Shown here: positions 1-64,000 of the stretch, piece after piece | How positions within the stretch are numbered: position 1 is the first letter of the stretch | Layout: every line of letters starts with the position of its first letter | Assembly: GCA_012270125.1 (NCBI GenBank) | Contig: JAAXIY010000002.1 | Location: forward strand, 1 to 64,000 | Direction: 5' to 3' | DNA from: Paracoccaceae bacterium | Lineage (GTDB): Bacteria; Pseudomonadota; Alphaproteobacteria; Rhodobacterales; Rhodobacteraceae | DNA length: 64,000 nt | Notes under the pieces: generated by a model | Seen by the model: the letters and a program-made list of their open reading frames with translations, nothing else | Told to the model about the DNA's origin: nothing | The model's database searches: none | Program-made: the position numbers and the translations under genes

Positions 1-261
1 GTCTTCAGAGATCGAAAATCTGATATACCGGATGATAAAATACTGGTGCCAGGCGTGGTCGACACGACAACAAATTTTGTGGAGCATCCTGAATTAGTAG
101 CGCAAAGAATCAGGAATTTTATTAATATAGTTGGTGAAAATCGAGTTATAGCTGGTAGTGATTGTGGTTTCGGAACATTTGCAGGGTTTGGGGCAGTTGA
201 TCCAGAAATAGCCTATGCAAAATTGGATGCTCTTTCTCAAGGCGCTAAACTGGCTCTCTAA
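1..261 (+). CDS. Partial MetE-like cobalamin-independent methionine synthase family protein (C-terminus)
   Basis: Only the last 86 codons lie in the window; the reading frame is open from base 1 and stops with TAA at 259-261. The text KILVPGVVDTTTNFVEHPE followed by an AGSDCGFGTF motif is typical of the C-terminal barrel of the MetE / epoxyalkane:CoM transferase superfamily, where the Cys of the DCG motif is a zinc ligand. These enzymes move a methyl or alkyl group to a thiol. The true substrate of this paralogue cannot be told from the tail; it belongs to the short 'cobalamin-independent methionine synthase II' group rather than to full MetE. It converges on gcvP. Confidence 0.75.
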   Translation, partial: VFRDRKSDIPDDKILVPGVVDTTTNFVEHPELVAQRIRNFINIVGENRVIAGSDCGFGTFAGFGAVDPEIAYAKLDALSQGAKLAL

Positions 262-276
262 ACCCTGTTTGTTTAT

Positions 277-297
277 GCTCGAGGCGTTGCCTCGAGC
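277..297. terminator. Perfect 9-bp inverted repeat between convergent genes
   Basis: GCTCGAGGC-GTT-GCCTCGAGC forms a GC-rich hairpin with a 3-base loop, exactly between the stop of the MetE-like gene and the stop of gcvP. Its placement fits a bidirectional terminator, but the flanking T-runs are short (TAAATTTTA on the plus side), so termination is inferred. Confidence 0.55.
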
Positions 298-303
298 TAA
301 ATT

Positions 304-3153
304 TTACTCAGCTGCCTCAGCATATTCTGACATTGGTGGACAAGTGCAAACAAGATGACGATCGCCATAGACGTTATCAATTCTATTAACTGGTGGCCAA
401 TATTTATCGACTTTAAAAGCTCCTGGAGGGAAACACCCTTGTTCACGTGAATATGGTCGTTCCCAACTGCCGACAAGGTCTTGGACAGTATGAGGTGCAT
501 TACAAAGTGGATTATTATCCCTAGGATATTTACCATCTTCAATAAGTTTAATCTCTTCTCTGATTGACAACATGGCGTCACAGAACCGATCTAATTCTGC
601 TTTCGTTTCTGACTCGGTGGGTTCAATCATTAAAGTACCCGATACTGGCCAGCTCATTGTCGGAGCGTGGAAGCCACTATCAATTAAACGTTTTGCTATA
701 TCGTCAACACTTACACCAGCTGTTTCGGCAAATGGTCGTGTGTCAATAATACACTCATGTGCAACTCTTCCATTCGCACCACGATAAAGAACATCAAATG
801 CTCCCTCTAAGCGTTTAGCAATGTAATTTGCATTCAAAATTGCCACTCTTGTAGCTTGAGTAAGTCCTTCGCCACCCATCATTAGGCAATAGGCCCAAGA
901 TATAGGTAGTAAAGAGGGTGAACCAAAAGGTGCGGCTGATACTGGCCCAGTGTCGTCTCCAAGCTCTGGGTGTCCAGGTAAATGTGGTGTTAGGTGGGCT
1001 TTTACACCAATAGGTCCCATTCCTGGTCCGCCACCACCGTGAGGGATGCAAAACGTTTTATGTAGATTTAGATGACTAACGTCGCCTCCAATATCACCGG
1101 GACGACTTAATCCGACCATTGCATTCATATTGGCCCCGTCAATATAAACCTGACCGCCATATTCGTGTGTGATTGCGCATACTTCATGGACTGTCTCCTC
1201 AAATACCCCATGAGTTGAAGGGTATGTGATCATGCAGCCAGCTAAATAATCTTTATGTATTTCAGCTTTCTCTCTGAAGTCATTTACGTCGATATCTCCA
1301 TTTTCTGCGGATTGTACGGGTATTACCTTCCATCCAACCATTTGAGCGCTTGCTGGATTGGTTCCATGAGCCGACGTTGGGATCAAACAAACATTTCTAT
1401 GCTGATCACCATTAGCTCTATGAAATTCTGCTATTGTTAATAATCCTGCATACTCACCCTGCGCGCCCGAATTAGGTTGCATCGAAATTGCATCATAGCC
1501 TGTAATATCACATAGCTTTGACGAAAGATCTGAAATCATTTCTTCATAACCAAGCGCTTGATCTCTTGGTACAAAAGGATGCAAAAGTGAAAATTCACGC
1601 CAACTAACTGGCATCATTTCAGCAGCTGAATTTAATTTCATAGTGCATGATCCAAGTGGAATCATTGCACGGTCTAATGCTAGATCTCTATCTGCCAATC
1701 TCCGCATGTAGCGCATCATTTCAGTTTCTGCGCGGTTCATATGAAAAACGTCATGCTCAAGGTATTTAGTCTTTCGATGTAGGCTATTGGGAACACGGTA
1801 ATCATGGGACAGATCATCATCATTTCGACTTATACCAAATGCACGCCAAACTGCCTCTGTAACTTTGCGCCGTGAACGCTCATCTAAAGTGATGCCGATT
1901 TTTGTTTTCCCAACAGCGCGAAGATTAATACCTTCGCGCACAGCTGCGTCCATGACAGTTTTTTGCATTAGACCGACTTCAACAGTGATTGTGTCAAAAA
2001 ATGCATCTGGTTCTACTTTAAATCCGGCAGTTTCCAGGCCTTTCGCTAACCTTACTGTTTTTCTGTGGATCCTTTGTGCAATGGCTTTTAGACCTTCTGG
2101 GCCATGAAATACTGCATAGAATGAAGCCATAACTGCCAAAAGTGCCTGTGCTGTACAAACATTAGAGGTCGCTTTTTCCCGTCTAATATGTTGCTCTCGG
2201 GTTTGCAATGAGAGCCTGTAAGCAGTTCTATTCTGCGCATCAATCGAAATCCCAACTAGTCGCCCGGGCATTGATCTTTTATAAGCATCCTTTGTGGCCA
2301 TGTAAGCTGCATGGGGACCGCCGTATCCTACTGGCACTCCAAAACGTTGAGTGCTTCCGATTGCGATATCAGCTCCCATGGCTCCTGGCTCTTTTAGTAG
2401 AGTAAGTGATAGTGGATCAGCGGCGATGACAGCGATAGCTTTGTTTTCGTGGAGTTTTTCAATATGTTTTGTGAAATCTCTAACATGACCAAAAGTACCT
2501 GGATACTGAAAGATTGCTCCAAAAACGCTTGATGGACTAAGATTGTCAGGGTCCCCAACAATAATTTCAATATTTAAAGGACGGGCCCTAGTTTTCATAA
2601 CTGCAATGTTTTGGGGATGACAATTTTCATCAATGAAAAACGCTTTTTCTTTTGACTTGGCAACTCTCTCCGCCATTGTCATCGCTTCTGCACAAGCAGT
2701 GGCTTCGTCCAAGAGTGATGCATTAGCAATTTCAAGACCAGTCAGATCGGAGATCATTGTTTGGTAATTTAATAGAGCTTCCAAGCGCCCTTGGCTTATT
2801 TCCGGTTGATAAGGTGTGTAGGCCGTATACCAGGCTGGATTTTCTAAAATATTTCTTTGAATTACTGGGGGTGTAACTGTTCCATGATAACCTTGGCCAA
2901 TAAGGCTGGTTAGAACTTTATTTTTAGATGCAGTGATCCGCATGTGGTTTAATAGAGCTCTTTCTGATTTAGGCTTTCCAAAGTTTAAAGGTTTTTTCTG
3001 CCTGATAGAACTTGGAAGCGTCTCATCAATAAGACTATCGAGATTGGACAGGCCCAGTGTTTCTAGCATATGAGCCATCTCCGATGGTGAGGGTCCAATA
3101 TGCCTTCGGTTTGCGAAATCGTAGGGTAGGTAATCTGTTGGTGTAAATGGCAT
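304..3153 (-). CDS. gcvP: Glycine dehydrogenase (decarboxylating), P-protein
   Basis: The 949-residue protein is a full-length single-chain P-protein. It uses PLP to decarboxylate glycine and passes the aminomethyl group to the lipoyl arm of GcvH. The start region carries the family signature (FANRHIGPS-like, residues 14-24). The PLP lysine is K699 in [17 protein letters not shown]. The N-terminal half is the catalytically degenerate repeat and the C-terminal half carries the active site. The ATG at 3153 is preceded by AAGGAATA. It is the last gene of gcvT-gcvH-gcvP, starting 30 bases after gcvH, and should be under the glycine riboswitch upstream of gcvT. Confidence 0.97.
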
Positions 3154-3183
3154 GAATTATTCCTTAATTTCTACAATATGAAT

Positions 3184-3543
3184 TCAGCTAATAAGTTTAT
3201 TGTATTCGTCTTCAGTCATATAGTCTTCTACTTGTGATGGATCCGATGGTTTCATCTTAAAAAACCATGCCTCGCCCATTGGATCTTCATTAACTTTACT
3301 TGGCTCATCAGATAATGCCTCATTAATTTCAATAATTTCGCCATCTAATGGAGCTAAAATATCTGATGCAGCTTTTACACTTTCAATAACTACAACCTCG
3401 TCATCTTTCGAAACAGTTATACCCTCATCTGGAAGCTCAACAAAAACCACGTCGCCTAATTGCGTGCTAGCATGCTCGGTAATACCAACAACAACTATTT
3501 CTCCCTCTGTTCGAAGCCATTCATGTTCTTCTGTAAATTTCAT
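3184..3543 (-). CDS. gcvH: Glycine cleavage system H protein
   Basis: A 119-residue protein of usual GcvH length. The lipoylated lysine is K57 in the ESVKAASD motif. The start EEHEWLR and the tail EDPMGEAWFFKMKPSD are family hallmarks. It carries the aminomethyl intermediate from GcvP to GcvT and is reoxidised by dihydrolipoamide dehydrogenase, which is not encoded in this window. The ATG at 3543 follows an AGGAGA ribosome binding site. It sits 17 bases after gcvT and 30 before gcvP. Confidence 0.97.
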   Translation of the reverse strand: MKFTEEHEWLRTEGEIVVVGITEHASTQLGDVVFVELPDEGITVSKDDEVVVIESVKAASDILAPLDGEIIEINEALSDEPSKVNEDPMGEAWFFKMKPSDPSQVEDYMTEDEYNKLIS

Positions 3544-3560
3544 TTTGGTTCTCCTGTTGA

Positions 3561-4688
3561 TTAGCGTTTAAAATTAAGCGGGACAAAAGGAAGTTTTGCA
3601 ATCTTTACTGGCACCCTTTTCCCACGAAGTTCACCGAATAAGTTATCATTGCTATCCTCATATTCGCTATTAATATATCCCATTGCGACGGGGTGACCTA
3701 CAGTTGGCCCATATCCGCCTGAAGTTATTTTTCCGATAACTTCTTTTGAGCTTTCTGTTTCATAAATTTCCACGCCTTCTCTCATTGGAGCTCGGGTTTG
3801 TGGAAGAAAACCCACTCTTTTTCTATAAGTTCCCATGTCAAGCTGCTGGGTTATAATCTTATCACCTAGAAAGCCGTTGGCTCTTTCTCCATTTGTTCTT
3901 CTGGCTTTTTGAATCGCCCAAGTTAATGAGGCTTCTACTGGTGTAGTCTCCTCATCAATATCATGGCCATAAAGGCATAATCCCGCTTCCAACCGAAGGC
4001 TGTCACGAGCTCCCAGACCAACAAATTCGACTTCCTGTTTTGATAAAATACTTCTTGTTATAGCCTCAGCAGCGCTTGAAGGTATCGATATTTCGAAACC
4101 GTCTTCTCCAGTATATCCAGATCTTGATATCCAGCATTCAGCGCCAGCAATAGAAAGGGTTTCTATATCCATGAATTTCATGGCTGAAATCTGTGAATTG
4201 AATTCACTCAGAACGGTTTCGGAGGCTGGCCCTTGCAAAGCGATTAGGGCTCGATTTTCTATTACTTCAATTGAAATTTCTGGCTCTAAAAGTGTCCTTA
4301 AGTGAACTATGTCTGAGTCTTTGCAAGCGGCATTTAAAACAACAAATATATGATCTTCTCGGTTACTAAACATTAAGTCATCCAAAATACCGCCACCATC
4401 GGTTGTTAAGAAACCATATCTTTGCCTTCCCACTTTTAAACCGAGAACGTCCATTGGTATTGCTTTTTCTAATGCAAGCGCGGTTTCCTGATATGAGCTT
4501 CCACGCAAAGTGATTTGACCCATATGGCTCACATCGAATAGGCCAGCCTTTGTTCTTGTATGCTGATGTTCGCCCAAAATTCCCAAACTGTACTGAACTG
4601 GCATTTCATAACCAGCAAATTCAGTCAGCTTGGCACCAAGCTCGCAATGTAACTCATAAAGCGGTGTTCTTTTCAAGGCTTGGGCCAT
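3561..4688 (-). CDS. gcvT: Glycine cleavage system aminomethyltransferase, T-protein
   Basis: About 375 residues from the chosen start MAQALKRTPLYELH. The enzyme moves the methylene group from the GcvH lipoyl arm to tetrahydrofolate and releases ammonia. It has the usual folate-binding landmarks (LFDVSHMGQ, GYTGEDGFE, ARDSLRLEAGLCLYGHD). The frame stays open 18 codons further up to 4742, but that stretch lies in the riboswitch leader. The ATG at 4688 has a GAGAGGAAAG ribosome binding site, so I chose it. It is the first gene of the gcv operon. A small GC hairpin (GCCGGA...TCCGGC) lies just before this ribosome binding site. Confidence 0.95.
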   Translation of the reverse strand: MAQALKRTPLYELHCELGAKLTEFAGYEMPVQYSLGILGEHQHTRTKAGLFDVSHMGQITLRGSSYQETALALEKAIPMDVLGLKVGRQRYGFLTTDGGGILDDLMFSNREDHIFVVLNAACKDSDIVHLRTLLEPEISIEVIENRALIALQGPASETVLSEFNSQISAMKFMDIETLSIAGAECWISRSGYTGEDGFEISIPSSAAEAITRSILSKQEVEFVGLGARDSLRLEAGLCLYGHDIDEETTPVEASLTWAIQKARRTNGERANGFLGDKIITQQLDMGTYRKRVGFLPQTRAPMREGVEIYETESSKEVIGKITSGGYGPTVGHPVAMGYINSEYEDSNDNLFGELRGKRVPVKIAKLPFVPLNFKR

Positions 4689-4761
4689 TTTCGTCTTTCC
4701 TCTCGCCGGAATTACGAAAATCCGGCACCTATTTTCTCGCACAGATGTGCAAGCTTCTAGA

Positions 4762-4918
4762 TGCCCCCTCTGTCCTTTTGCCTGAGATCGTTATCCCTTC
4801 GGCGGGTGCGTTTTGCACCACTCTCCAGAGTTATTCGTCACGACGGTCCTTTTGCCTGAGAGTTTCCGGGGGCGGTTGCTCCTTCGGCACTGCAATGCAG
4901 TTCTCCCATCGTGTCATG
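4762..4918 (-). ncRNA. Tandem glycine riboswitch (gcvT motif) in the gcv leader
   Basis: Two aptamers lie in series on the minus strand. Aptamer 1 (about 4915-4839) has GGGAGA, CCGAAGGAGCAA and CTCTCAGGCAAAAGGAC, closed by a CACGA/TCGTG P1 stem. Aptamer 2 (about 4836-4764) has GGAGAG, CGCCGAAGGG and ATCTCAGGCAAAAGGAC, closed by CTCTG/CAGAG. These are the conserved cores of the glycine riboswitch, which in this position normally turns on gcv expression when glycine is high. A GCCGGA/TCCGGC hairpin between aptamer 2 and the gcvT ribosome binding site could belong to the expression platform; that is inference. Confidence 0.95.
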
Positions 4919-4926
4919 TCGACTGT

Positions 4927-4932
4927 AGTATA
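4927..4932 (-). promoter_or_regulatory. Candidate -10 element of the gcv promoter
   Basis: On the minus strand TATACT lies about 10 bases before the start of aptamer 1, with TTGTCA-like sequence further upstream at non-ideal spacing. The position fits a promoter reading into the riboswitch, but the -35 assignment is uncertain. Confidence 0.35.
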
Positions 4933-4981
4933 CCTTTTTGTTTCTGACAAGAACTGAAACCGTGATATCTATTTACCTTTG

Positions 4982-5845
4982 CTAAATTGCTACCTTTTTG
5001 CTTTCTTCCAGATAAATTTCTCTTAATTGGGAGGAGTTGGATCCGGGTACGCCTTGACCAATTTTATTCCCATCAATTTCTATTACTGGCATAACAAAAG
5101 TACTTGCAGAGGTTATGAAGGCTTCATCTGCCTCATATGCCTCATCAAGAGTGAAATTCCGCTCTTCAACCTGCATTTGAGCCTCTTTTGCAAACCTTAA
5201 AACAGCTGCCCTAGTGATGCCGTGCAAGATATCATTCGAAAGACCTCGGGTGATTATTTTATTATTTTTTATAATGTAGGCGTTGTTTGAGGTTCCTTCA
5301 GTAACGTACCCGTCTTGAACCATCCAAGCATCATCAGCGCCGACTTTCTTAGCCATCATTTTGCCCATAGAGGGATATAATAGTTGAACAGTTTTGATAT
5401 CGCGCCTTCCCCACCTTTCGTCGTCAATGCTAATAATTTTTAACCCTTTATTAGCCAATGTGCTATTTGCTAAACCTGGTTTGTTTTGCGTAAATAATAC
5501 AACTGTTGGATCCGTTTCATCTGGATTGGGATATACGAAATCTCGGTCGGATGGAGATCCGCGTGATATCTGTAGATAAACCAAGCCTTCATCAATATTA
5601 TTTACACGGACGAGCTCTCTGTGGACCGCTAAAAGTTCTTCATAGGATATGGGGTTTTTCATATCTAATTCATCAAGAGATCTATTGAGTCTCTTGGCAT
5701 GCCCTTTGAAATCAATAAGTTTTCCATCTAAAACTGATGTCACTTCATAGACCGCGTCAGCCATCAGAAATCCTCTATCAAAAACTGATATTTTTGCTTC
5801 ATTTTCTGAAACGTATTCACCATTGAGATAAACTGTTCTGGTCAT
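4982..5845 (-). CDS. dat: D-amino-acid transaminase (class IV PLP aminotransferase)
   Basis: About 287 residues from the ATG at 5845, chosen because AAAGGAGCAG precedes it and because family members start with TRTVYLNGEYV. It has the fold-type IV landmarks FDRGFLMADAVYEV, the Schiff-base lysine K151 in RRDIKTVQLL and the PLP-contacting E183 in VTEGTSNNAY. These fit D-alanine/D-amino-acid transaminase better than branched-chain aminotransferase. It would exchange amino groups between D-amino acids and 2-oxo acids, making or using D-glutamate. It starts 14 bases after the DgcA-like gene, in an apparent operon dgcN-dgcA-dat, which fits a role in D-amino-acid metabolism. A 4-amino-4-deoxychorismate lyase role is less likely. 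Confidence 0.85.
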   Translation of the reverse strand: MTRTVYLNGEYVSENEAKISVFDRGFLMADAVYEVTSVLDGKLIDFKGHAKRLNRSLDELDMKNPISYEELLAVHRELVRVNNIDEGLVYLQISRGSPSDRDFVYPNPDETDPTVVLFTQNKPGLANSTLANKGLKIISIDDERWGRRDIKTVQLLYPSMGKMMAKKVGADDAWMVQDGYVTEGTSNNAYIIKNNKIITRGLSNDILHGITRAAVLRFAKEAQMQVEERNFTLDEAYEADEAFITSASTFVMPVIEIDGNKIGQGVPGSNSSQLREIYLEESKKVAI

Positions 5846-5859
5846 GCACTGCTCCTTTA

Positions 5860-6831
5860 TTAGCCCCAGAGATCTTTTACAGGAGGATGAACCCAACTTT
5901 CATCATATAAAAGACCATGTTGTCTGTCTTGCGCTAGCAGCAGAGGACCGTCAAGGTCTACAAATGTCGCGTTTTGTGCAATTAACGTTGCCGGTGCCAT
6001 TGCAAGAGAACTTCCCACCATGCAGCCAACCATAATTTTGAAGCCAGCCTCCACAGCTTTATTTTTTAGAAGTAATGCCTCAGTCAATCCACCAGTTTTG
6101 TCTAACTTGATATTAACAAAGTCATACTTTCCAATTAATTTTTCTAAACTTTTTCGATCATGACAACTTTCGTCAGCACATATTGGGAGTGGGCGAGGAA
6201 GCCCAATAAGATCGTCGTCTTTATCTGCTGGAAGAGGTTGCTCAACTAATTTGACCCCAAGTTTTACTAACTTAGGTGCAAGTTGTGAATAAACTTCCGC
6301 ATCCCAACCTTCATTTGCATCGACTATAATCTCTGAGTTTGGAGCGCCTTTTCTGACAGCTTCAAGGCGGGGCATGTCATTTGGTGTTCCCAATTTGATT
6401 TTCAGTAGTGGCCTATTTGAATTTTTTTCTGCCTGCTTGAACATATTTTCAGGCTCGTCTAGTGAAAGAGTATAAGCAGTTATATTTTTCTCAGGTTTCT
6501 GGATATTAGCTGTTTCCCAAATTCTTTGGTCTAGTTTTTTACATTCAAAATCCCACAGTGCGCAGTCTACAGCATTTCGGGCGGCTCCGGGGGGTAGAGT
6601 TTCTTGCAGAGTTTCCTTGTCAATATTGTCTGGTAAGTCTTCTATTTGTTTAGTAACGCTTTCCAAGGTTTCATCGTAGCGAGCATAGGGAACACATTCC
6701 CCACGACCAATAATACCATCTTTTTCGTAGATAACGGTTACAACTTCCGCTTGAGTTCTAGCACCTCTAGATATCCTAAAGACCTGAGCAAGTGGAAAAA
6801 TTTCAACTTTAGCTTGGATCACAACATGCAA
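5860..6831 (-). CDS. dgcA: Enolase-superfamily epimerase, likely N-acetyl-D-glutamate racemase DgcA / dipeptide epimerase
   Basis: A 323-residue member of the muconate lactonizing/epimerase branch of the enolase superfamily. The acid/base and metal residues are in place: the KxK motif (K144, K146), metal ligands D171 (IIVDANEGW), E197 (LVEQPLP) and D220 (ICADES), and the second base K242 (FVNIKLDKTGG). The family includes L-Ala-D/L-Glu epimerases. Where the gene sits beside a DUF1611 gene, it has been described as DgcA, which racemises N-acetyl-D-glutamate to the L form. The DUF1611 gene lies just upstream here, which favours that role. Dipeptide epimerase activity remains possible. Confidence 0.85.
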   Translation of the reverse strand: MHVVIQAKVEIFPLAQVFRISRGARTQAEVVTVIYEKDGIIGRGECVPYARYDETLESVTKQIEDLPDNIDKETLQETLPPGAARNAVDCALWDFECKKLDQRIWETANIQKPEKNITAYTLSLDEPENMFKQAEKNSNRPLLKIKLGTPNDMPRLEAVRKGAPNSEIIVDANEGWDAEVYSQLAPKLVKLGVKLVEQPLPADKDDDLIGLPRPLPICADESCHDRKSLEKLIGKYDFVNIKLDKTGGLTEALLLKNKAVEAGFKIMVGCMVGSSLAMAPATLIAQNATFVDLDGPLLLAQDRQHGLLYDESWVHPPVKDLWG

Positions 6832-6850
6832 CCTAATTTAATTAAATGAC

Positions 6851-7855
6851 TCAACTAATATTTGCCAAAGCGTCTACCAATTTATCTGCTCCAAATCTAA
6901 AAGGATCAGTTGCAGGTAAATTCAGCTCTTTTTCTATCGATGAAAGATAGGCTTTAGCCTCCTGTTCTTCCATGTTCTGAGTGTTAACCGAAACTCCAAC
7001 AACCTTACAGTCTGGGTTTGCGACCTTTGCCAGGTGGAGTGCAGTGTCGTTTAGATCCTTTAAGCTAGGCAAACTGTATTCAGGTAATCCCCTCATATGT
7101 TTCCTCGTTGGTTCATGACAAAGTATCAAAGCATCTGGCTGACCGCCATGGACAAGTGCCATTGTCACACCGGAGTAAGACACATGAAATAAACTGCCTT
7201 GCCCCTCAATTAAATCCCAGTGGTCTTCATCATTATCAGGTGTGAGGTATTCTATTGAACCAGCCATAAAGTCAGCTATCACCGCGTCTAATGGGACACC
7301 ATTACCCGTAATTAATATTCCTGTTTGACCTGTAGCTCGAAAGGTTGACTTCATACCTCTTTCTTGCATCAGTCTGTCCATTGCCATTGCAGTATACATT
7401 TTGCCCGCTGAGCAATCTGTCCCGACCGCAAGGCATCTTTTGCCACTACGTTTCTTTCCGTTTGCAATAGGGTATTCTACGGTCGGTATTCGAACGTCAT
7501 GAAGGCGGCGACCATATTTTTTAGCATGAGTAACTAAATCGGGTTCATCGCGTAAGAGATTATGCAGGCCGCTGGCCAAATCAAAACCCGTTTTAAGGGC
7601 TTCAATTAATATTACTTTCCACGCTTCGGAGATGTAGCCGCCTCGATTTGCCACGCCGATTACCATCGTTCGGGCGCCTTTTTCAAAAGCCTGCTCTAGA
7701 GTAAGATCTTCTATATTTAAATCGGCATTGCAACCAGGCATGCGAAGCTGGCCTACCGCGTTTTCAGGCCGCCAATCTTTTATTCCTTGGGCTACTTTGG
7801 CAGATAGTTGATCTGGTGCATCACCTAGAAAAAGTAAATATGGTGTAGGAATCAC
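6851..7855 (-). CDS. dgcN: DUF1611 family protein, likely D-glutamate N-acetyltransferase DgcN
   Basis: The 334-residue protein matches the DUF1611 family throughout. It has an N-terminal Rossmann-like part and a C-terminal P-loop-like segment with a glycine-rich loop GTDCSAGK at 145-152. The family member DgcN acetylates D-glutamate, giving N-acetyl-D-glutamate for the DgcA racemase (reported for marine Pseudoalteromonas). It starts with GTG at 7855 behind a GAGGAG ribosome binding site and is the first gene of dgcN-dgcA-dat, 19 bases ahead of dgcA. No deacetylase is in the cluster, so the product may join arginine/glutamate metabolism elsewhere. Confidence 0.85.
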   Translation of the reverse strand: MIPTPYLLFLGDAPDQLSAKVAQGIKDWRPENAVGQLRMPGCNADLNIEDLTLEQAFEKGARTMVIGVANRGGYISEAWKVILIEALKTGFDLASGLHNLLRDEPDLVTHAKKYGRRLHDVRIPTVEYPIANGKKRSGKRCLAVGTDCSAGKMYTAMAMDRLMQERGMKSTFRATGQTGILITGNGVPLDAVIADFMAGSIEYLTPDNDEDHWDLIEGQGSLFHVSYSGVTMALVHGGQPDALILCHEPTRKHMRGLPEYSLPSLKDLNDTALHLAKVANPDCKVVGVSVNTQNMEEQEAKAYLSSIEKELNLPATDPFRFGADKLVDALANIS

Positions 7856-7900
7856 TTTTTTATCTCCTCTTTATCTAATCAGAATACCTCAGATAAATTT

Positions 7901-7940
7901 TAAAATTATCTTTTTTTTGTTAAAATTATCTTTTTTTTGC
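7901..7940. repeat. 20-bp tandem duplication in the dgcN-mcl1 intergenic region
   Basis: Two copies of a 20-base unit (TAAAATTATC followed by TTTTTTTTGT, then the same with a final C) lie head to tail. They sit about 45 bases upstream of dgcN inside the 288-base AT-rich gap 7856-8143. The rest of this gap holds the divergent promoters of dgcN and mcl1, and TTTGATCAAA palindromes at 7964-7973; I see no small gene in it. Confidence 0.8.
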
Positions 7941-8143
7941 ATAATCCTTTTAATCAAAAGTAGTTTGATCAAAGAATATTTTAATTTATGTAAATTTTGT
8001 CTAATTATAACGCTGTAAATTTTTGAAATTATCTTAAATTTGCTTGCTTAATGTTTCTAAGTTTGTCTTGAAAAAATCATTCGTACTAAATAACAAATGA
8101 TCACTTCTAGTTTGCTTAAAATCTTTAAATTAGGGCCATACAT

Positions 8144-9103
8144 ATGTCTTTTCAAATACAACCAACTCCTGTCGCCCGTTTAAACAGGTGCCAGTTATTT
8201 GGACCTGGTTCACGCCCACAAATTTTTGAAAAGATGGCGAATAGTACCGCAGATGTAATCAACTTAGATTTGGAAGATTCTGTTTCTCCTGGGGATAAAG
8301 AAAAAGCCCGGTTGAATGTAATTCAGGCTATAAATGATATAGACTGGAAAAATAAAACTGTTTCAGTTCGTATCAACAGCTTAGACACACCATACTGGTA
8401 TCGAGATACAATAGATTTATTGGAGAATTGCTCTGAAAGATTGGATAATTTGACTATACCGAAGGTGGGCTGTGCGGCCGATGTTTATGCAGTAGATTCT
8501 CTTGTATCTGCTGTTGAAAAAGCAGCTGCGCGCTCAAAAAAGGTTGGCTTCGAAATAATCATTGAAAGTGCTGCGGGCATAACCAACGTAAATGACATAG
8601 CCCGCTCAAGCAGTAGAATAGAGTCAATGGCTTTGGGAGCCGCGGATTTTGCGGCTTCAATGGGTATGGCAACTACAGGCATTGGAGGGACCCAGGAAGG
8701 TTACTATATGTATCATGGTGGTCAAAAGTATTGGTCGAACCCATGGCATTGGGCTCAAGCTTCGTTAGTTGCAGCCTGCAGAACTAATGGCGTGTTGCCA
8801 GTCGATGGTCCATATGGAGATTTTTCAGACCGTGATGGATTTTTTGCTGAAGCGAAAAGGGCTGCCACTTTGGGAATGGTTGGAAAGTGGGCAATTCATC
8901 CTAATCAAGTCGAATTAGCAAATGAAGTGTTTACACCCACACCTTCTGCAATAAATGAAGCAAAAGAAATTTTGAATGCTATGAATGAAGCCGCAGAAAA
9001 CGGCGATGGCGCAACTGTTTATAAGGGTCGCATGATCGATATTGCGTCGATTAAGCAAGCTGAAATTTTGGTAAAATTGGCAAACTTAATAGAAAGTAAC
9101 TAA
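8144..9103 (+). CDS. mcl1: L-malyl-CoA / beta-methylmalyl-CoA lyase
   Basis: The 319-residue protein is the length of Rhodobacter Mcl1 and follows its sequence pattern: RCQLFGPGSRPQIFEKM at the start, the acidic INLDLEDSVSPGDKEKAR, FEIIIESAAGI, and the C-terminal GMVGKWAIHPNQVELAN. It is a CitE-like aldolase that cleaves malyl-CoA to glyoxylate and acetyl-CoA and methylmalyl-CoA to glyoxylate and propionyl-CoA, a step of the ethylmalonyl-CoA pathway. It stands alone, divergent from dgcN and about 100 bases ahead of accA. Glyoxylate produced here could feed the GhrA reductase or glycine synthesis and cleavage in the same window. Confidence 0.92.
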   Translation: MSFQIQPTPVARLNRCQLFGPGSRPQIFEKMANSTADVINLDLEDSVSPGDKEKARLNVIQAINDIDWKNKTVSVRINSLDTPYWYRDTIDLLENCSERLDNLTIPKVGCAADVYAVDSLVSAVEKAAARSKKVGFEIIIESAAGITNVNDIARSSSRIESMALGAADFAASMGMATTGIGGTQEGYYMYHGGQKYWSNPWHWAQASLVAACRTNGVLPVDGPYGDFSDRDGFFAEAKRAATLGMVGKWAIHPNQVELANEVFTPTPSAINEAKEILNAMNEAAENGDGATVYKGRMIDIASIKQAEILVKLANLIESN

Positions 9104-9210
9104 CGAAATTAAAAACTTTTAGCAAAATTCTATCAAAAGTTGGTGGAATGACTGAAATAAAAAAATTATAATCAAATACTGTTAAACATCTCTTAAATTT
9201 GGAGAAATAA

Positions 9211-10173
9211 ATGGCGCACTATTTAGACTTTGAAAAGCCCTTAGCTGAAATTGAAGGTAAGGCAGAGGAATTGAGAGCTATGGCGCGTCAAAATGAGGAG
9301 ATGGATGTTGAAAAAGAGGCAGAAAACCTAGATTTGAAGGCCCAAGAGATTTTAGTTGATTTATATAAGAATTTAACACCTTGGAGAAAATGTCAGATTG
9401 CTCGACACCCCGAAAGGCCTCATTGTAAAGATTATATTAAAGCCCTTTTTTCTGAGTTTGTGCCGCTAGCTGGAGATAGGAATTTTGCAGATGATCAAGC
9501 AGTAATTGGTGGACTTGCTCGTTTTGGTGACAAACCTGTCGTGGTTATAGGGCACGAAAAAGGAAGCGATACGAAAAGCCGTATAGAGCGTAATTTTGGT
9601 ATGGCGCGACCGGAAGGATATCGAAAAGCTATCCGTTTGATGGATTTAGCTGATAAGTTTGGTCTGCCAGTTATAACTCTGGTAGATACGCCTGGTGCAT
9701 ATCCGGGTAAAGGTGCAGAAGAAAGGGGCCAATCTGAAGCAATTGCACGATCAACGGAAAAATGCCTTCAAATTGGTGTGCCTCTTATAAGTGTTATTAT
9801 TGGCGAAGGTGGATCTGGAGGAGCTGTAGCTTTCGCAACAGCAAATAAAGTGGCGATGCTTGAACACTCTGTTTATTCAGTTATTAGTCCAGAAGGCTGT
9901 GCGTCTATTTTATGGAAAGATGCGGAGAAAATGCGTGAAGCGGCTGAGGCTTTGAGATTGACAGCAGATGATCTGTACTCTCTGGGAATTAGCGATCAGA
10001 TCATTTCAGAACCTGTGGGCGGTGCTCACAGAGACCCTGAGCAGGCAATTGACGCTGTTAAATCAGCCATTGCTTCAATGCTTTCTTCGTTGAAATCAAA
10101 AAAGCCAAAAGATCTTATAAGCGAGCGTCGAAAAAAGTTTTTGAAATTGGGTGAAAAAGGGCTTGCGGCGTAG
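9211..10173 (+). CDS. accA: Acetyl-CoA carboxylase carboxyltransferase subunit alpha
   Basis: The 320-residue protein has the whole AccA pattern: an N-terminal helical part ([15 protein letters not shown]), the crotonase-like core [80 protein letters not shown] and the C-terminal GGAHRDP. With AccD it transfers the carboxyl group from carboxybiotin to acetyl-CoA, the first step of fatty acid synthesis. A GGAGAAATAA ribosome binding site precedes the ATG. It ends two bases from the stop of the convergent gntR gene. Confidence 0.97.
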
Positions 10174-10174
10174 C

Positions 10175-10822
10175 TTATTTTAGTAAGTGCCTCAAACCAT
10201 GTGTGACATCTGATCTAACCGCTAATCGTAAACCAGGCTCATCTCCAGCAGTAAGTGCAGCTATAATTGCTGTATGAGTGTGCGGAGGCTCTTTGCGGTT
10301 TAGCTTGTCATAAAGCGCCCGCATTGTTGGTCCTAATTGAAGCCATACGGTTTCAGCTATAGCGAGCATGGCTGGTGCTTGAGCTCTCAAATAGAGCATT
10401 CTATGGAATTCTAAGTTAGTTTTAATATAGGAGACGGGGTCGTGAGACACGATTGCTTGAGAAACAGCGGCATTTATTGTTTTTAATCTGTCTATTAGAG
10501 CTATGTGCGCTCTTGGCAGAGCTCTACTAGCAAGCTCTACTTCTATTAAAGACCGCATCGAAGCTAATTCTTCTATTCTATCATGCGTTAGCTCAGGTGT
10601 TGAAACCCGACCAGATGGGGATAGCATTAGCGCGCCTTCAGCAATCAGTCGGCGCACAGCTTCTCGAGCTGGTGTCATTGAAACAGAATATTCCTTTCCT
10701 ATTCCTCTTAAAGTCATAGAGGTTGCTGGAAGAATTTCGCCATGCATTATTCTTGTACGAAGGCCTTTATACACAAAATCATGGGCTGATTGATTTGGTT
10801 CTTTTTTTCCATCTATATTCAT
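10175..10822 (-). CDS. GntR-family regulator, FCD subfamily
   Basis: A 215-residue DNA-binding protein. Residues 10-75 form the winged helix (YKGLRTRIMHGEILPATSMTLRGIGKEYSVSMTPAREAVRRL), and the rest is the all-helical FCD ligand domain with a likely metal-binding His set (LEFHRMLY, THTAIIAAL, THGLRHLL). FCD regulators usually repress a neighbouring catabolic operon and respond to small organic acids. Here the neighbours are accA (convergent) and a metallopeptidase, so the target is unclear. A perfect palindrome right before its start suggests autoregulation. Confidence 0.88.
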   Translation of the reverse strand: MNIDGKKEPNQSAHDFVYKGLRTRIMHGEILPATSMTLRGIGKEYSVSMTPAREAVRRLIAEGALMLSPSGRVSTPELTHDRIEELASMRSLIEVELASRALPRAHIALIDRLKTINAAVSQAIVSHDPVSYIKTNLEFHRMLYLRAQAPAMLAIAETVWLQLGPTMRALYDKLNRKEPPHTHTAIIAALTAGDEPGLRLAVRSDVTHGLRHLLK

Positions 10823-10827
10823 ATCTG

Positions 10828-10841
10828 TTTGTGATCACAAA
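10828..10841. promoter_or_regulatory. Perfect 14-bp palindrome upstream of the FCD GntR gene, probable operator
   Basis: TTTGTGATCACAAA begins six bases before the ATG of the GntR gene. The TTGT...ACAA half-sites resemble the TnGTnnnACnA style of FCD/FadR-type operators. Its place in the short gap (10823-10853) between this gene and the metallopeptidase gene fits autoregulation. Confidence 0.55.
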
Positions 10842-10853
10842 TATAGCACTTCG

Positions 10854-11543
10854 TCAACTTTGAAATCTATAACGGTGTAACGAAGAACCATTCTGTCTAA
10901 GCCAAGTTCTCTCCTTATGATAAGGTCCGAATAGGTATTCGACTGTTTCCCAAAATTCTTTCGAATGGTTCATGTATTTTAAGTGTGCAACTTCATGGGC
11001 CGCTACATACGCTAAAATATCTTCTGGTGCCATTATTAAGCGCCATGAAAACATAAGGTTAGCATCACTAGAGCAAGATCCCCAACGCGAGCGTGTGTCC
11101 CGTAAACTCATTTTATCAAACTTTTCACCAAGTCTCTCTGCAAATTCATTACAAATATAACCAAGATGGATTTTGCAAATTTCGGTTAGATATTTTTTGA
11201 CTTGGCTTGCAACAGCTTTGTGGGAATTTACGTATAAAATACTTCCTTCTTTTTTCGGCTTTTTTACGTCACTTAAGGAAATTAAGGTCTTGTTACCTAA
11301 GATTGGTATTTTAGCCCCCTCTGACACAAAAATTGGTGTATCGAAAGAATTTATCGTAGACTTTAGCCAGGATTTTTTACTCTCTGCAAACTTCTTAAAT
11401 TCTTCTAAATTGAGATTTCTAGGGCCTGTTAATGTAATTTTCCCATCTAAAGCACTTATGCGAAGCGACATCCTTCGTGAATTGCTATTTCGCCGAAGAA
11501 AAATTTCTAAGTTTGGTTCATCATTAAGAAAAATCTTTTTCAT
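10854..11543 (-). CDS. YgjP-like (DUF45, WLM/M48-type) zinc metallopeptidase
   Basis: A 229-residue protein from the ATG at 11543. Longer in-frame starts up to 11717 overlap the divergent FYDLN gene, and family members start near KIFLNDEPNLEIFLRRNSNSRRMSLRI. The zinc motif HEVAHLKYMNHSKEFW (HExxH, then a third His) and the preceding DTRSRWGSCSSDANLMFSWRLIMAP are hallmarks of the DUF45 / YgjP group, related to SprT-like proteases. Cytoplasmic location is likely, with no signal peptide. The substrate is unknown. It lies 31 bases upstream of gntR on the same strand and may be co-transcribed with it. Confidence 0.82.
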   Translation of the reverse strand: MKKIFLNDEPNLEIFLRRNSNSRRMSLRISALDGKITLTGPRNLNLEEFKKFAESKKSWLKSTINSFDTPIFVSEGAKIPILGNKTLISLSDVKKPKKEGSILYVNSHKAVASQVKKYLTEICKIHLGYICNEFAERLGEKFDKMSLRDTRSRWGSCSSDANLMFSWRLIMAPEDILAYVAAHEVAHLKYMNHSKEFWETVEYLFGPYHKERTWLRQNGSSLHRYRFQS

Positions 11544-11667
11544 AATATCATACCCTAATAATTTACCTAACTTATCAATATAATTTAAGCAAAGCCTTTG
11601 ACATATGCGCCGTGATATGGCAGTTGGCGCAAACTGGTTTAAAGATTTTTTGATGAAGGGAATAAAG

Positions 11668-11991
11668 ATGCCCAAAGAAGAATGGGGTGTTAAGAGAATT
11701 TGTCCTACTACAGGCAAAAGATTCTATGATCTAAACAAGGATCCAATTGTAAGCCCATATACTGGTGAAGTTGTTGAGCTGGATACTTCAAAAACTAGAA
11801 TGATCGCTGCTGATGCTGAGGATATGTCGTCCAAAGGAAATAAGGCCGCTGACTTGGATGCGGATGACGTTGTATTGGACGATGAAGATGTAGACGTAGA
11901 TCTTGGTGATGATTTGCTTGATGAGGACGATGATGATGATAATGTTCCTCTAGAGGAAATTGCCGATATGCCAAGCGAAGATGATAGTTAA
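11668..11991 (+). CDS. TIGR02300-type FYDLN acidic protein
   Basis: About 107 residues from the ATG at 11668, which has an AAGGGAATAAAG ribosome binding site and gives the family start MPKEEWGVKR. The name-giving FYDLNKDPIVSPY motif follows directly. The rest is a very acidic, low-complexity tail rich in Asp (DDEDVDVDLGDD, then a run of Asp). In many alphaproteobacteria the N-terminus is a four-Cys zinc ribbon; here only CPTT remains and the second pair reads SPYTG, so zinc binding is unlikely. Its function is unknown. It is divergent from the metallopeptidase gene and just upstream of tRNA-Ala. Confidence 0.8.
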   Translation: MPKEEWGVKRICPTTGKRFYDLNKDPIVSPYTGEVVELDTSKTRMIAADAEDMSSKGNKAADLDADDVVLDDEDVDVDLGDDLLDEDDDDDNVPLEEIADMPSEDDS

Positions 11992-12049
11992 TTTGTTTAA
12001 ATTAAATTGTTTTCATTTGTTAAATTTATAAACTAAATTCATCGAAGAA

Positions 12050-12125
<76 letters not shown>

Positions 12126-12267
12126 AAACATTATTTTTTATATTTACAAAAAACATTTCGGCCACCGTTTCTACATTTTTTTATTAAATTTGTGCTGGGT
12201 ATTCTAAAGCAAAAACATTGAATGATTTGCCTTATTGTCTATTCTGAAACAAACATTTGGGGCTTTA

Positions 12268-12624
12268 ATGAGGCTACTAATTTTAATTTCGATAACTTTG
12301 TTTGGCACCACTGCCAAGTCTGAGGGTATGTTTTCCTGGCTATTTGGTTCAGGTAAGGAAATAATTGCTGAAGTCAATTTAGTGAATAAGTGCCAGCTTG
12401 ACTCTAAATATTTTGTTGTTCGTGATTTGGAAACTGGCAAAAGTGCTATGTTTATAAATGGTATTGCAAAATTACCAACAAAAACAAAATCATCGATACA
12501 ATTGCAACTATCACCATCGGTTAAACATGTGACTTTCTCTGGTAATGCCGCTGCAGCTAAAAAGAAAATGAAGTTAGTTGCGGATTGTAGTAATAGAAAT
12601 TTAGGTGATATTTCAAAAAATTAA
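12268..12624 (+). CDS. Small exported protein of unknown function
   Basis: About 118 residues from the ATG at 12268 (MRLLILISITLFGTTAKSEG). An in-frame ATG at 12235 is possible but would put 11 residues before the signal peptide. The start is a clear signal peptide with likely cleavage after AKS. The mature part has two cysteines (residues about 41 and 109) that could form a disulfide, a short basic Lys-rich tail and no family motif I know. It stands alone between tRNA-Ala and a convergent small membrane protein gene. Confidence 0.55.
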   Translation: MRLLILISITLFGTTAKSEGMFSWLFGSGKEIIAEVNLVNKCQLDSKYFVVRDLETGKSAMFINGIAKLPTKTKSSIQLQLSPSVKHVTFSGNAAAAKKKMKLVADCSNRNLGDISKN

Positions 12625-12714
12625 TTTTTGGGTATTTTATAAATACTATGTAAAGTTTGTCGATTAATCCCCTTAAATTTATTGAAGCCATGTAAGCTAG
12701 AATTTCTGATTTTC

Positions 12715-12921
12715 CTATTTTTTTTGGCTAAGATTGACCCGTTTTCTTATTAATTTCCAAACTAAAACACTAGTTGATGAAACAATCCAAACCAACCACC
12801 AATACTCGATCGCTTTAGTAGGTAAAAGAAAAAGGCTGAATAATCCAACTAGAGCACCGCCGATAATTATATTGATTACTTCTTTTATCAAATTTGATTT
12901 TTCTGCTCCGCTATCAGCCAT
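12715..12921 (-). CDS. Small two-helix membrane protein, unknown
   Basis: A 68-residue protein with a charged N-terminus, two hydrophobic helices (IIIGGALVGLFSLFLLP and WWLVWIVSSTSVLVW) and a basic C-terminus (KLIRKRVNLSQKK), a topology typical of small inner-membrane proteins. Its ATG lies 12 bases after the stop of the methyltransferase gene on the same strand, so the two are probably co-transcribed. No homologue is recognised. An overlapping plus-strand frame looks less protein-like. Confidence 0.5.
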   Translation of the reverse strand: MADSGAEKSNLIKEVINIIIGGALVGLFSLFLLPTKAIEYWWLVWIVSSTSVLVWKLIRKRVNLSQKK

Positions 12922-12933
12922 GCTAAAATTTGC

Positions 12934-13983
12934 CTAAATTCGCGCTTCAATAACCATATTAGAAGCTGTCTTATAGGTCATTTCTACTTTTGAAAAACCA
13001 CCTTGATTTAAAATACTTGTTAACTTTCCAAGACCTGCTTGAGCACCTAAAGCCATACCCACATCTTGGGATTTTGATGCGGGTATGCAGGCTATCGTAG
13101 AAAAGGAGTAATACATTTGACCTATCAGATTAAAATTTTGGGAAACTTCATCGTTTGCAAAAGGTTCAATAATCATTAAAATCCCTCCGGCTTTTAATTT
13201 TGTCTTGGCGTAACTAACCGCTGCTAATGGATCCCCCATATCGTGGAGACAATCAAAAAATGAAATTATGTCGTACTCTCCTGTGTAGGACTCTGCACTA
13301 CTAATTTCATAAGATAAATTCTCCAAATTCTTTTTTTTAGCTATTTTTTGAGCTTCGATTATTGACTGTTCGTGTGGATCAATTCCCGTTACTGATGACT
13401 CTGGAAATGCTTCAGCAATCATTGTGGTAGAATGACCAAAGCCACACCCAATGTCAGCAAAGCTACCTCCATTTTTCAGAGTTTCAATCGCACCTTCTAT
13501 ACTAGGCAGCCATTTATTTAAAAGAAAAATAGAATACGCAGGTTTAAAAAAGCGAGCTGAACCTGACAAACAACAAGGGTGAAGCGAACCCCATTCTGTT
13601 CCTTCACCTGTTTTGAAATTTTGTTTGATTATTTCGTAGTTATGAACAGCTCCTACTAAATTTTCAAAACCACCTATCATTAAAGAAGAGCTATTTTCAT
13701 CTCCTAAAACACTATATTGTTCATCTGACATACTGAAAAATTCAGTATCAATATCATAAGTGATGTAGCCCGCGGCACTTAGGGCTAGTAGCCATTCACG
13801 TATGTAGCGGTGGTCCAAGTTTATTCTTTTAGAGAAATTTTCGGATGAACATGGTCCAAGTTTGTATAGTTTTTCAAATAAATCTAAATCGTCGCCAATC
13901 ATCATTATAGGAATTATTGCTCCAGCAGCTATATCTCGCATAACTTTTGATTGTAATTCACGCACCTTTTCAGTATTTGCCAT
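12934..13983 (-). CDS. Class I SAM-dependent methyltransferase with N-terminal winged-helix domain (Rv2258c-like)
   Basis: The 349-residue protein has an N-terminal winged-helix-like dimerisation domain (residues about 20-90, YKLGPCSSENFSKRINLDHRYIREWLLALSAAGYI is the helix-turn-helix part). A Rossmann methyltransferase domain follows with motif I FADIGCGFGHS (near residue 170), an acidic GIDPHEQSI and FFDCLHDMGDP. The layout fits the Rv2258c-like group and O-/N-methyltransferases of secondary metabolism. The substrate is unknown; the HTH part is usually for dimerisation, not DNA binding. It is followed by a small membrane protein gene. Confidence 0.8.
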   Translation of the reverse strand: MANTEKVRELQSKVMRDIAAGAIIPIMMIGDDLDLFEKLYKLGPCSSENFSKRINLDHRYIREWLLALSAAGYITYDIDTEFFSMSDEQYSVLGDENSSSLMIGGFENLVGAVHNYEIIKQNFKTGEGTEWGSLHPCCLSGSARFFKPAYSIFLLNKWLPSIEGAIETLKNGGSFADIGCGFGHSTTMIAEAFPESSVTGIDPHEQSIIEAQKIAKKKNLENLSYEISSAESYTGEYDIISFFDCLHDMGDPLAAVSYAKTKLKAGGILMIIEPFANDEVSQNFNLIGQMYYSFSTIACIPASKSQDVGMALGAQAGLGKLTSILNQGGFSKVEMTYKTASNMVIEARI

Positions 13984-14109
13984 TTCTTATCCTCAGATCT
14001 GAGTTAGTTTGAAAATTAATATTGATTGGCTAATCTAAGTTGCTAAATCATTCGGGACTATAAAATTGTAGCGACAGTAGATAGCAAAATTTAAAAATTT
14101 GCTAAGTCA

Positions 14110-14136
14110 GATGGCTGCTTGGAAAAAACAGCCATC
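14110..14136. repeat. Inverted repeat downstream of the small membrane protein gene
   Basis: GATGGCTG and CAGCCATC form an 8-bp stem around an 11-base A-rich loop, 10 bases past the stop of the membrane protein gene at 14146-14559. It may act as that gene's 3' end structure, but there is no clean T-run after it. The rest of the gap 13984-14145 shows nothing further. Confidence 0.4.
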
Positions 14137-14145
14137 ACAAAATTT

Positions 14146-14559
14146 TCAACCATATATTTTGTCTTGTAGCCCGTAAATTAACACAACGTTGACAACGACA
14201 AATACTATTGAAAGTATTGTGTCTTCTGTTTTGTTAATTACCGTGTAGCCCTTATCAATTATGCCGTATCTTGTGCCTAAATCATAAGTTAATTGGTATA
14301 ATGATGTTAAAAATCCAAAAACAAAATATATCCATGCACCTTCTATGGAAGTGAAAAGCAAATATATTCCGATTAAAACTATTGGAACAATAAAAGATCC
14401 TATTAGTCTTATTGGCGCAATTGCGCCGTCACCAACTTGGTAATCGTTTATAATTTTCTTTGGATTGAATAATACCAAGTAACTATAAAAGCTAAGCCCT
14501 AGAAGTTGAATTATATAAAGTATTAAATATAAAGTACTGCCGCCAAAATTCTCTACCAT
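14146..14559 (-). CDS. Multi-pass membrane protein of unknown function
   Basis: About 137 residues from the ATG at 14559, chosen because CAGAGAGG precedes it; the ATG at 14580 has no ribosome binding site. Four hydrophobic segments are seen: LYLILYIIQLLGLSFYSYLVL, LIGSFIVPIVLIGIYLLF, AWIYFVFGFLTSLYQL and ILSIVFVVVNVVLIYGL. The first resembles small SdpI/DUF-type integral membrane proteins, but I cannot name the family. It stands alone in the block between tRNA-Ala and tRNA-Gln. Confidence 0.6.
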   Translation of the reverse strand: MVENFGGSTLYLILYIIQLLGLSFYSYLVLFNPKKIINDYQVGDGAIAPIRLIGSFIVPIVLIGIYLLFTSIEGAWIYFVFGFLTSLYQLTYDLGTRYGIIDKGYTVINKTEDTILSIVFVVVNVVLIYGLQDKIYG

Positions 14560-14708
14560 AATGTACCTCTCTGATATCAATTCTATTTTTCGTCCAATAT
14601 AAAATAGTCTATCAACTGAAATATTTGAATAAAGAAAATTTTTTGCGGCAAATATTCACAGCAAAGACGAGATATAAGATAGCTTACTCTGTGAGTTGAT
14701 AATCTTCA

Positions 14709-15038
14709 CTAATTTCTTATTTGGCTTAACAGTCTAGTAACGGCATCGAAGATATTATCCGAAGGGTGTTTTTCACAATATTCGCGTGTAGACTTGAAAA
14801 GCGTATCTATTTCTTTCAAACCTGTAGACTTGCTCTCCATAGCGTTTACCCCGGTAAAAAAGCCCAGAATGTAAGCGGTATATGCAAATTGATACACTTG
14901 GTCCATTTGAGAGCCAGTACTCGTGTTCAAAACCATAGTGCTACAACTTTCTTTCCCAAAACCGAGAATAGCAAATTCAGACTTGGCTGGCGTTGCTACT
15001 ATTAAAACAAGAACAATAGTTGAAAATATTTTTTTCAT
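14709..15038 (-). CDS. Small exported protein, unknown
   Basis: A 109-residue protein with a signal peptide (KKIFSTIVLVLIVATPAKS, likely cleaved after AKS). The mature part contains the phrases YILGFFTGVNAMES and EIDTLFKSTREYCEKHPSDNIFDAVTRLL, a pattern seen in Rap1a/Tai-like and other small periplasmic proteins with a conserved 'YCxxHP' end. The two cysteines (CSTM, YCEKHP) could pair. No function is assigned. It lies just downstream of tRNA-Gln on the same strand. Confidence 0.65.
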   Translation of the reverse strand: MKKIFSTIVLVLIVATPAKSEFAILGFGKESCSTMVLNTSTGSQMDQVYQFAYTAYILGFFTGVNAMESKSTGLKEIDTLFKSTREYCEKHPSDNIFDAVTRLLSQIRN

Positions 15039-15072
15039 GAAAATCTAAATATTATGTTTTCAGTTTATGTTA

Positions 15073-15147
15073 TGGCTGGGATGGTAGGATTCGAACCTAC
15101 GATACACTGTACCAAAAACAGTTGCCTTACCACTTGGCTACATCCCA
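15073..15147 (-). tRNA. tRNA-Gln (anticodon TTG)
   Basis: Minus strand cloverleaf: acceptor TGGGATG/CATCCCA, D-arm GCC...GGC, anticodon stem ACTGT/ACAGT with loop TTTTGGT (anticodon TTG), T-arm GTAGG-TTCGAAT-CCTAC, discriminator G and encoded CCA. It begins with T and has the U1-A72 pair usual for tRNA-Gln. Confidence 0.97.
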
Positions 15148-15253
15148 GCAACACGGCACTATTTACGATGGAGCATTAGAGTGTTCAAGGGCTAATCTAT
15201 TTTTTATGGAAATTTCATTAATTTTAATTATGATCAATTTTTATTTCTTGTGA

Positions 15254-16870
15254 TCAACTATTTCTTCTTTCATTTAAGTTTTTTAACCAGTCAGGGTCCA
15301 TTTCTGGTACCGATGAAAGTAATAGTTCTGTATAATCCGGATGAGGAGGACTAAACACATCTGCCTTAAGACCCTGCTCGACGACTTCACCTAGGTTCAT
15401 AACTACGACTTCATCTGATATGGCGCGTACAGTGGATATGTCGTGTGTGATGAATAAGTAGGTCAGATTTAATTCTTTTTGCAGTCGCATTAGGAGCTTA
15501 AGAATCCCTTCCTGCACAATTTGATCTAAGGCGGAAGTTACTTCATCACAAATTATGAACTTAGGATTTGCCGCTAGCGCTCTAGCTATACATATACGTT
15601 GTTTTTGACCACCTGACAGCTCACTGGGCAAACGATCTATGAATTGATCATCTAACTCAATCATATCTAAAAGTTCTAAAATGCGTTTTTCTTTTTCTCT
15701 GCCTTTCAAGTTTAAATAGAACTCCAGGGGTCTTCCAATTATTTCTCGGACTGTTTGTCTGGGATTCATGGCCGTATCTGCCATTTGGTAAATCATTTGG
15801 ATAATTCTTTTCTGTTCTTTGGTTCTATCTTCAAGGCGTTTTGGAAGAATTTGTCCATCAAATTTTATTTCGCCCGCCAATTGAGGTAACAGACCTGTTA
15901 TCACTCGCGCAGTTGTTGATTTTCCAGAGCCAGACTCTCCAACCACTGCAACAGTAGATCCTCTGGGCACAGAGATGTTTACATCATGTAAAACCTTAAA
16001 TTTTCCATAAGCCGCATCGATATTCTGAATTTCTAGAATAGGTTCTTGTACTTTTGCTGGCTTTTTTTCTAAAGATCGGACCGACCAAAGTGATTTTGTG
16101 TAATCCTGTTCGGGGGCGGTGAGCATTTTGCGAGTTTCTGCTTCTTCGATTTCATTGCCATACCTTAGCACCTTTATTACGTCTGCCATTTGTGCGACGA
16201 CAGCCAAATCGTGAGTTATATATATCGCAGCTGTGTTAAACTCTTCCACTATACTTTTCATAGCAGTCAGCACTTCGACTTGAGTTGTAACATCTAAAGC
16301 AGTCGTAGGTTCGTCAAATACTATGAGATCTGGTCTTGGTGACATGGCCATAGCCGTCATCACCCGTTGTAATTGTCCACCAGACACCTGGTGAGGATAG
16401 CGATCTCCTATGCTCTCTGGATTTGGAAGATTTAATGCTTCATACAGTCTTTTTGCGTCTTTTTTTGCATCACTTTCATTTTTTATTTTAAATCGTATGG
16501 CTGAGGCTGTCGTTTGATCAATTAAACGATGTGCAGGATTAAAAGATGCGGCTGCTGATTGAGCAACGTACGTCATCCTATTACCCCAATATTGCTGTTT
16601 AGCACTGTCATTAAGCTGCGCCAGATCAGTCCCGTCAAATATGATTTCCCCATCGGTTATTCTGCAACCTGGCTGAGTATACCCCATTGCCGCTAAACCA
16701 AGTGTGGATTTGCCAGCACCTGACTCCCCAATAAGGCCCATTACTTGCCCTCGCTTTAACGTAAGGTTTACGCCTTTTATGATAGGGTGCCACTGTTCGT
16801 CAGAAAAACCCTCTATCTTAAGGTTATTGATTTGGATAAGTGGGTCGGCTTTTTGATTTTTACTGCTCAT
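15254..16870 (-). CDS. Peptide/nickel-type ABC transporter, fused double ATP-binding protein (DppD-DppF)
   Basis: About 538 residues from the ATG at 16870 (SSKNQKADPLIQINNLKIEG). The protein holds two full nucleotide-binding domains. The first has Walker A GESGAGKST, signature VSGGQLQR and Walker B LIVFDEP; the second has GESGSGKST, LSGGQKQR and FIICDEV. This is the fused form of the DppD/DppF pair seen in many alphaproteobacteria. The start overlaps the end of the upstream permease gene by 11 bases, so they are translated as one operon. The end is about 100 bases from tRNA-Gln. Confidence 0.92.
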   Translation of the reverse strand: MSSKNQKADPLIQINNLKIEGFSDEQWHPIIKGVNLTLKRGQVMGLIGESGAGKSTLGLAAMGYTQPGCRITDGEIIFDGTDLAQLNDSAKQQYWGNRMTYVAQSAAASFNPAHRLIDQTTASAIRFKIKNESDAKKDAKRLYEALNLPNPESIGDRYPHQVSGGQLQRVMTAMAMSPRPDLIVFDEPTTALDVTTQVEVLTAMKSIVEEFNTAAIYITHDLAVVAQMADVIKVLRYGNEIEEAETRKMLTAPEQDYTKSLWSVRSLEKKPAKVQEPILEIQNIDAAYGKFKVLHDVNISVPRGSTVAVVGESGSGKSTTARVITGLLPQLAGEIKFDGQILPKRLEDRTKEQKRIIQMIYQMADTAMNPRQTVREIIGRPLEFYLNLKGREKEKRILELLDMIELDDQFIDRLPSELSGGQKQRICIARALAANPKFIICDEVTSALDQIVQEGILKLLMRLQKELNLTYLFITHDISTVRAISDEVVVMNLGEVVEQGLKADVFSPPHPDYTELLLSSVPEMDPDWLKNLNERRNS

Positions 16871-17780
16871 CGCGTATTCCACTTGTTTTGTGCAAAAACC
16901 AATCCACAACAAAATTTATAGCTACGGTAAGAAGTGCGATCGCGGCTGCTGGCAAAAGTGGCGTTAGGCCAGCTTTTAAATCATATTGGGCAAACATTAT
17001 CAAAGACGCATTATCACGAACCATCGATCCCCAGTCAGCAGTGGGCGGCTGTATTCCGACACCAAGGAAAGAAAGAGCTGCGATAGTTAGGAACACAAAA
17101 CAAAACCTTAGCCCAAACTCAGCAATTAAAGGCGGCATGATGTTTGGTAAAATTTCTTTTCGCATAATCCAGCCTAAACCCTCACCACGTAATTGGGCAG
17201 CTTCAACATAATCCATCACCACGACATTTACGGCGACAGCTCTTGTTAGGCGGAAGACGCGTGTGGAATCCAGTACGGCTATAATGATGATTAAATTAGT
17301 AACCGTTGATCCAAAAATTGATAATAAAACAAGTGCAAATATAAGGCTGGGAATTGCCATTAAAACATCGACAGCTCTACTCAGAAGTTGATCGATGTAT
17401 GATCGATTAATTGCTGCAGCAAGGCCTAGCGCTCCACCAATAAGGAAAGCTAATAATGTTGTGGCTACGGCTATTCCAACTGTATTACGAGCCCCGTATA
17501 TCATACGCGAAAATATATCACGCCCGATTTGATCAGTACCGAATATATGCTCTGAACTCCAAGCGGCATAAGGTTCTGGAAAAACTTCTGCTTCTCCGTA
17601 TGGAGCAAATATTGGTGCGAATATCGCTAAAACTGCGTATATGAATATTACCAAAAGTCCAAAGCGGGCCGTCCAGGGTGATTTTGATAATTCTATTTTT
17701 GCTCGCGCCCAAAAAGTCCGTTTTTCAAGAACGGAACCAACTTCACCAGCTGCCGAGTATGTATTTTTTTCTTGTGTCAT
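16860..17780 (-). CDS. Peptide/nickel-type ABC transporter permease, DppC-like
   Basis: A 306-residue inner membrane protein with an N-terminal OppC_N-type segment (WTARFGLLVIFIYAVLAIFAPIFAPY), HIFGTDQIGRDIFSRMIYGAR, several membrane helices and the EAA-loop for contact with the ATPase (DYVEAAQLRGEGLGWIMRKEILPNIMPP). It pairs with the DppB-like permease, whose stop overlaps its start by four bases, and with the fused ATPase downstream. Confidence 0.92.
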   Translation of the reverse strand: MTQEKNTYSAAGEVGSVLEKRTFWARAKIELSKSPWTARFGLLVIFIYAVLAIFAPIFAPYGEAEVFPEPYAAWSSEHIFGTDQIGRDIFSRMIYGARNTVGIAVATTLLAFLIGGALGLAAAINRSYIDQLLSRAVDVLMAIPSLIFALVLLSIFGSTVTNLIIIIAVLDSTRVFRLTRAVAVNVVVMDYVEAAQLRGEGLGWIMRKEILPNIMPPLIAEFGLRFCFVFLTIAALSFLGVGIQPPTADWGSMVRDNASLIMFAQYDLKAGLTPLLPAAAIALLTVAINFVVDWFLHKTSGIRDEQ

Positions 17781-18757
17781 TTTGGGTGAAGTAACCTAGG
17801 GTTTGTTATAATTCCGATTATATCAGCGATTAAATTTAATAAAATGTATGTGACGGCAAATATCAGGGCACATCCCTGCACAACCGGAATATCTCTGCTG
17901 GTGACGGCATCAACCATCAATTGACCAACTCCAGGATAAACAAATACAACTTCTACAACGACGACTCCAACAACCAAGTAGGCTAAGTTAAAAGCAATTA
18001 CCGTAGCAATAGGCGCCCAAGCATTGGGTAGGGCATGCTTAAGTATTACTTCGGTTTGTGATGCTCCCGATAATCTGGCCATTTGTATGTATGGGCTAGC
18101 CAAAAGATTAATAATCGCAGCTCGGGTCATTCTCATCATGTGCGCAACAATCACAAGTGTGAGTGTAAAGGCAGGCAGAGCACTTCTATATAATCGCTCG
18201 CTCAACGGAGTTGAGGCATCAACATTGGCAAGAGATGGGAATATTGGATAAAGAGATGCCAATAATAAAATCAAAATGTATGCTACGAAAAATTCAGGAA
18301 AAGATATCGTGGTTAATGTAGTTGTATTGATTGTTCGGTCATAAACAGAATTGCGATACAAAGCACTGGTGATGCCTAAAAACAGAGAAACTGGTACCGC
18401 AATAATTGCTGTAACACTAGCTAAGAACAGAGTATTCCAAAGGCGAGGAGCGATTAAGTCGATGACTTCTCTAGATCTATCTGTTCCAGATGCGTTACGG
18501 CCAGAAAAGGATGTCCCTAAGTCTCCTTGGATAGCACCGCCGACCCATTGCAGATATCTCACATAGGGAGGCTCATCTAAGCCTAACTCTCTCCTGAATG
18601 CCGCAACGGTTTCTTCAGTAGCGGCTTGCCCTAATATAGCTTGCCCAAAATCTCCTGGAAGCATTTCGATGGCGGAGAAGATAATAAGAGAAACGACAAA
18701 GAGTGTTGCTAGTCCCAAGCCAAGTCGCCCAAGAACAGTCTGTAAAACGGGATGCAC
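17777..18757 (-). CDS. Peptide/nickel-type ABC transporter permease, DppB-like
   Basis: A 326-residue inner membrane protein with the typical DppB start (LGRLGLGLATLFVVSLIIFSAIEMLPGDF), the LGLDEPPYVRYLQWV periplasmic segment, and the EAA loop ARLSGASQTEVILKHALPNAWAPIATV. Six membrane helices are expected. It is the first permease after the binding-protein gene, separated by 72 bases that hold a strong hairpin. Confidence 0.92.
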   Translation of the reverse strand: MHPVLQTVLGRLGLGLATLFVVSLIIFSAIEMLPGDFGQAILGQAATEETVAAFRRELGLDEPPYVRYLQWVGGAIQGDLGTSFSGRNASGTDRSREVIDLIAPRLWNTLFLASVTAIIAVPVSLFLGITSALYRNSVYDRTINTTTLTTISFPEFFVAYILILLLASLYPIFPSLANVDASTPLSERLYRSALPAFTLTLVIVAHMMRMTRAAIINLLASPYIQMARLSGASQTEVILKHALPNAWAPIATVIAFNLAYLVVGVVVVEVVFVYPGVGQLMVDAVTSRDIPVVQGCALIFAVTYILLNLIADIIGIITNPRLLHPK

Positions 18758-18784
18758 TTAATATAACCTTATTTGAAAAATAAA

Positions 18785-18809
18785 TATGGGCCCTAACAAA
18801 GGGCCCATA
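18785..18809 (-). terminator. Strong hairpin between binding-protein and permease genes
   Basis: TATGGGCCC and GGGCCCATA form a perfect 9-bp stem around a 7-base loop; on the minus strand a T-rich tail (TTTATTTTT) follows. It lies 20 bases after the binding-protein stop. It looks like an intrinsic terminator but sits inside the operon, so it probably lets most transcripts end after the binding-protein gene or protects their 3' end. Confidence 0.75.
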
Positions 18810-18829
18810 GATTTAGTTATTTTTTATAC

Positions 18830-20428
18830 TTAAGCGAACCACCAGCGTTCGACGCACTTAGCGCCGTCGCTATCCCAGTTAGCAGCGATATTTTCATCTG
18901 TTGCTATCGCTTTTGAGTTGGCGCTTACGTAGCTATTAAAGATCGGACATATTGTACCGCCATCATCGTATATTAGACGTTGGCACTCATAATATAGTTC
19001 TCGACGTTTATTGTCGTCTAACTCAGCCCGTGCTTCTTTAACTAGCTTGTTGAACTTAACTGCTGCATCAGTGGTCTTCCAAGCTGTATCATTCCACTCA
19101 GTATCATCAGTGTAGGCGGCAGAGAACATCCAATCTTCAGTTGGCCTTCCACCCCAGTAACATGCACACCATCCTTTGGCGTCATTGTTCCAAACGTTAG
19201 ACCAGTAGCCGTCCTTAGGCTCTCTAATGACTTCAATTTCCATACCAGCCTCGGCTGCGGAAGCTGCCATAAGTTGGGCAGCGTCAACTGCTCCAGCAAA
19301 AGCAGCGTCGGCTGCGGAGAGCTGAATTTTTCCTGAGTGCCCAGATTTTTTATAATGATAGGCAGCTTTATCCGCATCAAACTCCCTCTGCGGTAGCTCT
19401 GCATTATGGTATCTGTTTGCAGTAGAAATTGGGTGGTCGTTTCCGATCGCACCATAGCCTAATAAGATTTTATCAACTAATTCCTGACGCTTTATTGACC
19501 ACTTAAGCGCCATTCTGAGATCATAATTATCAAACGGTGCCACACTTAATCTCATTGGGAAGGTATAATGTGCTGTACCTGTAGCATCCCAAATGTAAAT
19601 ATCTTTATTTCGCTTGAAGAGATTAACTGTTTTCAAGTCTACCCGATCCATTGCGTCAATATCGCCTGATGTTAGGGCGTTTTGCCGCGCGGTTGGATCA
19701 ATAATTGAGATCAATTCTACTTCGTCAAAATGGGCTTTTCCTTCTTTCCAATAGTTTGGATTCTTCTTCAGGACCGATTTTACGCCTGGTTCGAACGATT
19801 GAAGAATATAACCGCCAGTACCCACGCCTGAAGCCATATCTCCTGCAGGTCTAATTGATATGTGGTAATCACTCACAATAAATGGAAAGTCTGCATTAGG
19901 ATTTTCTAATTCAAAAATTACTTTATTCTTTCCATCTGCTTTTAAGGATTTAACCTGAGTCAGAAGACCCTTCGCTGCAGATGTTGAGTCTTCTCCCATG
20001 TGGTGATTGTAGCTTGCCACTACATCTTCGGAAGTCATTGTTTTTCCATTATGGAATTCAACCCCCTGTCTAAGATTGAAAACCCACTTTTGAGCATCAT
20101 CAGACTCAAAGCTTTCAGCCAACTCTGGTATAAGTTCACCAGTGTTGCTCACTTCAGTTAGATGGTTTCCGAAAGTATATCCATTAACGAGAGTGAAGTG
20201 GTTTTCCGAAGTTGCCGAGTCCAACGTATCTGTTGTGGATCCATGGCCAAGGCCCATACGAAAACGGCCACCACTTTTTGGTGTAGATGCAGCTACTTGA
20301 CCAGCAAGTGACAATGCTGAAGGTAACGCTACACCAGTTGCAAGTAGTGATCTTACAAAAGTTCGCCGATCAATTTGGCCGCTTCTGTATTTGAGCTCTT
20401 GCATGGCTCTATACTCTAATTTACTCAT
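18830..20428 (-). CDS. Peptide/nickel-type ABC transporter substrate-binding protein (SBP_bac_5)
   Basis: About 532 residues from the ATG at 20428, preceded at some distance by CAGGGAG; an ATG at 20470 is also in frame. The signal sequence has a twin-arginine motif (IDRRTFVRSLLATGVALPSALSLAGQVAAS), so Tat export is likely, as is common for this subfamily in Rhodobacterales. The mature protein follows the family 5 pattern (LAESFESDDAQKWVFNLRQGVEFHNGKTMTSEDVVASYNHHM). The ligand is not predictable, but the CocE-like hydrolase gene immediately upstream suggests peptides or acylated amines and esters. Confidence 0.92.
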   Translation of the reverse strand: MSKLEYRAMQELKYRSGQIDRRTFVRSLLATGVALPSALSLAGQVAASTPKSGGRFRMGLGHGSTTDTLDSATSENHFTLVNGYTFGNHLTEVSNTGELIPELAESFESDDAQKWVFNLRQGVEFHNGKTMTSEDVVASYNHHMGEDSTSAAKGLLTQVKSLKADGKNKVIFELENPNADFPFIVSDYHISIRPAGDMASGVGTGGYILQSFEPGVKSVLKKNPNYWKEGKAHFDEVELISIIDPTARQNALTSGDIDAMDRVDLKTVNLFKRNKDIYIWDATGTAHYTFPMRLSVAPFDNYDLRMALKWSIKRQELVDKILLGYGAIGNDHPISTANRYHNAELPQREFDADKAAYHYKKSGHSGKIQLSAADAAFAGAVDAAQLMAASAAEAGMEIEVIREPKDGYWSNVWNNDAKGWCACYWGGRPTEDWMFSAAYTDDTEWNDTAWKTTDAAVKFNKLVKEARAELDDNKRRELYYECQRLIYDDGGTICPIFNSYVSANSKAIATDENIAANWDSDGAKCVERWWFA

Positions 20429-20545
20429 GTTATTTACGACTCCCTGTGTGTTATCGTTATATCTCTTCAATCATGCAAAATGGTTGAACCAAAAAGCAAG
20501 TGAAATTTAACTTTTTTGTTGTTTTCAGGACAAATTTTTTCTGAA

Positions 20546-22537
20546 TTAGTGTGAATCTCGACTTATGGTTTCTGATATTTCCTTCTCGAAGAATAGTATT
20601 TCATTCTCATAGGCTTCCAGTTTTGCGTAAATATAGAAATTCTCTGCGTCACTGTTCATCTTGGCATATGTTTCTGTGCGTGTTTTCCATGCTCCGCGAC
20701 TTCTCTCTTCTGTCCAGTGAGTTTTGCCTTCAGCTGAGAGAGGATCATCGGGATGAATTGACCACCATTCTCTTGCTATAGATCCAATTTCTAGATCATG
20801 TTTCAAGTCGCGAACTAATCCAAAGTCATCGATGATTTCTAATATTGAGCCATCTGATCCAATATCGCGAGTTATTTTTCTAGAGTTTGAAGCTTCTCTT
20901 AGTGTTTCAGTTTTCCAAGGTTCGTCTGTCTTTTCTGGTAAAAAATTGCGCGTGTTTTCAATACTGCCGTTGATAACAGGTATTTCAATGCTTCCTTCAA
21001 CAATCTCAATTTCACTTTTATCTGGTGTAGGCCATAAAAGTGGCCAATATGAATTTGAAATAGATAGTCTAATTTTATGACCTTTAAAAATGCGATAGGC
21101 TATCTGATCTAAATCAAAGACAATTGAAATAGTTTCACCCTTTTGAAGGCGTCTTGGCGTATCATGACCGTCAACATGTCCAAGATTAAAAACTCCATAG
21201 GTTATTCTTGTTGATGCCCCATCGGGGTGGATATGATTCAATCGAACTGCAATTTGGGCAGTACAAGTCGATGATTTCAGTTTCAATTTTACTTTTGGAG
21301 CTCCCACGATGTCTAATTGGTTGCTCAATTCGCCGGTTGTAAAGCAAGCGGACTGTGCATCGTCTATGCGTTGATCGCCAGGCAGCTCAGGGCCAAGCCA
21401 AATTGCACAGTATTCTCCACTATCAAGTCCGCATGTTTGTGGTGATGATATCATTTTATTTATATTAGTTTTTTCTTCTGCCAATTCTGATTTATCATTT
21501 AGATACAATGTTTTGTTTGAAGATTGTTTTGGCCAATCTTGAAAGCTAATCCACTGACCGTTTCTGTACTTATAAGAAGTCTTAGGCTTGACACCATCCA
21601 TGAGATAAACTGTGTATGCTGGATCGTCTTCAACTCCTGTATTTTTGTTTTTAAGCCAACGGTCCCACCATCTTAATGCTTCATGTAAAAAATCAATTCT
21701 TGGTCCTGGGACTGCGAAGTGTGGATATTTATGTACCCACGGACCTACTATGCCTTTAACGGGACAAGATAAATTTTCAACAAGATGTGATACTGTATTC
21801 TTATAAGCATCTCCCCATCCACCAATTGCTAAAGTAGCCGCTTTAATTTTTGAATAATCTTCACAGACGGATCCATGTTTCCAATAATCATCTCTCCTTT
21901 GATGTTTAAGCCACTCAATAGGAAGAAACGGTTCAGCCTCTAATCTCTCTCGCCACATATCTCTCCAAGAATCGCCCACCAAATCAGGGTCTGGCGGTCG
22001 TGAAGAGTAGGCCCACATGGTCGAGCCCCAACCAAGATTTTCATTTAATAAACATCCACCCTTATAGTGAATATCATCTGCGTACCTATCCACTGTAGAG
22101 CATAAAGTGATGATAGCTTTCAGTGGCTTAGGTTGAAGAGCTGCAACTTGAAGGGCATTGAAGCCACCCCAGCTTATCCCCATCATGCCAACAGTTCCTG
22201 AACACCATGGTTGTTTTGCTAACCAATTAATTACTTCCACGGCATCACTTAATTCCTGTGGTGTGTATTCGTCTGCCATGGTTCCTTGGCTATCGCCATT
22301 ACCTCGAATATCTACACGAACAGACGCATAGCCGTTTTTTGCAAAATATGGGTGGGTTAATTCATCTCTTGCAATTGTACCGTCTCGTTTCCGGTATGGT
22401 AAATACTCTAGTATTACGGGCACCGGAGAGTCATAGGCATTTTCTGGCATCCAAGTACGAGCAGATAGTCTACAGCCATCGGATAAGATAATCCCTAAAT
22501 TGTCATCTACTTTTATTTTTTTAAGGTTTTCTTTCAC
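20546..22537 (-). CDS. CocE/NonD family (S15, X-Pro dipeptidyl-peptidase-like) hydrolase
   Basis: The 663-residue protein has an alpha/beta-hydrolase core. The nucleophile S122 lies in GISWGG, and the oxyanion-side text EYLPYRKRDGTI and VRVDIRGNGDSQG precedes it. A C-terminal jelly-roll domain (FTTGELSNQLDIVGAPKVKLKLKSS onward) is found in cocaine esterase and X-Pro peptidases. There is no signal peptide, so it should act in the cytoplasm. It lies 118 bases upstream of the ABC binding-protein gene on the same strand, and import by that transporter followed by cleavage here is the simplest reading (inference). The substrate is unknown. Confidence 0.88.
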   Translation of the reverse strand: MKENLKKIKVDDNLGIILSDGCRLSARTWMPENAYDSPVPVILEYLPYRKRDGTIARDELTHPYFAKNGYASVRVDIRGNGDSQGTMADEYTPQELSDAVEVINWLAKQPWCSGTVGMMGISWGGFNALQVAALQPKPLKAIITLCSTVDRYADDIHYKGGCLLNENLGWGSTMWAYSSRPPDPDLVGDSWRDMWRERLEAEPFLPIEWLKHQRRDDYWKHGSVCEDYSKIKAATLAIGGWGDAYKNTVSHLVENLSCPVKGIVGPWVHKYPHFAVPGPRIDFLHEALRWWDRWLKNKNTGVEDDPAYTVYLMDGVKPKTSYKYRNGQWISFQDWPKQSSNKTLYLNDKSELAEEKTNINKMISSPQTCGLDSGEYCAIWLGPELPGDQRIDDAQSACFTTGELSNQLDIVGAPKVKLKLKSSTCTAQIAVRLNHIHPDGASTRITYGVFNLGHVDGHDTPRRLQKGETISIVFDLDQIAYRIFKGHKIRLSISNSYWPLLWPTPDKSEIEIVEGSIEIPVINGSIENTRNFLPEKTDEPWKTETLREASNSRKITRDIGSDGSILEIIDDFGLVRDLKHDLEIGSIAREWWSIHPDDPLSAEGKTHWTEERSRGAWKTRTETYAKMNSDAENFYIYAKLEAYENEILFFEKEISETISRDSH

Positions 22538-22620
22538 TGCTGATGCTCTAAATTTGTGAACAATGTATATCTCTATAGTAACGAAAGTTTTGCAAATACC
22601 TATATTAAGTTGAGGATCTT

Positions 22621-23508
22621 TTGAAAATAATTGCTTTAAGTACTTTCGCTGTAATTTTAATATTGGCGTTTTCAGTAATAACTTCAGAAAACATACCGGA
22701 GTTTTCTTCTGTTGAGAATTATCAAGGCAGTTTAAAAAAGGGCGAATATATTTTTAATGCATCAGGTTGTGCCAGTTGTCATTCTAGTCCAGACACCACA
22801 GACGAAGAGAAGTTAGTACTGACAGGTGGTCGTGCCTTTCCGTCTCCATTTGGTACATTCTACGCGCCAAATATTTCGATGGATAAAGTACATGGGATAG
22901 GTGCTTGGTCTGAGAAAGATTTTGTAAATGCGGTACGTCATGGAGTTTCGCCGGAAGGAAAACATTACTACCCATCTTTTCCCTATACTGCATATGCTAA
23001 TATGACAGATCAAGATATTGCAGATCTATGGGTATATTTTAGATCCATTCCAGAAAGTTCCAAACCGTCAATTGATCATGATCTTCCAATTTACATTCGT
23101 TGGAGGAGGCCCGTAGCATTTTGGAAATTATTGAATAATTCTGAGCCTACCGTAAAATTAATTTCTTCAGATCCGACGGTTGAAAGGGGTGCATATTTAG
23201 TAGAAACACTTGCTCATTGTGGTGAGTGTCACACATCAAGAAACCTTATTGGTGGTTTACAATATGAATATTGGCTTGGTGGGGCAAAGAACCCCGCTGG
23301 AAAAGGGATAATACCAAACATTACCCCAGCAAAATTACACTGGAGTGAGGCGGAAATAGTTGAATATTTAACGAGTGGGTTCACTCCAGATTTTGATGTG
23401 GCAGGTGGACATATGGTTGATGTTATAAAAAATACATCTAGGCTTACAGAAGAAGATAGGCTTTCAATAGCTAAATATTTGAAAGCTATACCAGGCGTGA
23501 AAAAATAA
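22621..23508 (+). CDS. Diheme cytochrome c
   Basis: A 295-residue exported protein starting with TTG at 22621 behind TTGAGGAT. A signal peptide or N-terminal anchor (KIIALSTFAVILILAFSVI) leads to two cytochrome c domains with heme motifs CASCH (50-54) and CGECH (200-204). The surrounding text (GGRAFPSPFGTFYAPNISMD, DLWVYFRSIP) matches the cytochrome subunits that accept electrons from membrane alcohol, aldehyde or sugar dehydrogenases. No such dehydrogenase is beside it. It is divergent from the CocE gene and ends 50 bases before tRNA-Arg. Confidence 0.88.
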   Translation: MKIIALSTFAVILILAFSVITSENIPEFSSVENYQGSLKKGEYIFNASGCASCHSSPDTTDEEKLVLTGGRAFPSPFGTFYAPNISMDKVHGIGAWSEKDFVNAVRHGVSPEGKHYYPSFPYTAYANMTDQDIADLWVYFRSIPESSKPSIDHDLPIYIRWRRPVAFWKLLNNSEPTVKLISSDPTVERGAYLVETLAHCGECHTSRNLIGGLQYEYWLGGAKNPAGKGIIPNITPAKLHWSEAEIVEYLTSGFTPDFDVAGGHMVDVIKNTSRLTEEDRLSIAKYLKAIPGVKK

Positions 23509-23558
23509 TTTTATTTTACCTTTGAACTTAGCTGTTTTTAGCTTTAGAGAGGCCGTGT

Positions 23559-23635
23559 GGCTCCTTAGCTCAACTGGATAGAGCAGCCGACTTCTAATCG
23601 GCAGGTTGAGGGTTCGAGTCCTTCAGGGGCCGCCA
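23559..23635 (+). tRNA. tRNA-Arg (anticodon TCT)
   Basis: Cloverleaf with acceptor GGCTCCT/AGGGGCC (one G-T pair), D-arm GCTC...GAGC, anticodon stem GCCGA/TCGGC with loop CTTCTAA (anticodon TCT), T-arm GAGGG-TTCGAGT-CCTTC, discriminator G and encoded CCA. It reads AGA/AGG codons. Confidence 0.97.
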
Positions 23636-23650
23636 CTAACACAGTGTCCT

Positions 23651-24649
23651 TTAAATTTTGGTTCTACTGAATTTAAGTCTCGTGTGATGTTTATACTTAT
23701 CACCTGGCTGCAATAAAGGATTAGGAAAGTCTATTTGATTTGGTGCGTCTGGCCAAATTTGTGGTTCAAGAGCAATTCCGGCGAATTCTCTATATGGATA
23801 TTTACCCCAGATTTTTTCATTTCCACTATTTAACCCTTTGCCTGTATAGACCTGAAGACCAGGTTCGGTTGAAAATAGTTCAAGCGAAATGTTTTTTGCA
23901 GTAACAAAGGCGTTTCTTCTCAGATTTTGCCTAGTATTTGAAATACAAAAATTATGATCAACCTCAATTGGGTTGCCGTTGTTATTTAATGTCCGACCAG
24001 TTTTGAAGTCTAAATCTAAATCTTTCGCAAAAATGGGCCCAGAAATTGGTATTCCATTTTCATCAACCGGAAGCACCTTATCACATTCCACCATCAATTG
24101 GTGGTTTGCTATGTTTTTTGTACCATCCAAATTAAAGTAACTGTGATTAGTAAAATTACATAATGTTGTTTTGTCTGTGCTTGCTTCTATAACAATATCA
24201 ATTGTAGATTGGGCTACTTTGTAAGTGGTTTCAACCGTTAGGTTTCCTGGGAATCCCATGTGCCCGTCTGGAAGTTTGTCAAGAAATGTCACCATAGATT
24301 TATTGTACTGAACAATTTTCCAATTCCTAACAGCTGATCCGTCTGACCCTCCATGCAAAGTGTGAGTTTTGTTTTGGTTCTTATCAAAGGAATAAATTTT
24401 GCCCTCAATGGTTGCTGTTCCGTTAGCAATTCTGTTGGCATATCTGCCAACTATAGCGCCTAATTTGCCCGAATTTTCGAAATAAGGCTCCAATTTTGGA
24501 TATCCAAGTACCAGAGGATGTTTTATATTTTTCATTCGGAGATCCTGAATGATGGCACCCAAACTTAGCACTTTAAGCTGAAGGTCATTACTTTCGAGAG
24601 TGATTTGGAAAACATCGTCTCCATTGGGCATTTTTCCATATACAAACAT
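23651..24649 (-). CDS. galM: Aldose 1-epimerase (galactose mutarotase)
   Basis: A 332-residue GalM-type protein with LGAIIQDLRMK, GAIVGRYANRIANG, the catalytic His in TLHGGSDG, NFTNHSYFNLDGT, and the catalytic Glu in FAGIALEPQIWPDAPN. It speeds the alpha/beta exchange of aldoses, giving the beta-galactose that the dehydrogenase uses. It is the last gene of the five-gene sugar operon, 29 bases after the lactonase. It ends 16 bases from tRNA-Arg. Confidence 0.92.
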   Translation of the reverse strand: MFVYGKMPNGDDVFQITLESNDLQLKVLSLGAIIQDLRMKNIKHPLVLGYPKLEPYFENSGKLGAIVGRYANRIANGTATIEGKIYSFDKNQNKTHTLHGGSDGSAVRNWKIVQYNKSMVTFLDKLPDGHMGFPGNLTVETTYKVAQSTIDIVIEASTDKTTLCNFTNHSYFNLDGTKNIANHQLMVECDKVLPVDENGIPISGPIFAKDLDLDFKTGRTLNNNGNPIEVDHNFCISNTRQNLRRNAFVTAKNISLELFSTEPGLQVYTGKGLNSGNEKIWGKYPYREFAGIALEPQIWPDAPNQIDFPNPLLQPGDKYKHHTRLKFSRTKI

Positions 24650-24678
24650 AAGTTTTGCCTAGTTTCGTAAATCTATTT

Positions 24679-25536
24679 TTATTGCTGAGTAATTATTACG
24701 CGATTCTCCTGCTGACCTGTAAATTGTGTATCACAATAAAAAGTACAGCCTGAAAACTTCTCCTCTACACCTTCATTTGCGCTTGTCACAAACAGTGTCG
24801 AAAGATTTGCTCCACCAAAGGCTGGACAAGAGGTTTGGGATGCTTGCACTGACACTTGTTCTCGAAAATTTCCATATAAATCATATCTAGCTACTCGTGA
24901 TGATCCCCACTGCGCATTCCATATATTTCCTGACCCATCCACGACTGATCCATCTGGTGCAATGACTTCATCGGCTAAATCAATAAAAATTTCAGAATTT
25001 TTAATGGGGCTGCCGTTGTCGCTGTCTAATTCTATACGCATAATATTTTTCTTGGCTGTATCAGAAAAATAACAATATTTTTTGTCGATAGAGAAACAGA
25101 TTGAATTGCTGATAGTAACTTTAGAAATTATTAGTTTTAATTTACCTTCAAAATATCGATAAATAGCCCCAGCATCTGGTTCACAATTTTTCCCCATTGT
25201 TCCAATCCAAAAACCGCCCCATGGGTCAGACCTTCCATCGTTTGATCGTGTTTTAAGATTGTCTTTCTCCAAATCAATAAGGTGTTTTTCTACTCTTGTA
25301 TTCAAATCGTACAAAAATAAATTGGTTTCAGAGGCTATCAGAAGAACGTTTTTATTGACCCAGCCAGCTGCTGATACCATTCTATTGAATTCGTGCACGA
25401 TGGGTTGTTGATCAGGGGTTTTTTTGTGAAACATTTTTGAGGACAGTATATCGAACCAAAAAAGTTCCTGACGAATTGGATGCCACAAGGGGCCTTCTCC
25501 CAATTTACATTTCGTTTTATCGAAAATTTTCATCAT
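24679..25536 (-). CDS. SMP-30/gluconolactonase family sugar lactonase
   Basis: A 285-residue six-bladed propeller of the SMP-30/regucalcin family. The metal ligands are in place: E14 in LGEGPLWHP, the Asn/Asp sites in RSNDGRSDPWGGFWIGTMG, SNSICFS and the catalytic Asp of APDGSVVDGSGNIWNAQW. In this operon it should hydrolyse the galactono-lactone made by the SDR to the open acid. Its start overlaps the stop of the aldolase gene by four bases. Confidence 0.88.
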   Translation of the reverse strand: MMKIFDKTKCKLGEGPLWHPIRQELFWFDILSSKMFHKKTPDQQPIVHEFNRMVSAAGWVNKNVLLIASETNLFLYDLNTRVEKHLIDLEKDNLKTRSNDGRSDPWGGFWIGTMGKNCEPDAGAIYRYFEGKLKLIISKVTISNSICFSIDKKYCYFSDTAKKNIMRIELDSDNGSPIKNSEIFIDLADEVIAPDGSVVDGSGNIWNAQWGSSRVARYDLYGNFREQVSVQASQTSCPAFGGANLSTLFVTSANEGVEEKFSGCTFYCDTQFTGQQENRVIITQQ

Positions 25537-26150
25537 CTTTCAGCAAACCAGCTATCGTATTCTATTACGATTTTTTTTGCTGTAGTTTTAATATCATCAT
25601 CATTCATAGATGGATGAAATAGATTAGATCCAATTCCAAACCCCGTTAGACCCGCTAATAACCATTCATGGAAATGATTTTCATTAATACCGCCCACACC
25701 ATAAGTTTTAACATCACTTGGCAAAACAGCTTTCATTGCTTTGAAGCCATCAATCCCAAGTTTAAAAGCCGGAAAAATTTTAAGGGCGTCTGCTCCAGAA
25801 TTAATTGCTGAAAAGCAATCAGATGGCGTTAACACACCAGGAAATGAAAGCATGCCTTTGTCTTTAGTTGCTTTAATTACATCTTTATCTGTATTGGGCG
25901 ACACAATCATCTGACAGCCCAAACCTGAAAGATTGTTCACCTCACTGACTTTTGTGACTGTCCCAGCACCGATTATTACTGAAGATCCAAATTTTTCTTG
26001 CATAGCTAGAATTGTATCTAGTGGCTTAGGAGAATTTAGAGGTACTTCTAGCTTATTAAATCCCGCAGCTATCAAAATTTCACTTACTCTGATGCACCTA
26101 TCGGTCGTTAAGCCTCTTAGAATTGCTATCAATTCACGATTTTTAGTCAT
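25533..26150 (-). CDS. dgoA: 2-dehydro-3-deoxy-6-phosphogalactonate aldolase
   Basis: A 205-residue class I aldolase of the KDPG/KDPGal family. It has IAILRGL, the general acid/base Glu in KLEVPLNSP, GAGTVTKVSEV and the Schiff-base Lys in GADALKIFPA. The LNSP text and the neighbouring DgoK kinase favour the galactonate variant over KDPG aldolase. It splits the phosphorylated keto-acid to pyruvate and glyceraldehyde 3-phosphate. It lies six bases after dgoK. Confidence 0.9.
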   Translation of the reverse strand: MTKNRELIAILRGLTTDRCIRVSEILIAAGFNKLEVPLNSPKPLDTILAMQEKFGSSVIIGAGTVTKVSEVNNLSGLGCQMIVSPNTDKDVIKATKDKGMLSFPGVLTPSDCFSAINSGADALKIFPAFKLGIDGFKAMKAVLPSDVKTYGVGGINENHFHEWLLAGLTGFGIGSNLFHPSMNDDDIKTTAKKIVIEYDSWFAER

Positions 26151-26155
26151 AGATT

Positions 26156-27067
26156 TTACCTATTAAAATATGCTTGTTTCAGACCGTTTAGAGTTATGTC
26201 TTGTGTGTTTTCCAAAGAGATATTTAAACCTAATTTTTTGAGTGCTTTTTCGTATAAATCGCATAAGTTGTCATTTCCTATCATAACTATATCTCGACCC
26301 AACCAATAGCTTTTTGAACCCGCTAATTCAGATCCGATCAGATATCCAGACAGCTTTGCTTTAAGCAATTTAGTAGGAATATTTTCTAAGAGATCTGTAG
26401 CGCGGATTCCAAAAAGCTTGGAAGAAAGAAGAGCAGGATTTGAATATGTATCTTCGAAAGCTTGTAAAAAGGAGTCCGTATCAATCTTATCGCTTTTCAC
26501 AGAATTTTTTAAGATAGAATACTCAGACAATAATTGAAAAATTTCACCTGTCATAAATGTTCTGAAACTTATTATTTCACCAGCACTTATGTGAACCCAT
26601 TTTGTATGGGTTCCTGGAAGACAAATAACTCCGTCAAAATTTGGTTTTTTTGATAAGTAACCAGCAATTTGTGTCTCCTCACCGCGCATTACATCTGATG
26701 GTGATGCCTGCATGATACCTGGTAGGATTCTGACAGAAATGCGTTGATCCATTGTCTGAACCAAGGTCGTTTTGTCAGGATTTATGGGAGAGCAGGGTGC
26801 TTCCATATATGATGCTTCTTTCCATCCTGTTTTTGCTCCTGCCATGCCACAAATAACTACAGGACATTCCATTTCAGTTTTTTCAGGAAGCCATTTTTCA
26901 ATAAGTCCCATAAAATATGGTTCAAATTCATTTGGTAAAAGTGCAGACATACCTTTACCCTGGTTTATAGTTTTTACAATATTTCCATTTTGATCTAGGG
27001 CCCAGACACGTAAATTAGATGTGCCCCAGTCAGCAGCAATCCAAGAAATATCTTTCAACTTACTCAT
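26156..27067 (-). CDS. dgoK: 2-dehydro-3-deoxygalactonokinase
   Basis: A 303-residue sugar-acid kinase with the DgoK phosphate-binding start WIAADWGTSNLRVWALD, and PVVICGMAGAKTGWKEASY, VICLPGTHTKWVHI and GEIFQLLSEYSIL. These four motifs are the family's hallmark. It phosphorylates 2-keto-3-deoxy-galactonate for the aldolase encoded next. Its start overlaps the SDR stop by four bases. Confidence 0.93.
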   Translation of the reverse strand: MSKLKDISWIAADWGTSNLRVWALDQNGNIVKTINQGKGMSALLPNEFEPYFMGLIEKWLPEKTEMECPVVICGMAGAKTGWKEASYMEAPCSPINPDKTTLVQTMDQRISVRILPGIMQASPSDVMRGEETQIAGYLSKKPNFDGVICLPGTHTKWVHISAGEIISFRTFMTGEIFQLLSEYSILKNSVKSDKIDTDSFLQAFEDTYSNPALLSSKLFGIRATDLLENIPTKLLKAKLSGYLIGSELAGSKSYWLGRDIVMIGNDNLCDLYEKALKKLGLNISLENTQDITLNGLKQAYFNR

Positions 27068-27831
27068 CCAGTAACTACTACACCACCGTCTATAACGAGT
27101 GCTTGGGAGGTCATCATTTTTGAGGTGCCAGAAGCCAAAAATAAAGTGCCTCCCACAATATCAGATCCAGATAGATGCTCTTTGAGGCATTGCCGATCTA
27201 AATGTTTTGATAGTCCTTCTTCTGTTGCCCATAATTTCATCTGTCTTTTTGTTAAAACCCAACCCGGCATAATTGCATTTACACGAATGCTATGAGGACC
27301 TAACTCCCGCGCCAAAGAGCGAGTCAAACCTGTAATAGCAGACTTGGCAGTTGCATACGCTGGATATCCTTCATTCCCCATCATGTAGGAAATTGACGAA
27401 AAGTTGATGATCGATCCTCCACCGCTAATTTTCATTCCTTCAACCACTTCCTGTGCTGCAAAAAAATGCGGTTTCAAGTTTACTTCCATCGTTTGATCCC
27501 ACTGCTGTGAAGTAAACTCATCCAGTGTATGGCGTGTATCGTTAGCTGCATTGTTGACCAAGACAGTGACTGCACCTTGTTCTTTTGCAGTTGTCTGTAA
27601 AGCAATTTTTAATTCTTCTATATGGCTCACATCACACTTTATAAAGGTTGGCTCATATTTATATTTACCTTCACACTCAGCCAGAAATTTTTCTGGGTTA
27701 GATCTTTGAACGAAGGTTACTTTAGCACCCTGCGATAAGAAACCCTTAGTTAAATCTGCTCCAATGCCAGATCCCCCTCCAGTGATAAAAACACTTTGGT
27801 CTTCTAAATCGTGGAAGGTTGCAAATTGCAT
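27064..27831 (-). CDS. SDR family dehydrogenase, likely D-galactose 1-dehydrogenase
   Basis: A 255-residue classical SDR. It has the cofactor loop ITGGGSGIGADL, NNAANDTRHTL (NNA motif), the catalytic Ser in NFSSISYMMGNEG, and the YxxxK pair in YPAYATAKSAITG. As first gene of the operon with lactonase, DgoK, DgoA and mutarotase it should oxidise the sugar at C1 to the lactone, as in the De Ley-Doudoroff pathway. L-arabinose or D-fucose are alternative substrates for such enzymes. It begins 50 bases after the end of ettA. Confidence 0.85.
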   Translation of the reverse strand: MQFATFHDLEDQSVFITGGGSGIGADLTKGFLSQGAKVTFVQRSNPEKFLAECEGKYKYEPTFIKCDVSHIEELKIALQTTAKEQGAVTVLVNNAANDTRHTLDEFTSQQWDQTMEVNLKPHFFAAQEVVEGMKISGGGSIINFSSISYMMGNEGYPAYATAKSAITGLTRSLARELGPHSIRVNAIMPGWVLTKRQMKLWATEEGLSKHLDRQCLKEHLSGSDIVGGTLFLASGTSKMMTSQALVIDGGVVVTG

Positions 27832-27881
27832 TTTTGTATTCCTTATGTTGCAGGGTTATTTTATCTAAAACATTGCATTCT

Positions 27882-29537
27882 TTAGCGTGTGAATTTTTTA
27901 TGTTTTATCCTTTTAGGTTCAAGTGCGTCTGGACCAAGCCGCCTTTTTTTGTCTTCCTCGTAATCTTCAAAATTACCTTCGAACCATTCTACCTGGGCAT
28001 CACCTTCGAACGCGAGTATGTGTGTGCAGATCCTATCCAGGAAGAAGCGATCGTGGGAGATTACAACAGCGCAGCCAGCAAAATCTACAAGTGCGTCTTC
28101 GAGGGCACGGAGTGTTTCGACATCCAAATCATTTGTAGGTTCATCTAATAACAAAACATTGCCGCCTGATTTCAAGAGGCGAGCCATATGTACTCTGTTG
28201 CGTTCACCTCCGGATAACAAAGAAACTTTCTTTTGCTGGTCTCCGCCTTTAAAATTAAATGAAGAACAATAGGCTCGTGAATTTACTTGAGCATCTCCTA
28301 ATTCAATAACTTCAGCCCCACCTGAAATTGCTTCCCAAACGGTTTCACCGTCTTTTAAATCATCCCTGGATTGGTCTACATAAGATAATTGAACAGTGTC
28401 ACCATAGGTTACCGAACCTGAGTCTTTACTCTCCTGTCCGGTAAGAACTTTGAAAAGAGTTGATTTCCCAGCACCGTTTGGACCAATCACGCCAACAATA
28501 CCTCCTGGAGGTAAATTAAAACTAAGATTTTCAATAAGAAGTTTATCTCCCATTACTTTATTTAAATTTTCCACCTCAATTACTTTTCCACCCAACCTTG
28601 GTCCACTTGGTATAACGATTTGAGCTTTGGATATTTTTTCTCGTTCGGATTGTGATGCTAAATCGTTGTAAGCATTAATCCTGGCTTTCTGTTTGGCCTG
28701 ACGTGCTTTTTGGCCCTGACGCATCCACTCTAATTCACGTTCTAAAGTTTTTTGACGCGTTTTGTCTTCTCGTGATTCTTGTTCTAATCTTTTGGCTTTT
28801 TGCTCTAACCAGCTTGAATAATTTCCTTCATATGGAATACCACGCCCACGGTCTAATTCTAGTATCCATCCAGTTATATCATCTAGGAAATATCTATCGT
28901 GCGTTACAATTAGAATCGTGCCCTGATAATCAATTAAATGTTGTTGTAACCAAGCAATTGTTTCTGCATCCAAATGGTTTGTTGGTTCATCAAGTAATAG
29001 CATTTCTGGAGCTTCAAGCAGAAGCTTACAGAGCGCTACACGGCGCTTTTCACCCCCCGATAGTGTGCTTACGTCAGCATCGTCAGGTGGGCATCGAAGA
29101 GCCTCCATGCTCACGTCTATTTGACTATCTAAATCCCATAAATTTTCTGCATCAATTTTATCCTGAAGCGTTGCCATTTCTTCAGCTGTATCGTCAGAAT
29201 AATTCATTGCTAAATCGTTGTAACGATCGAGAATTTCTTTCTTCGGAGCAACACCTAGCATTACGTTTTCGCGCACATTTTTTGTTAAATCTAATTCAGG
29301 CTCTTGTGGTAAATAGCCGACTTTTGCTCCTTCAGCAGACCAAGCCTCCCCGGAAAAGTCCTTATCTAAACCTGCCATAATTTTCATTAAAGTTGATTTA
29401 CCTGCACCATTAACTCCAACGACGCCTATTTTTACACCAGGTAAAAAGCTTAGGTGAATATTTTCAAAGCATTTTTTACCACCTGGGTAGGTTTTTGAAA
29501 CACCCTGCATATGATAAACGTATTGATAAGCCGCCAT
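27882..29537 (-). CDS. ettA: Energy-dependent translational throttle protein (ABC-F ATPase)
   Basis: The 551-residue soluble protein has two ABC domains with no membrane part: Walker A GVNGAGKST and GPNGAGKST, signatures LSGGEKRR and LSGGERNR. The linker between them is charged, as in EttA, with the arm/toe insertion near the first domain (PKKEILDRYNDLAMNYSDDTAEEM). EttA binds the ribosomal E-site and tunes entry into elongation with the ATP/ADP ratio. The GGAGT ribosome binding site precedes the ATG. Confidence 0.95.
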   Translation of the reverse strand: MAAYQYVYHMQGVSKTYPGGKKCFENIHLSFLPGVKIGVVGVNGAGKSTLMKIMAGLDKDFSGEAWSAEGAKVGYLPQEPELDLTKNVRENVMLGVAPKKEILDRYNDLAMNYSDDTAEEMATLQDKIDAENLWDLDSQIDVSMEALRCPPDDADVSTLSGGEKRRVALCKLLLEAPEMLLLDEPTNHLDAETIAWLQQHLIDYQGTILIVTHDRYFLDDITGWILELDRGRGIPYEGNYSSWLEQKAKRLEQESREDKTRQKTLERELEWMRQGQKARQAKQKARINAYNDLASQSEREKISKAQIVIPSGPRLGGKVIEVENLNKVMGDKLLIENLSFNLPPGGIVGVIGPNGAGKSTLFKVLTGQESKDSGSVTYGDTVQLSYVDQSRDDLKDGETVWEAISGGAEVIELGDAQVNSRAYCSSFNFKGGDQQKKVSLLSGGERNRVHMARLLKSGGNVLLLDEPTNDLDVETLRALEDALVDFAGCAVVISHDRFFLDRICTHILAFEGDAQVEWFEGNFEDYEEDKKRRLGPDALEPKRIKHKKFTR

Positions 29538-29719
29538 TGTTTACTCCACTATTTACAACTTCGACAAACGATACGCTCTCATTAGTTGATGAGCAATCTT
29601 TTAGTCTGAAATTGCGGATTAAAGATTGTTATTGCTTGTAAAATTATTCAGAGGCGATTTTATAGAATTTATTATAAATTTCACTATAACTGAAATGAGC
29701 TAGGGGAAATTCCTATTCA

Positions 29720-30289
29720 ATGTTTTTAGATAACAAGAAAATAGGTTTATTTGGTGGATCATTTGATCCAGCACATTTGGGACACGTAAATTTCTCTTTT
29801 GAAGCTGCAAAGCATTTCAATTTGGATCAAGTAATTTGGCTTATAAGTCCTGGCAATCCATTGAAACCAAAAGCACCTGAGCCAATTGTCTCAAGAGTTA
29901 CGGGTGCAAAAAATATTATTAGTAGCCCTAAAATCATTATTTCATCGGTAGAGGCTGAAAAAGGTCTACGATATTCTTGGGAAACGTTAGACTTTTTTTT
30001 TCATAATTACCCTAAAACAAAATTTGTTTGGCTAATGGGCTCAGATAACTTGGCCCAATTTCATTTATGGAAAAACTGGAGGTGGATAATAGAAAGTTGC
30101 CCGATCGGGGTTCTTGCTCGGCCAAACTCTCGGCAGACAGGATTAAATTCAAAAGCAGCAAGGATTTATAAAAACTACCGTATACCAGCAAACGCAGGCA
30201 GATGCCTGCCTTATTCTACTTCGCCTGTTTGGTGCTTCGCAAATATGCCTTTGATGAACATTTCTAGTTCAGATATCAGGAAAAAATAA
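29720..30289 (+). CDS. nadD: Nicotinate-nucleotide adenylyltransferase
   Basis: A 189-residue nucleotidyltransferase with the start GLFGGSFDPAHLGHV (HxGH type), VIWLISPGNPLKP, FVWLMGSDNLAQFHLWKNW and the C-terminal NISSSDIR (ISSTxIR motif). It converts nicotinate mononucleotide to deamido-NAD. AGGGGAAAT precedes the start. It converges on the TerB-like gene. In relatives nadD often sits beside proA and rsfS, which are not seen here. Confidence 0.93.
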   Translation: MFLDNKKIGLFGGSFDPAHLGHVNFSFEAAKHFNLDQVIWLISPGNPLKPKAPEPIVSRVTGAKNIISSPKIIISSVEAEKGLRYSWETLDFFFHNYPKTKFVWLMGSDNLAQFHLWKNWRWIIESCPIGVLARPNSRQTGLNSKAARIYKNYRIPANAGRCLPYSTSPVWCFANMPLMNISSSDIRKK

Positions 30290-30309
30290 CCAACCGATTT
30301 ACGATTATC

Positions 30310-30741
30310 TTATTTGTTAATTATCATGTGCCGAGCCTTTGAACCTCTTTCGATTGCAGCTGCGTGAAGACGATCAATATTTAATTCATATCTCATTTCT
30401 TCTAGTAACCTTAACTCAGGCTCAAAAATTAACCCATCTGCTGCTGCTACGTCACAACACAATGCGTATACAGTTTCATTCAGTTCCGATGGTAAGTGAT
30501 CTCTTACTAGGCCAAACAAGGCATCTAAACCATCTTCTTGCTCAAACAAATCAAATACAGTCTGAGAAATGATATTTAATCGGTCAATATCATACTCAGC
30601 AAAAATGGGTAAATTATTTACTGCTGATTGAATTTTTACCAATTCTGCTGTTCTGATATTACTGTCTGAGATTGCTATTGCCATCATCATTGCCACCAGG
30701 CAATCTTGGGCTGTTAAAATCGGCGTTACTTCACTGGACAT
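30310..30741 (-). CDS. TerB-like (tellurite resistance/TerB domain) protein
   Basis: About 143 residues from the ATG at 30741, which has an AAAGGAGAC ribosome binding site; the frame is open to 30810. The all-helical TerB pattern is visible: LVAMMMAIAISDSNIRTAELVKIQ and CCDVAAADGLIFEPELRLLEEMRYEL, two repeats with conserved acidic residues that bind metal in TerB. Cytoplasmic, with no membrane segment. The role in this genome is unknown. It is divergent from lysK. Confidence 0.75.
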   Translation of the reverse strand: MSSEVTPILTAQDCLVAMMMAIAISDSNIRTAELVKIQSAVNNLPIFAEYDIDRLNIISQTVFDLFEQEDGLDALFGLVRDHLPSELNETVYALCCDVAAADGLIFEPELRLLEEMRYELNIDRLHAAAIERGSKARHMIINK

Positions 30742-30854
30742 AACGTGTCTCCTTTGGAAGAGCTCAAATTCAGAATATTGACCAATTTGATTTGTAGCAA
30801 TAGTAAGCATGAGTTTTTGTAAAACAAATTAAATTTAATTAATTGGAGAATAAA

Positions 30855-32435
30855 ATGTTTGAAATGCGCGAAACGGGAATGGTTTCAAAAGCTTGGCCAT
30901 TTGAGGAGGCGCGTCGGATATTAAAGCGTTACGAGAACTCACCACCAGAAAAAGGCTATGTATTATTCGAAACGGGTTACGGCCCATCTGGTTTACCTCA
31001 TATTGGGACGTTTGGAGAAGTAGCGCGTACTACAATGATTATGAGGGCTTTTCGTGAAATAAGCGATATTCCTGCTAAATTAATTTGTTTTTCAGATGAT
31101 TTGGATGGCATGAGGAAAGTTCCTGGTAATGTACCTAAACAAGAGATTTTAAAGGATTATATCCAAAAGCCATTAACTTCAGTGCCTGATCCTTTTGATA
31201 AATTTGAAAGCTTTGGTCACCATAATAATGCTATGTTACGAAGGTTTCTTGATACCTTTGGATTTGAATATGACTTCTATTCTGCAACAGAGTTTTACAA
31301 ATCTGGAGCGTTTGATCGAACTCTAAAAAGAGCAGTGGAATGTTATGATGATATAATGCAAGTCATGTTAAAATCTTTGCGTGAAGAGAGAAAAAAAACA
31401 TACTCTATTTTTCTACCAATACATCCAGAGACTGGGCGTGTTTTGTATGTTCCTATTAAAGAAGTAAATGTGATTGATTATACGGTTTCTTTTGATGATG
31501 AAGACGGTAAATCTTGGACGCTACCCGTTACTGGTGGCAACGTAAAATTTCAGTGGAAGCCAGATTTTGGTGCGCGTTGGGCTGCTCTTGGGGTGGACTT
31601 CGAAATGTATGGTAAAGATCATTCAACTAATACTCCGATTTATGATCGTATTTGCAGAATATTGGGCCATAGACCTCCAGAACATTTTACGTATGAATTG
31701 TTTTTGGACGATCAGGGTCAAAAAATTTCAAAGTCCTCTGGAAATGGAATATCGATAGATGAGTGGTTGACCTATGCAAGTCCCGAAAGTCTCAGTTATT
31801 TCATGTATCAAAAACCAAAAACAGCTAAGCGTTTATATTTTGATGTAATCCCCAAAGCTGTCGACGAATATCATCAGCAGTTGAGGGCTTATGAGGCGCA
31901 AGATTTTAAATCCAAAGCAACAAATCCAGTTTTTCACATACACGGGAATAACGTGCCTAAGTCTGACATGGTTGTTCCATTCAGTATGTTACTAAATCTT
32001 GCCGCGGTAGCTAACGCTGAAGATAAGAGACAACTTTGGGGATTTATAAAAAAATACGCACAAGATGCGTCTCCTGAGAACAACCCTCAACTTGATCAAG
32101 CTGCGTCATTTGCAATCTCTTATTATAATGATTTTGTTAAGCCAAAGAAAGTTTATAGATTAGCCACTGCTACTGAGAAAGAGGCATTGATAGATTTGCG
32201 TGATATGTTGCGAAACTTCACTGGTGATCGAGATGCTGAAGAACTCCAGTCCATAGTTTTTGCATGTGGAAGGGATAAATTTGATCCCTTGAGAGATTGG
32301 TTCAAGGCATTATATCAAGTCCTTTTGGGCGCTGATCAAGGTCCAAGATTTGGTGGTTTTATTGCACTTTATGGTGTAGAAGAAACGGTCGATTTAATTG
32401 AAAAAGCTCTAGATGGTGTCTTTGTAAAGGATTGA
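30855..32435 (+). CDS. lysK: Lysyl-tRNA synthetase, class I
   Basis: About 526 residues from the ATG at 30855, which has GGAGAATAAA before it. It is a class I enzyme: HIGH-type motif in [11 protein letters not shown] and KMSKS-type motif in [11 protein letters not shown]. Class I LysRS is used by archaea, spirochaetes and many alphaproteobacteria instead of the class II LysS. It charges tRNA-Lys; the window shows no class II gene. Confidence 0.95.
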
Positions 32436-32480
32436 CGGACTAACTTTTTGATTTATCTCCTCGAGTAATAGGAGGTTGTC

Positions 32481-32879
32481 GTGATACGATTAATAGCTGT
32501 TTTTTTTCTTTCCATGTCCACATTATTGTTTGCGGACGAAAAAGCCGATATTCAAAGTACAATTTCTGATCAACTAAGAGCCTTTGCATCAGATAATTTT
32601 ATTGAGGCTTTCACTCATGCAAGTCCAGGAATAAAAGATATTTTTGGTACAGTAGAGAACTTTTCTAATATGGTTAAGAAAGGTTACCCCATGGTTTGGC
32701 GGTACAACAATTTTGAATTTTTAAATCTAGAAGAGACACCGCAAGGATATTCTCAGATTGTACGTATTACCGATCAAAACGATAAACTTTTTCTACTGAA
32801 ATATTTTATGAAGAACGTTGCTGGCATTTGGAAAATCTCCGGTGTTAGTATTATCGAAGCGAGTGACTTTTCCGCATAG
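32481..32879 (+). CDS. DUF4864 exported protein
   Basis: A 132-residue protein starting with GTG at 32481 behind a full AGGAGG ribosome binding site. A signal peptide (IRLIAVFFLSMSTLLFA) leads to a mature domain with the DUF4864 pattern (ISDQLRAFASDNFIEAFTHASPGIKDIFGTVENFSNMVKKGYPMVWR), probably an NTF2-like fold. The function is unknown. It follows lysK by 46 bases and converges on uvrB. Confidence 0.78.
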   Translation: MIRLIAVFFLSMSTLLFADEKADIQSTISDQLRAFASDNFIEAFTHASPGIKDIFGTVENFSNMVKKGYPMVWRYNNFEFLNLEETPQGYSQIVRITDQNDKLFLLKYFMKNVAGIWKISGVSIIEASDFSA

Positions 32880-32912
32880 AGATAATTTGAAGCTTGCAGG
32901 TTAATCGAGACT

Positions 32913-35099
32913 TTAATTTAGTTTTGGTTTACTCTTTCCTCTATAAGCGCGAGTGCCACCGCGACCAGCTGTAGACCTAGGCTTATCTGAATTTGAGATA
33001 GCCTCTATGGCACTTTGTCTAGCTAAAGGGTCATCTGCCACAGCTAGATCAACTGCTTCCAATCGCTGAATTTCATCTCTAAGTTTTGCAGCTTCTTCAA
33101 ATTCTAAATTTTCCGCAGCTTTCCTCATGTCTGTGCGCATTCCTTCAAGAACAGTTTGTAGATTAGCTCCAGCCATTGGTTTTTTTATTGTTGCTGTGAC
33201 CCTAGACTGATCCGTATCGCCCTTATAAAGGCCGGCTAAAATGTCATCGACATTTTTCTTCACGGTTTCAGGTGTAATGCCATTTTCTTGATTATATTGT
33301 ACTTGCTTGGCACGTCTTCTGTCAGTTTCTGCAATGGCTCGCTCCATAGATCCAGTGATACGATCAGCATACATGATGACTTTTCCATTTTCATTTCTTG
33401 CTGCTCTACCAATAGTTTGAATAAGGGATGTCTCGGAACGTAGAAAACCTTCTTTGTCAGCATCTAAAATTGCGACTAAACCACATTCTGGTATATCTAA
33501 ACCTTCTCTCAAAAGATTAATGCCTACCAGAACGTCAAAAGCACCTAATCTTAAATCTCGAAGTATTTCAATTCGCTCAATAGTATCGATATCAGAGTGC
33601 ATATATCGAACCCGTACACCCTGTTCGTTTAAATATTCAGTAAGATCTTCCGCCATTCTTTTTGTAAGAGTTGTTACTAGAGTTCTGAAACCACTCTGAG
33701 CAACTCTTTTAACTTCATCTAGAAGGTCATCAACTTGCATTTCTACTGGTCGAATTTCTACTTCAGGATCAAGAAGCCCGGTGGGTCTAATAACTTGTTC
33801 AGTAAATACACCGCCCGTTTGTTCTAATTCCCATCCACCGGGAGTTGCTGAAACATAAATTGACTGTGGTCGCATGGCATCCCATTCCTCAAATTTCAGA
33901 GGTCGGTTATCCATACATGACGGAAGGCGAAATCCATGTTCTGCCAGTGTGAATTTTCTTCTGTAGTCCCCACGGTACATTCCTCCAATTTGTGGAATGC
34001 TAACATGACTTTCATCTGCAAAAACAATGGCGTTATCGGGTATAAATTCAAATAGAGTTGGTGGAGGTTCTCCTGGGGCCCTTCCTGTAAGATATCTTGA
34101 ATAATTTTCGATACCGTTGCAGACGCCTGTAGCTTCTAACATTTCAAGATCAAAATTAGTCCGTTGCTCAAGCCTTTGTGCTTCGAGCAGTTTTCCCTCT
34201 GATACAAGATTATCCAGTCTTTTTCTTAGCTCCTTTTTTATTCCTATCATCGCTTGTTGCATTGTTGGCTTTGGTGTCACGTAATGCGAATTAGCATAAA
34301 CCCGAACCCGCTCTAAGCTGTTGGTTTTTTCACCTGTGAGTGGATCAAATTCAAAAATGTTTTCCAGTTCTTCACCAAAAAAAGAAAGCCTCCAAGCGCG
34401 ATCTTCTAAGTGTGCAGGGAAAATTTCTAAAACATCACCCCTTACCCGAAAAGACCCTCTTTGAAAAGCTTGATCATTTCGACGATATTGCTGAGCTACC
34501 AAATCAGCCATAACTTGCCTTTGATCGTATGAATTCCCAGATTTAAGGTCTTGTGTCATCGCGCCATATGTTTCAACTGAGCCTATTCCGTAAATGCAAG
34601 AAACTGATGCAACTATGACCACATCATCCCTTTCCAAAAGCGCTCGAGTAGCCGAGTGGCGCATTCGATCGATCTGCTCATTTATCTGGCTTTCTTTTTC
34701 GATATAGGTATCAGACCTTGGCACGTACGCTTCAGGTTGATAATAGTCATAGTAGCTGACAAAATATTCAACAGCATTGTCTGGGAAAAAACCTTTAAAT
34801 TCACCATATAATTGAGCTGCTAGAGTTTTATTAGGAGCTAATATTATCGCAGGTTTTTGAGTGCTCTCAATTATATGCGCCATTGTGAAAGTTTTACCAG
34901 TTCCTGTCGCTCCCAAGAGTACTTGATCTTGTTCATTTGCAAGGATGCCATTAACAAGTTCCTTTATGGCACTGGGCTGATCTCCTGCAGGGGTAAACTC
35001 TGTGTTCAAAACGAACTTTTTGCCGCCTTCTAATTTCTCACGACTCCCAACGGGTTCGTCTGGCGCATGCTCTAGTAAAATTTCTGATTTCCTTTGCAC
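32913..35099 (-). CDS. uvrB: Excinuclease ABC subunit B
   Basis: The 728-residue protein is full-length. It has Walker [13 protein letters not shown], the [15 protein letters not shown] beta-hairpin for DNA insertion, helicase motifs ([33 protein letters not shown]) and the C-terminal UVR domain ([27 protein letters not shown]) for UvrC contact. It verifies damage in nucleotide excision repair. It is not in an obvious operon. Confidence 0.97.
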
Positions 35100-35211
35100 G
35101 ATAAGTCCACTTTGATTAAAAATTTTATTTTGCTTATCAAAGGGTAGTTCTTAACCCTTGAATAGTCATAAGCTTTACTGGCATATATAGGTCGATCAAG
35201 GGAGTCTGTCC

Positions 35212-35523
35212 ATGCGTGCGAGAATTTATAAACCATCTAAAACGGCTATGTCTTCTGGTCTTGCCAAAACTAAATCTTGGGTACTGGAATTTATTCAGGA
35301 AACTACAAGTGAAATTGATCCTTTGATGGGTTGGACGTCTTCCGGTGATACACAGTCACAGGTTACACTGAAGTTTGGGTCAAAACAGGCTGCTATTGAT
35401 TATGCTCGCGAACATGGAATTGATGCTCAAATTTTTGAACCAAAGCAAAGAAAGTTTAATGTTCGCTCAGGTGGATACGGTGAAAACTTTGCAACTAACC
35501 GTCGCGGCGCTTGGACCCATTGA
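35212..35523 (+). CDS. NDUFS4-like respiratory complex I accessory subunit (ETC_C1_NDUFA4 family)
   Basis: A 103-residue protein with the start ARIYKPSKTAMSSG and the conserved W-x-LEF, WTSSGDTQSQVTLKFGSKQAAIDYAREHGI and C-terminal GGYGENFATNRRGAWTH. This is the 18-kDa (NDUFS4) subunit family of mitochondrial and alphaproteobacterial complex I. It should sit on the matrix/cytoplasmic arm of NADH:quinone oxidoreductase. The nuo operon is not in this window, so the gene lies apart from it, as is common. A gap of 39 bases separates it from the ThDP enzyme. Confidence 0.9.
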   Translation: MRARIYKPSKTAMSSGLAKTKSWVLEFIQETTSEIDPLMGWTSSGDTQSQVTLKFGSKQAAIDYAREHGIDAQIFEPKQRKFNVRSGGYGENFATNRRGAWTH

Positions 35524-35562
35524 AGTTATCGAAATTACACAGCAGCGTGAATTGAATATTTT

Positions 35563-37176
35563 ATGCGACACGGTGGAAAAGTTCTAATTGATCAACTCAA
35601 AATCCAAGGCGTTAAGCGAGTTTTTTGTATTCCTGGAGAAAGCTACCTTGCAGCACTGGATGGCTTGTTTGAAAGCAACATAGAAACAATAGTAGGTCGT
35701 CATGAAGGCGGTGTAACTATGATGGCTGAAGCCTATGGAAAACTGACAGGTAAACCGGGCGTCGCCTTTGTTACACGTGGTCCCGGGGCAACTAATGCAT
35801 GTTCGGGAGTGCATGTGGCATTTCAGGACAGCACCCCCTTGGTTCTTTTGATTGGTCAAGTAGCAAGTGATCAGCGTGACCGAGAAGCTTTTCAGGAAAT
35901 TGAATACAGAAAAATGTTCGAACCACTTGCAAAATGGGTTGCAGAAATAGATAGAGCTGATCGAATTCCAGAGTATATCGCAAGAGCTTTTAGTGTGGCA
36001 TGTTCTGGTCGTCCAGGACCAGTTGTTTTAGCACTGCCAGAAGATATTTTATCTGCTGATTGTTCAGTTAAAGATGCAAAACCAGTTGTTGATGTAAATC
36101 AAGGGGCACATCTTGCTACCGTTAAAAAGATTATTGAAAAGATTGCTCGTGCAAAGCGACCGTTTTGTATTGTTGGTGGGTCAAAGTGGTCCCAAAAAGC
36201 CGCAAATAATTTGGAAAAGCTGTCTGAACGCATGTCAATTCCCGTTGGTACTTCCTTTAGGTGTCAGGATTTTATGGATAACAGACATCCAAATTACATG
36301 GGTGATGTAGGTTTGGCTATTAACCCAGAATTAGGGAGTTATATTAAATCGGCAGATTTAATTTTATGTGTTGGAGCCAGACTTGGTGAAAACACAACGG
36401 GTGGTTATAGTTTGCTGGAAGTTCCAAATGCAGCAAACCCGTTAATCCACGTACATCCAGATCCTGATGAATTAGGTCGTGTGTACACACCTGAAATATC
36501 TCTAGCTTGTAATAGTTTTGATTTTTTGGAGTCAGCATTGGACCAATCAGTGAGTGTAGACAGAGATTTATCACCATTACGTAAGAACTATTATTCTTGG
36601 CGAGAGCCGTATGAAACTCCCGGTTCAGTAAAGATGGAGCAGATAGTTTTACAATTAAACGAAGTCCTTGCAGAAGATGCTATTGTGGCAAATGGTGCAG
36701 GAAATTATGCTGCCTGGTTACATCGGTACTTTCAGTATAAATCATTTAAAACCCAATTAGCCCCAACTTCTGGATCTATGGGGTATGGAATACCCGCAGC
36801 AATCAGCGCTAAATTAGAGCGTCCGAATACTGAGGTGGTTTGTTTGGCTGGTGATGGTTGTGCGCAAATGTCTATTCAAGAGTTTGGTACAGCAGTGCAG
36901 TATAAAGCTAACATTATCATAATTATTTCAAATAATGGAGTTTACGGAACAATAAAGATGCACCAAGAGCGTACTTATCCTGGTAGAACTTCTGGCACAA
37001 ACATGTTGAATCCTGATTTTGCTTCCCTTGCGCGGTCATATGGAGGTTTTGGCGAAACTGTAGAGAAAACCGCTGAATTTTTGCCTGCGTTTGAGCGAGC
37101 TAGATCTGCAGGAAAACCAGCTATTATAGAATTAAAAACAAACCCGCTTGCACTTTCACCACAAACGCCTGCCTAA
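35563..37176 (+). CDS. Thiamine diphosphate-dependent enzyme, acetolactate-synthase-like
   Basis: A 537-residue protein with the three-domain pattern of the ALS/ThDP family. The catalytic Glu is in GRHEGGVTMMAEAYGKLTGKPGVAFVTRGPGATNACSG. The Mg/ThDP motif GDG...N is in LAGDGCAQMSIQEFGTAVQYKANIIIIISNNGVYG. The chain is shorter than IlvB and no small regulatory subunit gene follows, so it is probably not the biosynthetic acetolactate synthase. Such stand-alone members include 2-oxo-acid decarboxylases and sulfopyruvate decarboxylase-like enzymes. The substrate is unknown. It converges on rmuC. Confidence 0.82.
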   Translation: MRHGGKVLIDQLKIQGVKRVFCIPGESYLAALDGLFESNIETIVGRHEGGVTMMAEAYGKLTGKPGVAFVTRGPGATNACSGVHVAFQDSTPLVLLIGQVASDQRDREAFQEIEYRKMFEPLAKWVAEIDRADRIPEYIARAFSVACSGRPGPVVLALPEDILSADCSVKDAKPVVDVNQGAHLATVKKIIEKIARAKRPFCIVGGSKWSQKAANNLEKLSERMSIPVGTSFRCQDFMDNRHPNYMGDVGLAINPELGSYIKSADLILCVGARLGENTTGGYSLLEVPNAANPLIHVHPDPDELGRVYTPEISLACNSFDFLESALDQSVSVDRDLSPLRKNYYSWREPYETPGSVKMEQIVLQLNEVLAEDAIVANGAGNYAAWLHRYFQYKSFKTQLAPTSGSMGYGIPAAISAKLERPNTEVVCLAGDGCAQMSIQEFGTAVQYKANIIIIISNNGVYGTIKMHQERTYPGRTSGTNMLNPDFASLARSYGGFGETVEKTAEFLPAFERARSAGKPAIIELKTNPLALSPQTPA

Positions 37177-37185
37177 AATAAAACC

Positions 37186-38331
37186 CTATTTTACTTCATC
37201 GAGTTTAATAACTTTTTCAAAATCTTCATTTGATATTTCTTCAAAATCAAAATTGTCCAGTCGTTTTGCCCTCCGACCGGCTTTGTCAGCACTTATCTTT
37301 ATGTCTGAAATATCTTTTGCAGCTTGATTAAAATGTCGATCTAAGCTTTCTACTCTTACTCCCAAGCGATCCACATCTTGATACAATGACGTTAATTCTT
37401 TTCTGATCGCACCAGCTTGCTCACGCATGCGTGCATCTTTAAGAATAGCGCGCATTGTATTCAGTGTTGCCATGCAAGTTGTGGGTGAAACTATCCAAAC
37501 TCTTGCAGAAAAACCTTCTCTGACAATTTCCGAATAGTTTGCATGTAATTCTGCATACACTGCTTCCGAGGGTAAAAATAGTATTGCACCGTCTGCAGTC
37601 TCCCCCTCTATAATATATCTTTCAGAAATATCTTTGATATGTTTTCTAACGGATGTTTTGAACAATCGCACAGCGGCAGATGTCTCTACCTCAGAGGATG
37701 CATTTCTAAGAGCTTCATAGGCCTCCAGTGGAAATTTACTATCGATAACAATTGGTCCTGGCGGGTTCGGTAATTTAATCAAGCAATCGGCTCTTCTCCC
37801 ATTAGATAGTGTTGCTTGTAAGTCGAAGCCATCACTGGGCAAAGCTTTTGAAACTATGTCTGTAAGTTGAATTTCGCCAAACGCACCTCTTGTTTGTTTG
37901 TTTGACAAAATATCTTGAAGGCTAAGGACATCTCCCGATAATTTTGTTATTTTTTCTTGTGCTTTGTCGATGGTCGCGAGGCGTTGCTGTAAATCACCTA
38001 GCGATTGTGCTGTTCGTCGCGAAGAATGCGACAGGTTTTCATTCATTTGCAGTTGGACTTTTGAAAGCCTTTCTTCCATCATATTGATTAAAGATAATTG
38101 TGCCTTAGCTTGTGCTTCAGAGACAGTTTGTAGCCCACCTGTCAGGCGTTCTTGCCCTTCACTTAACTTTTGAATTTTCTCACCAAAAAGATTCAGATTA
38201 TCAATGATAGGGTCATTAGAGGTTATAGATTTTGCCTTCGCTCGTAACGATAAATACAGTGCTGCAACGACGAGAATAGTTAGTGTAAGAATTAAAAATA
38301 ACAATAGTGGTGAGAGTGTCATTTCTGTCAT
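37186..38331 (-). CDS. rmuC: DNA recombination protein RmuC
   Basis: A 381-residue protein with an N-terminal membrane helix (LLFLILTLTILVVAALYLSLR), a long coiled coil (residues about 45-140), and the RmuC nuclease-like domain: RGAFGEIQL, LPNPPGPIVIDSKFPLEAYEAL, ILFLPSEAVYAELH, RVWIVSPTTCMATLNTMR. It limits inversions at short repeats in E. coli. Its start overlaps the stop of mutL by four bases, so mutL-rmuC is a two-gene repair operon. Confidence 0.92.
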   Translation of the reverse strand: MTEMTLSPLLLFLILTLTILVVAALYLSLRAKAKSITSNDPIIDNLNLFGEKIQKLSEGQERLTGGLQTVSEAQAKAQLSLINMMEERLSKVQLQMNENLSHSSRRTAQSLGDLQQRLATIDKAQEKITKLSGDVLSLQDILSNKQTRGAFGEIQLTDIVSKALPSDGFDLQATLSNGRRADCLIKLPNPPGPIVIDSKFPLEAYEALRNASSEVETSAAVRLFKTSVRKHIKDISERYIIEGETADGAILFLPSEAVYAELHANYSEIVREGFSARVWIVSPTTCMATLNTMRAILKDARMREQAGAIRKELTSLYQDVDRLGVRVESLDRHFNQAAKDISDIKISADKAGRRAKRLDNFDFEEISNEDFEKVIKLDEVK

Positions 38332-40196
38332 GTTCTTCCAAACAACCTCTCAATATCTGACAGCTTTAATTCAATATAAGTTGGTCTGCCATGATTACAC
38401 TGTCCAGAATATGGTGTAATTTCCATTTCACGTAAGAGTGCATTCATTTCTTCTTGATTAAGTCTACGGCCTGATCTTATTGAACCATGACATGCTTTCC
38501 GACTAAGTATTGAAGTGAGTTCTTCCTCTAATTTTTTACTTTCACCATCATTAGACAATTCATCAAGTATATCCAAAATAATCGATTTTACATCAAAATC
38601 CCCTAAAAGGACTGGCGTCTCATGAACGATGATTGCATTTTCGCCAAATGCTTCAATTGCCAACCCAGAATTCAGAAGTTGATCTTTTTCTACAATTAAA
38701 CGTTCAACATCAGGATTAGACATTTCAATAACTTCGGGTATTAAAAGAACTTGCCGTTTAACCCCGTTATTTTCCATTTCTTTTTTTAGTTTTTCGTAAA
38801 CTAACCTTTCGTGTGCCGCATGTTGGTCTACAATCACGACACTATCTTCTGTTTGTGCAATTATATAATTTTCATGCACTTGTCCGCGAGCTGCTCCAAG
38901 TGGGAATTTTGGAGATAATCGTTCGTCCTTGCTCTCATTAGCGATGCTACTAGAAGGAGTTTCTAATTCTCCAAAGCCGAGGGTCCCAAAGCTATCTGTT
39001 TGGTCAGTTTCAGATTTTTTGATGACTACATCTGAAGAAAAACCTCCTGATCGATTTTTCTTGTTATTCATCTGATACATAGAGTTAGGGACAGCACTAT
39101 TCATGCTCATTGCACCCAATGCACTATCTGCAAGTGTGGAAGAAGCTCTATGGCCAGCTTCGGCTAAAGCATGTCGAATAGCGGAAATAACTAGGCCTCT
39201 TACTGTACCAGGTTCTCTAAAACGCACCTCTAACTTGGATGGGTGCACATTTACATCAACCAAATGAGGCGCACACTCTAAAAATAGTACAACAGCTGGA
39301 TAACGGTCCTTCGCTAGAAAATCTGAATATGCAGCTTTGATGGCCCCAATAAGTATTTTATCTTTAACAGGTCTTTGATTTATATAAATGTGCTGAAGAT
39401 TAGTTGATCCTCGGGAAAAAGTTGGAAGAGCAGCAAACCCAGACAATCTAAAATGTTCACGTTCGGCTATAATAGCACAAGAGTTTTCAACGAAAGAGCT
39501 ATCTACAACTTTTGAAATTCTTTTTCTCAGCGCATCATCAAGATTTCCCGACTCTGCAATTGCACTGAAAATTATTCGATCTCTGGTATCACTTATATCT
39601 CTTAGCTTAAAGCTAATATATGGGTAAGCTATTGCCACACTCTTTACAATTTTGTTAATTTCCTGGAGTTCCGTGCGATCAGTTCTCAAAAACTTTAATC
39701 GAGCTGGAGTAGCGTAAAATAAATCTCTCAATTCAATTACAGACCCACGATTTAACGCAGTTGGTTTTACTTTAGAAGTTAAACCAGCTTCGATCGTAAG
39801 TTCTGCGCCCTCAGTTTTGATACCTTTTGTTTTTATATTCAATCTGCTGACAGCACCTAGTGATGGCAAAGCCTCTCCTCTAAAGCCGAATGTTGAAATA
39901 TCAAATAAATCGTCACTACTTAATTTCGATGTTGCATGACGCGATACTGCCAAAGGAAGATCCGTCGGCGTCATGCCGCAGCCATCATCTATGACACGAA
40001 TTAAAGTTTTCCCTCCGTCGGCGATATCAATTGAAACACTTTTAGCACCAGCATCAATTGAATTTTCGATAAGTTCTTTTACAGCTGAGGAAGGTCTCTC
40101 GACTACTTCTCCCGCTGCAATACGATTTATTGCCGTTTCATCAAGTTGTTTAATGACAGGTTGATCATGCCTTATTTTGTGTTTTTCAACAATCAT
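38328..40196 (-). CDS. mutL: DNA mismatch repair protein MutL
   Basis: A 622-residue GHKL ATPase. Residues 15-115 hold the ATP motifs (AAGEVVERPSSAVKELIENSIDAGA, DDGCGM, TFGFRGEALPSLGAV). The C-terminal domain carries the metal-binding endonuclease motif DQHAAHERLVYE (DQHAx2Ex4E) plus ACHGSIRSGRRL and CNHGRPTYIEL, as in MutL proteins of bacteria without MutH. This points to a nicking MutL. It is followed by rmuC. Confidence 0.97.
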   Translation of the reverse strand: MIVEKHKIRHDQPVIKQLDETAINRIAAGEVVERPSSAVKELIENSIDAGAKSVSIDIADGGKTLIRVIDDGCGMTPTDLPLAVSRHATSKLSSDDLFDISTFGFRGEALPSLGAVSRLNIKTKGIKTEGAELTIEAGLTSKVKPTALNRGSVIELRDLFYATPARLKFLRTDRTELQEINKIVKSVAIAYPYISFKLRDISDTRDRIIFSAIAESGNLDDALRKRISKVVDSSFVENSCAIIAEREHFRLSGFAALPTFSRGSTNLQHIYINQRPVKDKILIGAIKAAYSDFLAKDRYPAVVLFLECAPHLVDVNVHPSKLEVRFREPGTVRGLVISAIRHALAEAGHRASSTLADSALGAMSMNSAVPNSMYQMNNKKNRSGGFSSDVVIKKSETDQTDSFGTLGFGELETPSSSIANESKDERLSPKFPLGAARGQVHENYIIAQTEDSVVIVDQHAAHERLVYEKLKKEMENNGVKRQVLLIPEVIEMSNPDVERLIVEKDQLLNSGLAIEAFGENAIIVHETPVLLGDFDVKSIILDILDELSNDGESKKLEEELTSILSRKACHGSIRSGRRLNQEEMNALLREMEITPYSGQCNHGRPTYIELKLSDIERLFGRT

Positions 40197-40330
40197 AGCA
40201 CTATATTTAGCATAATTTATTCCGATTCTAAAATGTCAAATTGCAGAAAACTTCACTTTGCCCATATAATAGTATCTATAAAATCAGGAAATAAATCTTT
40301 TGGTTGGTTGGAAAATTAGGATAAAAATTT

Positions 40331-40921
40331 TTGTATAAAGTATTTGGCATTCCACAAAGTAGAGCATTCCGCGTAATATGGATGCTTGAGGAAATAGAGA
40401 TAGAATATGAACATTTTTCTTTGAAGCCTGGAAGCCAAGAAGTCAAAAACTTAAATAGGTCAGGTAAAGTTCCGGTCTTAATGGACGGAGAAGAAATTCT
40501 TAGTGATAGTTCTGCTATAATCTCATATCTCGGTGATAAACATGAACAGCTATGCTTTCCAAGAGGTTCTATTGAGCGGGCACGGCAAGATGCCATGGTT
40601 TTTAGAATAATTGATGAAGTGGATATGATGCTTTGGGGCGCGGCACGCCATAGTTTTATTTTGCCTGAGGACATGCGGGTAGCTGCTATTAAACCGAGCC
40701 TTAAATGGGAGTTTCAAAAAAATATAGATAACATAATGAATGAACGGCGTGGGAAGTTTTTAATGGGAGAGGAGTTCATGCTTCCTGATATTATTCTAGC
40801 CCATTGTGGGCGCTGGGCCCGCTCTGCTAAATTCCCTTTGGAGAACGAAAGTTTCAACGAATATATAAATTTATGTTACGATCGCCCTGCAGTAAAAAGA
40901 TTAATTAAAAGGTTATCTTAA
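40331..40921 (+). CDS. Glutathione S-transferase family protein
   Basis: A 196-residue protein starting with TTG at 40331, behind AGGAT. The thioredoxin-like N-terminal domain has PQSRAFRVIWMLEEIEIEYEHF and the glutathione-binding GKVPVLMDGEEILSDSSAIISYLG. A helical C-terminal domain follows. The Ser of the PQS segment is in the position of the catalytic Ser/Cys. The substrate is unknown. It is divergent from mutL and its end overlaps the convergent flavoprotein gene by nine bases. Confidence 0.85.
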   Translation: MYKVFGIPQSRAFRVIWMLEEIEIEYEHFSLKPGSQEVKNLNRSGKVPVLMDGEEILSDSSAIISYLGDKHEQLCFPRGSIERARQDAMVFRIIDEVDMMLWGAARHSFILPEDMRVAAIKPSLKWEFQKNIDNIMNERRGKFLMGEEFMLPDIILAHCGRWARSAKFPLENESFNEYINLCYDRPAVKRLIKRLS

Positions 40922-42082
40922 CAAAAATTTTTCGATTCCTTTTGCAGACCAAAGCCCCGTAGCAAGGGCAGCGGTAATTAAATAGCCTCCAGTGGGGGCG
41001 TCCCAATTAAGCATTTCCCCAGCAAAAAATATCCCGGGCTTTTTATACAGCATTAAATGTGAGTCCAATTGATCAAAACAAACACCACCAGCTGTTGATA
41101 TTGCTTTATCCATATCGTCCGGCCCTGCATGCTTAACAAGAAGGTGTTTTAGATTAATTGAGAGATGCTCTTTTGAGAGGGAATTTAAAGAGAATTCTCT
41201 TAGAAGTGCCTGTTTTACAGCATTTAGATTAAATACTTTTCTGAGATAATTTGACCAACTTGACTTGCCGATTGGCTTTTGCAGGGCTTCAAAAAGTCGT
41301 TTTTCACTCCAATCTGGAAGAAGATCTAAAAAGACTTCCTCTCCCTTATTAAGCGCTGGTGACAATGAATATATTCCGCCTCCTTCTATACCAGTTTCAG
41401 TGATAATAATTTCTCCTTGAGATTTTATTGAGCCTGCTTTTAAGGAGATTGCTTTTACTGGTTGGCCAAAATGCTTTTCTATGTGTGGGCTCCACTTTAT
41501 TTTCAAGCCAACATTCGAAGCGCTGAATTTTTCATTTTCCACACTAGTCAACCAATTGAGCCAATTCCCGTCAGATCCAAGACGTTTCCAACTTGCTCCA
41601 CCCATTGAAAACAATATGCTTTTTGCGGCAATTATTTCGTTGCCGTTTTCAGTTTTGAAAATTAGAGATTCATTCTTTAAAGATATAGCCTGCCTTTTAT
41701 GTCTTCTTTTGACGCCTCTTTTGTCTAATTGAGTGAGCCAGGCTCTGAGTAAAGGTGATGCTTTCATTTGAGTGGGGAAAACCCTTCCTGTGCTCCCTGT
41801 GAAAAGGTCAATTCCTAATGAATTTGCCCAGTCTGCTACATCAGATGAGGTGAAGTTTTTCAAAGCATCAATTAACTGGGGATTATTATTGGAAAAATTT
41901 TTTAAAAACGCGTCCAACGGTTCATCTTTTGTTAAATTTAATCCAGATTTGCCAGCCATCAAAAACTTTCTACCCATTGTTGGCATTTGGTCTACGATGG
42001 TGATCTTTAAGTTTAATTTACTAAGATAATCTGCTGCCATCAGGCCAGCTGGGCCACCGCCAACAATTAGTACATCTTCCAT
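40913..42082 (-). CDS. BaiN/RdsA-type (HI0933-like) flavoprotein, NAD(P)/FAD-dependent oxidoreductase
   Basis: A 389-residue protein with the FAD loop VLIVGGGPAGLMAADYLSK, the family stretch GRKFLMAGKSGLNLTKDE, FTGSTGRVFPTQMKASPLLRAWL, MGGASWKRLGSDG, and a C-terminal GEMLNWDAPTGGYLITAALATG. These mark the HI0933/YhiN family, whose cellular substrate is unknown in most bacteria. It stands alone, divergent from the HNH gene. Confidence 0.88.
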   Translation of the reverse strand: MEDVLIVGGGPAGLMAADYLSKLNLKITIVDQMPTMGRKFLMAGKSGLNLTKDEPLDAFLKNFSNNNPQLIDALKNFTSSDVADWANSLGIDLFTGSTGRVFPTQMKASPLLRAWLTQLDKRGVKRRHKRQAISLKNESLIFKTENGNEIIAAKSILFSMGGASWKRLGSDGNWLNWLTSVENEKFSASNVGLKIKWSPHIEKHFGQPVKAISLKAGSIKSQGEIIITETGIEGGGIYSLSPALNKGEEVFLDLLPDWSEKRLFEALQKPIGKSSWSNYLRKVFNLNAVKQALLREFSLNSLSKEHLSINLKHLLVKHAGPDDMDKAISTAGGVCFDQLDSHLMLYKKPGIFFAGEMLNWDAPTGGYLITAALATGLWSAKGIEKFLLR

Positions 42083-42170
42083 AAAAGGCCCTTATTCCTT
42101 ATCAAATTATAATTAATTATATAGGTAGGGTATTTGATTTGTTATCCGAAATAAAAACTGAATAACAGGA

Positions 42171-42485
42171 ATGAATTTTATGGAAAAGCATGAAAAACAA
42201 ATACCGATTTGCCCATTATGTTTACGTAACATTCCACCTGACGTGCCGCAAAGTCTTCATCACTTGATCCCAAAACTTAAAGGAGGAAAGAAGGGCCCGA
42301 CTATTTTGCTTCATCATATTTGTCACAAAGAAATTCACGCGGCGCTTTCTGAAGGTGAGCTGGCGCAACATTTTAATTCTGTTGAAGCATTGAAAGCCCA
42401 TCCAAGACTTTCAAAGTTTTTTAATTGGGTGGCTAAGCGACCAGCAAACTTTATGTCAAAGGTTCCCAAGAAAAGAAGAACTTAA
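42171..42485 (+). CDS. HNH endonuclease-like protein
   Basis: A 104-residue protein with a compact HNH/zinc finger: CPLCLRNIP, then LHHLIPKLKGGKKGPTILLHHICHKEIHAAL, which gives the CxxC, HH, N/T and HxxxH positions. The C-terminus is basic (KRPANFMSKVPKKRRT). Stand-alone HNH proteins of this size occur in many alphaproteobacterial chromosomes outside mobile elements; the target is unknown. Two nearby ATGs (42171 and 42180) are possible. Its stop overlaps the convergent hydratase gene by four bases. Confidence 0.8.
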   Translation: MNFMEKHEKQIPICPLCLRNIPPDVPQSLHHLIPKLKGGKKGPTILLHHICHKEIHAALSEGELAQHFNSVEALKAHPRLSKFFNWVAKRPANFMSKVPKKRRT

Positions 42486-43093
42486 CTTAATAATTTTTTT
42501 ATGCTTGATACGTGATTTTGATTTGCTGATAGAGAAGCTGAAAGCAAAGTATGAGCTCGATCTATCAGTTCTTCGTCCTCAACAATTTCATCGACCAAAC
42601 CAAATCTGTAGGCTGTGTCGGCGTCAATCTTTTCACCAGCAACTAGCATTAACTTTGCTCGACTGGGGCCGATTAGACGAATAAGTCTGTTTGGGTCAGA
42701 CGGTTGGGGCAAAAATCCCATTTTCATCACGGGGTAGAAAAATCTTGCTTTAGACACGCAAATTCTAATGTCACAAGCTAAGATCATTCCAAATGCGCCT
42801 CCTGCTACGGTACCATTTAAAGCGGCTATCGTAATGCAATTTAGTTTTGCAATCTTTTCTGATAATTTTTCCCAAATTGGAGAAATTGCTAATCCAGATT
42901 TTACTTCATTTAAGTCTGCTCCAGCACTGAAGGTCGTCCCTTGGCCTGTTAAGACAACCCCCCGAGCTTCAGCGGCTTTATCAAAAATAGATAACAGCTC
43001 TTCTAACATAGAAGATGAAAGGGAATTAGCTTTTTCTGGGCGATTTATTTTTATCTCCCAAACATCATTTTTATGCTTTTGTAATGTAATCAA
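42482..43093 (-). CDS. Enoyl-CoA hydratase/isomerase family protein (short)
   Basis: A 203-residue crotonase-fold protein, about 50 residues shorter than usual. The oxyanion-hole segments are present (RPEKANSLSSSMLEEL, SAGADLNEVK, AGGAFGMILACDIRI). The position of the usual catalytic Glu pair reads GFLPQPSDPNRLIRLIGP, so hydratase chemistry is doubtful. The protein ends soon after the FGLVDEIV segment, lacking the C-terminal trimerisation helices. Its start overlaps the stop of the SDR gene by four bases, so the pair is one operon. The substrate is unknown. Confidence 0.82.
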   Translation of the reverse strand: MITLQKHKNDVWEIKINRPEKANSLSSSMLEELLSIFDKAAEARGVVLTGQGTTFSAGADLNEVKSGLAISPIWEKLSEKIAKLNCITIAALNGTVAGGAFGMILACDIRICVSKARFFYPVMKMGFLPQPSDPNRLIRLIGPSRAKLMLVAGEKIDADTAYRFGLVDEIVEDEELIDRAHTLLSASLSANQNHVSSIKKLLS

Positions 43094-43842
43094 ATTAGTT
43101 TTACCTTCCTACGTATGATTTCGTCGCGCAAAGAAACCTCTTTTCCAATGAATTCGTTTGCCTCGTCGCCACACATCCATAGAAGAGCTCTAGCTGGCCA
43201 ATCAGCAGGTATATGCACACTCCAATCTAATTTGCTCACCTGATTTATTCCGCTTTCTTTTATTTCAGCCTGCATTTGGGTAGCAACGGTACCAGGTGAA
43301 AGACCCATTGATCTAATTCCATATTGAAAATATTCATTATGTAGACACTTAGTCAGCATTGCCGCGCCAGCTTTTGAAGAACAATAATGGCTCCAAGCCT
43401 CGAGTGGATTATGCGCTGCTCCAGAACTAACATTTAGAATGGTTCCCTCTCGTTTTTCAATCATCTTAGGTAAAACGGCATTTACAGTGTAAAAAACACT
43501 TTTGAGATTTGTATCAATTACATTAGACCATTCTGCTGGGCTAATCTCATGGATACGTCCGATAGGCAGAATTGTACCTGCATTATTAATTAGGATATCT
43601 AGAGCACCAAAATGCTGAAAACAAAAATCTACAAGTTCATTAACAAAGTTAGGGTTGGAGATATCTCCTGCGAAAAACTCCGCTCTATCGCCTAAATCTT
43701 TTTTTATTGTTTTTAGTTTGCTCAAGTCTCGTGCGGTTAACATTACATTTGCACCCGCTTCAATAAATGTTTGGGCCGCTGCCTCTCCAATTCCGCGACT
43801 GGCTCCTGTAATTAAAACTGTTTTGCCATTTAAATTTATCAT
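43090..43842 (-). CDS. SDR family oxidoreductase
   Basis: A 250-residue classical SDR with the cofactor loop ITGASRGIGEAA, NNAGTILPIG, the catalytic Ser in NVSSGAAHNPLEAWS and Tyr/Lys in HYCSSKAG. NAD(P)(H)-dependent alcohol/ketone chemistry is expected. With the co-transcribed crotonase-like protein it may act on an acyl-CoA. The precise substrate is unknown. Confidence 0.85.
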   Translation of the reverse strand: MINLNGKTVLITGASRGIGEAAAQTFIEAGANVMLTARDLSKLKTIKKDLGDRAEFFAGDISNPNFVNELVDFCFQHFGALDILINNAGTILPIGRIHEISPAEWSNVIDTNLKSVFYTVNAVLPKMIEKREGTILNVSSGAAHNPLEAWSHYCSSKAGAAMLTKCLHNEYFQYGIRSMGLSPGTVATQMQAEIKESGINQVSKLDWSVHIPADWPARALLWMCGDEANEFIGKEVSLRDEIIRRKVKLI

Positions 43843-43955
43843 GCTTTAGGATCCATAAAAAAAGAAAAAATTTAGAATAACACTATATAATATTTAACTT
43901 GGTGTTAAAGAAGCCTAAACACAATTTATCAAATTAATTATTACTTGGGTAATGT

Positions 43956-45476
43956 ATGTATAATAAATTTTTCAGGTTGTTTTATTTTAACTGTGTCTTT
44001 GCGGTATTGCCACTAATGGCGCATGCCGAATTGAGCACGAGGGAAGCTTGGGAGAACACAAAGAGAATATTGGAAACTGGAGGTTACCAAGTCTTTGGAG
44101 AAGAAGTTTCTTTAGGATCAGATTTAAGCATAAGAGATGCGAAAATAGTTCTTGAGGTTGATGAACAGACAGATATTATTTTTGATGTTGAAAGTCTGAG
44201 TTTAAATAAAAAAATCGATGGGTTTATTTATCTAAGCTTGCCCCAAGAGATTAATGTTCAATATATAAACGAAGATGATTTTGGATATAAAACTCAGGCT
44301 AATATCTTAATACGAGCGCGTGATCTTGAATTAAAAGTTTCTGGCCAACCTAAGAAAATTTTGTACGAAATGACAGCGTCATCTGCTGGATTTGCATTGG
44401 TTGAGCTGCTTGATAACGGTGTTCCTTCGACAGACTTTACAGCAACGATGGAGTTAGTCTTGGCTGATATTAAGTCTGTAATTAAGTCAACAAGTGACGA
44501 GGCGAATGAAATTAAATCAATGCTTTCTGCCTCGGGCGCTTCAATAAAAGGTGGTGTAAATTTGCTCAGCATCCCACTGGAGCTGAGTTTTCAATATGTC
44601 ATGGATCAACTGAAATCCTCTTCAGTTTCAAATGAGCCTGAAGTCCCCATTGATGAAGATTTTGAGCTGGCTTTGGAAAAAGGTTTTTCTTCAACCTCCA
44701 ATTTTAGTTTTGACAAAAGTGAATTGGTTTTAAACGCAAATGCGCCTGGTGGACCATTATCACTTTCATTTTCATCAGGCCCTGCGTCTTTGACAAATGC
44801 AATTTCAGAGGCAGGCTTGATTATTCAGTCAGATAATCAAAAGACGGTGTTGAATTTCAAAGTGCCATCGAATGGGTGGGATTTTGAATTGGATTTCGAA
44901 GAATTTGGTGCAGCAGTAAACATTCCACTTCTGGTCAAAACTGGTGAACAAGAGTTTGGAATGAGTATCAAGCTGTCTGGTTTAAATCTGTCTGATACTA
45001 TTTGGAATTTTTTTGATGCCGATAATATAATGCTAAATCAGCCAGCGACTTTGGAGTTTGATATTGAAGGATCAACGGTGTTGGTTGAGGGATTAACCAG
45101 TGAAGCAATAATAGGAAATCAAAACCTCAATCCTTTAGAGATTGGTCAAATTTTGAGTTTTAAGCTTAACGATTTTCTCCTTGATGCCTTTGGAGTAACA
45201 GTTGAAGCCAACGGAGACTTTGAGTTTGATAATGAAGATTTCCAAACCTTTGATGGTATACCCAGGCCGATGGGGAAAGGCTCTTTGAAAATACAAGGCT
45301 CCAATGCATTCATGGAGCGACTTGAAGGTATGCAATTATTTCCATCTGAAACCATAATGGGTGCTAGGATGATGTTAGCGTTATTGATGCGAGTAGAAGA
45401 CGATGACACCCTAATTTCTGAATTTGAAATAGATGAAAAGGGTAAGATTTATGCAAATGGTCAAAGACTACGATAA
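43956..45476 (+). CDS. DUF2125 exported protein
   Basis: A 506-residue protein with an N-terminal signal peptide (FRLFYFNCVFAVLPLMAHA) and the DUF2125 pattern of repeated beta-strands (YEMTASSAGFALVELLDNG, GIPRPMGKGSLKIQGSNAFMERLEGMQLF). No catalytic motif is visible. The long amphipathic beta repeats recall AsmA-like or lipid-transport barrels, which is only an analogy. A second ATG at 43952 is out of frame. It stands alone before pmbA. Confidence 0.78.
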   Translation: MYNKFFRLFYFNCVFAVLPLMAHAELSTREAWENTKRILETGGYQVFGEEVSLGSDLSIRDAKIVLEVDEQTDIIFDVESLSLNKKIDGFIYLSLPQEINVQYINEDDFGYKTQANILIRARDLELKVSGQPKKILYEMTASSAGFALVELLDNGVPSTDFTATMELVLADIKSVIKSTSDEANEIKSMLSASGASIKGGVNLLSIPLELSFQYVMDQLKSSSVSNEPEVPIDEDFELALEKGFSSTSNFSFDKSELVLNANAPGGPLSLSFSSGPASLTNAISEAGLIIQSDNQKTVLNFKVPSNGWDFELDFEEFGAAVNIPLLVKTGEQEFGMSIKLSGLNLSDTIWNFFDADNIMLNQPATLEFDIEGSTVLVEGLTSEAIIGNQNLNPLEIGQILSFKLNDFLLDAFGVTVEANGDFEFDNEDFQTFDGIPRPMGKGSLKIQGSNAFMERLEGMQLFPSETIMGARMMLALLMRVEDDDTLISEFEIDEKGKIYANGQRLR

Positions 45477-45556
45477 CTTGTTTGAAACTTTAAATTGATA
45501 TTATCAGTGTCCAAAAAAAGCTCTGACTTTAAGAACAAAGGGGTCCGTCAAAATAC

Positions 45557-46894
45557 ATGTTAGAAGAAACCTGCCAAAAAATTTTAGATTGTGCAAAAAT
45601 CTCTGGAGCTGACCAGGCTGATGTGATGGCAGTTCACGGAACCTCTATTTCTATAGAGGTGCGAAAGCAGGCTTTAGAACAAATAGAACGAAGTGATGGC
45701 ATAGAATTTGGATTGCGTGTGTTTAAAGGAAAGCGGCAAGCTATTGTGTCCGGATCAGATTTATCAGAGGCCTCAATTAAATTAATGACTGAACGCGCAG
45801 TTGATATGGCAAAAGCAGCTCCAGAAGATCCTTATTGTGGATTAGCCAAAAAGTCCGAATTGGTTGCGGCTTGGGATGTAGATGAGCTAGAGCTTTCAGA
45901 TGATCAAGCTGAACCTCAGCCAGAAGAACTTGAAAATCAAGCAAAGGAAGCAGAATATTTCGCTCTTGAAAATCAGTCTGTTGATCAAGTGCAATCTGCG
46001 AGTTCTGCATACAGTAAGACAAAAATTCATTTATCTGCAACTAACGGCTTTAACGGTGGATATTCTAAAACTAGTTTTTCCACTTCGTGCGTAGCCATAG
46101 CACGTTCACAATCAGGACTTGAACGAGATTATGATGGTGATGTACGCATTTTTAAACGAGATTTGCGCAGTCCGGAAGAAATTGGTATTCGGGCGGCTAA
46201 ACGAGCTGTTTCAAAACTAGAAGCCCGCAAACCTAAAACTGGTGTTTATCCCGTAATTTTTGATGAAAGAGTATCTTCATCTTTGATCGGCCATTTGCTT
46301 GCTGCAACTAATGGCGTAGCAGTTGCCAAAGGGTCTTCATGGTTGTTGAATAGAAAAGGCACCCAAGTTTTACCTGAGTTTCTCTCAATTACGGAAGATC
46401 CTTATAGGAAGCGCGCCAGTGGCTCTCGTCCATTTGATGCCGAGGGACTGGAGACCAAAGCCAGAAAAATTGTTGAAAATGGTGTTTTGTGCGACTGGAC
46501 TACCGACCTGTCCTCTAGTCGAAAATTAGAACTGAAGTCTACTGGGAATGCGGCTAGAGCTGTTACGGGAATTCCGTCACCAGGCAATTGGAATATTGCT
46601 TTAACCCAAGGCGAAAAGACCAAGTCAGATTTGTTGAATGATATGGGATGCGGCATATTAGTCACATCGATGATTGGTTCAACAATTAACGCTAATACCG
46701 GTGATTATTCGCGAGGTGCATCTGGTTTTTGGGTTGAGAACGGAGAAATTCAATATCCTATATCAGAGCTTACTATTGCTGGTAATCTACTGGATATGCT
46801 GAAGTCTATAATCCCCGCTAATGATGCCCGCGAGTATGTTTCTCGTGTAGTACCGTCTCTTCTGATAGATGGAATGACCATTGCAGGATCTTGA
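45557..46894 (+). CDS. pmbA: TldE/PmbA family protein
   Basis: A 445-residue protein with the modulator-of-gyrase/TldE layout: IEFGLRVFKGKRQAIVSGSDLS, MAKAAPEDPYCGLAK, VIFDERVSSSLIGHLLAATNGVAVAKGSSWL, TGNAARAV, MGCGILVTSMIGSTINANTGDYSRGASGFWVENGEI. It lacks the HExxxH zinc motif, as TldE does; TldD is the proteolytic partner and is not in the window. Together they mature peptides. The end overlaps the start of the next gene. Confidence 0.9.
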   Translation: MLEETCQKILDCAKISGADQADVMAVHGTSISIEVRKQALEQIERSDGIEFGLRVFKGKRQAIVSGSDLSEASIKLMTERAVDMAKAAPEDPYCGLAKKSELVAAWDVDELELSDDQAEPQPEELENQAKEAEYFALENQSVDQVQSASSAYSKTKIHLSATNGFNGGYSKTSFSTSCVAIARSQSGLERDYDGDVRIFKRDLRSPEEIGIRAAKRAVSKLEARKPKTGVYPVIFDERVSSSLIGHLLAATNGVAVAKGSSWLLNRKGTQVLPEFLSITEDPYRKRASGSRPFDAEGLETKARKIVENGVLCDWTTDLSSSRKLELKSTGNAARAVTGIPSPGNWNIALTQGEKTKSDLLNDMGCGILVTSMIGSTINANTGDYSRGASGFWVENGEIQYPISELTIAGNLLDMLKSIIPANDAREYVSRVVPSLLIDGMTIAGS

Positions 46895-47654
46895 TACAAT
46901 AAAAAAGGCAGCAATAGAGGCAAGTAAAATTGCGCTCAGTTATTCTGATAAAAATTTTAAGACCTGGGATAAAGATGCTGGTGCTGGTCCCGTTACTGAA
47001 GTTGATATAGAAATCGATAATTTCTTAAGAACATTCTTACTAAAATGTGAGCCTGACTATGGATGGTTAAGTGAGGAGACTGAAGACAATACTGCACGGC
47101 TTGGTAAATCAAAAGTTTTTATAGTTGATCCTATAGATGGCACTCGCAGTTTTATTGCAGGAGACAAAACTTGGGCACATTCAATAGCGGTAGCGGAAAA
47201 AGGTAAACCCATTGCGGCAGTCGTGTATTTGCCCAGAATGGATTTGCTTTATACTGCTGAAATTGGAAACGGCGCTTTTTTAAATGGTGAAAAAATCACT
47301 GTATCAGAAGTCTGTGATTTGATGGATGCTAAGATTTTAGCAAAAAAATCGGTGTTTGAAAAAGAGAATTGGAAAAATGGACAGTCAAACATTTTAAGGC
47401 AACGCTATCGCCCATCTTTAGCCTATAGGTTGGCTCTTGTTGCCGAAGGAAGTTTTGATGCAATGATCACACTAGGTAAATCATGGGAATGGGATATCTG
47501 CGCTGGTCACCTTCTAGTTACTGAAGCTGGCGGTAGTGTTACCACCAGCCATGGAAGTGACATAAATTATAATTCCTCAACTGGAAGTTCCCAAGGGATT
47601 ATTGCTGGAAATGCAATAGTTAGAGAGGCAATTTCCGCTCAGTTAAATCTTTAA
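46881..47654 (+). CDS. Inositol-monophosphatase family protein, CysQ-like
   Basis: A 257-residue protein of the IMPase/CysQ superfamily, starting with TTG at 46881 inside the end of pmbA (14-base overlap). Metal-site motifs are EETEDN (residues about 71-76), DPIDGTRSFIAGDKTWAHSIAV (about 91-112) and WEWDICAGHLLVTEAGG (near 200). It hydrolyses a sugar or nucleotide phosphate, either 3'(2'),5'-bisphosphate nucleotide or inositol phosphate; I cannot decide which. It is coupled to pmbA and converges on chrR with a 12-base overlap. Confidence 0.85.
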   Translation: MQDLDTIKKAAIEASKIALSYSDKNFKTWDKDAGAGPVTEVDIEIDNFLRTFLLKCEPDYGWLSEETEDNTARLGKSKVFIVDPIDGTRSFIAGDKTWAHSIAVAEKGKPIAAVVYLPRMDLLYTAEIGNGAFLNGEKITVSEVCDLMDAKILAKKSVFEKENWKNGQSNILRQRYRPSLAYRLALVAEGSFDAMITLGKSWEWDICAGHLLVTEAGGSVTTSHGSDINYNSSTGSSQGIIAGNAIVREAISAQLNL

Positions 47655-48290
47655 AAAAGGTTGAGCGATCTTATGAATTAATTTGTTGAACTTGAGTGGT
47701 GCATCAGTCACCGCTAAGCATATACAATCTTCATCATCCGATGCAACAGGAGTATGGTGGGTATGCCCATCAGCAAATTCAACGTCGCCCGGCCCGAAAT
47801 AATCAAACTCGTCCTTGAAGGCTCCTTTGAGCACTAGTGTTAATTCTCTGCCTTTGTGGCTATGCTCAGGAACAGCTGTGCCAGCTGGAATGTAAAGCAA
47901 ACGGGCTGAAACTTTCTCGGAATTGACGAGAATTTTCTGTTTTACACCCATGCCTATAGGTCGCCAGTCGATATCGTCCAAATCACATCCAACATAGTCT
48001 GCTAAAGGCTCTGGTAGTGATTTTTGTTTCGGTCTTTCGGGCGCTTGTTCAGGGGTTTGGTCGATTAAAGCCAATGTCTTCAAAAATGCATCCGAACCGA
48101 TTTCATTTGGTTCTAAATTTTCAATAATTGCTCCACCCATTGCATCTAAGCTTTCTAGCTCAGCTCTACATTGGTCACACATTGAAATATGAGTGGCTAT
48201 TGCCAATGCAAAACCTTCTTCAAGCTGTCCTGCAGAATAGGCCATTAATAATTTTTTAGATAAGTGATGTTTTATGTCGTGTGTTTTCAT
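47643..48290 (-). CDS. chrR: ChrR family anti-sigma factor (zinc cupin)
   Basis: A 215-residue anti-sigma factor of the RpoE-ChrR type. The N-terminal zinc site that holds RpoE is present (H8/H9, H34, C38 and C41 in ATHISMCDQCRAEL). The C-terminal cupin domain has PEHSHKGRELTLVLKGAF, with its own metal-binding His and Glu set. In Rhodobacter, singlet oxygen inactivates ChrR through the cupin domain, freeing RpoE. The gene is 10 bases after rpoE, so the two are one operon. Confidence 0.95.
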   Translation of the reverse strand: MKTHDIKHHLSKKLLMAYSAGQLEEGFALAIATHISMCDQCRAELESLDAMGGAIIENLEPNEIGSDAFLKTLALIDQTPEQAPERPKQKSLPEPLADYVGCDLDDIDWRPIGMGVKQKILVNSEKVSARLLYIPAGTAVPEHSHKGRELTLVLKGAFKDEFDYFGPGDVEFADGHTHHTPVASDDEDCICLAVTDAPLKFNKLIHKIAQPFLKI

Positions 48291-48300
48291 ATTTCTCTCT

Positions 48301-48942
48301 CTACATCATTGCGTGGCGCAGTTTTTCAAGGGCTAATCTTATGCGCGATTTAATAGTTCCTAATGGTAGTCCAGTAATTTCGGCGATTTCACTGTGTGAA
48401 AGTTCACCAAGGTAAGCCTTCTCCACCAAAACCCGTTGTTTCTCAGGAAGCTCCCCGAGTGCTGTGACCAAACGTTCTGTCTCCTGCTGCAATTCTACCA
48501 CGGCTTCTTGATCAGGTTCATAGTCTTGCTCTGGATACAATTGTTCGGGCTCAGGTCTATTTTGCTTCCTAATTGCATCAATTTTTTTATTTCTTGCTAT
48601 AGTAAAAATCCAAGTTGAGGCACTGGCCCTGGAGGGATCAAACAAGTGAGCTTTACGCCATACAGTTGCCAAAACTTCTTGAGTACATTCTTCTGCCATT
48701 TGAGGGTCAGCGCCTGACTTCATAAGAAAGGCTTTTACCCTGGGGGCAAAGTGACTAAAAATTTCTTCGAATGCAGAGACATCTTTATTTATCTCGACCT
48801 TTCGAATTAACTCTGCCCAAACGTTTATATTTTTATTTTTCAATGACACGGTCTTTGTGTTTTCAACGTTACCAGAATCAATACCACACACCCTAGGCAT
48901 TATCGAGTGGTTCGCGGCGCGTATTTTTGTCTCAAGTAACAT
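48301..48942 (-). CDS. rpoE: ECF sigma factor RpoE (ECF11, singlet-oxygen response)
   Basis: Up to 213 residues with region 2 (FAPRVKAFLMKSGADPQMAEECTQEVLATVWRKAHLFDPSRASASTWIFTIARNKKIDAIR) and region 4 (LPEKQRVLVEKAYLGELSHSEIAEITGLPLGTIKSRIRLALEKLRHAM). The text closely follows Rhodobacter RpoE. The start is uncertain. The candidate -10 at 48951-48957 leaves almost no leader for the ATG at 48942, so the ATG at 48900 or the GTG at 48849 (10 residues before WAEL) may be the true start. It is followed by chrR. Confidence 0.93.
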   Translation of the reverse strand: MLLETKIRAANHSIMPRVCGIDSGNVENTKTVSLKNKNINVWAELIRKVEINKDVSAFEEIFSHFAPRVKAFLMKSGADPQMAEECTQEVLATVWRKAHLFDPSRASASTWIFTIARNKKIDAIRKQNRPEPEQLYPEQDYEPDQEAVVELQQETERLVTALGELPEKQRVLVEKAYLGELSHSEIAEITGLPLGTIKSRIRLALEKLRHAMM

Positions 48943-48950
48943 AACAATCT

Positions 48951-48979
48951 TTATTCGCTCTTAATGACAATTTGGATCA
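48951..48979 (-). promoter_or_regulatory. Candidate RpoE (ECF11) promoter of rpoE-chrR
   Basis: Minus strand: -35 TGATCC (48979-48974), 16 bases, then CGAATAA (48957-48951). The ECF11 consensus, as I recall it, is TGATCC-N16-CGTA; here the -35 is exact and the -10 differs by one base. It would give autoregulation. Confidence 0.6.
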
Positions 48980-48993
48980 ATTTTAAATACTTT

Positions 48994-49019
48994 TCATCCG
49001 GAACAGCCTAACGAACGTA
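48994..49019 (+). promoter_or_regulatory. Candidate RpoE (ECF11) promoter of the FAD-oxidoreductase operon
   Basis: Plus strand: TCATCC (48994-48999), 16 bases, then CGTA (49016-49019), 22 bases before the ATG at 49042. One mismatch in the -35 and an exact -10 compared with the ECF11 consensus. It is divergent from, and has the same 16-base spacing as, the rpoE promoter. Confidence 0.6.
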
Positions 49020-49041
49020 GTACTGTAAAATAGGAATAAAT

Positions 49042-50340
49042 ATGACTTTTCAAAAAATGCCCATTTCGCCCAAAAATATTGCAGTAATCGGGGGCGGAAT
49101 TTCCGGCCTAGGTGCAGCCCACGCGCTTTCAGATACATACAACGTAACGCTGTTTGAAACGGAAAATCGCTTGGGTGGGCATGCTCGTACGATTTTAGCA
49201 GGTAAAAATGGTGATCAGCCTGTGGATACTGGCTTCATTGTATTTAATTATGCAAATTATCCCGAACTTTCTAAATTATTTTCTGATCTTAATGTTCCTG
49301 TCGTAAAAAGTGACATGAGTTTTGGAGCTTCCGTTCGTGGTGGAAAAATCGAGTATGCATTAAGAAATTTCGATGCAATATTTGCGCAAAGGAAGAACGT
49401 TTTTAATCCAAAATTCATCAAAATGGTCTGGGATATTAACAGATTTAACACTCTAGGCTTAACGGTTGCAGATGATAAGTCCATCACAATTAGACAATTT
49501 TTGGAACGACTAAAAACGGGCGATTGGTTTAGAGACTACTATTTGTTGCCGCTTTCCGGTGCAATATGGTCAACGCCCACGGAAAAAATCTTAGAATTTC
49601 CAGCATATGCAATGATGCAATTTTTTAAAAACCATGCCTTGCTTAGTCGAAGTGGGCAGCATCAATGGTATACCGTGGAAGGTGGTTCACGAGAATATGT
49701 TTCACGGCTGGAAAATGTTTTATTGAAAAAACAAGTGGATATAAGACTTTCTACTCCTGTAGCGTCTGTTTCGCGCCACGAAACTGGCGTGGCAATTAAA
49801 ACGTATCGCGATGAAGTGCAAATGTTTGATGAGGTAGTATTCGCAACACACTCTGACGACACATTGGCACTTTTGACTGATGCATCCCCGACAGAGCGGC
49901 AAAACCTTGGTTGTATAAAATATCAAGATAATGAAGTCGTCTTACATTCGGATGTATCTTTGATGCCTAAGCTTCACAAGTGCTGGGCGAGTTGGGTCTA
50001 TACTGAACGAAAAGATAAAAGCAGCGAAAAAATTGATTTAACCTATTGGATGAATTCTTTACAGCCAATTCCTTTGGATGATCCAATGTTTGTCACGCTT
50101 AATTCTACCAGAAATATTGAACACAGCCAGATATTTGATCAAGTGACTATGCGCCATCCTGTTTATGATTTAGACGTTTTAGAAGCGCAAAAAGAGATTG
50201 CTAAAACTAATGGTCAAAATAGAACTTGGTTTTCTGGTGCTTGGGTAAAAAACGGTTTTCATGAGGATGGATTAACTTCTGGGCTAGATGTTGCGCGAAA
50301 AATTATTTCTAAAGAAATATTGCCAATAGCAGCGGAATGA
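49042..50340 (+). CDS. FAD-dependent amine-oxidase-like oxidoreductase, possible UfaD-type fatty acid desaturase
   Basis: A 432-residue protein with an N-terminal FAD-binding Rossmann loop IAVIGGGISGLGAAHALS and the acidic end of strand two (VTLFETENRLGGHART). The amine-oxidase-like family pattern follows (VDTGFIVFNYANYPEL, WYTVEGGSREYVSRLE, FSGAWVKNGFHEDGLTSGLDVA). It heads the operon whose promoter matches RpoE. The gene order and content match the Rhodobacter RSP_1091-1087 group; RSP_1091 is, from memory, the UfaD enzyme of furan fatty acid synthesis. If so, it acts on methylated fatty acyl chains under singlet-oxygen stress. A generic amine oxidase is the alternative. Confidence 0.85.
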   Translation: MTFQKMPISPKNIAVIGGGISGLGAAHALSDTYNVTLFETENRLGGHARTILAGKNGDQPVDTGFIVFNYANYPELSKLFSDLNVPVVKSDMSFGASVRGGKIEYALRNFDAIFAQRKNVFNPKFIKMVWDINRFNTLGLTVADDKSITIRQFLERLKTGDWFRDYYLLPLSGAIWSTPTEKILEFPAYAMMQFFKNHALLSRSGQHQWYTVEGGSREYVSRLENVLLKKQVDIRLSTPVASVSRHETGVAIKTYRDEVQMFDEVVFATHSDDTLALLTDASPTERQNLGCIKYQDNEVVLHSDVSLMPKLHKCWASWVYTERKDKSSEKIDLTYWMNSLQPIPLDDPMFVTLNSTRNIEHSQIFDQVTMRHPVYDLDVLEAQKEIAKTNGQNRTWFSGAWVKNGFHEDGLTSGLDVARKIISKEILPIAAE

Positions 50341-51092
50341 CTGAGATAAAGATCATAAGTGGGCAAACATGGCATGGGCGTCGTGGTCGGGTGGAAAATG
50401 ACTTCAAATACAGTATTGATTACTTACTTTTTGATCCTGAGAAACTGGAAATGTCTCCATGGCTTTTGTCCAAAAAAGGTGGATTTTTTTATGGGATAAA
50501 CCCCTTGGATTATGGTGGTCTCAATGACCTTGGTGCTCCGAAGAAGTGGGTGCTTGAAGTGTTAAAAGCGCGAAAAATAACTTGCGTCTCCAAAGTTCTT
50601 CTGCTCGCACAACCAAGAATATTGGGCCATATTTTTAACCCAGTAAGTTTTTGGTTATGTTTCGATGAAGCAGACAAGTTAGTTGTTGTAGTAGCAGAAG
50701 TATCCAATACTTTTGGTGATCGACATTCGTATTTATGCTGTAACGATGATTTAAAACCAATCAGACCAGAGCATCGCCTTAAAGCCACAAAAATTTTTCA
50801 TGTTTCGCCATTTCAGCCAATCGATGGGAATTATGAGTTTAGATTTGATATAGATTTAGATAAAAAAATTGGTATTTGGATTGATTTGCAAATGCCTGGA
50901 GGTGGCGTATTAGCCAATTTAACAGGCCGCATTAGAAAACTAAGAAACCGAGATATTTTGTGGTCCTGTATCCGCAGACCTTTAGGTTCACGTCGCGCTC
51001 TTGCTTTAATACATTGGCAGGCATTGAAACTTTATTTAAAAGGAGCCAGATACCGCAAGCGCCCTTCTCCACCGGATATTGAGGTTTCATAA
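50337..51092 (+). CDS. DUF1365 family protein
   Basis: A 251-residue protein of the DUF1365 family: HGRRGRVENDFKYSIDYLLFDPEKL, NPLDYGGLNDLG, LLLAQPRILGHIFNPVSFWLCFD, VVAEVSNTFGDRHSYLC and KIFHVSPFQPIDGNYEFRFD. The family occurs next to cyclopropane-type fatty acid synthases and the flavoprotein above, and so is linked to fatty acid modification, with no assigned reaction. The start overlaps the oxidoreductase stop by four bases. Confidence 0.9.
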   Translation: MTEIKIISGQTWHGRRGRVENDFKYSIDYLLFDPEKLEMSPWLLSKKGGFFYGINPLDYGGLNDLGAPKKWVLEVLKARKITCVSKVLLLAQPRILGHIFNPVSFWLCFDEADKLVVVVAEVSNTFGDRHSYLCCNDDLKPIRPEHRLKATKIFHVSPFQPIDGNYEFRFDIDLDKKIGIWIDLQMPGGGVLANLTGRIRKLRNRDILWSCIRRPLGSRRALALIHWQALKLYLKGARYRKRPSPPDIEVS

Positions 51093-52297
51093 TGCCATGG
51101 CGCTACGCGCTTTTTTCTTGCGCCCTGGGAATGGCAGGTTTGCCTATTTATATACATGCTCCAAAATTTTTCGTAGATCAGTATGAAATTAGCTTAGTGG
51201 CTTTAGGGTTAGCGTTATTAATTTTACGGTCAATTGACTTTTTCCAAGACCCTTTTTTAGGTCGTCTAGCTGCATCTACACAACAGAATGGTTCCATTCC
51301 CCTATGGGCTGCGTCTGTCGCCATGTGTGTTGGAATGACATTGCTCTTTGCAATCCCGGCTATTGGGTTTCCTATTTTATGGTTCTGTACATCGCTAGTT
51401 ATTCTTTTCTCAGGTTTTAGTTTTGCATACATAAAAATCTACGCACTTGGCGTTGAAGCATATGGTGTGGACGGACAAATTAAGATAGCCAAGTGGAGAG
51501 AGGGAGGGAATTTAATTGGTATCTGTTTGGCTGCATTAGCTCCTACAATGCTTTCGATAAATGGATCAAATGGATATGAGAACTTCGCATATTTATTCTG
51601 CTGTTTTATTCTTGTTGCTACGTTTTTAGTTTCTAGTGACTTCGTTCAAAATTTTTCTACAGTCGCAATGAAGACAACTTCATTATTTCCAAAAGATACA
51701 CATCTCCGGGCGCTTCTATTTTTAGTTTTTCTAAATGCAATGCCAGTAGCGGTGACTTCAACACTCTTTTTATTTTATGTTGATAACGTTCTTGGCTTGG
51801 AAGCTATGGCTGGGCCACTACTGATACTATTTTTTCTTTCAGCGGCATTCTCTGCTCCATTTTGGACTAAAATTGCCGAACATTATGGTCCATTACTTAT
51901 TTTAAGATTCAGCATGTTTCTTAGCATAATCAGTTTTTTTTGGGCATATACTTTAACTACTGGTGACATCATTTCTTTTTCAGTCATTTGTCTTGCAACG
52001 GGCCTATCTTTGGGTGCTGATATGACTCTTTTACCAGCCGTTTACGCTAAGAGCCTAATAAAAACAAAAAATGATGCTAATACGGGATTTGGGATTTGGA
52101 ATTTTTCAAATAAGATTGCTTTAGCTGTAACTGCAGGCCTTCTCCTTCCAATAATGGAATTTGTGGGCTTTGAAACTCAAGCCATGAATTCTACTTTAAG
52201 TTTGGAAGTGCTATCAATTTCCTATGCTTTAGTACCATGTGCCCTTAAGATCCTGGCGCTTCTTTGGCTACAGAACTTGATTTTGCGAGATAAATAG
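51092..52297 (+). CDS. MFS/GPH-type transporter
   Basis: A 401-residue multi-pass membrane protein with about 10-12 helices. The GPH (glycoside-pentoside-hexuronide:cation symporter) look is seen in RYALFSCALGMAGLPIYIHAPKFFVDQYEISLVALGLALLILRSIDFFQDPFLGRLA. The substrate is unknown; within an operon for membrane-lipid modification it may move a lipid or sugar head group. The start overlaps the preceding stop (TAATG). Confidence 0.85.
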   Translation: MPWRYALFSCALGMAGLPIYIHAPKFFVDQYEISLVALGLALLILRSIDFFQDPFLGRLAASTQQNGSIPLWAASVAMCVGMTLLFAIPAIGFPILWFCTSLVILFSGFSFAYIKIYALGVEAYGVDGQIKIAKWREGGNLIGICLAALAPTMLSINGSNGYENFAYLFCCFILVATFLVSSDFVQNFSTVAMKTTSLFPKDTHLRALLFLVFLNAMPVAVTSTLFLFYVDNVLGLEAMAGPLLILFFLSAAFSAPFWTKIAEHYGPLLILRFSMFLSIISFFWAYTLTTGDIISFSVICLATGLSLGADMTLLPAVYAKSLIKTKNDANTGFGIWNFSNKIALAVTAGLLLPIMEFVGFETQAMNSTLSLEVLSISYALVPCALKILALLWLQNLILRDK

Positions 52298-52299
52298 TA

Positions 52300-53028
52300 A
52301 TGAAAGAATGGTCAAATAAACGCTATTGGATTGTGGGTGCCTCTGAAGGCCTGGGGCTTGCTTTGGCTAAAAGAATGTCCAACGCTGGTGCGTCTCTGGT
52401 TCTTACGGCTAGAAATGAAAAGCGTTTAAAAGAAATTGCGTTATCCTTACCAAATCAGGCCGAGGTTTTACCCCTAGATATCACTGATCATACAGCCCTG
52501 AAGCGGTCCGCAAAAACATTAAAAGATTTAGATGGATTAGTCTTTCTGGCAGGTGCATATTGGCCGATGCCAGCGCAGGAATGGGATATTGAAAAACTTA
52601 CTAAGATGATTAACATAAATTTAGTTGGTGCATTGAATGTGCTGGATATCATCTTGCCTGAATTTATTTCAAGAGACAAAGGTCATTTAGTTTTTACGGG
52701 CAGTTTGGCCGGTTACCGTGGATTGCCAGGGGCACTTGGGTACGGATCTTCTAAGGCGGCAATCGCAAACTTAAGTGAAACTTTGTATTACGATTTAAGG
52801 AAGACTTCTATAAAAGTTCAATTGATAAACCCAGGTTTTATAAAAACTAGGTTAACTGATAAAAATGATTTTAAAATGCCTCAAATAATGTCGCCTGAAA
52901 AAGCGGCAGAAAAAATGTTTACTAGAATGTGCAAAAATAGGTTTTCTTCCAGTTTTCCAGCACCCTTTTCTTGGCTGTTCAGGATATCTCGAATACTTCC
53001 AGACTCAATTTACTTTAGATTATTTTGA
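52300..53028 (+). CDS. SDR family oxidoreductase
   Basis: A 242-residue SDR with the cofactor loop IVGASEGLGLALA, the catalytic Ser of FTGSLAGYRGLPGAL and the YxxxK pair in GYGSSKAAIANLS. The C-terminus is hydrophobic and may sit on the membrane (FPAPFSWLFRISRILPDSIYFRLF). It is the last gene of the RpoE-type operon, two bases after the transporter. It matches the position of the short-chain dehydrogenase in the Rhodobacter RSP_1087 group. Its end overlaps the convergent gene by nine bases. Confidence 0.88.
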   Translation: MKEWSNKRYWIVGASEGLGLALAKRMSNAGASLVLTARNEKRLKEIALSLPNQAEVLPLDITDHTALKRSAKTLKDLDGLVFLAGAYWPMPAQEWDIEKLTKMININLVGALNVLDIILPEFISRDKGHLVFTGSLAGYRGLPGALGYGSSKAAIANLSETLYYDLRKTSIKVQLINPGFIKTRLTDKNDFKMPQIMSPEKAAEKMFTRMCKNRFSSSFPAPFSWLFRISRILPDSIYFRLF

Positions 53029-54156
53029 AACTATTTCTAAATGTTGAGCCAATCCTTTTATTTTAGTTAACCATTCATTAACGAGAGCCATATCTGATGG
53101 GGCAGCACTGACACCAGAATCGATGTTGCCTTTTGCAACGGCTTCTACGGCAAATGAAACTGGTAAAGAAACCAATCTCGCCATTGCGCTGGACGATGAG
53201 TCGCCAAAGGCGTCTAATACAAATGTTTTATGCCATTTTGTTTTATTTTCGTGTGCGGCCTTCAACGAAACTACCAAAACAACACGATCTGCTTCATTTT
53301 CTTCATACCCATTTTCTAGCCAAAGTTTATCTGACATTTCTTTTAGTCTTTCGTCGCCTTTCGGGCCTTTTAAATTATCGATTTCAGAAAAAACTTCTGA
53401 CCAAGCACTCTCCCATCCCTTAAGCCTTAATGTGCCTCTAACAAATTCTCTCACCCGCCAATTTTGATCAAAATGGTACTGCTTAATGAATGGTAGAGAG
53501 TCTCTGTTTGGATACACTTCGAATTCTTCAGGTGAAGGCAAAGGTGCAATATAATTTGATATAGCATTCCACGGTCTTTGGGTTTCAAACTCTTTGAAGT
53601 TTTTAATTGAGCGTGATGGAGATTTTAGAGCTTTTAAAACACCTAATGGTGACCAACTAAACTTGTAGCAAAAACTATTTTTGATTTTTGGTATGCCCCC
53701 ACAGTAAGAAATAAAAGAGATTTCATTCTCATCATCTTGTTCCTTTGAATTTCGATAATCTTCAATCAATGTATGGGCCATCAAATGATCAATTCCTGGG
53801 TCTAAACCAACTTCATTAACCAGACATACGTTAGCTTTTACTGCTTCTTTGTGCAGGGCGCGCATCTCAGGTGAAATATATGAAGAACTAACGAAATGAC
53901 TTTGTTTCTCTAAAGATAAATTTGCTAAGGGAACATGCCAATCCGCCGGCAGCATTGACACGACGATATCACCCTTTCCTAGGCAGTTTTTCAATTCATG
54001 AATATCAAATTCCTTGATTGATTTAGTAATATCACCAACTGCGGAAATTGCTTTCTCTATAGTTCTATTCCAGACAACAATATCGTGACCGTCAATTATT
54101 AACCTACGTAAGCCAGGAATTGCAGATAATCCAGTTCCACACCAATGAATTGTCAT
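53020..54156 (-). CDS. Saccharopine dehydrogenase, glutamate-forming (Lys9/SDH type)
   Basis: A 378-residue protein with a Rossmann start (IHWCGTGLSAIPGLRRLI, lacking a clean GxGxxG) and the Lys9-type NEVGLDPGIDHLMAHTLIED, YCGGIPKIKNSFCYKFSWSPLGVLKAL, FVRGTLRLKGWESAWSEVF. It would oxidise saccharopine to glutamate and aminoadipate semialdehyde. The gene lies one base after the Lys1-type gene on the same strand. In the related Silicibacter enzyme, LKR and SDH have been reported as one fused protein; here they are separate. Confidence 0.85.
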   Translation of the reverse strand: MTIHWCGTGLSAIPGLRRLIIDGHDIVVWNRTIEKAISAVGDITKSIKEFDIHELKNCLGKGDIVVSMLPADWHVPLANLSLEKQSHFVSSSYISPEMRALHKEAVKANVCLVNEVGLDPGIDHLMAHTLIEDYRNSKEQDDENEISFISYCGGIPKIKNSFCYKFSWSPLGVLKALKSPSRSIKNFKEFETQRPWNAISNYIAPLPSPEEFEVYPNRDSLPFIKQYHFDQNWRVREFVRGTLRLKGWESAWSEVFSEIDNLKGPKGDERLKEMSDKLWLENGYEENEADRVVLVVSLKAAHENKTKWHKTFVLDAFGDSSSSAMARLVSLPVSFAVEAVAKGNIDSGVSAAPSDMALVNEWLTKIKGLAQHLEIVSK

Positions 54157-54157
54157 G

Positions 54158-55216
54158 TCACACCTCTTTCAAATATTTTATAAAAGTTTTTTCAGCTCGA
54201 TCCCATACATCTGCTGCAGTACTATTAAGACCTAATAACAAGGGTATCAGTTGCCTTGAAAAGTCAATGGAACTTTCATACGGCAACAAGGATGGCAAGT
54301 TATCAATAGCCATCACGTCTAATTCATTGGAGTCACTCACTCGAATGACTGGATGCTCCCAATTTGTTGCAGAACTATAAATTGGGATCGGATTGAAACT
54401 GCTGTCTGGATCGCAAGAAATATCTCCAATAACTCTCAATTTTCGATCTTCAATGAGATGGGTATTATTAACGAAAACCGGAGCGCCAGGTTTTGCCAAA
54501 ATACAGTTGAGAAATACTTCATGCATAAGAATTTCAGGAAACGGTCCTCCATGTTTCGTTTCCTCAATGTCCCATTTTGTGACGTCGAGGCCTAAAGACT
54601 GACAAAAATCAATGGCTCCTTGCCCGACTCGGCCTAGTGCTCCAACAACTAGAATTTTTGGATTATTGTTTTCGGTAGAAAAAAGATTTTTTCTAATATT
54701 ATCAATCATTTCTTCTTGATTATCAAAAACACTTATTGGTCCACAAATACCGCTTTCGTTTTTTTGGCTTGCATAAGCTTTTATCGATATAGCGGCACCA
54801 GCAAAACCTGCCCAATATCCGAATGCAGCCAAGCGCCGTCCCTCTGCATCGGTTAGATATTCTAGATCATATAATATACCCTTACCTGCTTTAAATTTTT
54901 TCAAAAAGTTCTTTCCGGCAGATTGGCCCTTAAAGGCATGACCAAACATGATGTGTTTATGCTCAAGTTTTTCTATATTTTCTGGTAGTTCCTTTAAGCC
55001 AAGTATAATTGCCTCTTTTGGTGCACTTTGCCAGGAATGTTGCTTACTGATAACACATCCAACTTTAGAATAGCTTTCTGTAGGGATTATTCTGTCGGTG
55101 CTTTCTTCGACCGTAACTTTGATACCTGCATTAACTAATTTAGCTGCATCTTCAGGGCTCAATCCAACTCTTTTTTCGTTTGCCCTTTGCTCAGCTCTAA
55201 CCCACAAGTGAACCAT
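54158..55216 (-). CDS. Saccharopine dehydrogenase, lysine-forming (Lys1/LKR type)
   Basis: A 352-residue protein of the alanine dehydrogenase/PNT-like branch: WVRAEQRANEKRVGLSPEDAAKLVNAGIKVTVEES, FGHAFKGQSAGKNFLKKF, LVVGALGRVGQGAIDFCQSLG, and FLNCILAKPGAPVFVNN. It matches Lys1-type saccharopine dehydrogenase. In bacterial lysine breakdown it acts as lysine-2-oxoglutarate reductase, making saccharopine from lysine. With the next gene it converts lysine to aminoadipate semialdehyde plus glutamate. The semialdehyde dehydrogenase is not in the window. It begins 10 bases after the histidine phosphatase gene. Confidence 0.87.
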   Translation of the reverse strand: MVHLWVRAEQRANEKRVGLSPEDAAKLVNAGIKVTVEESTDRIIPTESYSKVGCVISKQHSWQSAPKEAIILGLKELPENIEKLEHKHIMFGHAFKGQSAGKNFLKKFKAGKGILYDLEYLTDAEGRRLAAFGYWAGFAGAAISIKAYASQKNESGICGPISVFDNQEEMIDNIRKNLFSTENNNPKILVVGALGRVGQGAIDFCQSLGLDVTKWDIEETKHGGPFPEILMHEVFLNCILAKPGAPVFVNNTHLIEDRKLRVIGDISCDPDSSFNPIPIYSSATNWEHPVIRVSDSNELDVMAIDNLPSLLPYESSIDFSRQLIPLLLGLNSTAADVWDRAEKTFIKYLKEV

Positions 55217-55225
55217 TTTTCAATC

Positions 55226-55885
55226 TCATGTATAAGTTCTATTTTTCCATCGATCTGGGGTCTCCAGGTGTGGAAGTGCATTCATTTGCGAAATCACAAA
55301 GCTCTCATCGTAATAAAGTAGTTTTGTAACCCCGGTGTTGTAACTCGCCAAAAGGCAATTTCCCAGCGCCTCTGTATTTAAATTTAATGTATGTTTGATT
55401 GCCATAGCAATTATGCCACCAGAAGTTACTAGTAAAATTTTTTCCCCAAGATCTTTGATATTGTCTAGGCCTTCAGAGACTCGTGATTTGTAATTTTCAA
55501 AGGTTTCAGGTGGATTTAAGATTTCTCCATTCTCCCATTTTTCAAATGTGAAATTCAAATGTTTTTTGAAGCTCAACTCACTATCGGGAAAATCAATTCC
55601 AAACTGCATTTTGATTAAATCTGCTAAGTCGTAAAGTCGAATTTCATTAAAGCGCTCATCTCTAATGACAGGCGTTTTGCTCTCAATGTCCATTAGAATT
55701 TGTGTATCGATTTGCCTGTTTAATGTTCCTGTGACTATCGCATCATAAGACAAATTCAGTTTGTTAAAATGCTCACCAACCCATTTTGCTTGAGTTCTCC
55801 CCAACTCACTCAGATTATCATAATCCGCTTCTGAGGTCGCATTCTGTTTCGCTTGTCCATGCCGTACGAGAGTGATTTCCGGCAT
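55226..55885 (-). CDS. Histidine phosphatase family protein
   Basis: A 219-residue protein with the catalytic RHG motif in ITLVRHGQAKQNATSEADYDNLSELGRTQAKWVGEHF, Glu in EIRLYDL, and the second His in LVTSGGIIAMAIKHTL (a Ser-Gly-Gly in place of the usual THGG, so the second catalytic His is missing). That makes phosphatase activity uncertain. It lies upstream of the two saccharopine genes and probably is co-transcribed. The substrate is unknown. Confidence 0.8.
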   Translation of the reverse strand: MPEITLVRHGQAKQNATSEADYDNLSELGRTQAKWVGEHFNKLNLSYDAIVTGTLNRQIDTQILMDIESKTPVIRDERFNEIRLYDLADLIKMQFGIDFPDSELSFKKHLNFTFEKWENGEILNPPETFENYKSRVSEGLDNIKDLGEKILLVTSGGIIAMAIKHTLNLNTEALGNCLLASYNTGVTKLLYYDESFVISQMNALPHLETPDRWKNRTYT

Positions 55886-56036
55886 TTTTTATCCCCTTAA
55901 TAAAACTCTAGTGAAAATTTATAATCTGAAAATCATAATTTTTGAAATTTAGCAAATGAATGTGGATTATTTTGTTTGGCGCAAATAAAGTACTTCTTGT
56001 CGGGATTAGCTGACTGATTATTGCTCATTAATGTTG

Positions 56037-56042
56037 TATAAT
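56037..56042 (+). promoter_or_regulatory. Candidate -10 box of the formate dehydrogenase gene
   Basis: TATAAT lies 22 bases before the ATG at 56065, with a weak CTGATT 17 bases upstream as -35. A GGAGAAA ribosome binding site lies between. The remaining part of 55886-56036 shows nothing recognisable. Confidence 0.4.
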
Positions 56043-56064
56043 TAGTCCATAGCCGGAGAAAATA

Positions 56065-58824
56065 ATGTCCCAAAAAGTTTCGTTTACGTTAAATGGAAAA
56101 AAAATAGAAGTAGACAAGGGCCTAACAATTTGGGAGATCGCCAATGGCCAGGGGATTAAAATCCCCCATTTATGTCATAAGCCTACTACAGCTTATAGAC
56201 CAGACGGAAACTGCCGCGCATGTATGGTTGAAATAGAAGGCGAGAGAACGCTAGCAGCGTCTTGTATTCGAGAGCCAAGTGAGGGGATGGTTGTATTCAC
56301 TGAAACGGATCGAGCAAAATCATCCAGAAAAATGGTACTGGAAATGCTTCTTTCGGATCAACCTGAGGTAAACATTTCCCATGATCGTTCAAGCCATTTT
56401 TGGAAAATGGCTCAACAAAATGAGATTACAGAAAGCCGTCTGCCTAAAATAGAAAAAGAACGAGTTCCACTTTTAGATGATAGCCATTTGGCTATGCGGG
56501 TGAATTTAGATGCTTGCATTCAGTGCGGTCTTTGTGTCCGCGCATGTCGTGAAGTACAAGTAAATGATGTGATTGGTATGTCTGGGCGAGGACATGACGC
56601 ATATCCAACATTTGATTTAGCAGATCCAATGGGTGAAAGCACCTGCGTCGCCTGTGGAGAGTGTGTTCAAGCTTGCCCAACCGGTGCTCTTATGCCTGCC
56701 ACGGTTCTCGATGAAAAGCAGACTGGTGACAGTGGGGACTATGACAATGAAGTAAAGAGTGTTTGTCCTTTCTGTGGTGTTGGATGTCAGGTATCTCTGA
56801 AGATAAAAGATAAAAGAGTGAAATTTGTAGAGGGAATTGATGGTCCTGCAAATGAGGGGCGGCTATGCGTCAAGGGACGTTTCGGCTTTGACTACATACA
56901 TCATGACCATCGATTAACTAAGCCTTTAATACGACGTGACGATGCGCCACAAAAAGGACTAAATGTTGATCCCTCAAATTGGCAAAAGTTTTTTCGTGAA
57001 GCGAGCTGGGATGAAGCGCTTGATTTTGCTGCTGATGGTTTTAAAAAACTTAAGGATAACCAAGGTGGGGCTTCGGTTGCTGGTTTCGGTAGTGCAAAGT
57101 GTACTAACGAGGAGGCTTATCTGTTCCAAAAATTTATCCGTCAGGGCTTTGGGCACAATAATGTTGATCACTGTACCAGGCTTTGCCACGCCTCCTCGGT
57201 TGCTGCGCTTATGGAGAATGTTGGTTCTGCAGCAGTTACAGCGACTTTTAATGAAATTGAAAATTCAGATGTAGCAATTGTTATTGGTGCGAATCCTGTA
57301 GAAAACCACCCGGTTGCGGCAACCTATTTTAAACAGTTTACAAAAAGAGGTGGTAAGCTCATCGTCATGGATCCACGGGGTCAGGCATTAAAGCGTCATG
57401 CTTCACACATGCTTCAATTTCGACCTGGTGCTGATGTATCAATGCTGAATGCAATTATGCACGTTATTGTTGAAGAACGGCTTTATGATCAACAGTACAT
57501 AGAAGCTTTTACTGAAAATTGGGAAGCTGAAAAAAATCACCTTAAAGAGTTTTCACCAGAAAAGATGTCTGAGATTTGTGGGATAGAAGCAGACGTTCTT
57601 CGTGATGTTGCCAGGACTTTTGCAGGTGCGAAAGCCGGCATGATTTTCTGGGGTATGGGCGTTTCCCAGCATATTCATGGCACAGATAATAGTCGGTGCC
57701 TAATATCTCTTGCCTTGATGACAGGGCAAGTTGGTCGACCTGGGACCGGCCTTCATCCACTTAGAGGTCAAAATAACGTTCAAGGTGCATCTGATGCTGG
57801 TTTAATCCCCATGTTTCTTCCTGATTATCAAACAGTGACTGATGACGGGGTACGTAATGCTTTTACAGAGGTCTGGAATTCAGGTGATTTCTCGTCACAA
57901 AGAGGACTGACCGTGACAGAAATAATGAATGCTGTCCATGAAGGCTCAATTCAAGGAATGTATATTCTTGGTGAAAACCCAGCCATGTCAGATCCTGATG
58001 TTGATCATGCTCGTGACGCACTTGCAAAGCTTAACCATCTTGTTGTTCAGGATATATTTCTTACTGAAACTGCAAATTATGCCGATGTGATACTACCAGC
58101 CAGTGCTTTCGCTGAAAAAAGTGGTACGGTTACAAACACCAATCGTCAGGTTCAAATGGGTCGAAAAGCAGTTCACCCACCTGGTGAGGCTAAGGAGGAT
58201 TGGTGGATAGAGGTCCAATTAGCAAAGAGAATGGGGTTGGACTGGACTTATTCTGATCCATCTGAAGTCTTTGCAGAAATGAAACTTAATATGCGATCTC
58301 TTGATAATATCACTTGGGAACGTCTCATTAATGAAAATGCAGTAACTTATCCCTCTTTATCAAAAGATGATCCGGGTCAAGCAATTGTATTTGGTAATGG
58401 ATTCCCAAGGCAAAATGGACGCGCTCGCTTCACTCCAGCGAGTATAATCCCGCCTGATGACGTGCCGGACTCAAACTACCCCATGATATTGACGACAGGC
58501 CGTCAGCTTGAACATTGGCATACTGGTTCAATGACCCGACGAGCCAGTGTGTTAGATGCTGTCGAACCAGAGGCTAATTGCTCTATGCACCCGAAAACAT
58601 TACGCAAATTGGGAGTAGAGCCAGGTGGTCATGTTCGCTTAACAACAAAAAGAGGTAGCATCGTGGTGATGGCCCGGATGGATCGTGCTGTTTCAGAAGA
58701 TATGGTTTTTCTGCCTTTTGCTTATGTGGAGGCTGCTGCAAATATTTTGACGAACTCGGCACTAGACCCTTACGGTAAAATACCCGAGTTTAAATTTAGT
58801 GCAGTAAAAGTAGTTAAAGCTTGA
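56065..58824 (+). CDS. fdhA: Formate dehydrogenase, alpha subunit (molybdopterin, cytoplasmic)
   Basis: A 919-residue protein. Residues 1-90 are a plant-type [2Fe-2S] domain (CHKPTTAYRPDGNCRACMVEIEG...AASC). Two [4Fe-4S] motifs follow, CIQCGLCVRACREV and CVACGECVQACPTGAL, then the proximal-cluster and Mo domain start VCPFCGVGCQVSLKI. The Mo ligand is a cysteine in VDHCTRLCHASSV (not selenocysteine), with GMGVSQHIHGTDNSRCLISLALMTGQVGRPGTGLHPLRGQNNVQGASDAG after it. The His-Cys3 cluster of FdsA-type enzymes is absent. No FdsB/FdsG genes are adjacent. It should oxidise formate; its electron acceptor is not apparent. Confidence 0.92.
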   Translation: MSQKVSFTLNGKKIEVDKGLTIWEIANGQGIKIPHLCHKPTTAYRPDGNCRACMVEIEGERTLAASCIREPSEGMVVFTETDRAKSSRKMVLEMLLSDQPEVNISHDRSSHFWKMAQQNEITESRLPKIEKERVPLLDDSHLAMRVNLDACIQCGLCVRACREVQVNDVIGMSGRGHDAYPTFDLADPMGESTCVACGECVQACPTGALMPATVLDEKQTGDSGDYDNEVKSVCPFCGVGCQVSLKIKDKRVKFVEGIDGPANEGRLCVKGRFGFDYIHHDHRLTKPLIRRDDAPQKGLNVDPSNWQKFFREASWDEALDFAADGFKKLKDNQGGASVAGFGSAKCTNEEAYLFQKFIRQGFGHNNVDHCTRLCHASSVAALMENVGSAAVTATFNEIENSDVAIVIGANPVENHPVAATYFKQFTKRGGKLIVMDPRGQALKRHASHMLQFRPGADVSMLNAIMHVIVEERLYDQQYIEAFTENWEAEKNHLKEFSPEKMSEICGIEADVLRDVARTFAGAKAGMIFWGMGVSQHIHGTDNSRCLISLALMTGQVGRPGTGLHPLRGQNNVQGASDAGLIPMFLPDYQTVTDDGVRNAFTEVWNSGDFSSQRGLTVTEIMNAVHEGSIQGMYILGENPAMSDPDVDHARDALAKLNHLVVQDIFLTETANYADVILPASAFAEKSGTVTNTNRQVQMGRKAVHPPGEAKEDWWIEVQLAKRMGLDWTYSDPSEVFAEMKLNMRSLDNITWERLINENAVTYPSLSKDDPGQAIVFGNGFPRQNGRARFTPASIIPPDDVPDSNYPMILTTGRQLEHWHTGSMTRRASVLDAVEPEANCSMHPKTLRKLGVEPGGHVRLTTKRGSIVVMARMDRAVSEDMVFLPFAYVEAAANILTNSALDPYGKIPEFKFSAVKVVKA

Positions 58825-58837
58825 GTAGATAAATTTT

Positions 58838-59770
58838 CTAATAACCAGCTTTAAAATCCACCTGATTCAATAGGGGCTGTCCTTTTTCGAATCTGTCAAT
58901 GTTGGTCGCTATCACTTTCGAAGCTGTTTCTGGTCTTGTCTCAGATGCGATATGAGGGGTTACTGTTATCTTTGGGTGCGCCCAAAAAACATGGTTTTCT
59001 GGAAGTGGTTCCTCTCTAAATACATCAAGAGTAGCATGTCCAATTTTTCCGTTTTCTATACCTTTTAAAAGTGCCTCTTCATCAATCAAAGGTCCTCGGC
59101 CTGGATTAATTATAACGGCTTTGTTAGACAAATAATTGATAGTTTTCTGGTTGATAATATTTTCAGTTTCATTGGTGGCGGGTAACAGTAACACAACAAT
59201 TTCAGCGTCCTTTAAGGACTTTTCTAAGCCGTCAGATCCATAGTAACAGATTACGTTTTCAATAAGTTTCTTTGATTGGCTCCAGCCACTTACTTTAAAG
59301 CCTATCTTCGATAAAGTTTTGGCACATTGTGCGCCGAGAGCACCAAGACCTAAAACGGTAACACTTCTATTTTTTGCAAGGGGCGGTGCTGACCAATCTC
59401 TCCATTGTCCGTCTTGTCCAAAAACATGTAGATCAGTGCCTAAATGATGACGCATAACATGGCCCAAAACCCATTCTTTCATTCCTTGAGTTAGCCCTTC
59501 ATCAACCATTCTTGCCAATGGGACTTGCAAAGTTTTGTTTTTAACAACATCTTCTACACCAGCCCATAAATTTAAAACGGCTTTTAAACTGGTAAAAACT
59601 GAAAAATCTTTGATGGAACTGTTGGGCGCATAAATGATGTAATCAACTTCATCAGGAGGCAAGTTTTCAGCCAATTTGTATTTTAGGCTCAATAAATCCA
59701 ACTGTTTTTTAAGAGGGTTTTCGTATTGATCCCATCTTTCTGTAACCGCAGCAAATAAAATATTTATCAT
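58838..59770 (-). CDS. ghrA: Glyoxylate/hydroxypyruvate reductase A-type 2-hydroxyacid dehydrogenase
   Basis: A 310-residue D-2-hydroxyacid dehydrogenase. It has the NAD-binding GLGALGAQCAKTLSKIGFKV, substrate-binding NLWAGVEDV, the catalytic Arg in INPGRGPLIDEEAL, Glu in FREEPLPENHVFW and His in TPHIASETRPE. The short N-terminal half and the WAGVE text fit GhrA. It reduces glyoxylate to glycolate and hydroxypyruvate to glycerate. The start overlaps the end of rodA by four bases, so it may be carried along by that operon. Confidence 0.88.
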   Translation of the reverse strand: MINILFAAVTERWDQYENPLKKQLDLLSLKYKLAENLPPDEVDYIIYAPNSSIKDFSVFTSLKAVLNLWAGVEDVVKNKTLQVPLARMVDEGLTQGMKEWVLGHVMRHHLGTDLHVFGQDGQWRDWSAPPLAKNRSVTVLGLGALGAQCAKTLSKIGFKVSGWSQSKKLIENVICYYGSDGLEKSLKDAEIVVLLLPATNETENIINQKTINYLSNKAVIINPGRGPLIDEEALLKGIENGKIGHATLDVFREEPLPENHVFWAHPKITVTPHIASETRPETASKVIATNIDRFEKGQPLLNQVDFKAGY

Positions 59771-60915
59771 ATCACGCCTCTTGGTTTATGAACGTGGGCT
59801 GACTGCAGTAAGCCAAAGGCTACCATAAGAACTAATAAGGATGAGCCTCCATAGCTCACTAAAGGCAAGGGAACCCCAACAACTGGAGCTAGACCCATTA
59901 CCATTGCCATATTTACTGCGAAATACAGAAAAAAAGTAAATGTTACACCGTAAATAAGTAGCGATGAGAAACGATCTTTATTCCGAATAGCAGCTATGAT
60001 GGCGAATACGACGATTAAAGCATAAACTATCAATAGAGAAATTCCTCCAATAAAACCAAATTCCTCTGCAAGCGTTGTAAATATAAAATCAGTATGTTTC
60101 TCTGGAAGAAAATTCAGTCTTGATTGGGTTCCTTGCCCAAAACCTCTTCCAGTCCACCCCCCGGAGCCGAGTGCTATTTTAGATTGTGTGATATGGTACC
60201 CTGCTCCTAATGGATCTGATGATGGGTCAAGAAACGTGTCAATTCGTCGATATTGATAATCATTCAAAAGCTGCCAATCTTTGCCACGACTATAAAAAAC
60301 AGCGAATATTCCTGCAACGCTAAGAGATAGCGCTGCCCCAAAGTATCCCCAGTGAACTCCAGCTAAAAACATCATAACACCTCCGCCTATAACAATTAGA
60401 AGAGAGGTTCCTAAGTCTGGCTGTTGGAGAACAAGAAAAAAGGGTAAAAATATCAGTGCAAGCGGTGCAATTATCCATAAAGGTTTTGACGTACGCTCGT
60501 CTGGCAGCCAATCATAATAAAATGCTAAAACCATGACTAATGTAATTTTTGCCATTTCAGAAGGTTGCAAATTAATAAACCCTAAATCTAACCATCTTTG
60601 TGCGCCCATACCTGTTGAGCCAAAAAATTCTACAAGAACCAATAAACCCAGAGAGGTTATATAAGCCAGGACTGACATACTTTTCCAAAACCAGATTGGT
60701 GTCATTGCAATACTTATCATAAGCACAAAACCAACAAAAAAACGTTTAAGTTGTGCGGAAGCCCATGGATGCCAACTATTACCAGCTACTGAGGTCAACA
60801 TGATAATGCCTATCGCACCGGCAGCACAAAGAAGTAATATTATTGGCCAGTTCAAAAAAAACAGCTTGCTAAAACCTTTTGGAACAGCCCTGATTTTATA
60901 TTCAAGATAAGTCAT
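59767..60915 (-). CDS. rodA: Rod-shape determining protein RodA (SEDS glycosyltransferase)
   Basis: A 382-residue polytopic SEDS protein (about 10 helices) with the family signatures GAQRWLDLGFINLQPSEMAKITLVM, LQQPDLGTSLLIVIGG, GWTGRGFGQGTQSRLNFLPEKHTDFIFTTLAEEFGFIG and GVPLPLVSYGGSSLLVLMVAFGLL. It polymerises lipid II together with PBP2 in the elongasome. Its start overlaps the stop of mrdA by four bases. Confidence 0.96.
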   Translation of the reverse strand: MTYLEYKIRAVPKGFSKLFFLNWPIILLLCAAGAIGIIMLTSVAGNSWHPWASAQLKRFFVGFVLMISIAMTPIWFWKSMSVLAYITSLGLLVLVEFFGSTGMGAQRWLDLGFINLQPSEMAKITLVMVLAFYYDWLPDERTSKPLWIIAPLALIFLPFFLVLQQPDLGTSLLIVIGGGVMMFLAGVHWGYFGAALSLSVAGIFAVFYSRGKDWQLLNDYQYRRIDTFLDPSSDPLGAGYHITQSKIALGSGGWTGRGFGQGTQSRLNFLPEKHTDFIFTTLAEEFGFIGGISLLIVYALIVVFAIIAAIRNKDRFSSLLIYGVTFTFFLYFAVNMAMVMGLAPVVGVPLPLVSYGGSSLLVLMVAFGLLQSAHVHKPRGVI

Positions 60916-62858
60916 GCTTTATTTTTTCTATTCATCTCTAATTCTTGAAGAATTTCTCTAAGCCTTTTTTGCTGCTCAAAGATGGCTGTGCGATCTTTGG
61001 CGGGATAAACTCCCAAAGGTGGTGTGCCTTTAAAAAGGGCTTGTAATGTTATGTCACGAGCGATTGGAGCTGCTGATTTTGAGCCAGCTCCGCCATGCTC
61101 TACAACCACTGAAACAGCTATTTCTGGGTCATCATAAGGCGCAAAATTGATGAACAGTGCATGGTCTCTTCTTTTCCAGGGTAAGTCTTCATTTTTAGTT
61201 ACGCCATTTTCTCTTTCTGCGTCTGTTATGTTTCTAACTTGGCTAGTCCCAGTTTTGCCAGCCATCCGATACTTATTATTGATTATGCGAGAACCATAGG
61301 CTGTGCCTCTCCGATCATTGCTAGCTTTAAAAAGAGCTTTTCTTATAATGTTCAGGTTGGCCTTACCGACTTTTAGATCTTCAAATTCTTTATCATCATG
61401 AACGTTTTGACCATTTATTGATTTAGTTAACATTGGTTTAACATTTCTGCCGCTTGCTAGACGAGCAGCCATAACAGCTAATTGAAGTGGTGAAGAAAGA
61501 ACATAGCCTTGTCCAATTGAGGCGTTAACTGTGTCGCCAACTAACCATTCTTGCTCTCTATTTTTTAACTTCCACTCCCGGCTGGGCACTAAACCTTTAG
61601 TAATTGCTGACATAGGAACATCATGCTGTATCCCTAATCCAAGTTGAGTTGCCATTTCATTAATTCGCTCAATTCCAACCTTTAGAGCTAATTCATAAAA
61701 ATAAACATCACAGCTCTCAATTAGCGATTTTGCTAGGTCCATCTCACCATGGCCACCTTTTTTCCAACAGTGAAAAAACCTATTAGAGATTTCCATTTTT
61801 CCATCACAAGAAAAATTATCTTTTGGGCTAATTATATTTGCTTCCAAAGCTGCAAGTGCCGTTACTATTTTAAATGTTGATCCAGGAGGGTATGCATCTT
61901 GCACCGTTTTTGACGCCAAAGGCCTAAATTCGTTATCCCTAAGCTCGTTAAAATCTGAATACGAAATGCCTTTTACAAATTTATTTGGATCGTAGCTTGG
62001 AGATGAGGCAATGGCGAGAATTTCACCGTTTTTACAATTCATGACTACAGCGGAGGCGCTTTCCGAACCTAGTCGTGCTTGAATATATGCTTGTAACTCA
62101 GTGTCTACAGTGAGCTGGATGTTATTGCCTGGTTTGCCCTCTTTTCTGTCAAGGTTTCTCATTACACGGCCAAGTGCATTTACCTCAACTTTCATTACGC
62201 CGGCACTGCCTCTCAATACATCCTCAAATTGTCTTTCTATACCTACTTTCCCAACTTGAAATCGAGGAATTTTTAGTAGTGGATTAGACTCATTTCCATC
62301 CTTTAAATCATTATCGCTTACTGGACCAACATATCCCACAACATGTGCATAGCTTTCAATTAAAGGATATACCCGCGATAAGCCTTGTTCGACGGATACC
62401 CCAGGAAGAATGGGTGAATTTGTAGCTATCCTGGCAATTTCTTCAAAACTTAGTTGATCTCTTACCGTAACCGGTAAAAAGGGAGCACTTCTTTCAATCT
62501 CTTCAATTACTCTTTTTGCATCGTTTTGGGATATTTTGATGAGATTACTTAAAGAATACAAAGTTTGTTCAATATCTCCTGCATCTTCCTTAACAATTGT
62601 AATTCTAAAGCTTTGCTCATTTCGTGCTATTACTTTGCCATTACGATCATAGATTTCCCCTCTGGCAGGAGCAATGAGCCTGATATTTATCCGGTTCTCG
62701 TCTGCTAACAGTCGGTATTCGCTCGCATCTTCCACTTGTAATTTGCGCATTCTTACGGCCAGGCCAGCTATAAAAGCAGTTTGCAAACCACCAATAATTA
62801 AACCTCGCCTAGATAGTTTGGCATTACTTTTTGGATTGAGCTGAATTCTATCTGCCAT
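60912..62858 (-). CDS. mrdA: Penicillin-binding protein 2 (transpeptidase)
   Basis: A 648-residue class B PBP. It has one N-terminal membrane helix (RRGLIIGGLQTAFIAGLAV), the PBP dimerisation domain (ARGEIYDRNGKVIARNEQSF), and the transpeptidase motifs: SxxK in YPPGSTFKIVTAL, SxD in LIESCDVYFYELALKVG and KTG in MAGKTGTSQVRN. It cross-links peptidoglycan during side-wall growth with RodA. The stop overlaps rodA, and mreD lies upstream. Confidence 0.96.
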   Translation of the reverse strand: MADRIQLNPKSNAKLSRRGLIIGGLQTAFIAGLAVRMRKLQVEDASEYRLLADENRINIRLIAPARGEIYDRNGKVIARNEQSFRITIVKEDAGDIEQTLYSLSNLIKISQNDAKRVIEEIERSAPFLPVTVRDQLSFEEIARIATNSPILPGVSVEQGLSRVYPLIESYAHVVGYVGPVSDNDLKDGNESNPLLKIPRFQVGKVGIERQFEDVLRGSAGVMKVEVNALGRVMRNLDRKEGKPGNNIQLTVDTELQAYIQARLGSESASAVVMNCKNGEILAIASSPSYDPNKFVKGISYSDFNELRDNEFRPLASKTVQDAYPPGSTFKIVTALAALEANIISPKDNFSCDGKMEISNRFFHCWKKGGHGEMDLAKSLIESCDVYFYELALKVGIERINEMATQLGLGIQHDVPMSAITKGLVPSREWKLKNREQEWLVGDTVNASIGQGYVLSSPLQLAVMAARLASGRNVKPMLTKSINGQNVHDDKEFEDLKVGKANLNIIRKALFKASNDRRGTAYGSRIINNKYRMAGKTGTSQVRNITDAERENGVTKNEDLPWKRRDHALFINFAPYDDPEIAVSVVVEHGGAGSKSAAPIARDITLQALFKGTPPLGVYPAKDRTAIFEQQKRLREILQELEMNRKNKA

Positions 62859-62870
62859 AATACATCATCA

Positions 62871-63386
62871 CTAAATTTTTTTTTCGGGATTTAATGGATT
62901 AAATGTATCGAAACTTCCAATGAGTGTTGAAAAAATTGGATAGAGAGCCAAGCTGACTATTATTTCCATAAGTGTTAAGCTGAAACCTGCTGAAGGTAAA
63001 AATAACAAAACGGAAATTATGTAATAAATCAGGAGAATAAGTGTTAAAGAGATTGCAACATTTACCCAAACGAATATTAAAGAATTCTCTTCCTGATTTT
63101 GAATTTTTCCTTTTAAAAAATGAAAACTAATTACAATTAAGGCCGACATCAGACCCGGTGGTCTCATAAGAAAAAAATCTTCTATCAAAAAAATCAAAGC
63201 TATGAGGAAGCTTGAAGTGTATTCAGGCCTTTTAGTAACAATAGCGGCGAAAAATACTAAAAGAACATTTGGTCCTGACCAATTTTGTGGAGTTGTTTGC
63301 AAAGGTAAAATCTGAAAAAAAATGATAAGCAAACCGATACAAAAGTACACTACTTGATGGGCAAAACTTTTAATACTCATATTCAC
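62871..63386 (-). CDS. mreD: Rod-shape determining protein MreD
   Basis: A 171-residue, strongly hydrophobic protein with about five membrane helices and the MreD text PLQTTPQNWSGPNVLLVFFAAIVTKRPEYTSSFLIALIFLIEDFFLMRPPGLMSALIVISF. Assigned largely on its position between mreC and mrdA together with the helix pattern. Its start touches the stop of mreC (one-base overlap). Confidence 0.9.
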   Translation of the reverse strand: MNMSIKSFAHQVVYFCIGLLIIFFQILPLQTTPQNWSGPNVLLVFFAAIVTKRPEYTSSFLIALIFLIEDFFLMRPPGLMSALIVISFHFLKGKIQNQEENSLIFVWVNVAISLTLILLIYYIISVLLFLPSAGFSLTLMEIIVSLALYPIFSTLIGSFDTFNPLNPEKKI

Positions 63387-64000
63387 TAACCGTCAGCTTC
63401 AATATTTTGATTATCAGGTAATGAAAGACTTTTATCGATGATTAAGCTACCTGGATTATCAATTGACTCTGTTCCAAAATTTCTCAGGACTCGTAAAAAC
63501 TCAAGTCGTTCGTAGTCAGCTGCAAGTCTTACGCGTAAGCGACCTGAAGGGTCCAATGCTAATCGTCCAATTAAAAGGTCCGGTGGGAAAACTCCACCGC
63601 TTCCAGAGGTCTCAACTCGATCTCCAGGTCTTACCAATTCAGGATTTTCTAAAAATTCAATAGTTGGAGCAATAGTATTATCTCCAGCAATTAAGGCTTG
63701 TTGTCCCGAAGGTTGGATGGTTGCGGGGATAATTGAAGCTGTATCTGTTAGTAATAGTACACGGGCTGTTTTACTACCCACGCCTGAAATACGACCGACC
63801 AGTCCTAGCCCATCCATAGCTGCCCAGCCATCTTGAATACCATCTTGCATGCCAACATTTATAAGAACTGATTGGCGAAATGGAGAACCACTATCAGCCA
63901 AAACAATACTAGAAATATGGGTTAGTTTTGGATCGAGCTGTAAATTATTCAAATCTAACAAACGCGCATTTTCTTGTTCGAGTTGAAGAGCTGCTTCTTT
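63386..64000 (-). CDS. mreC: Rod-shape determining protein MreC (partial, N-terminus outside)
   Basis: The frame runs out of the window at base 64000; only the last 204 codons are visible. The visible start (KEAALQLEQENARLLDLNNLQL) is the end of the periplasmic coiled coil. The beta domain follows with GWAAMDGLGLVGRISGVGSKTARVLLLTDTASIIPATI and RPGDRVETSGSGGVFPPDLLIG, the MreC signature. MreC links MreB to PBP2. mreB should lie just beyond the window edge. Confidence 0.93.
   Translation of the reverse strand, partial: KEAALQLEQENARLLDLNNLQLDPKLTHISSIVLADSGSPFRQSVLINVGMQDGIQDGWAAMDGLGLVGRISGVGSKTARVLLLTDTASIIPATIQPSGQQALIAGDNTIAPTIEFLENPELVRPGDRVETSGSGGVFPPDLLIGRLALDPSGRLRVRLAADYERLEFLRVLRNFGTESIDNPGSLIIDKSLSLPDNQNIEADG

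Follow-up and report, generated by a model that had tools for sequence, protein, structure and literature searches.

Two questions are raised by the 99-base region that separates rpoE-chrR from a divergent four-gene operon: whether one sigma factor drives both sides, and where the RpoE protein begins. We studied them in a stretch of 64,000 nucleotides, here called the window, and in the corresponding loci of relatives. A divergent pair of ECF11-type promoters, combined with an essentially leaderless rpoE whose product has an extension of about 38 residues, is in our judgement very probably the joint explanation of what we observe (Table 1). The first element of this explanation, the divergent ECF11 switch, is of a kind already known from Rhodobacter, and is supported here.

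The genes fit such a system. R. sphaeroides RpoE (PDB 2q1z) is the top PDB match to the rpoE product (228.9 bits, E=4.9e-67, residues 40-212), and in a search of the genome this gene was the sole match at E<=1e-5. The chrR gene adjoins it downstream on the same strand, which is the arrangement expected of an ECF11 RpoE-ChrR system. Its product scores 213.6 bits against TIGR02451 (cut-off 124.5), also matches Cupin_7, and retains the zinc motifs HX3CX2C at residue 34 and HXHX3E at residue 143. On the plus strand, the four genes ufaD-ufaO-MFS-SDR are tightly packed from 49042 to 53028, and a domain search identifies the ufaD product as an amine-oxidase-type flavoenzyme. In R. sphaeroides, RSP_1091 and RSP_1090 act in furan-fatty-acid synthesis as UfaD and UfaO (PMC7380195), and the rpoE-chrR/RSP_1091-1087 locus of that organism has the same gene order as the window, with ufaD and ufaO first (PMC3818230, PMC7380195). 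The window differs in that a counterpart of RSP_1088 (186 aa in R. sphaeroides) is missing between the transporter and the SDR gene. By eye, two neighbouring minus-strand genes that look saccharopine-dehydrogenase-type (53020-55216) abut the SDR gene.

Table 1. Features of the rpoE-ufaD locus, in window coordinates
Feature	Position	Strand	Basis
chrR, zinc anti-sigma factor with cupin domain	47643..48290	-	TIGR02451, Cupin_7, zinc motifs
rpoE, ECF11-type sigma factor, 213 aa	48301..48942	-	phmmer against 2q1z/2z2s, E=4.9e-67
N-terminal RpoE extension of 38 codons (MLLETKIR...), before conserved sigma domain	48829..48942	-	genus comparison
predicted leaderless rpoE start codon ATG	48940..48942	-	in frame, open in relatives
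predicted transcription start of rpoE, with 0-3 nt leader	48942..48945	-	inferred from ATG offset in relatives, A peak on ufaD side, SigT
rpoE promoter -10, CGAA	48954..48957	-	reads on as CGAATAA to 48951
rpoE promoter -35, TGATCC	48974..48979	-	sequence; GATCC-N16 kept in relatives
A/T-rich spacer between both -35 elements, 14 bp	48980..48993	.	possible shared UP element
ufaD operon promoter -35, TCATCC	48994..48999	+	conserved in divergent loci
ufaD operon promoter -10, CGTA	49016..49019	+	sequence; conserved in divergent loci
AGGA, Shine-Dalgarno-like site ahead of ufaD ATG 49042	49032..49035	+	sequence
ufaD-like FAD desaturase, RSP_1091 type	49042..50340	+	Amino_oxidase / NAD_binding_8; position and order as RSP_1091
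ufaO-like DUF1365 protein, RSP_1090 type	50337..51092	+	PF07103, E=2e-62
MFS/GPH-type transporter, RSP_1089 type	51092..52297	+	PF13347, E=1.2e-41
short-chain dehydrogenase (SDR), RSP_1087 type	52300..53028	+	PF00106, E=6.3e-40

Both operons are preceded by RpoE-dependent promoters in R. sphaeroides (PMC3818230), and the rpoEchrR and furan-fatty-acid genes belong to the core RpoE regulon (PMC6852236). The RpoE promoter was published as TGATCC(N15)GCGTA (PMC5036791), and the two divergent promoters of the R. sphaeroides locus have both the motif and the N16 spacing seen here (PMC3818230, PMC5036791). The first-pass annotation of the window had called two hexamer pairs with identical N16 spacing, and both are indeed present on the strands and at the sites it proposed, with 16 nt between -35 and -10 elements for rpoE and ufaD alike. 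The rpoE copy corresponds to TGATCC-N16-CGTA with one change in the -10 element (CGAA), which is fixed in the genus, and the ufaD-ufaO operon has its RpoE promoter beside rpoE-chrR as in the known regulon. These two -10 and -35 variants, CGAA for rpoE and TCATCC for ufaD, also distinguish the window from R. sphaeroides.

The pattern TSATCC-N16-CGWA has two perfect matches in the whole window, namely these two promoters. Under a first-order Markov model with the composition of the window, one match on a given strand of a 99-base stretch has p ~2e-4, and a pair of matches on both strands occurred in 0 of 400,000 simulated stretches of that length. The simulation, the uniqueness of the pair in 64 kb and its recurrence in relatives rule out that the two motifs arose by chance. 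That the elements are nevertheless fortuitous or serve another regulator, and that ordinary sigma-70 promoters do the work instead, is an explanation to which we assign almost no probability. It can draw on one weak sigma-70-like site (48964-48991, plus strand), but the number of such sites equals the shuffle mean (1.0) and is thus at chance level, so this sole candidate was dropped; moreover, the window has no perfect matches other than the ECF11 pairs, and these are conserved across the family. A search of Rfam returned no RNA family or riboswitch match in the region up to E=1.

We gathered rpoE loci from the genus itself, the family Rhodobacteraceae, the class and beyond, with approximately 170 relatives in the main comparison. 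The DNA of the R. sphaeroides locus was not found among the 397 family genomes or the plasmid collection. All 13 genus members having the locus carry GATCC-N16-CGAA before rpoE, together with a divergent ufaD. Among the other Rhodobacteraceae, 146 of 155 loci have a strong rpoE motif, which is nearly always GATCC-N16-CGTA, and GATCC with N16 spacing is found in 142 of those 146. The ufaD gene is divergent from rpoE in 140 of the 155 (153/168 when genus members are included), and T[GCA]ATC[CT]-N16-CGTA precedes it in 110 of 111 divergent loci, the -35 element being TCATCC, TGATCC, TAATCC or a form with a final T. Loss of the hexamer pairs in relatives would have spoken against the proposed promoters, and the intergenic comparison points the other way, with both pairs conserved. 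Their agreement with the published R. sphaeroides motif (PMC5036791) supports the proposal that they are ECF11-type promoters. The further proposals, namely autoregulation of rpoE and a single RpoE-ChrR switch for both sides, are likewise supported by the gene identities, the conserved hexamers and the published motif.

Two features of the promoter region could have regulatory consequences. The spacer between the -35 elements is 12-14 bp long and A/T-rich among the genus members listed, and has a median of 23 bp in relatives (14 in the window). Its GC content in 90 other relatives is 40%, versus 61% for the rpoE core, and it is A/T-rich even in GC-rich genomes. The spacer may act as a UP element for both promoters, or the polymerases of the two sides may interfere with each other. 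Separately, the genus shows a lineage-specific asymmetry in which the rpoE -10 element is CGAA but that of the ufaD side is CGTA. The CGAA form may lower self-activation relative to activation of the lipid operon.

The -10 element of rpoE lies close to the annotated start codon, and the first-pass annotation took this as a sign that the far-upstream start is wrong. The relatives argue against that conclusion. Counting from the C of the -10 element, an in-frame ATG occurs at an offset of exactly 12 in 138 of the 155 Rhodobacteraceae loci with an rpoE promoter. The base before this ATG is a pyrimidine in every one of the 138 (C in 72, T in 66), and still in 129/129 once near-identical sequences are removed. 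When one sequence is retained per 70%-identity cluster, the ATG is at 12 in 24 of 28, with a pyrimidine before all of these. Between the ATG and the conserved domain, stops interrupt the rpoE frame in 2 of 136 genomes but the other two frames in 116 and 104. With the ATG locked at 12 nt, in frame and in an open frame, the close -10 element marks a leaderless gene and not a wrong start.

The ufaD side serves as a control. Its start offsets are not fixed but spread, mostly over 26-49, and SD-like sites precede 78 ufaD starts in relatives. At offsets 12-14 past the ufaD -10 element, A is over-represented, most strongly at 13 (93 of 133). In Caulobacter, a SigT motif of the same geometry sits at -34 relative to a mapped start site (PMC4287350), from which we calculate a position of -13 for the -10 C. 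The A peak and the SigT geometry therefore place the transcription start at offset 12-13, on or beside the A with which the rpoE start codon begins. The constant pyrimidine in front of it would fit selection that holds initiation on this A.

The translation signals are also those of a leaderless mRNA. No rpoE start candidate in the window is preceded by a Shine-Dalgarno match of 4 bases or more, and the match is at most 4 bases in 148 of 149 relatives, such that an AUG start is combined with the lack of a Shine-Dalgarno site. Structure is weakest over the opening 40 nt of rpoE, at a mean of -5.6 kcal/mol versus -7.1 to -13.1. From the fixed 12-nt ATG, the pyrimidine at -1, the open frame and the variable ufaD offset, we predict that rpoE is leaderless. 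This is a strong prediction: the first base of the mRNA is almost certainly the A of the ATG, although the 5′ end of the transcript is itself a predicted position. In the window, the rpoE ATG (48942) is 15 nt past the -10 C, and the subclade of the window has its ATG at offset 14-15 instead of 12. The mRNA may thus have a leader of 2-3 nt in the window and in the genomes closest to it.

A similarly close ATG is seen in other alphaproteobacterial families, in which 35 of 62 motif-bearing loci have the ATG at offsets 11-15, most commonly 13. By contrast, in the genomes sampled outside the class, the start codon is mostly 36-50 nt past the -10 C, so that the mRNA has a leader. Shewanella rpoE2-chrR and Pseudomonas syringae PSPTO_1043, both gammaproteobacterial ECF11 systems, likewise have an autoregulatory TGATCC-N16-CGTA promoter (PMC4336711, PMC5507510).

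A start at this ATG gives RpoE an N-terminus that is predicted to be longer than that of R. sphaeroides RpoE. Each of the 13 genus members has an extension of 38 codons. Its opening 24 nt (window 48919-48942, ATGTTACTTGAGACAAAAATACGC) hardly vary among the seven closest genomes, even at synonymous sites, and past its first codons the extension is weakly constrained. A coding test of the extension within the genus is weak, with synonymous sites evolving just mildly faster, and we regard the openness of the frame across the family as decisive in its place. Within the family, the second rpoE codon tends to be TTN, with leucine encoded as TTG or TTA rather than CTG.

The R. sphaeroides RpoE in PDB has 184 aa and is thus shorter than the extended form predicted here. 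Its length implies a start approximately 9 codons before window residue 39, and could suggest that translation in the window begins, as the first-pass annotation implied, at an inner codon (GTG 48849 or ATG 48900), the upstream frame being a transcribed 5′ UTR downstream of a correctly assigned promoter pair. Inner starts with an SD-like site of at least 5 bases are mildly enriched in relatives (27/147, versus 20/242 for out-of-frame controls) and cluster 5-11 codons upstream of the conserved domain, close to where the 184-aa protein begins; they occur in a minority of relatives. However, a UTR would not preserve the rpoE frame free of stops in 134 of 136 genomes when the other frames are rich in them, nor would it place an in-frame ATG at offset 12 in 138 of 155. 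In addition, SD matches of the inner candidates in the window do not exceed 3 bases. We therefore consider a purely inner start improbable.

A variant in which both starts are used is also unlikely, if somewhat less so. Here, the self-induced leaderless transcript would give a long RpoE, and another transcript or an inner start would give a short one, in the manner of sigma-R and sigma-R′. Streptomyces sigR/sigR′ similarly has an autoregulated promoter from which, under oxidative stress, a sigma factor with an N-terminal extension is made, and SigR′ is an unstable isoform made from that promoter only (PMC4921905, PMC5472188). The SD-led inner starts in a minority of relatives would agree with such an arrangement, as would an extension that is poorly constrained yet of fixed length within the genus, and two RpoE isoforms are possible in some species. 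Against this, the region searched contains no second promoter beyond chance level, and the window has no SD-led inner start. The Streptomyces SigR′ promoter is an upstream one beside a constitutive promoter, whereas we see one promoter here and predict a leaderless mRNA. The likeness to sigR′ is functional, and we claim no membership.

We also scanned for further RpoE targets, using pattern matching only. The strict motif with spacers of 15-17 has 13 matches in the genome, versus 3 for a reversed control, and several of the matches fall within genes and were excluded as promoters. In 16 genomes of the genus, 110 occurrences of the motif compare with 30 of the reversed control. As expected for the RpoE regulon, TGATCC-N16-CGTA occurs upstream of an rpoH-type sigma gene (contig C61:10284-10309), whose product scores 433.6 bits with PRK07500 (cut-off 315). 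On the basis of this model, we take the RpoH to be the RpoHII paralogue, whose gene belongs to the R. sphaeroides-type core RpoE regulon. Strict motifs also precede genes for a 42-residue cysteine-containing protein (MSCTCGRSPTGKCVGWHK..., contig C38:42235-42260) and a TPR-containing protein (contig C24:8659-8684), both of which have an SD-like site. From their motifs, these two genes are candidate new members of the RpoE regulon. A photolyase gene adjoins a CMAS/UfaM-like gene (contig C46:2326-4935), as in the R. sphaeroides regulon, but no ECF11 motif was found upstream of this phrA-ufaM pair.

The following circuit is consistent with these data. ChrR would be inactivated, as it is by singlet oxygen in R. 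sphaeroides, and RpoE thereby freed. Free RpoE would transcribe its own rpoE-chrR operon and, in the opposite direction, the furan-fatty-acid operon (ufaD, ufaO, transporter and SDR). On the rpoE side, RNA polymerase would start at ATG 48942 or within 3 nt of it to make an essentially leaderless mRNA, by which RpoE would gain its extension of about 38 residues; ufaD and chrR would use ordinary leaders or Shine-Dalgarno sites. In this scheme we infer the exact start, the leaderless translation, the inducer and the coupling of both sides. Singlet oxygen would be the inducer by analogy with R. sphaeroides, and it is a plausible stress given that the genome encodes two Photo_RC reaction-centre genes. 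Because RSP_1090 is required for full activation of RpoE by singlet oxygen in R. sphaeroides (PMC3818230), the promoter pair would form a feedback loop.

A broader proposal is that the promoter and start codon of the self-activated rpoE are fused in most Rhodobacteraceae and many other Alphaproteobacteria, transcription beginning on the A of the ATG. Positive feedback would then give a leaderless mRNA for an extended RpoE whose translation, and perhaps degradation, would differ from those of any short form, comparably to sigma-R′. We put this forward tentatively, as a speculative idea. We found no description of a leaderless rpoE, in R. sphaeroides or elsewhere, in the literature searched, which excluded most subscription journals and the original promoter papers; given these gaps, the absence of reports is only weak evidence of novelty.

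The divergent switch extends a circuit known from Rhodobacter to a marine phototrophic lineage. The new part is the leaderless rpoE start, which predicts a corrected RpoE N-terminus in many genomes. The sigma and anti-sigma factors, although encoded on one mRNA, would be initiated by different translation mechanisms. The leaderless start also makes it possible to test cleanly whether the RpoE:ChrR balance under stress is determined by this mode of translation.
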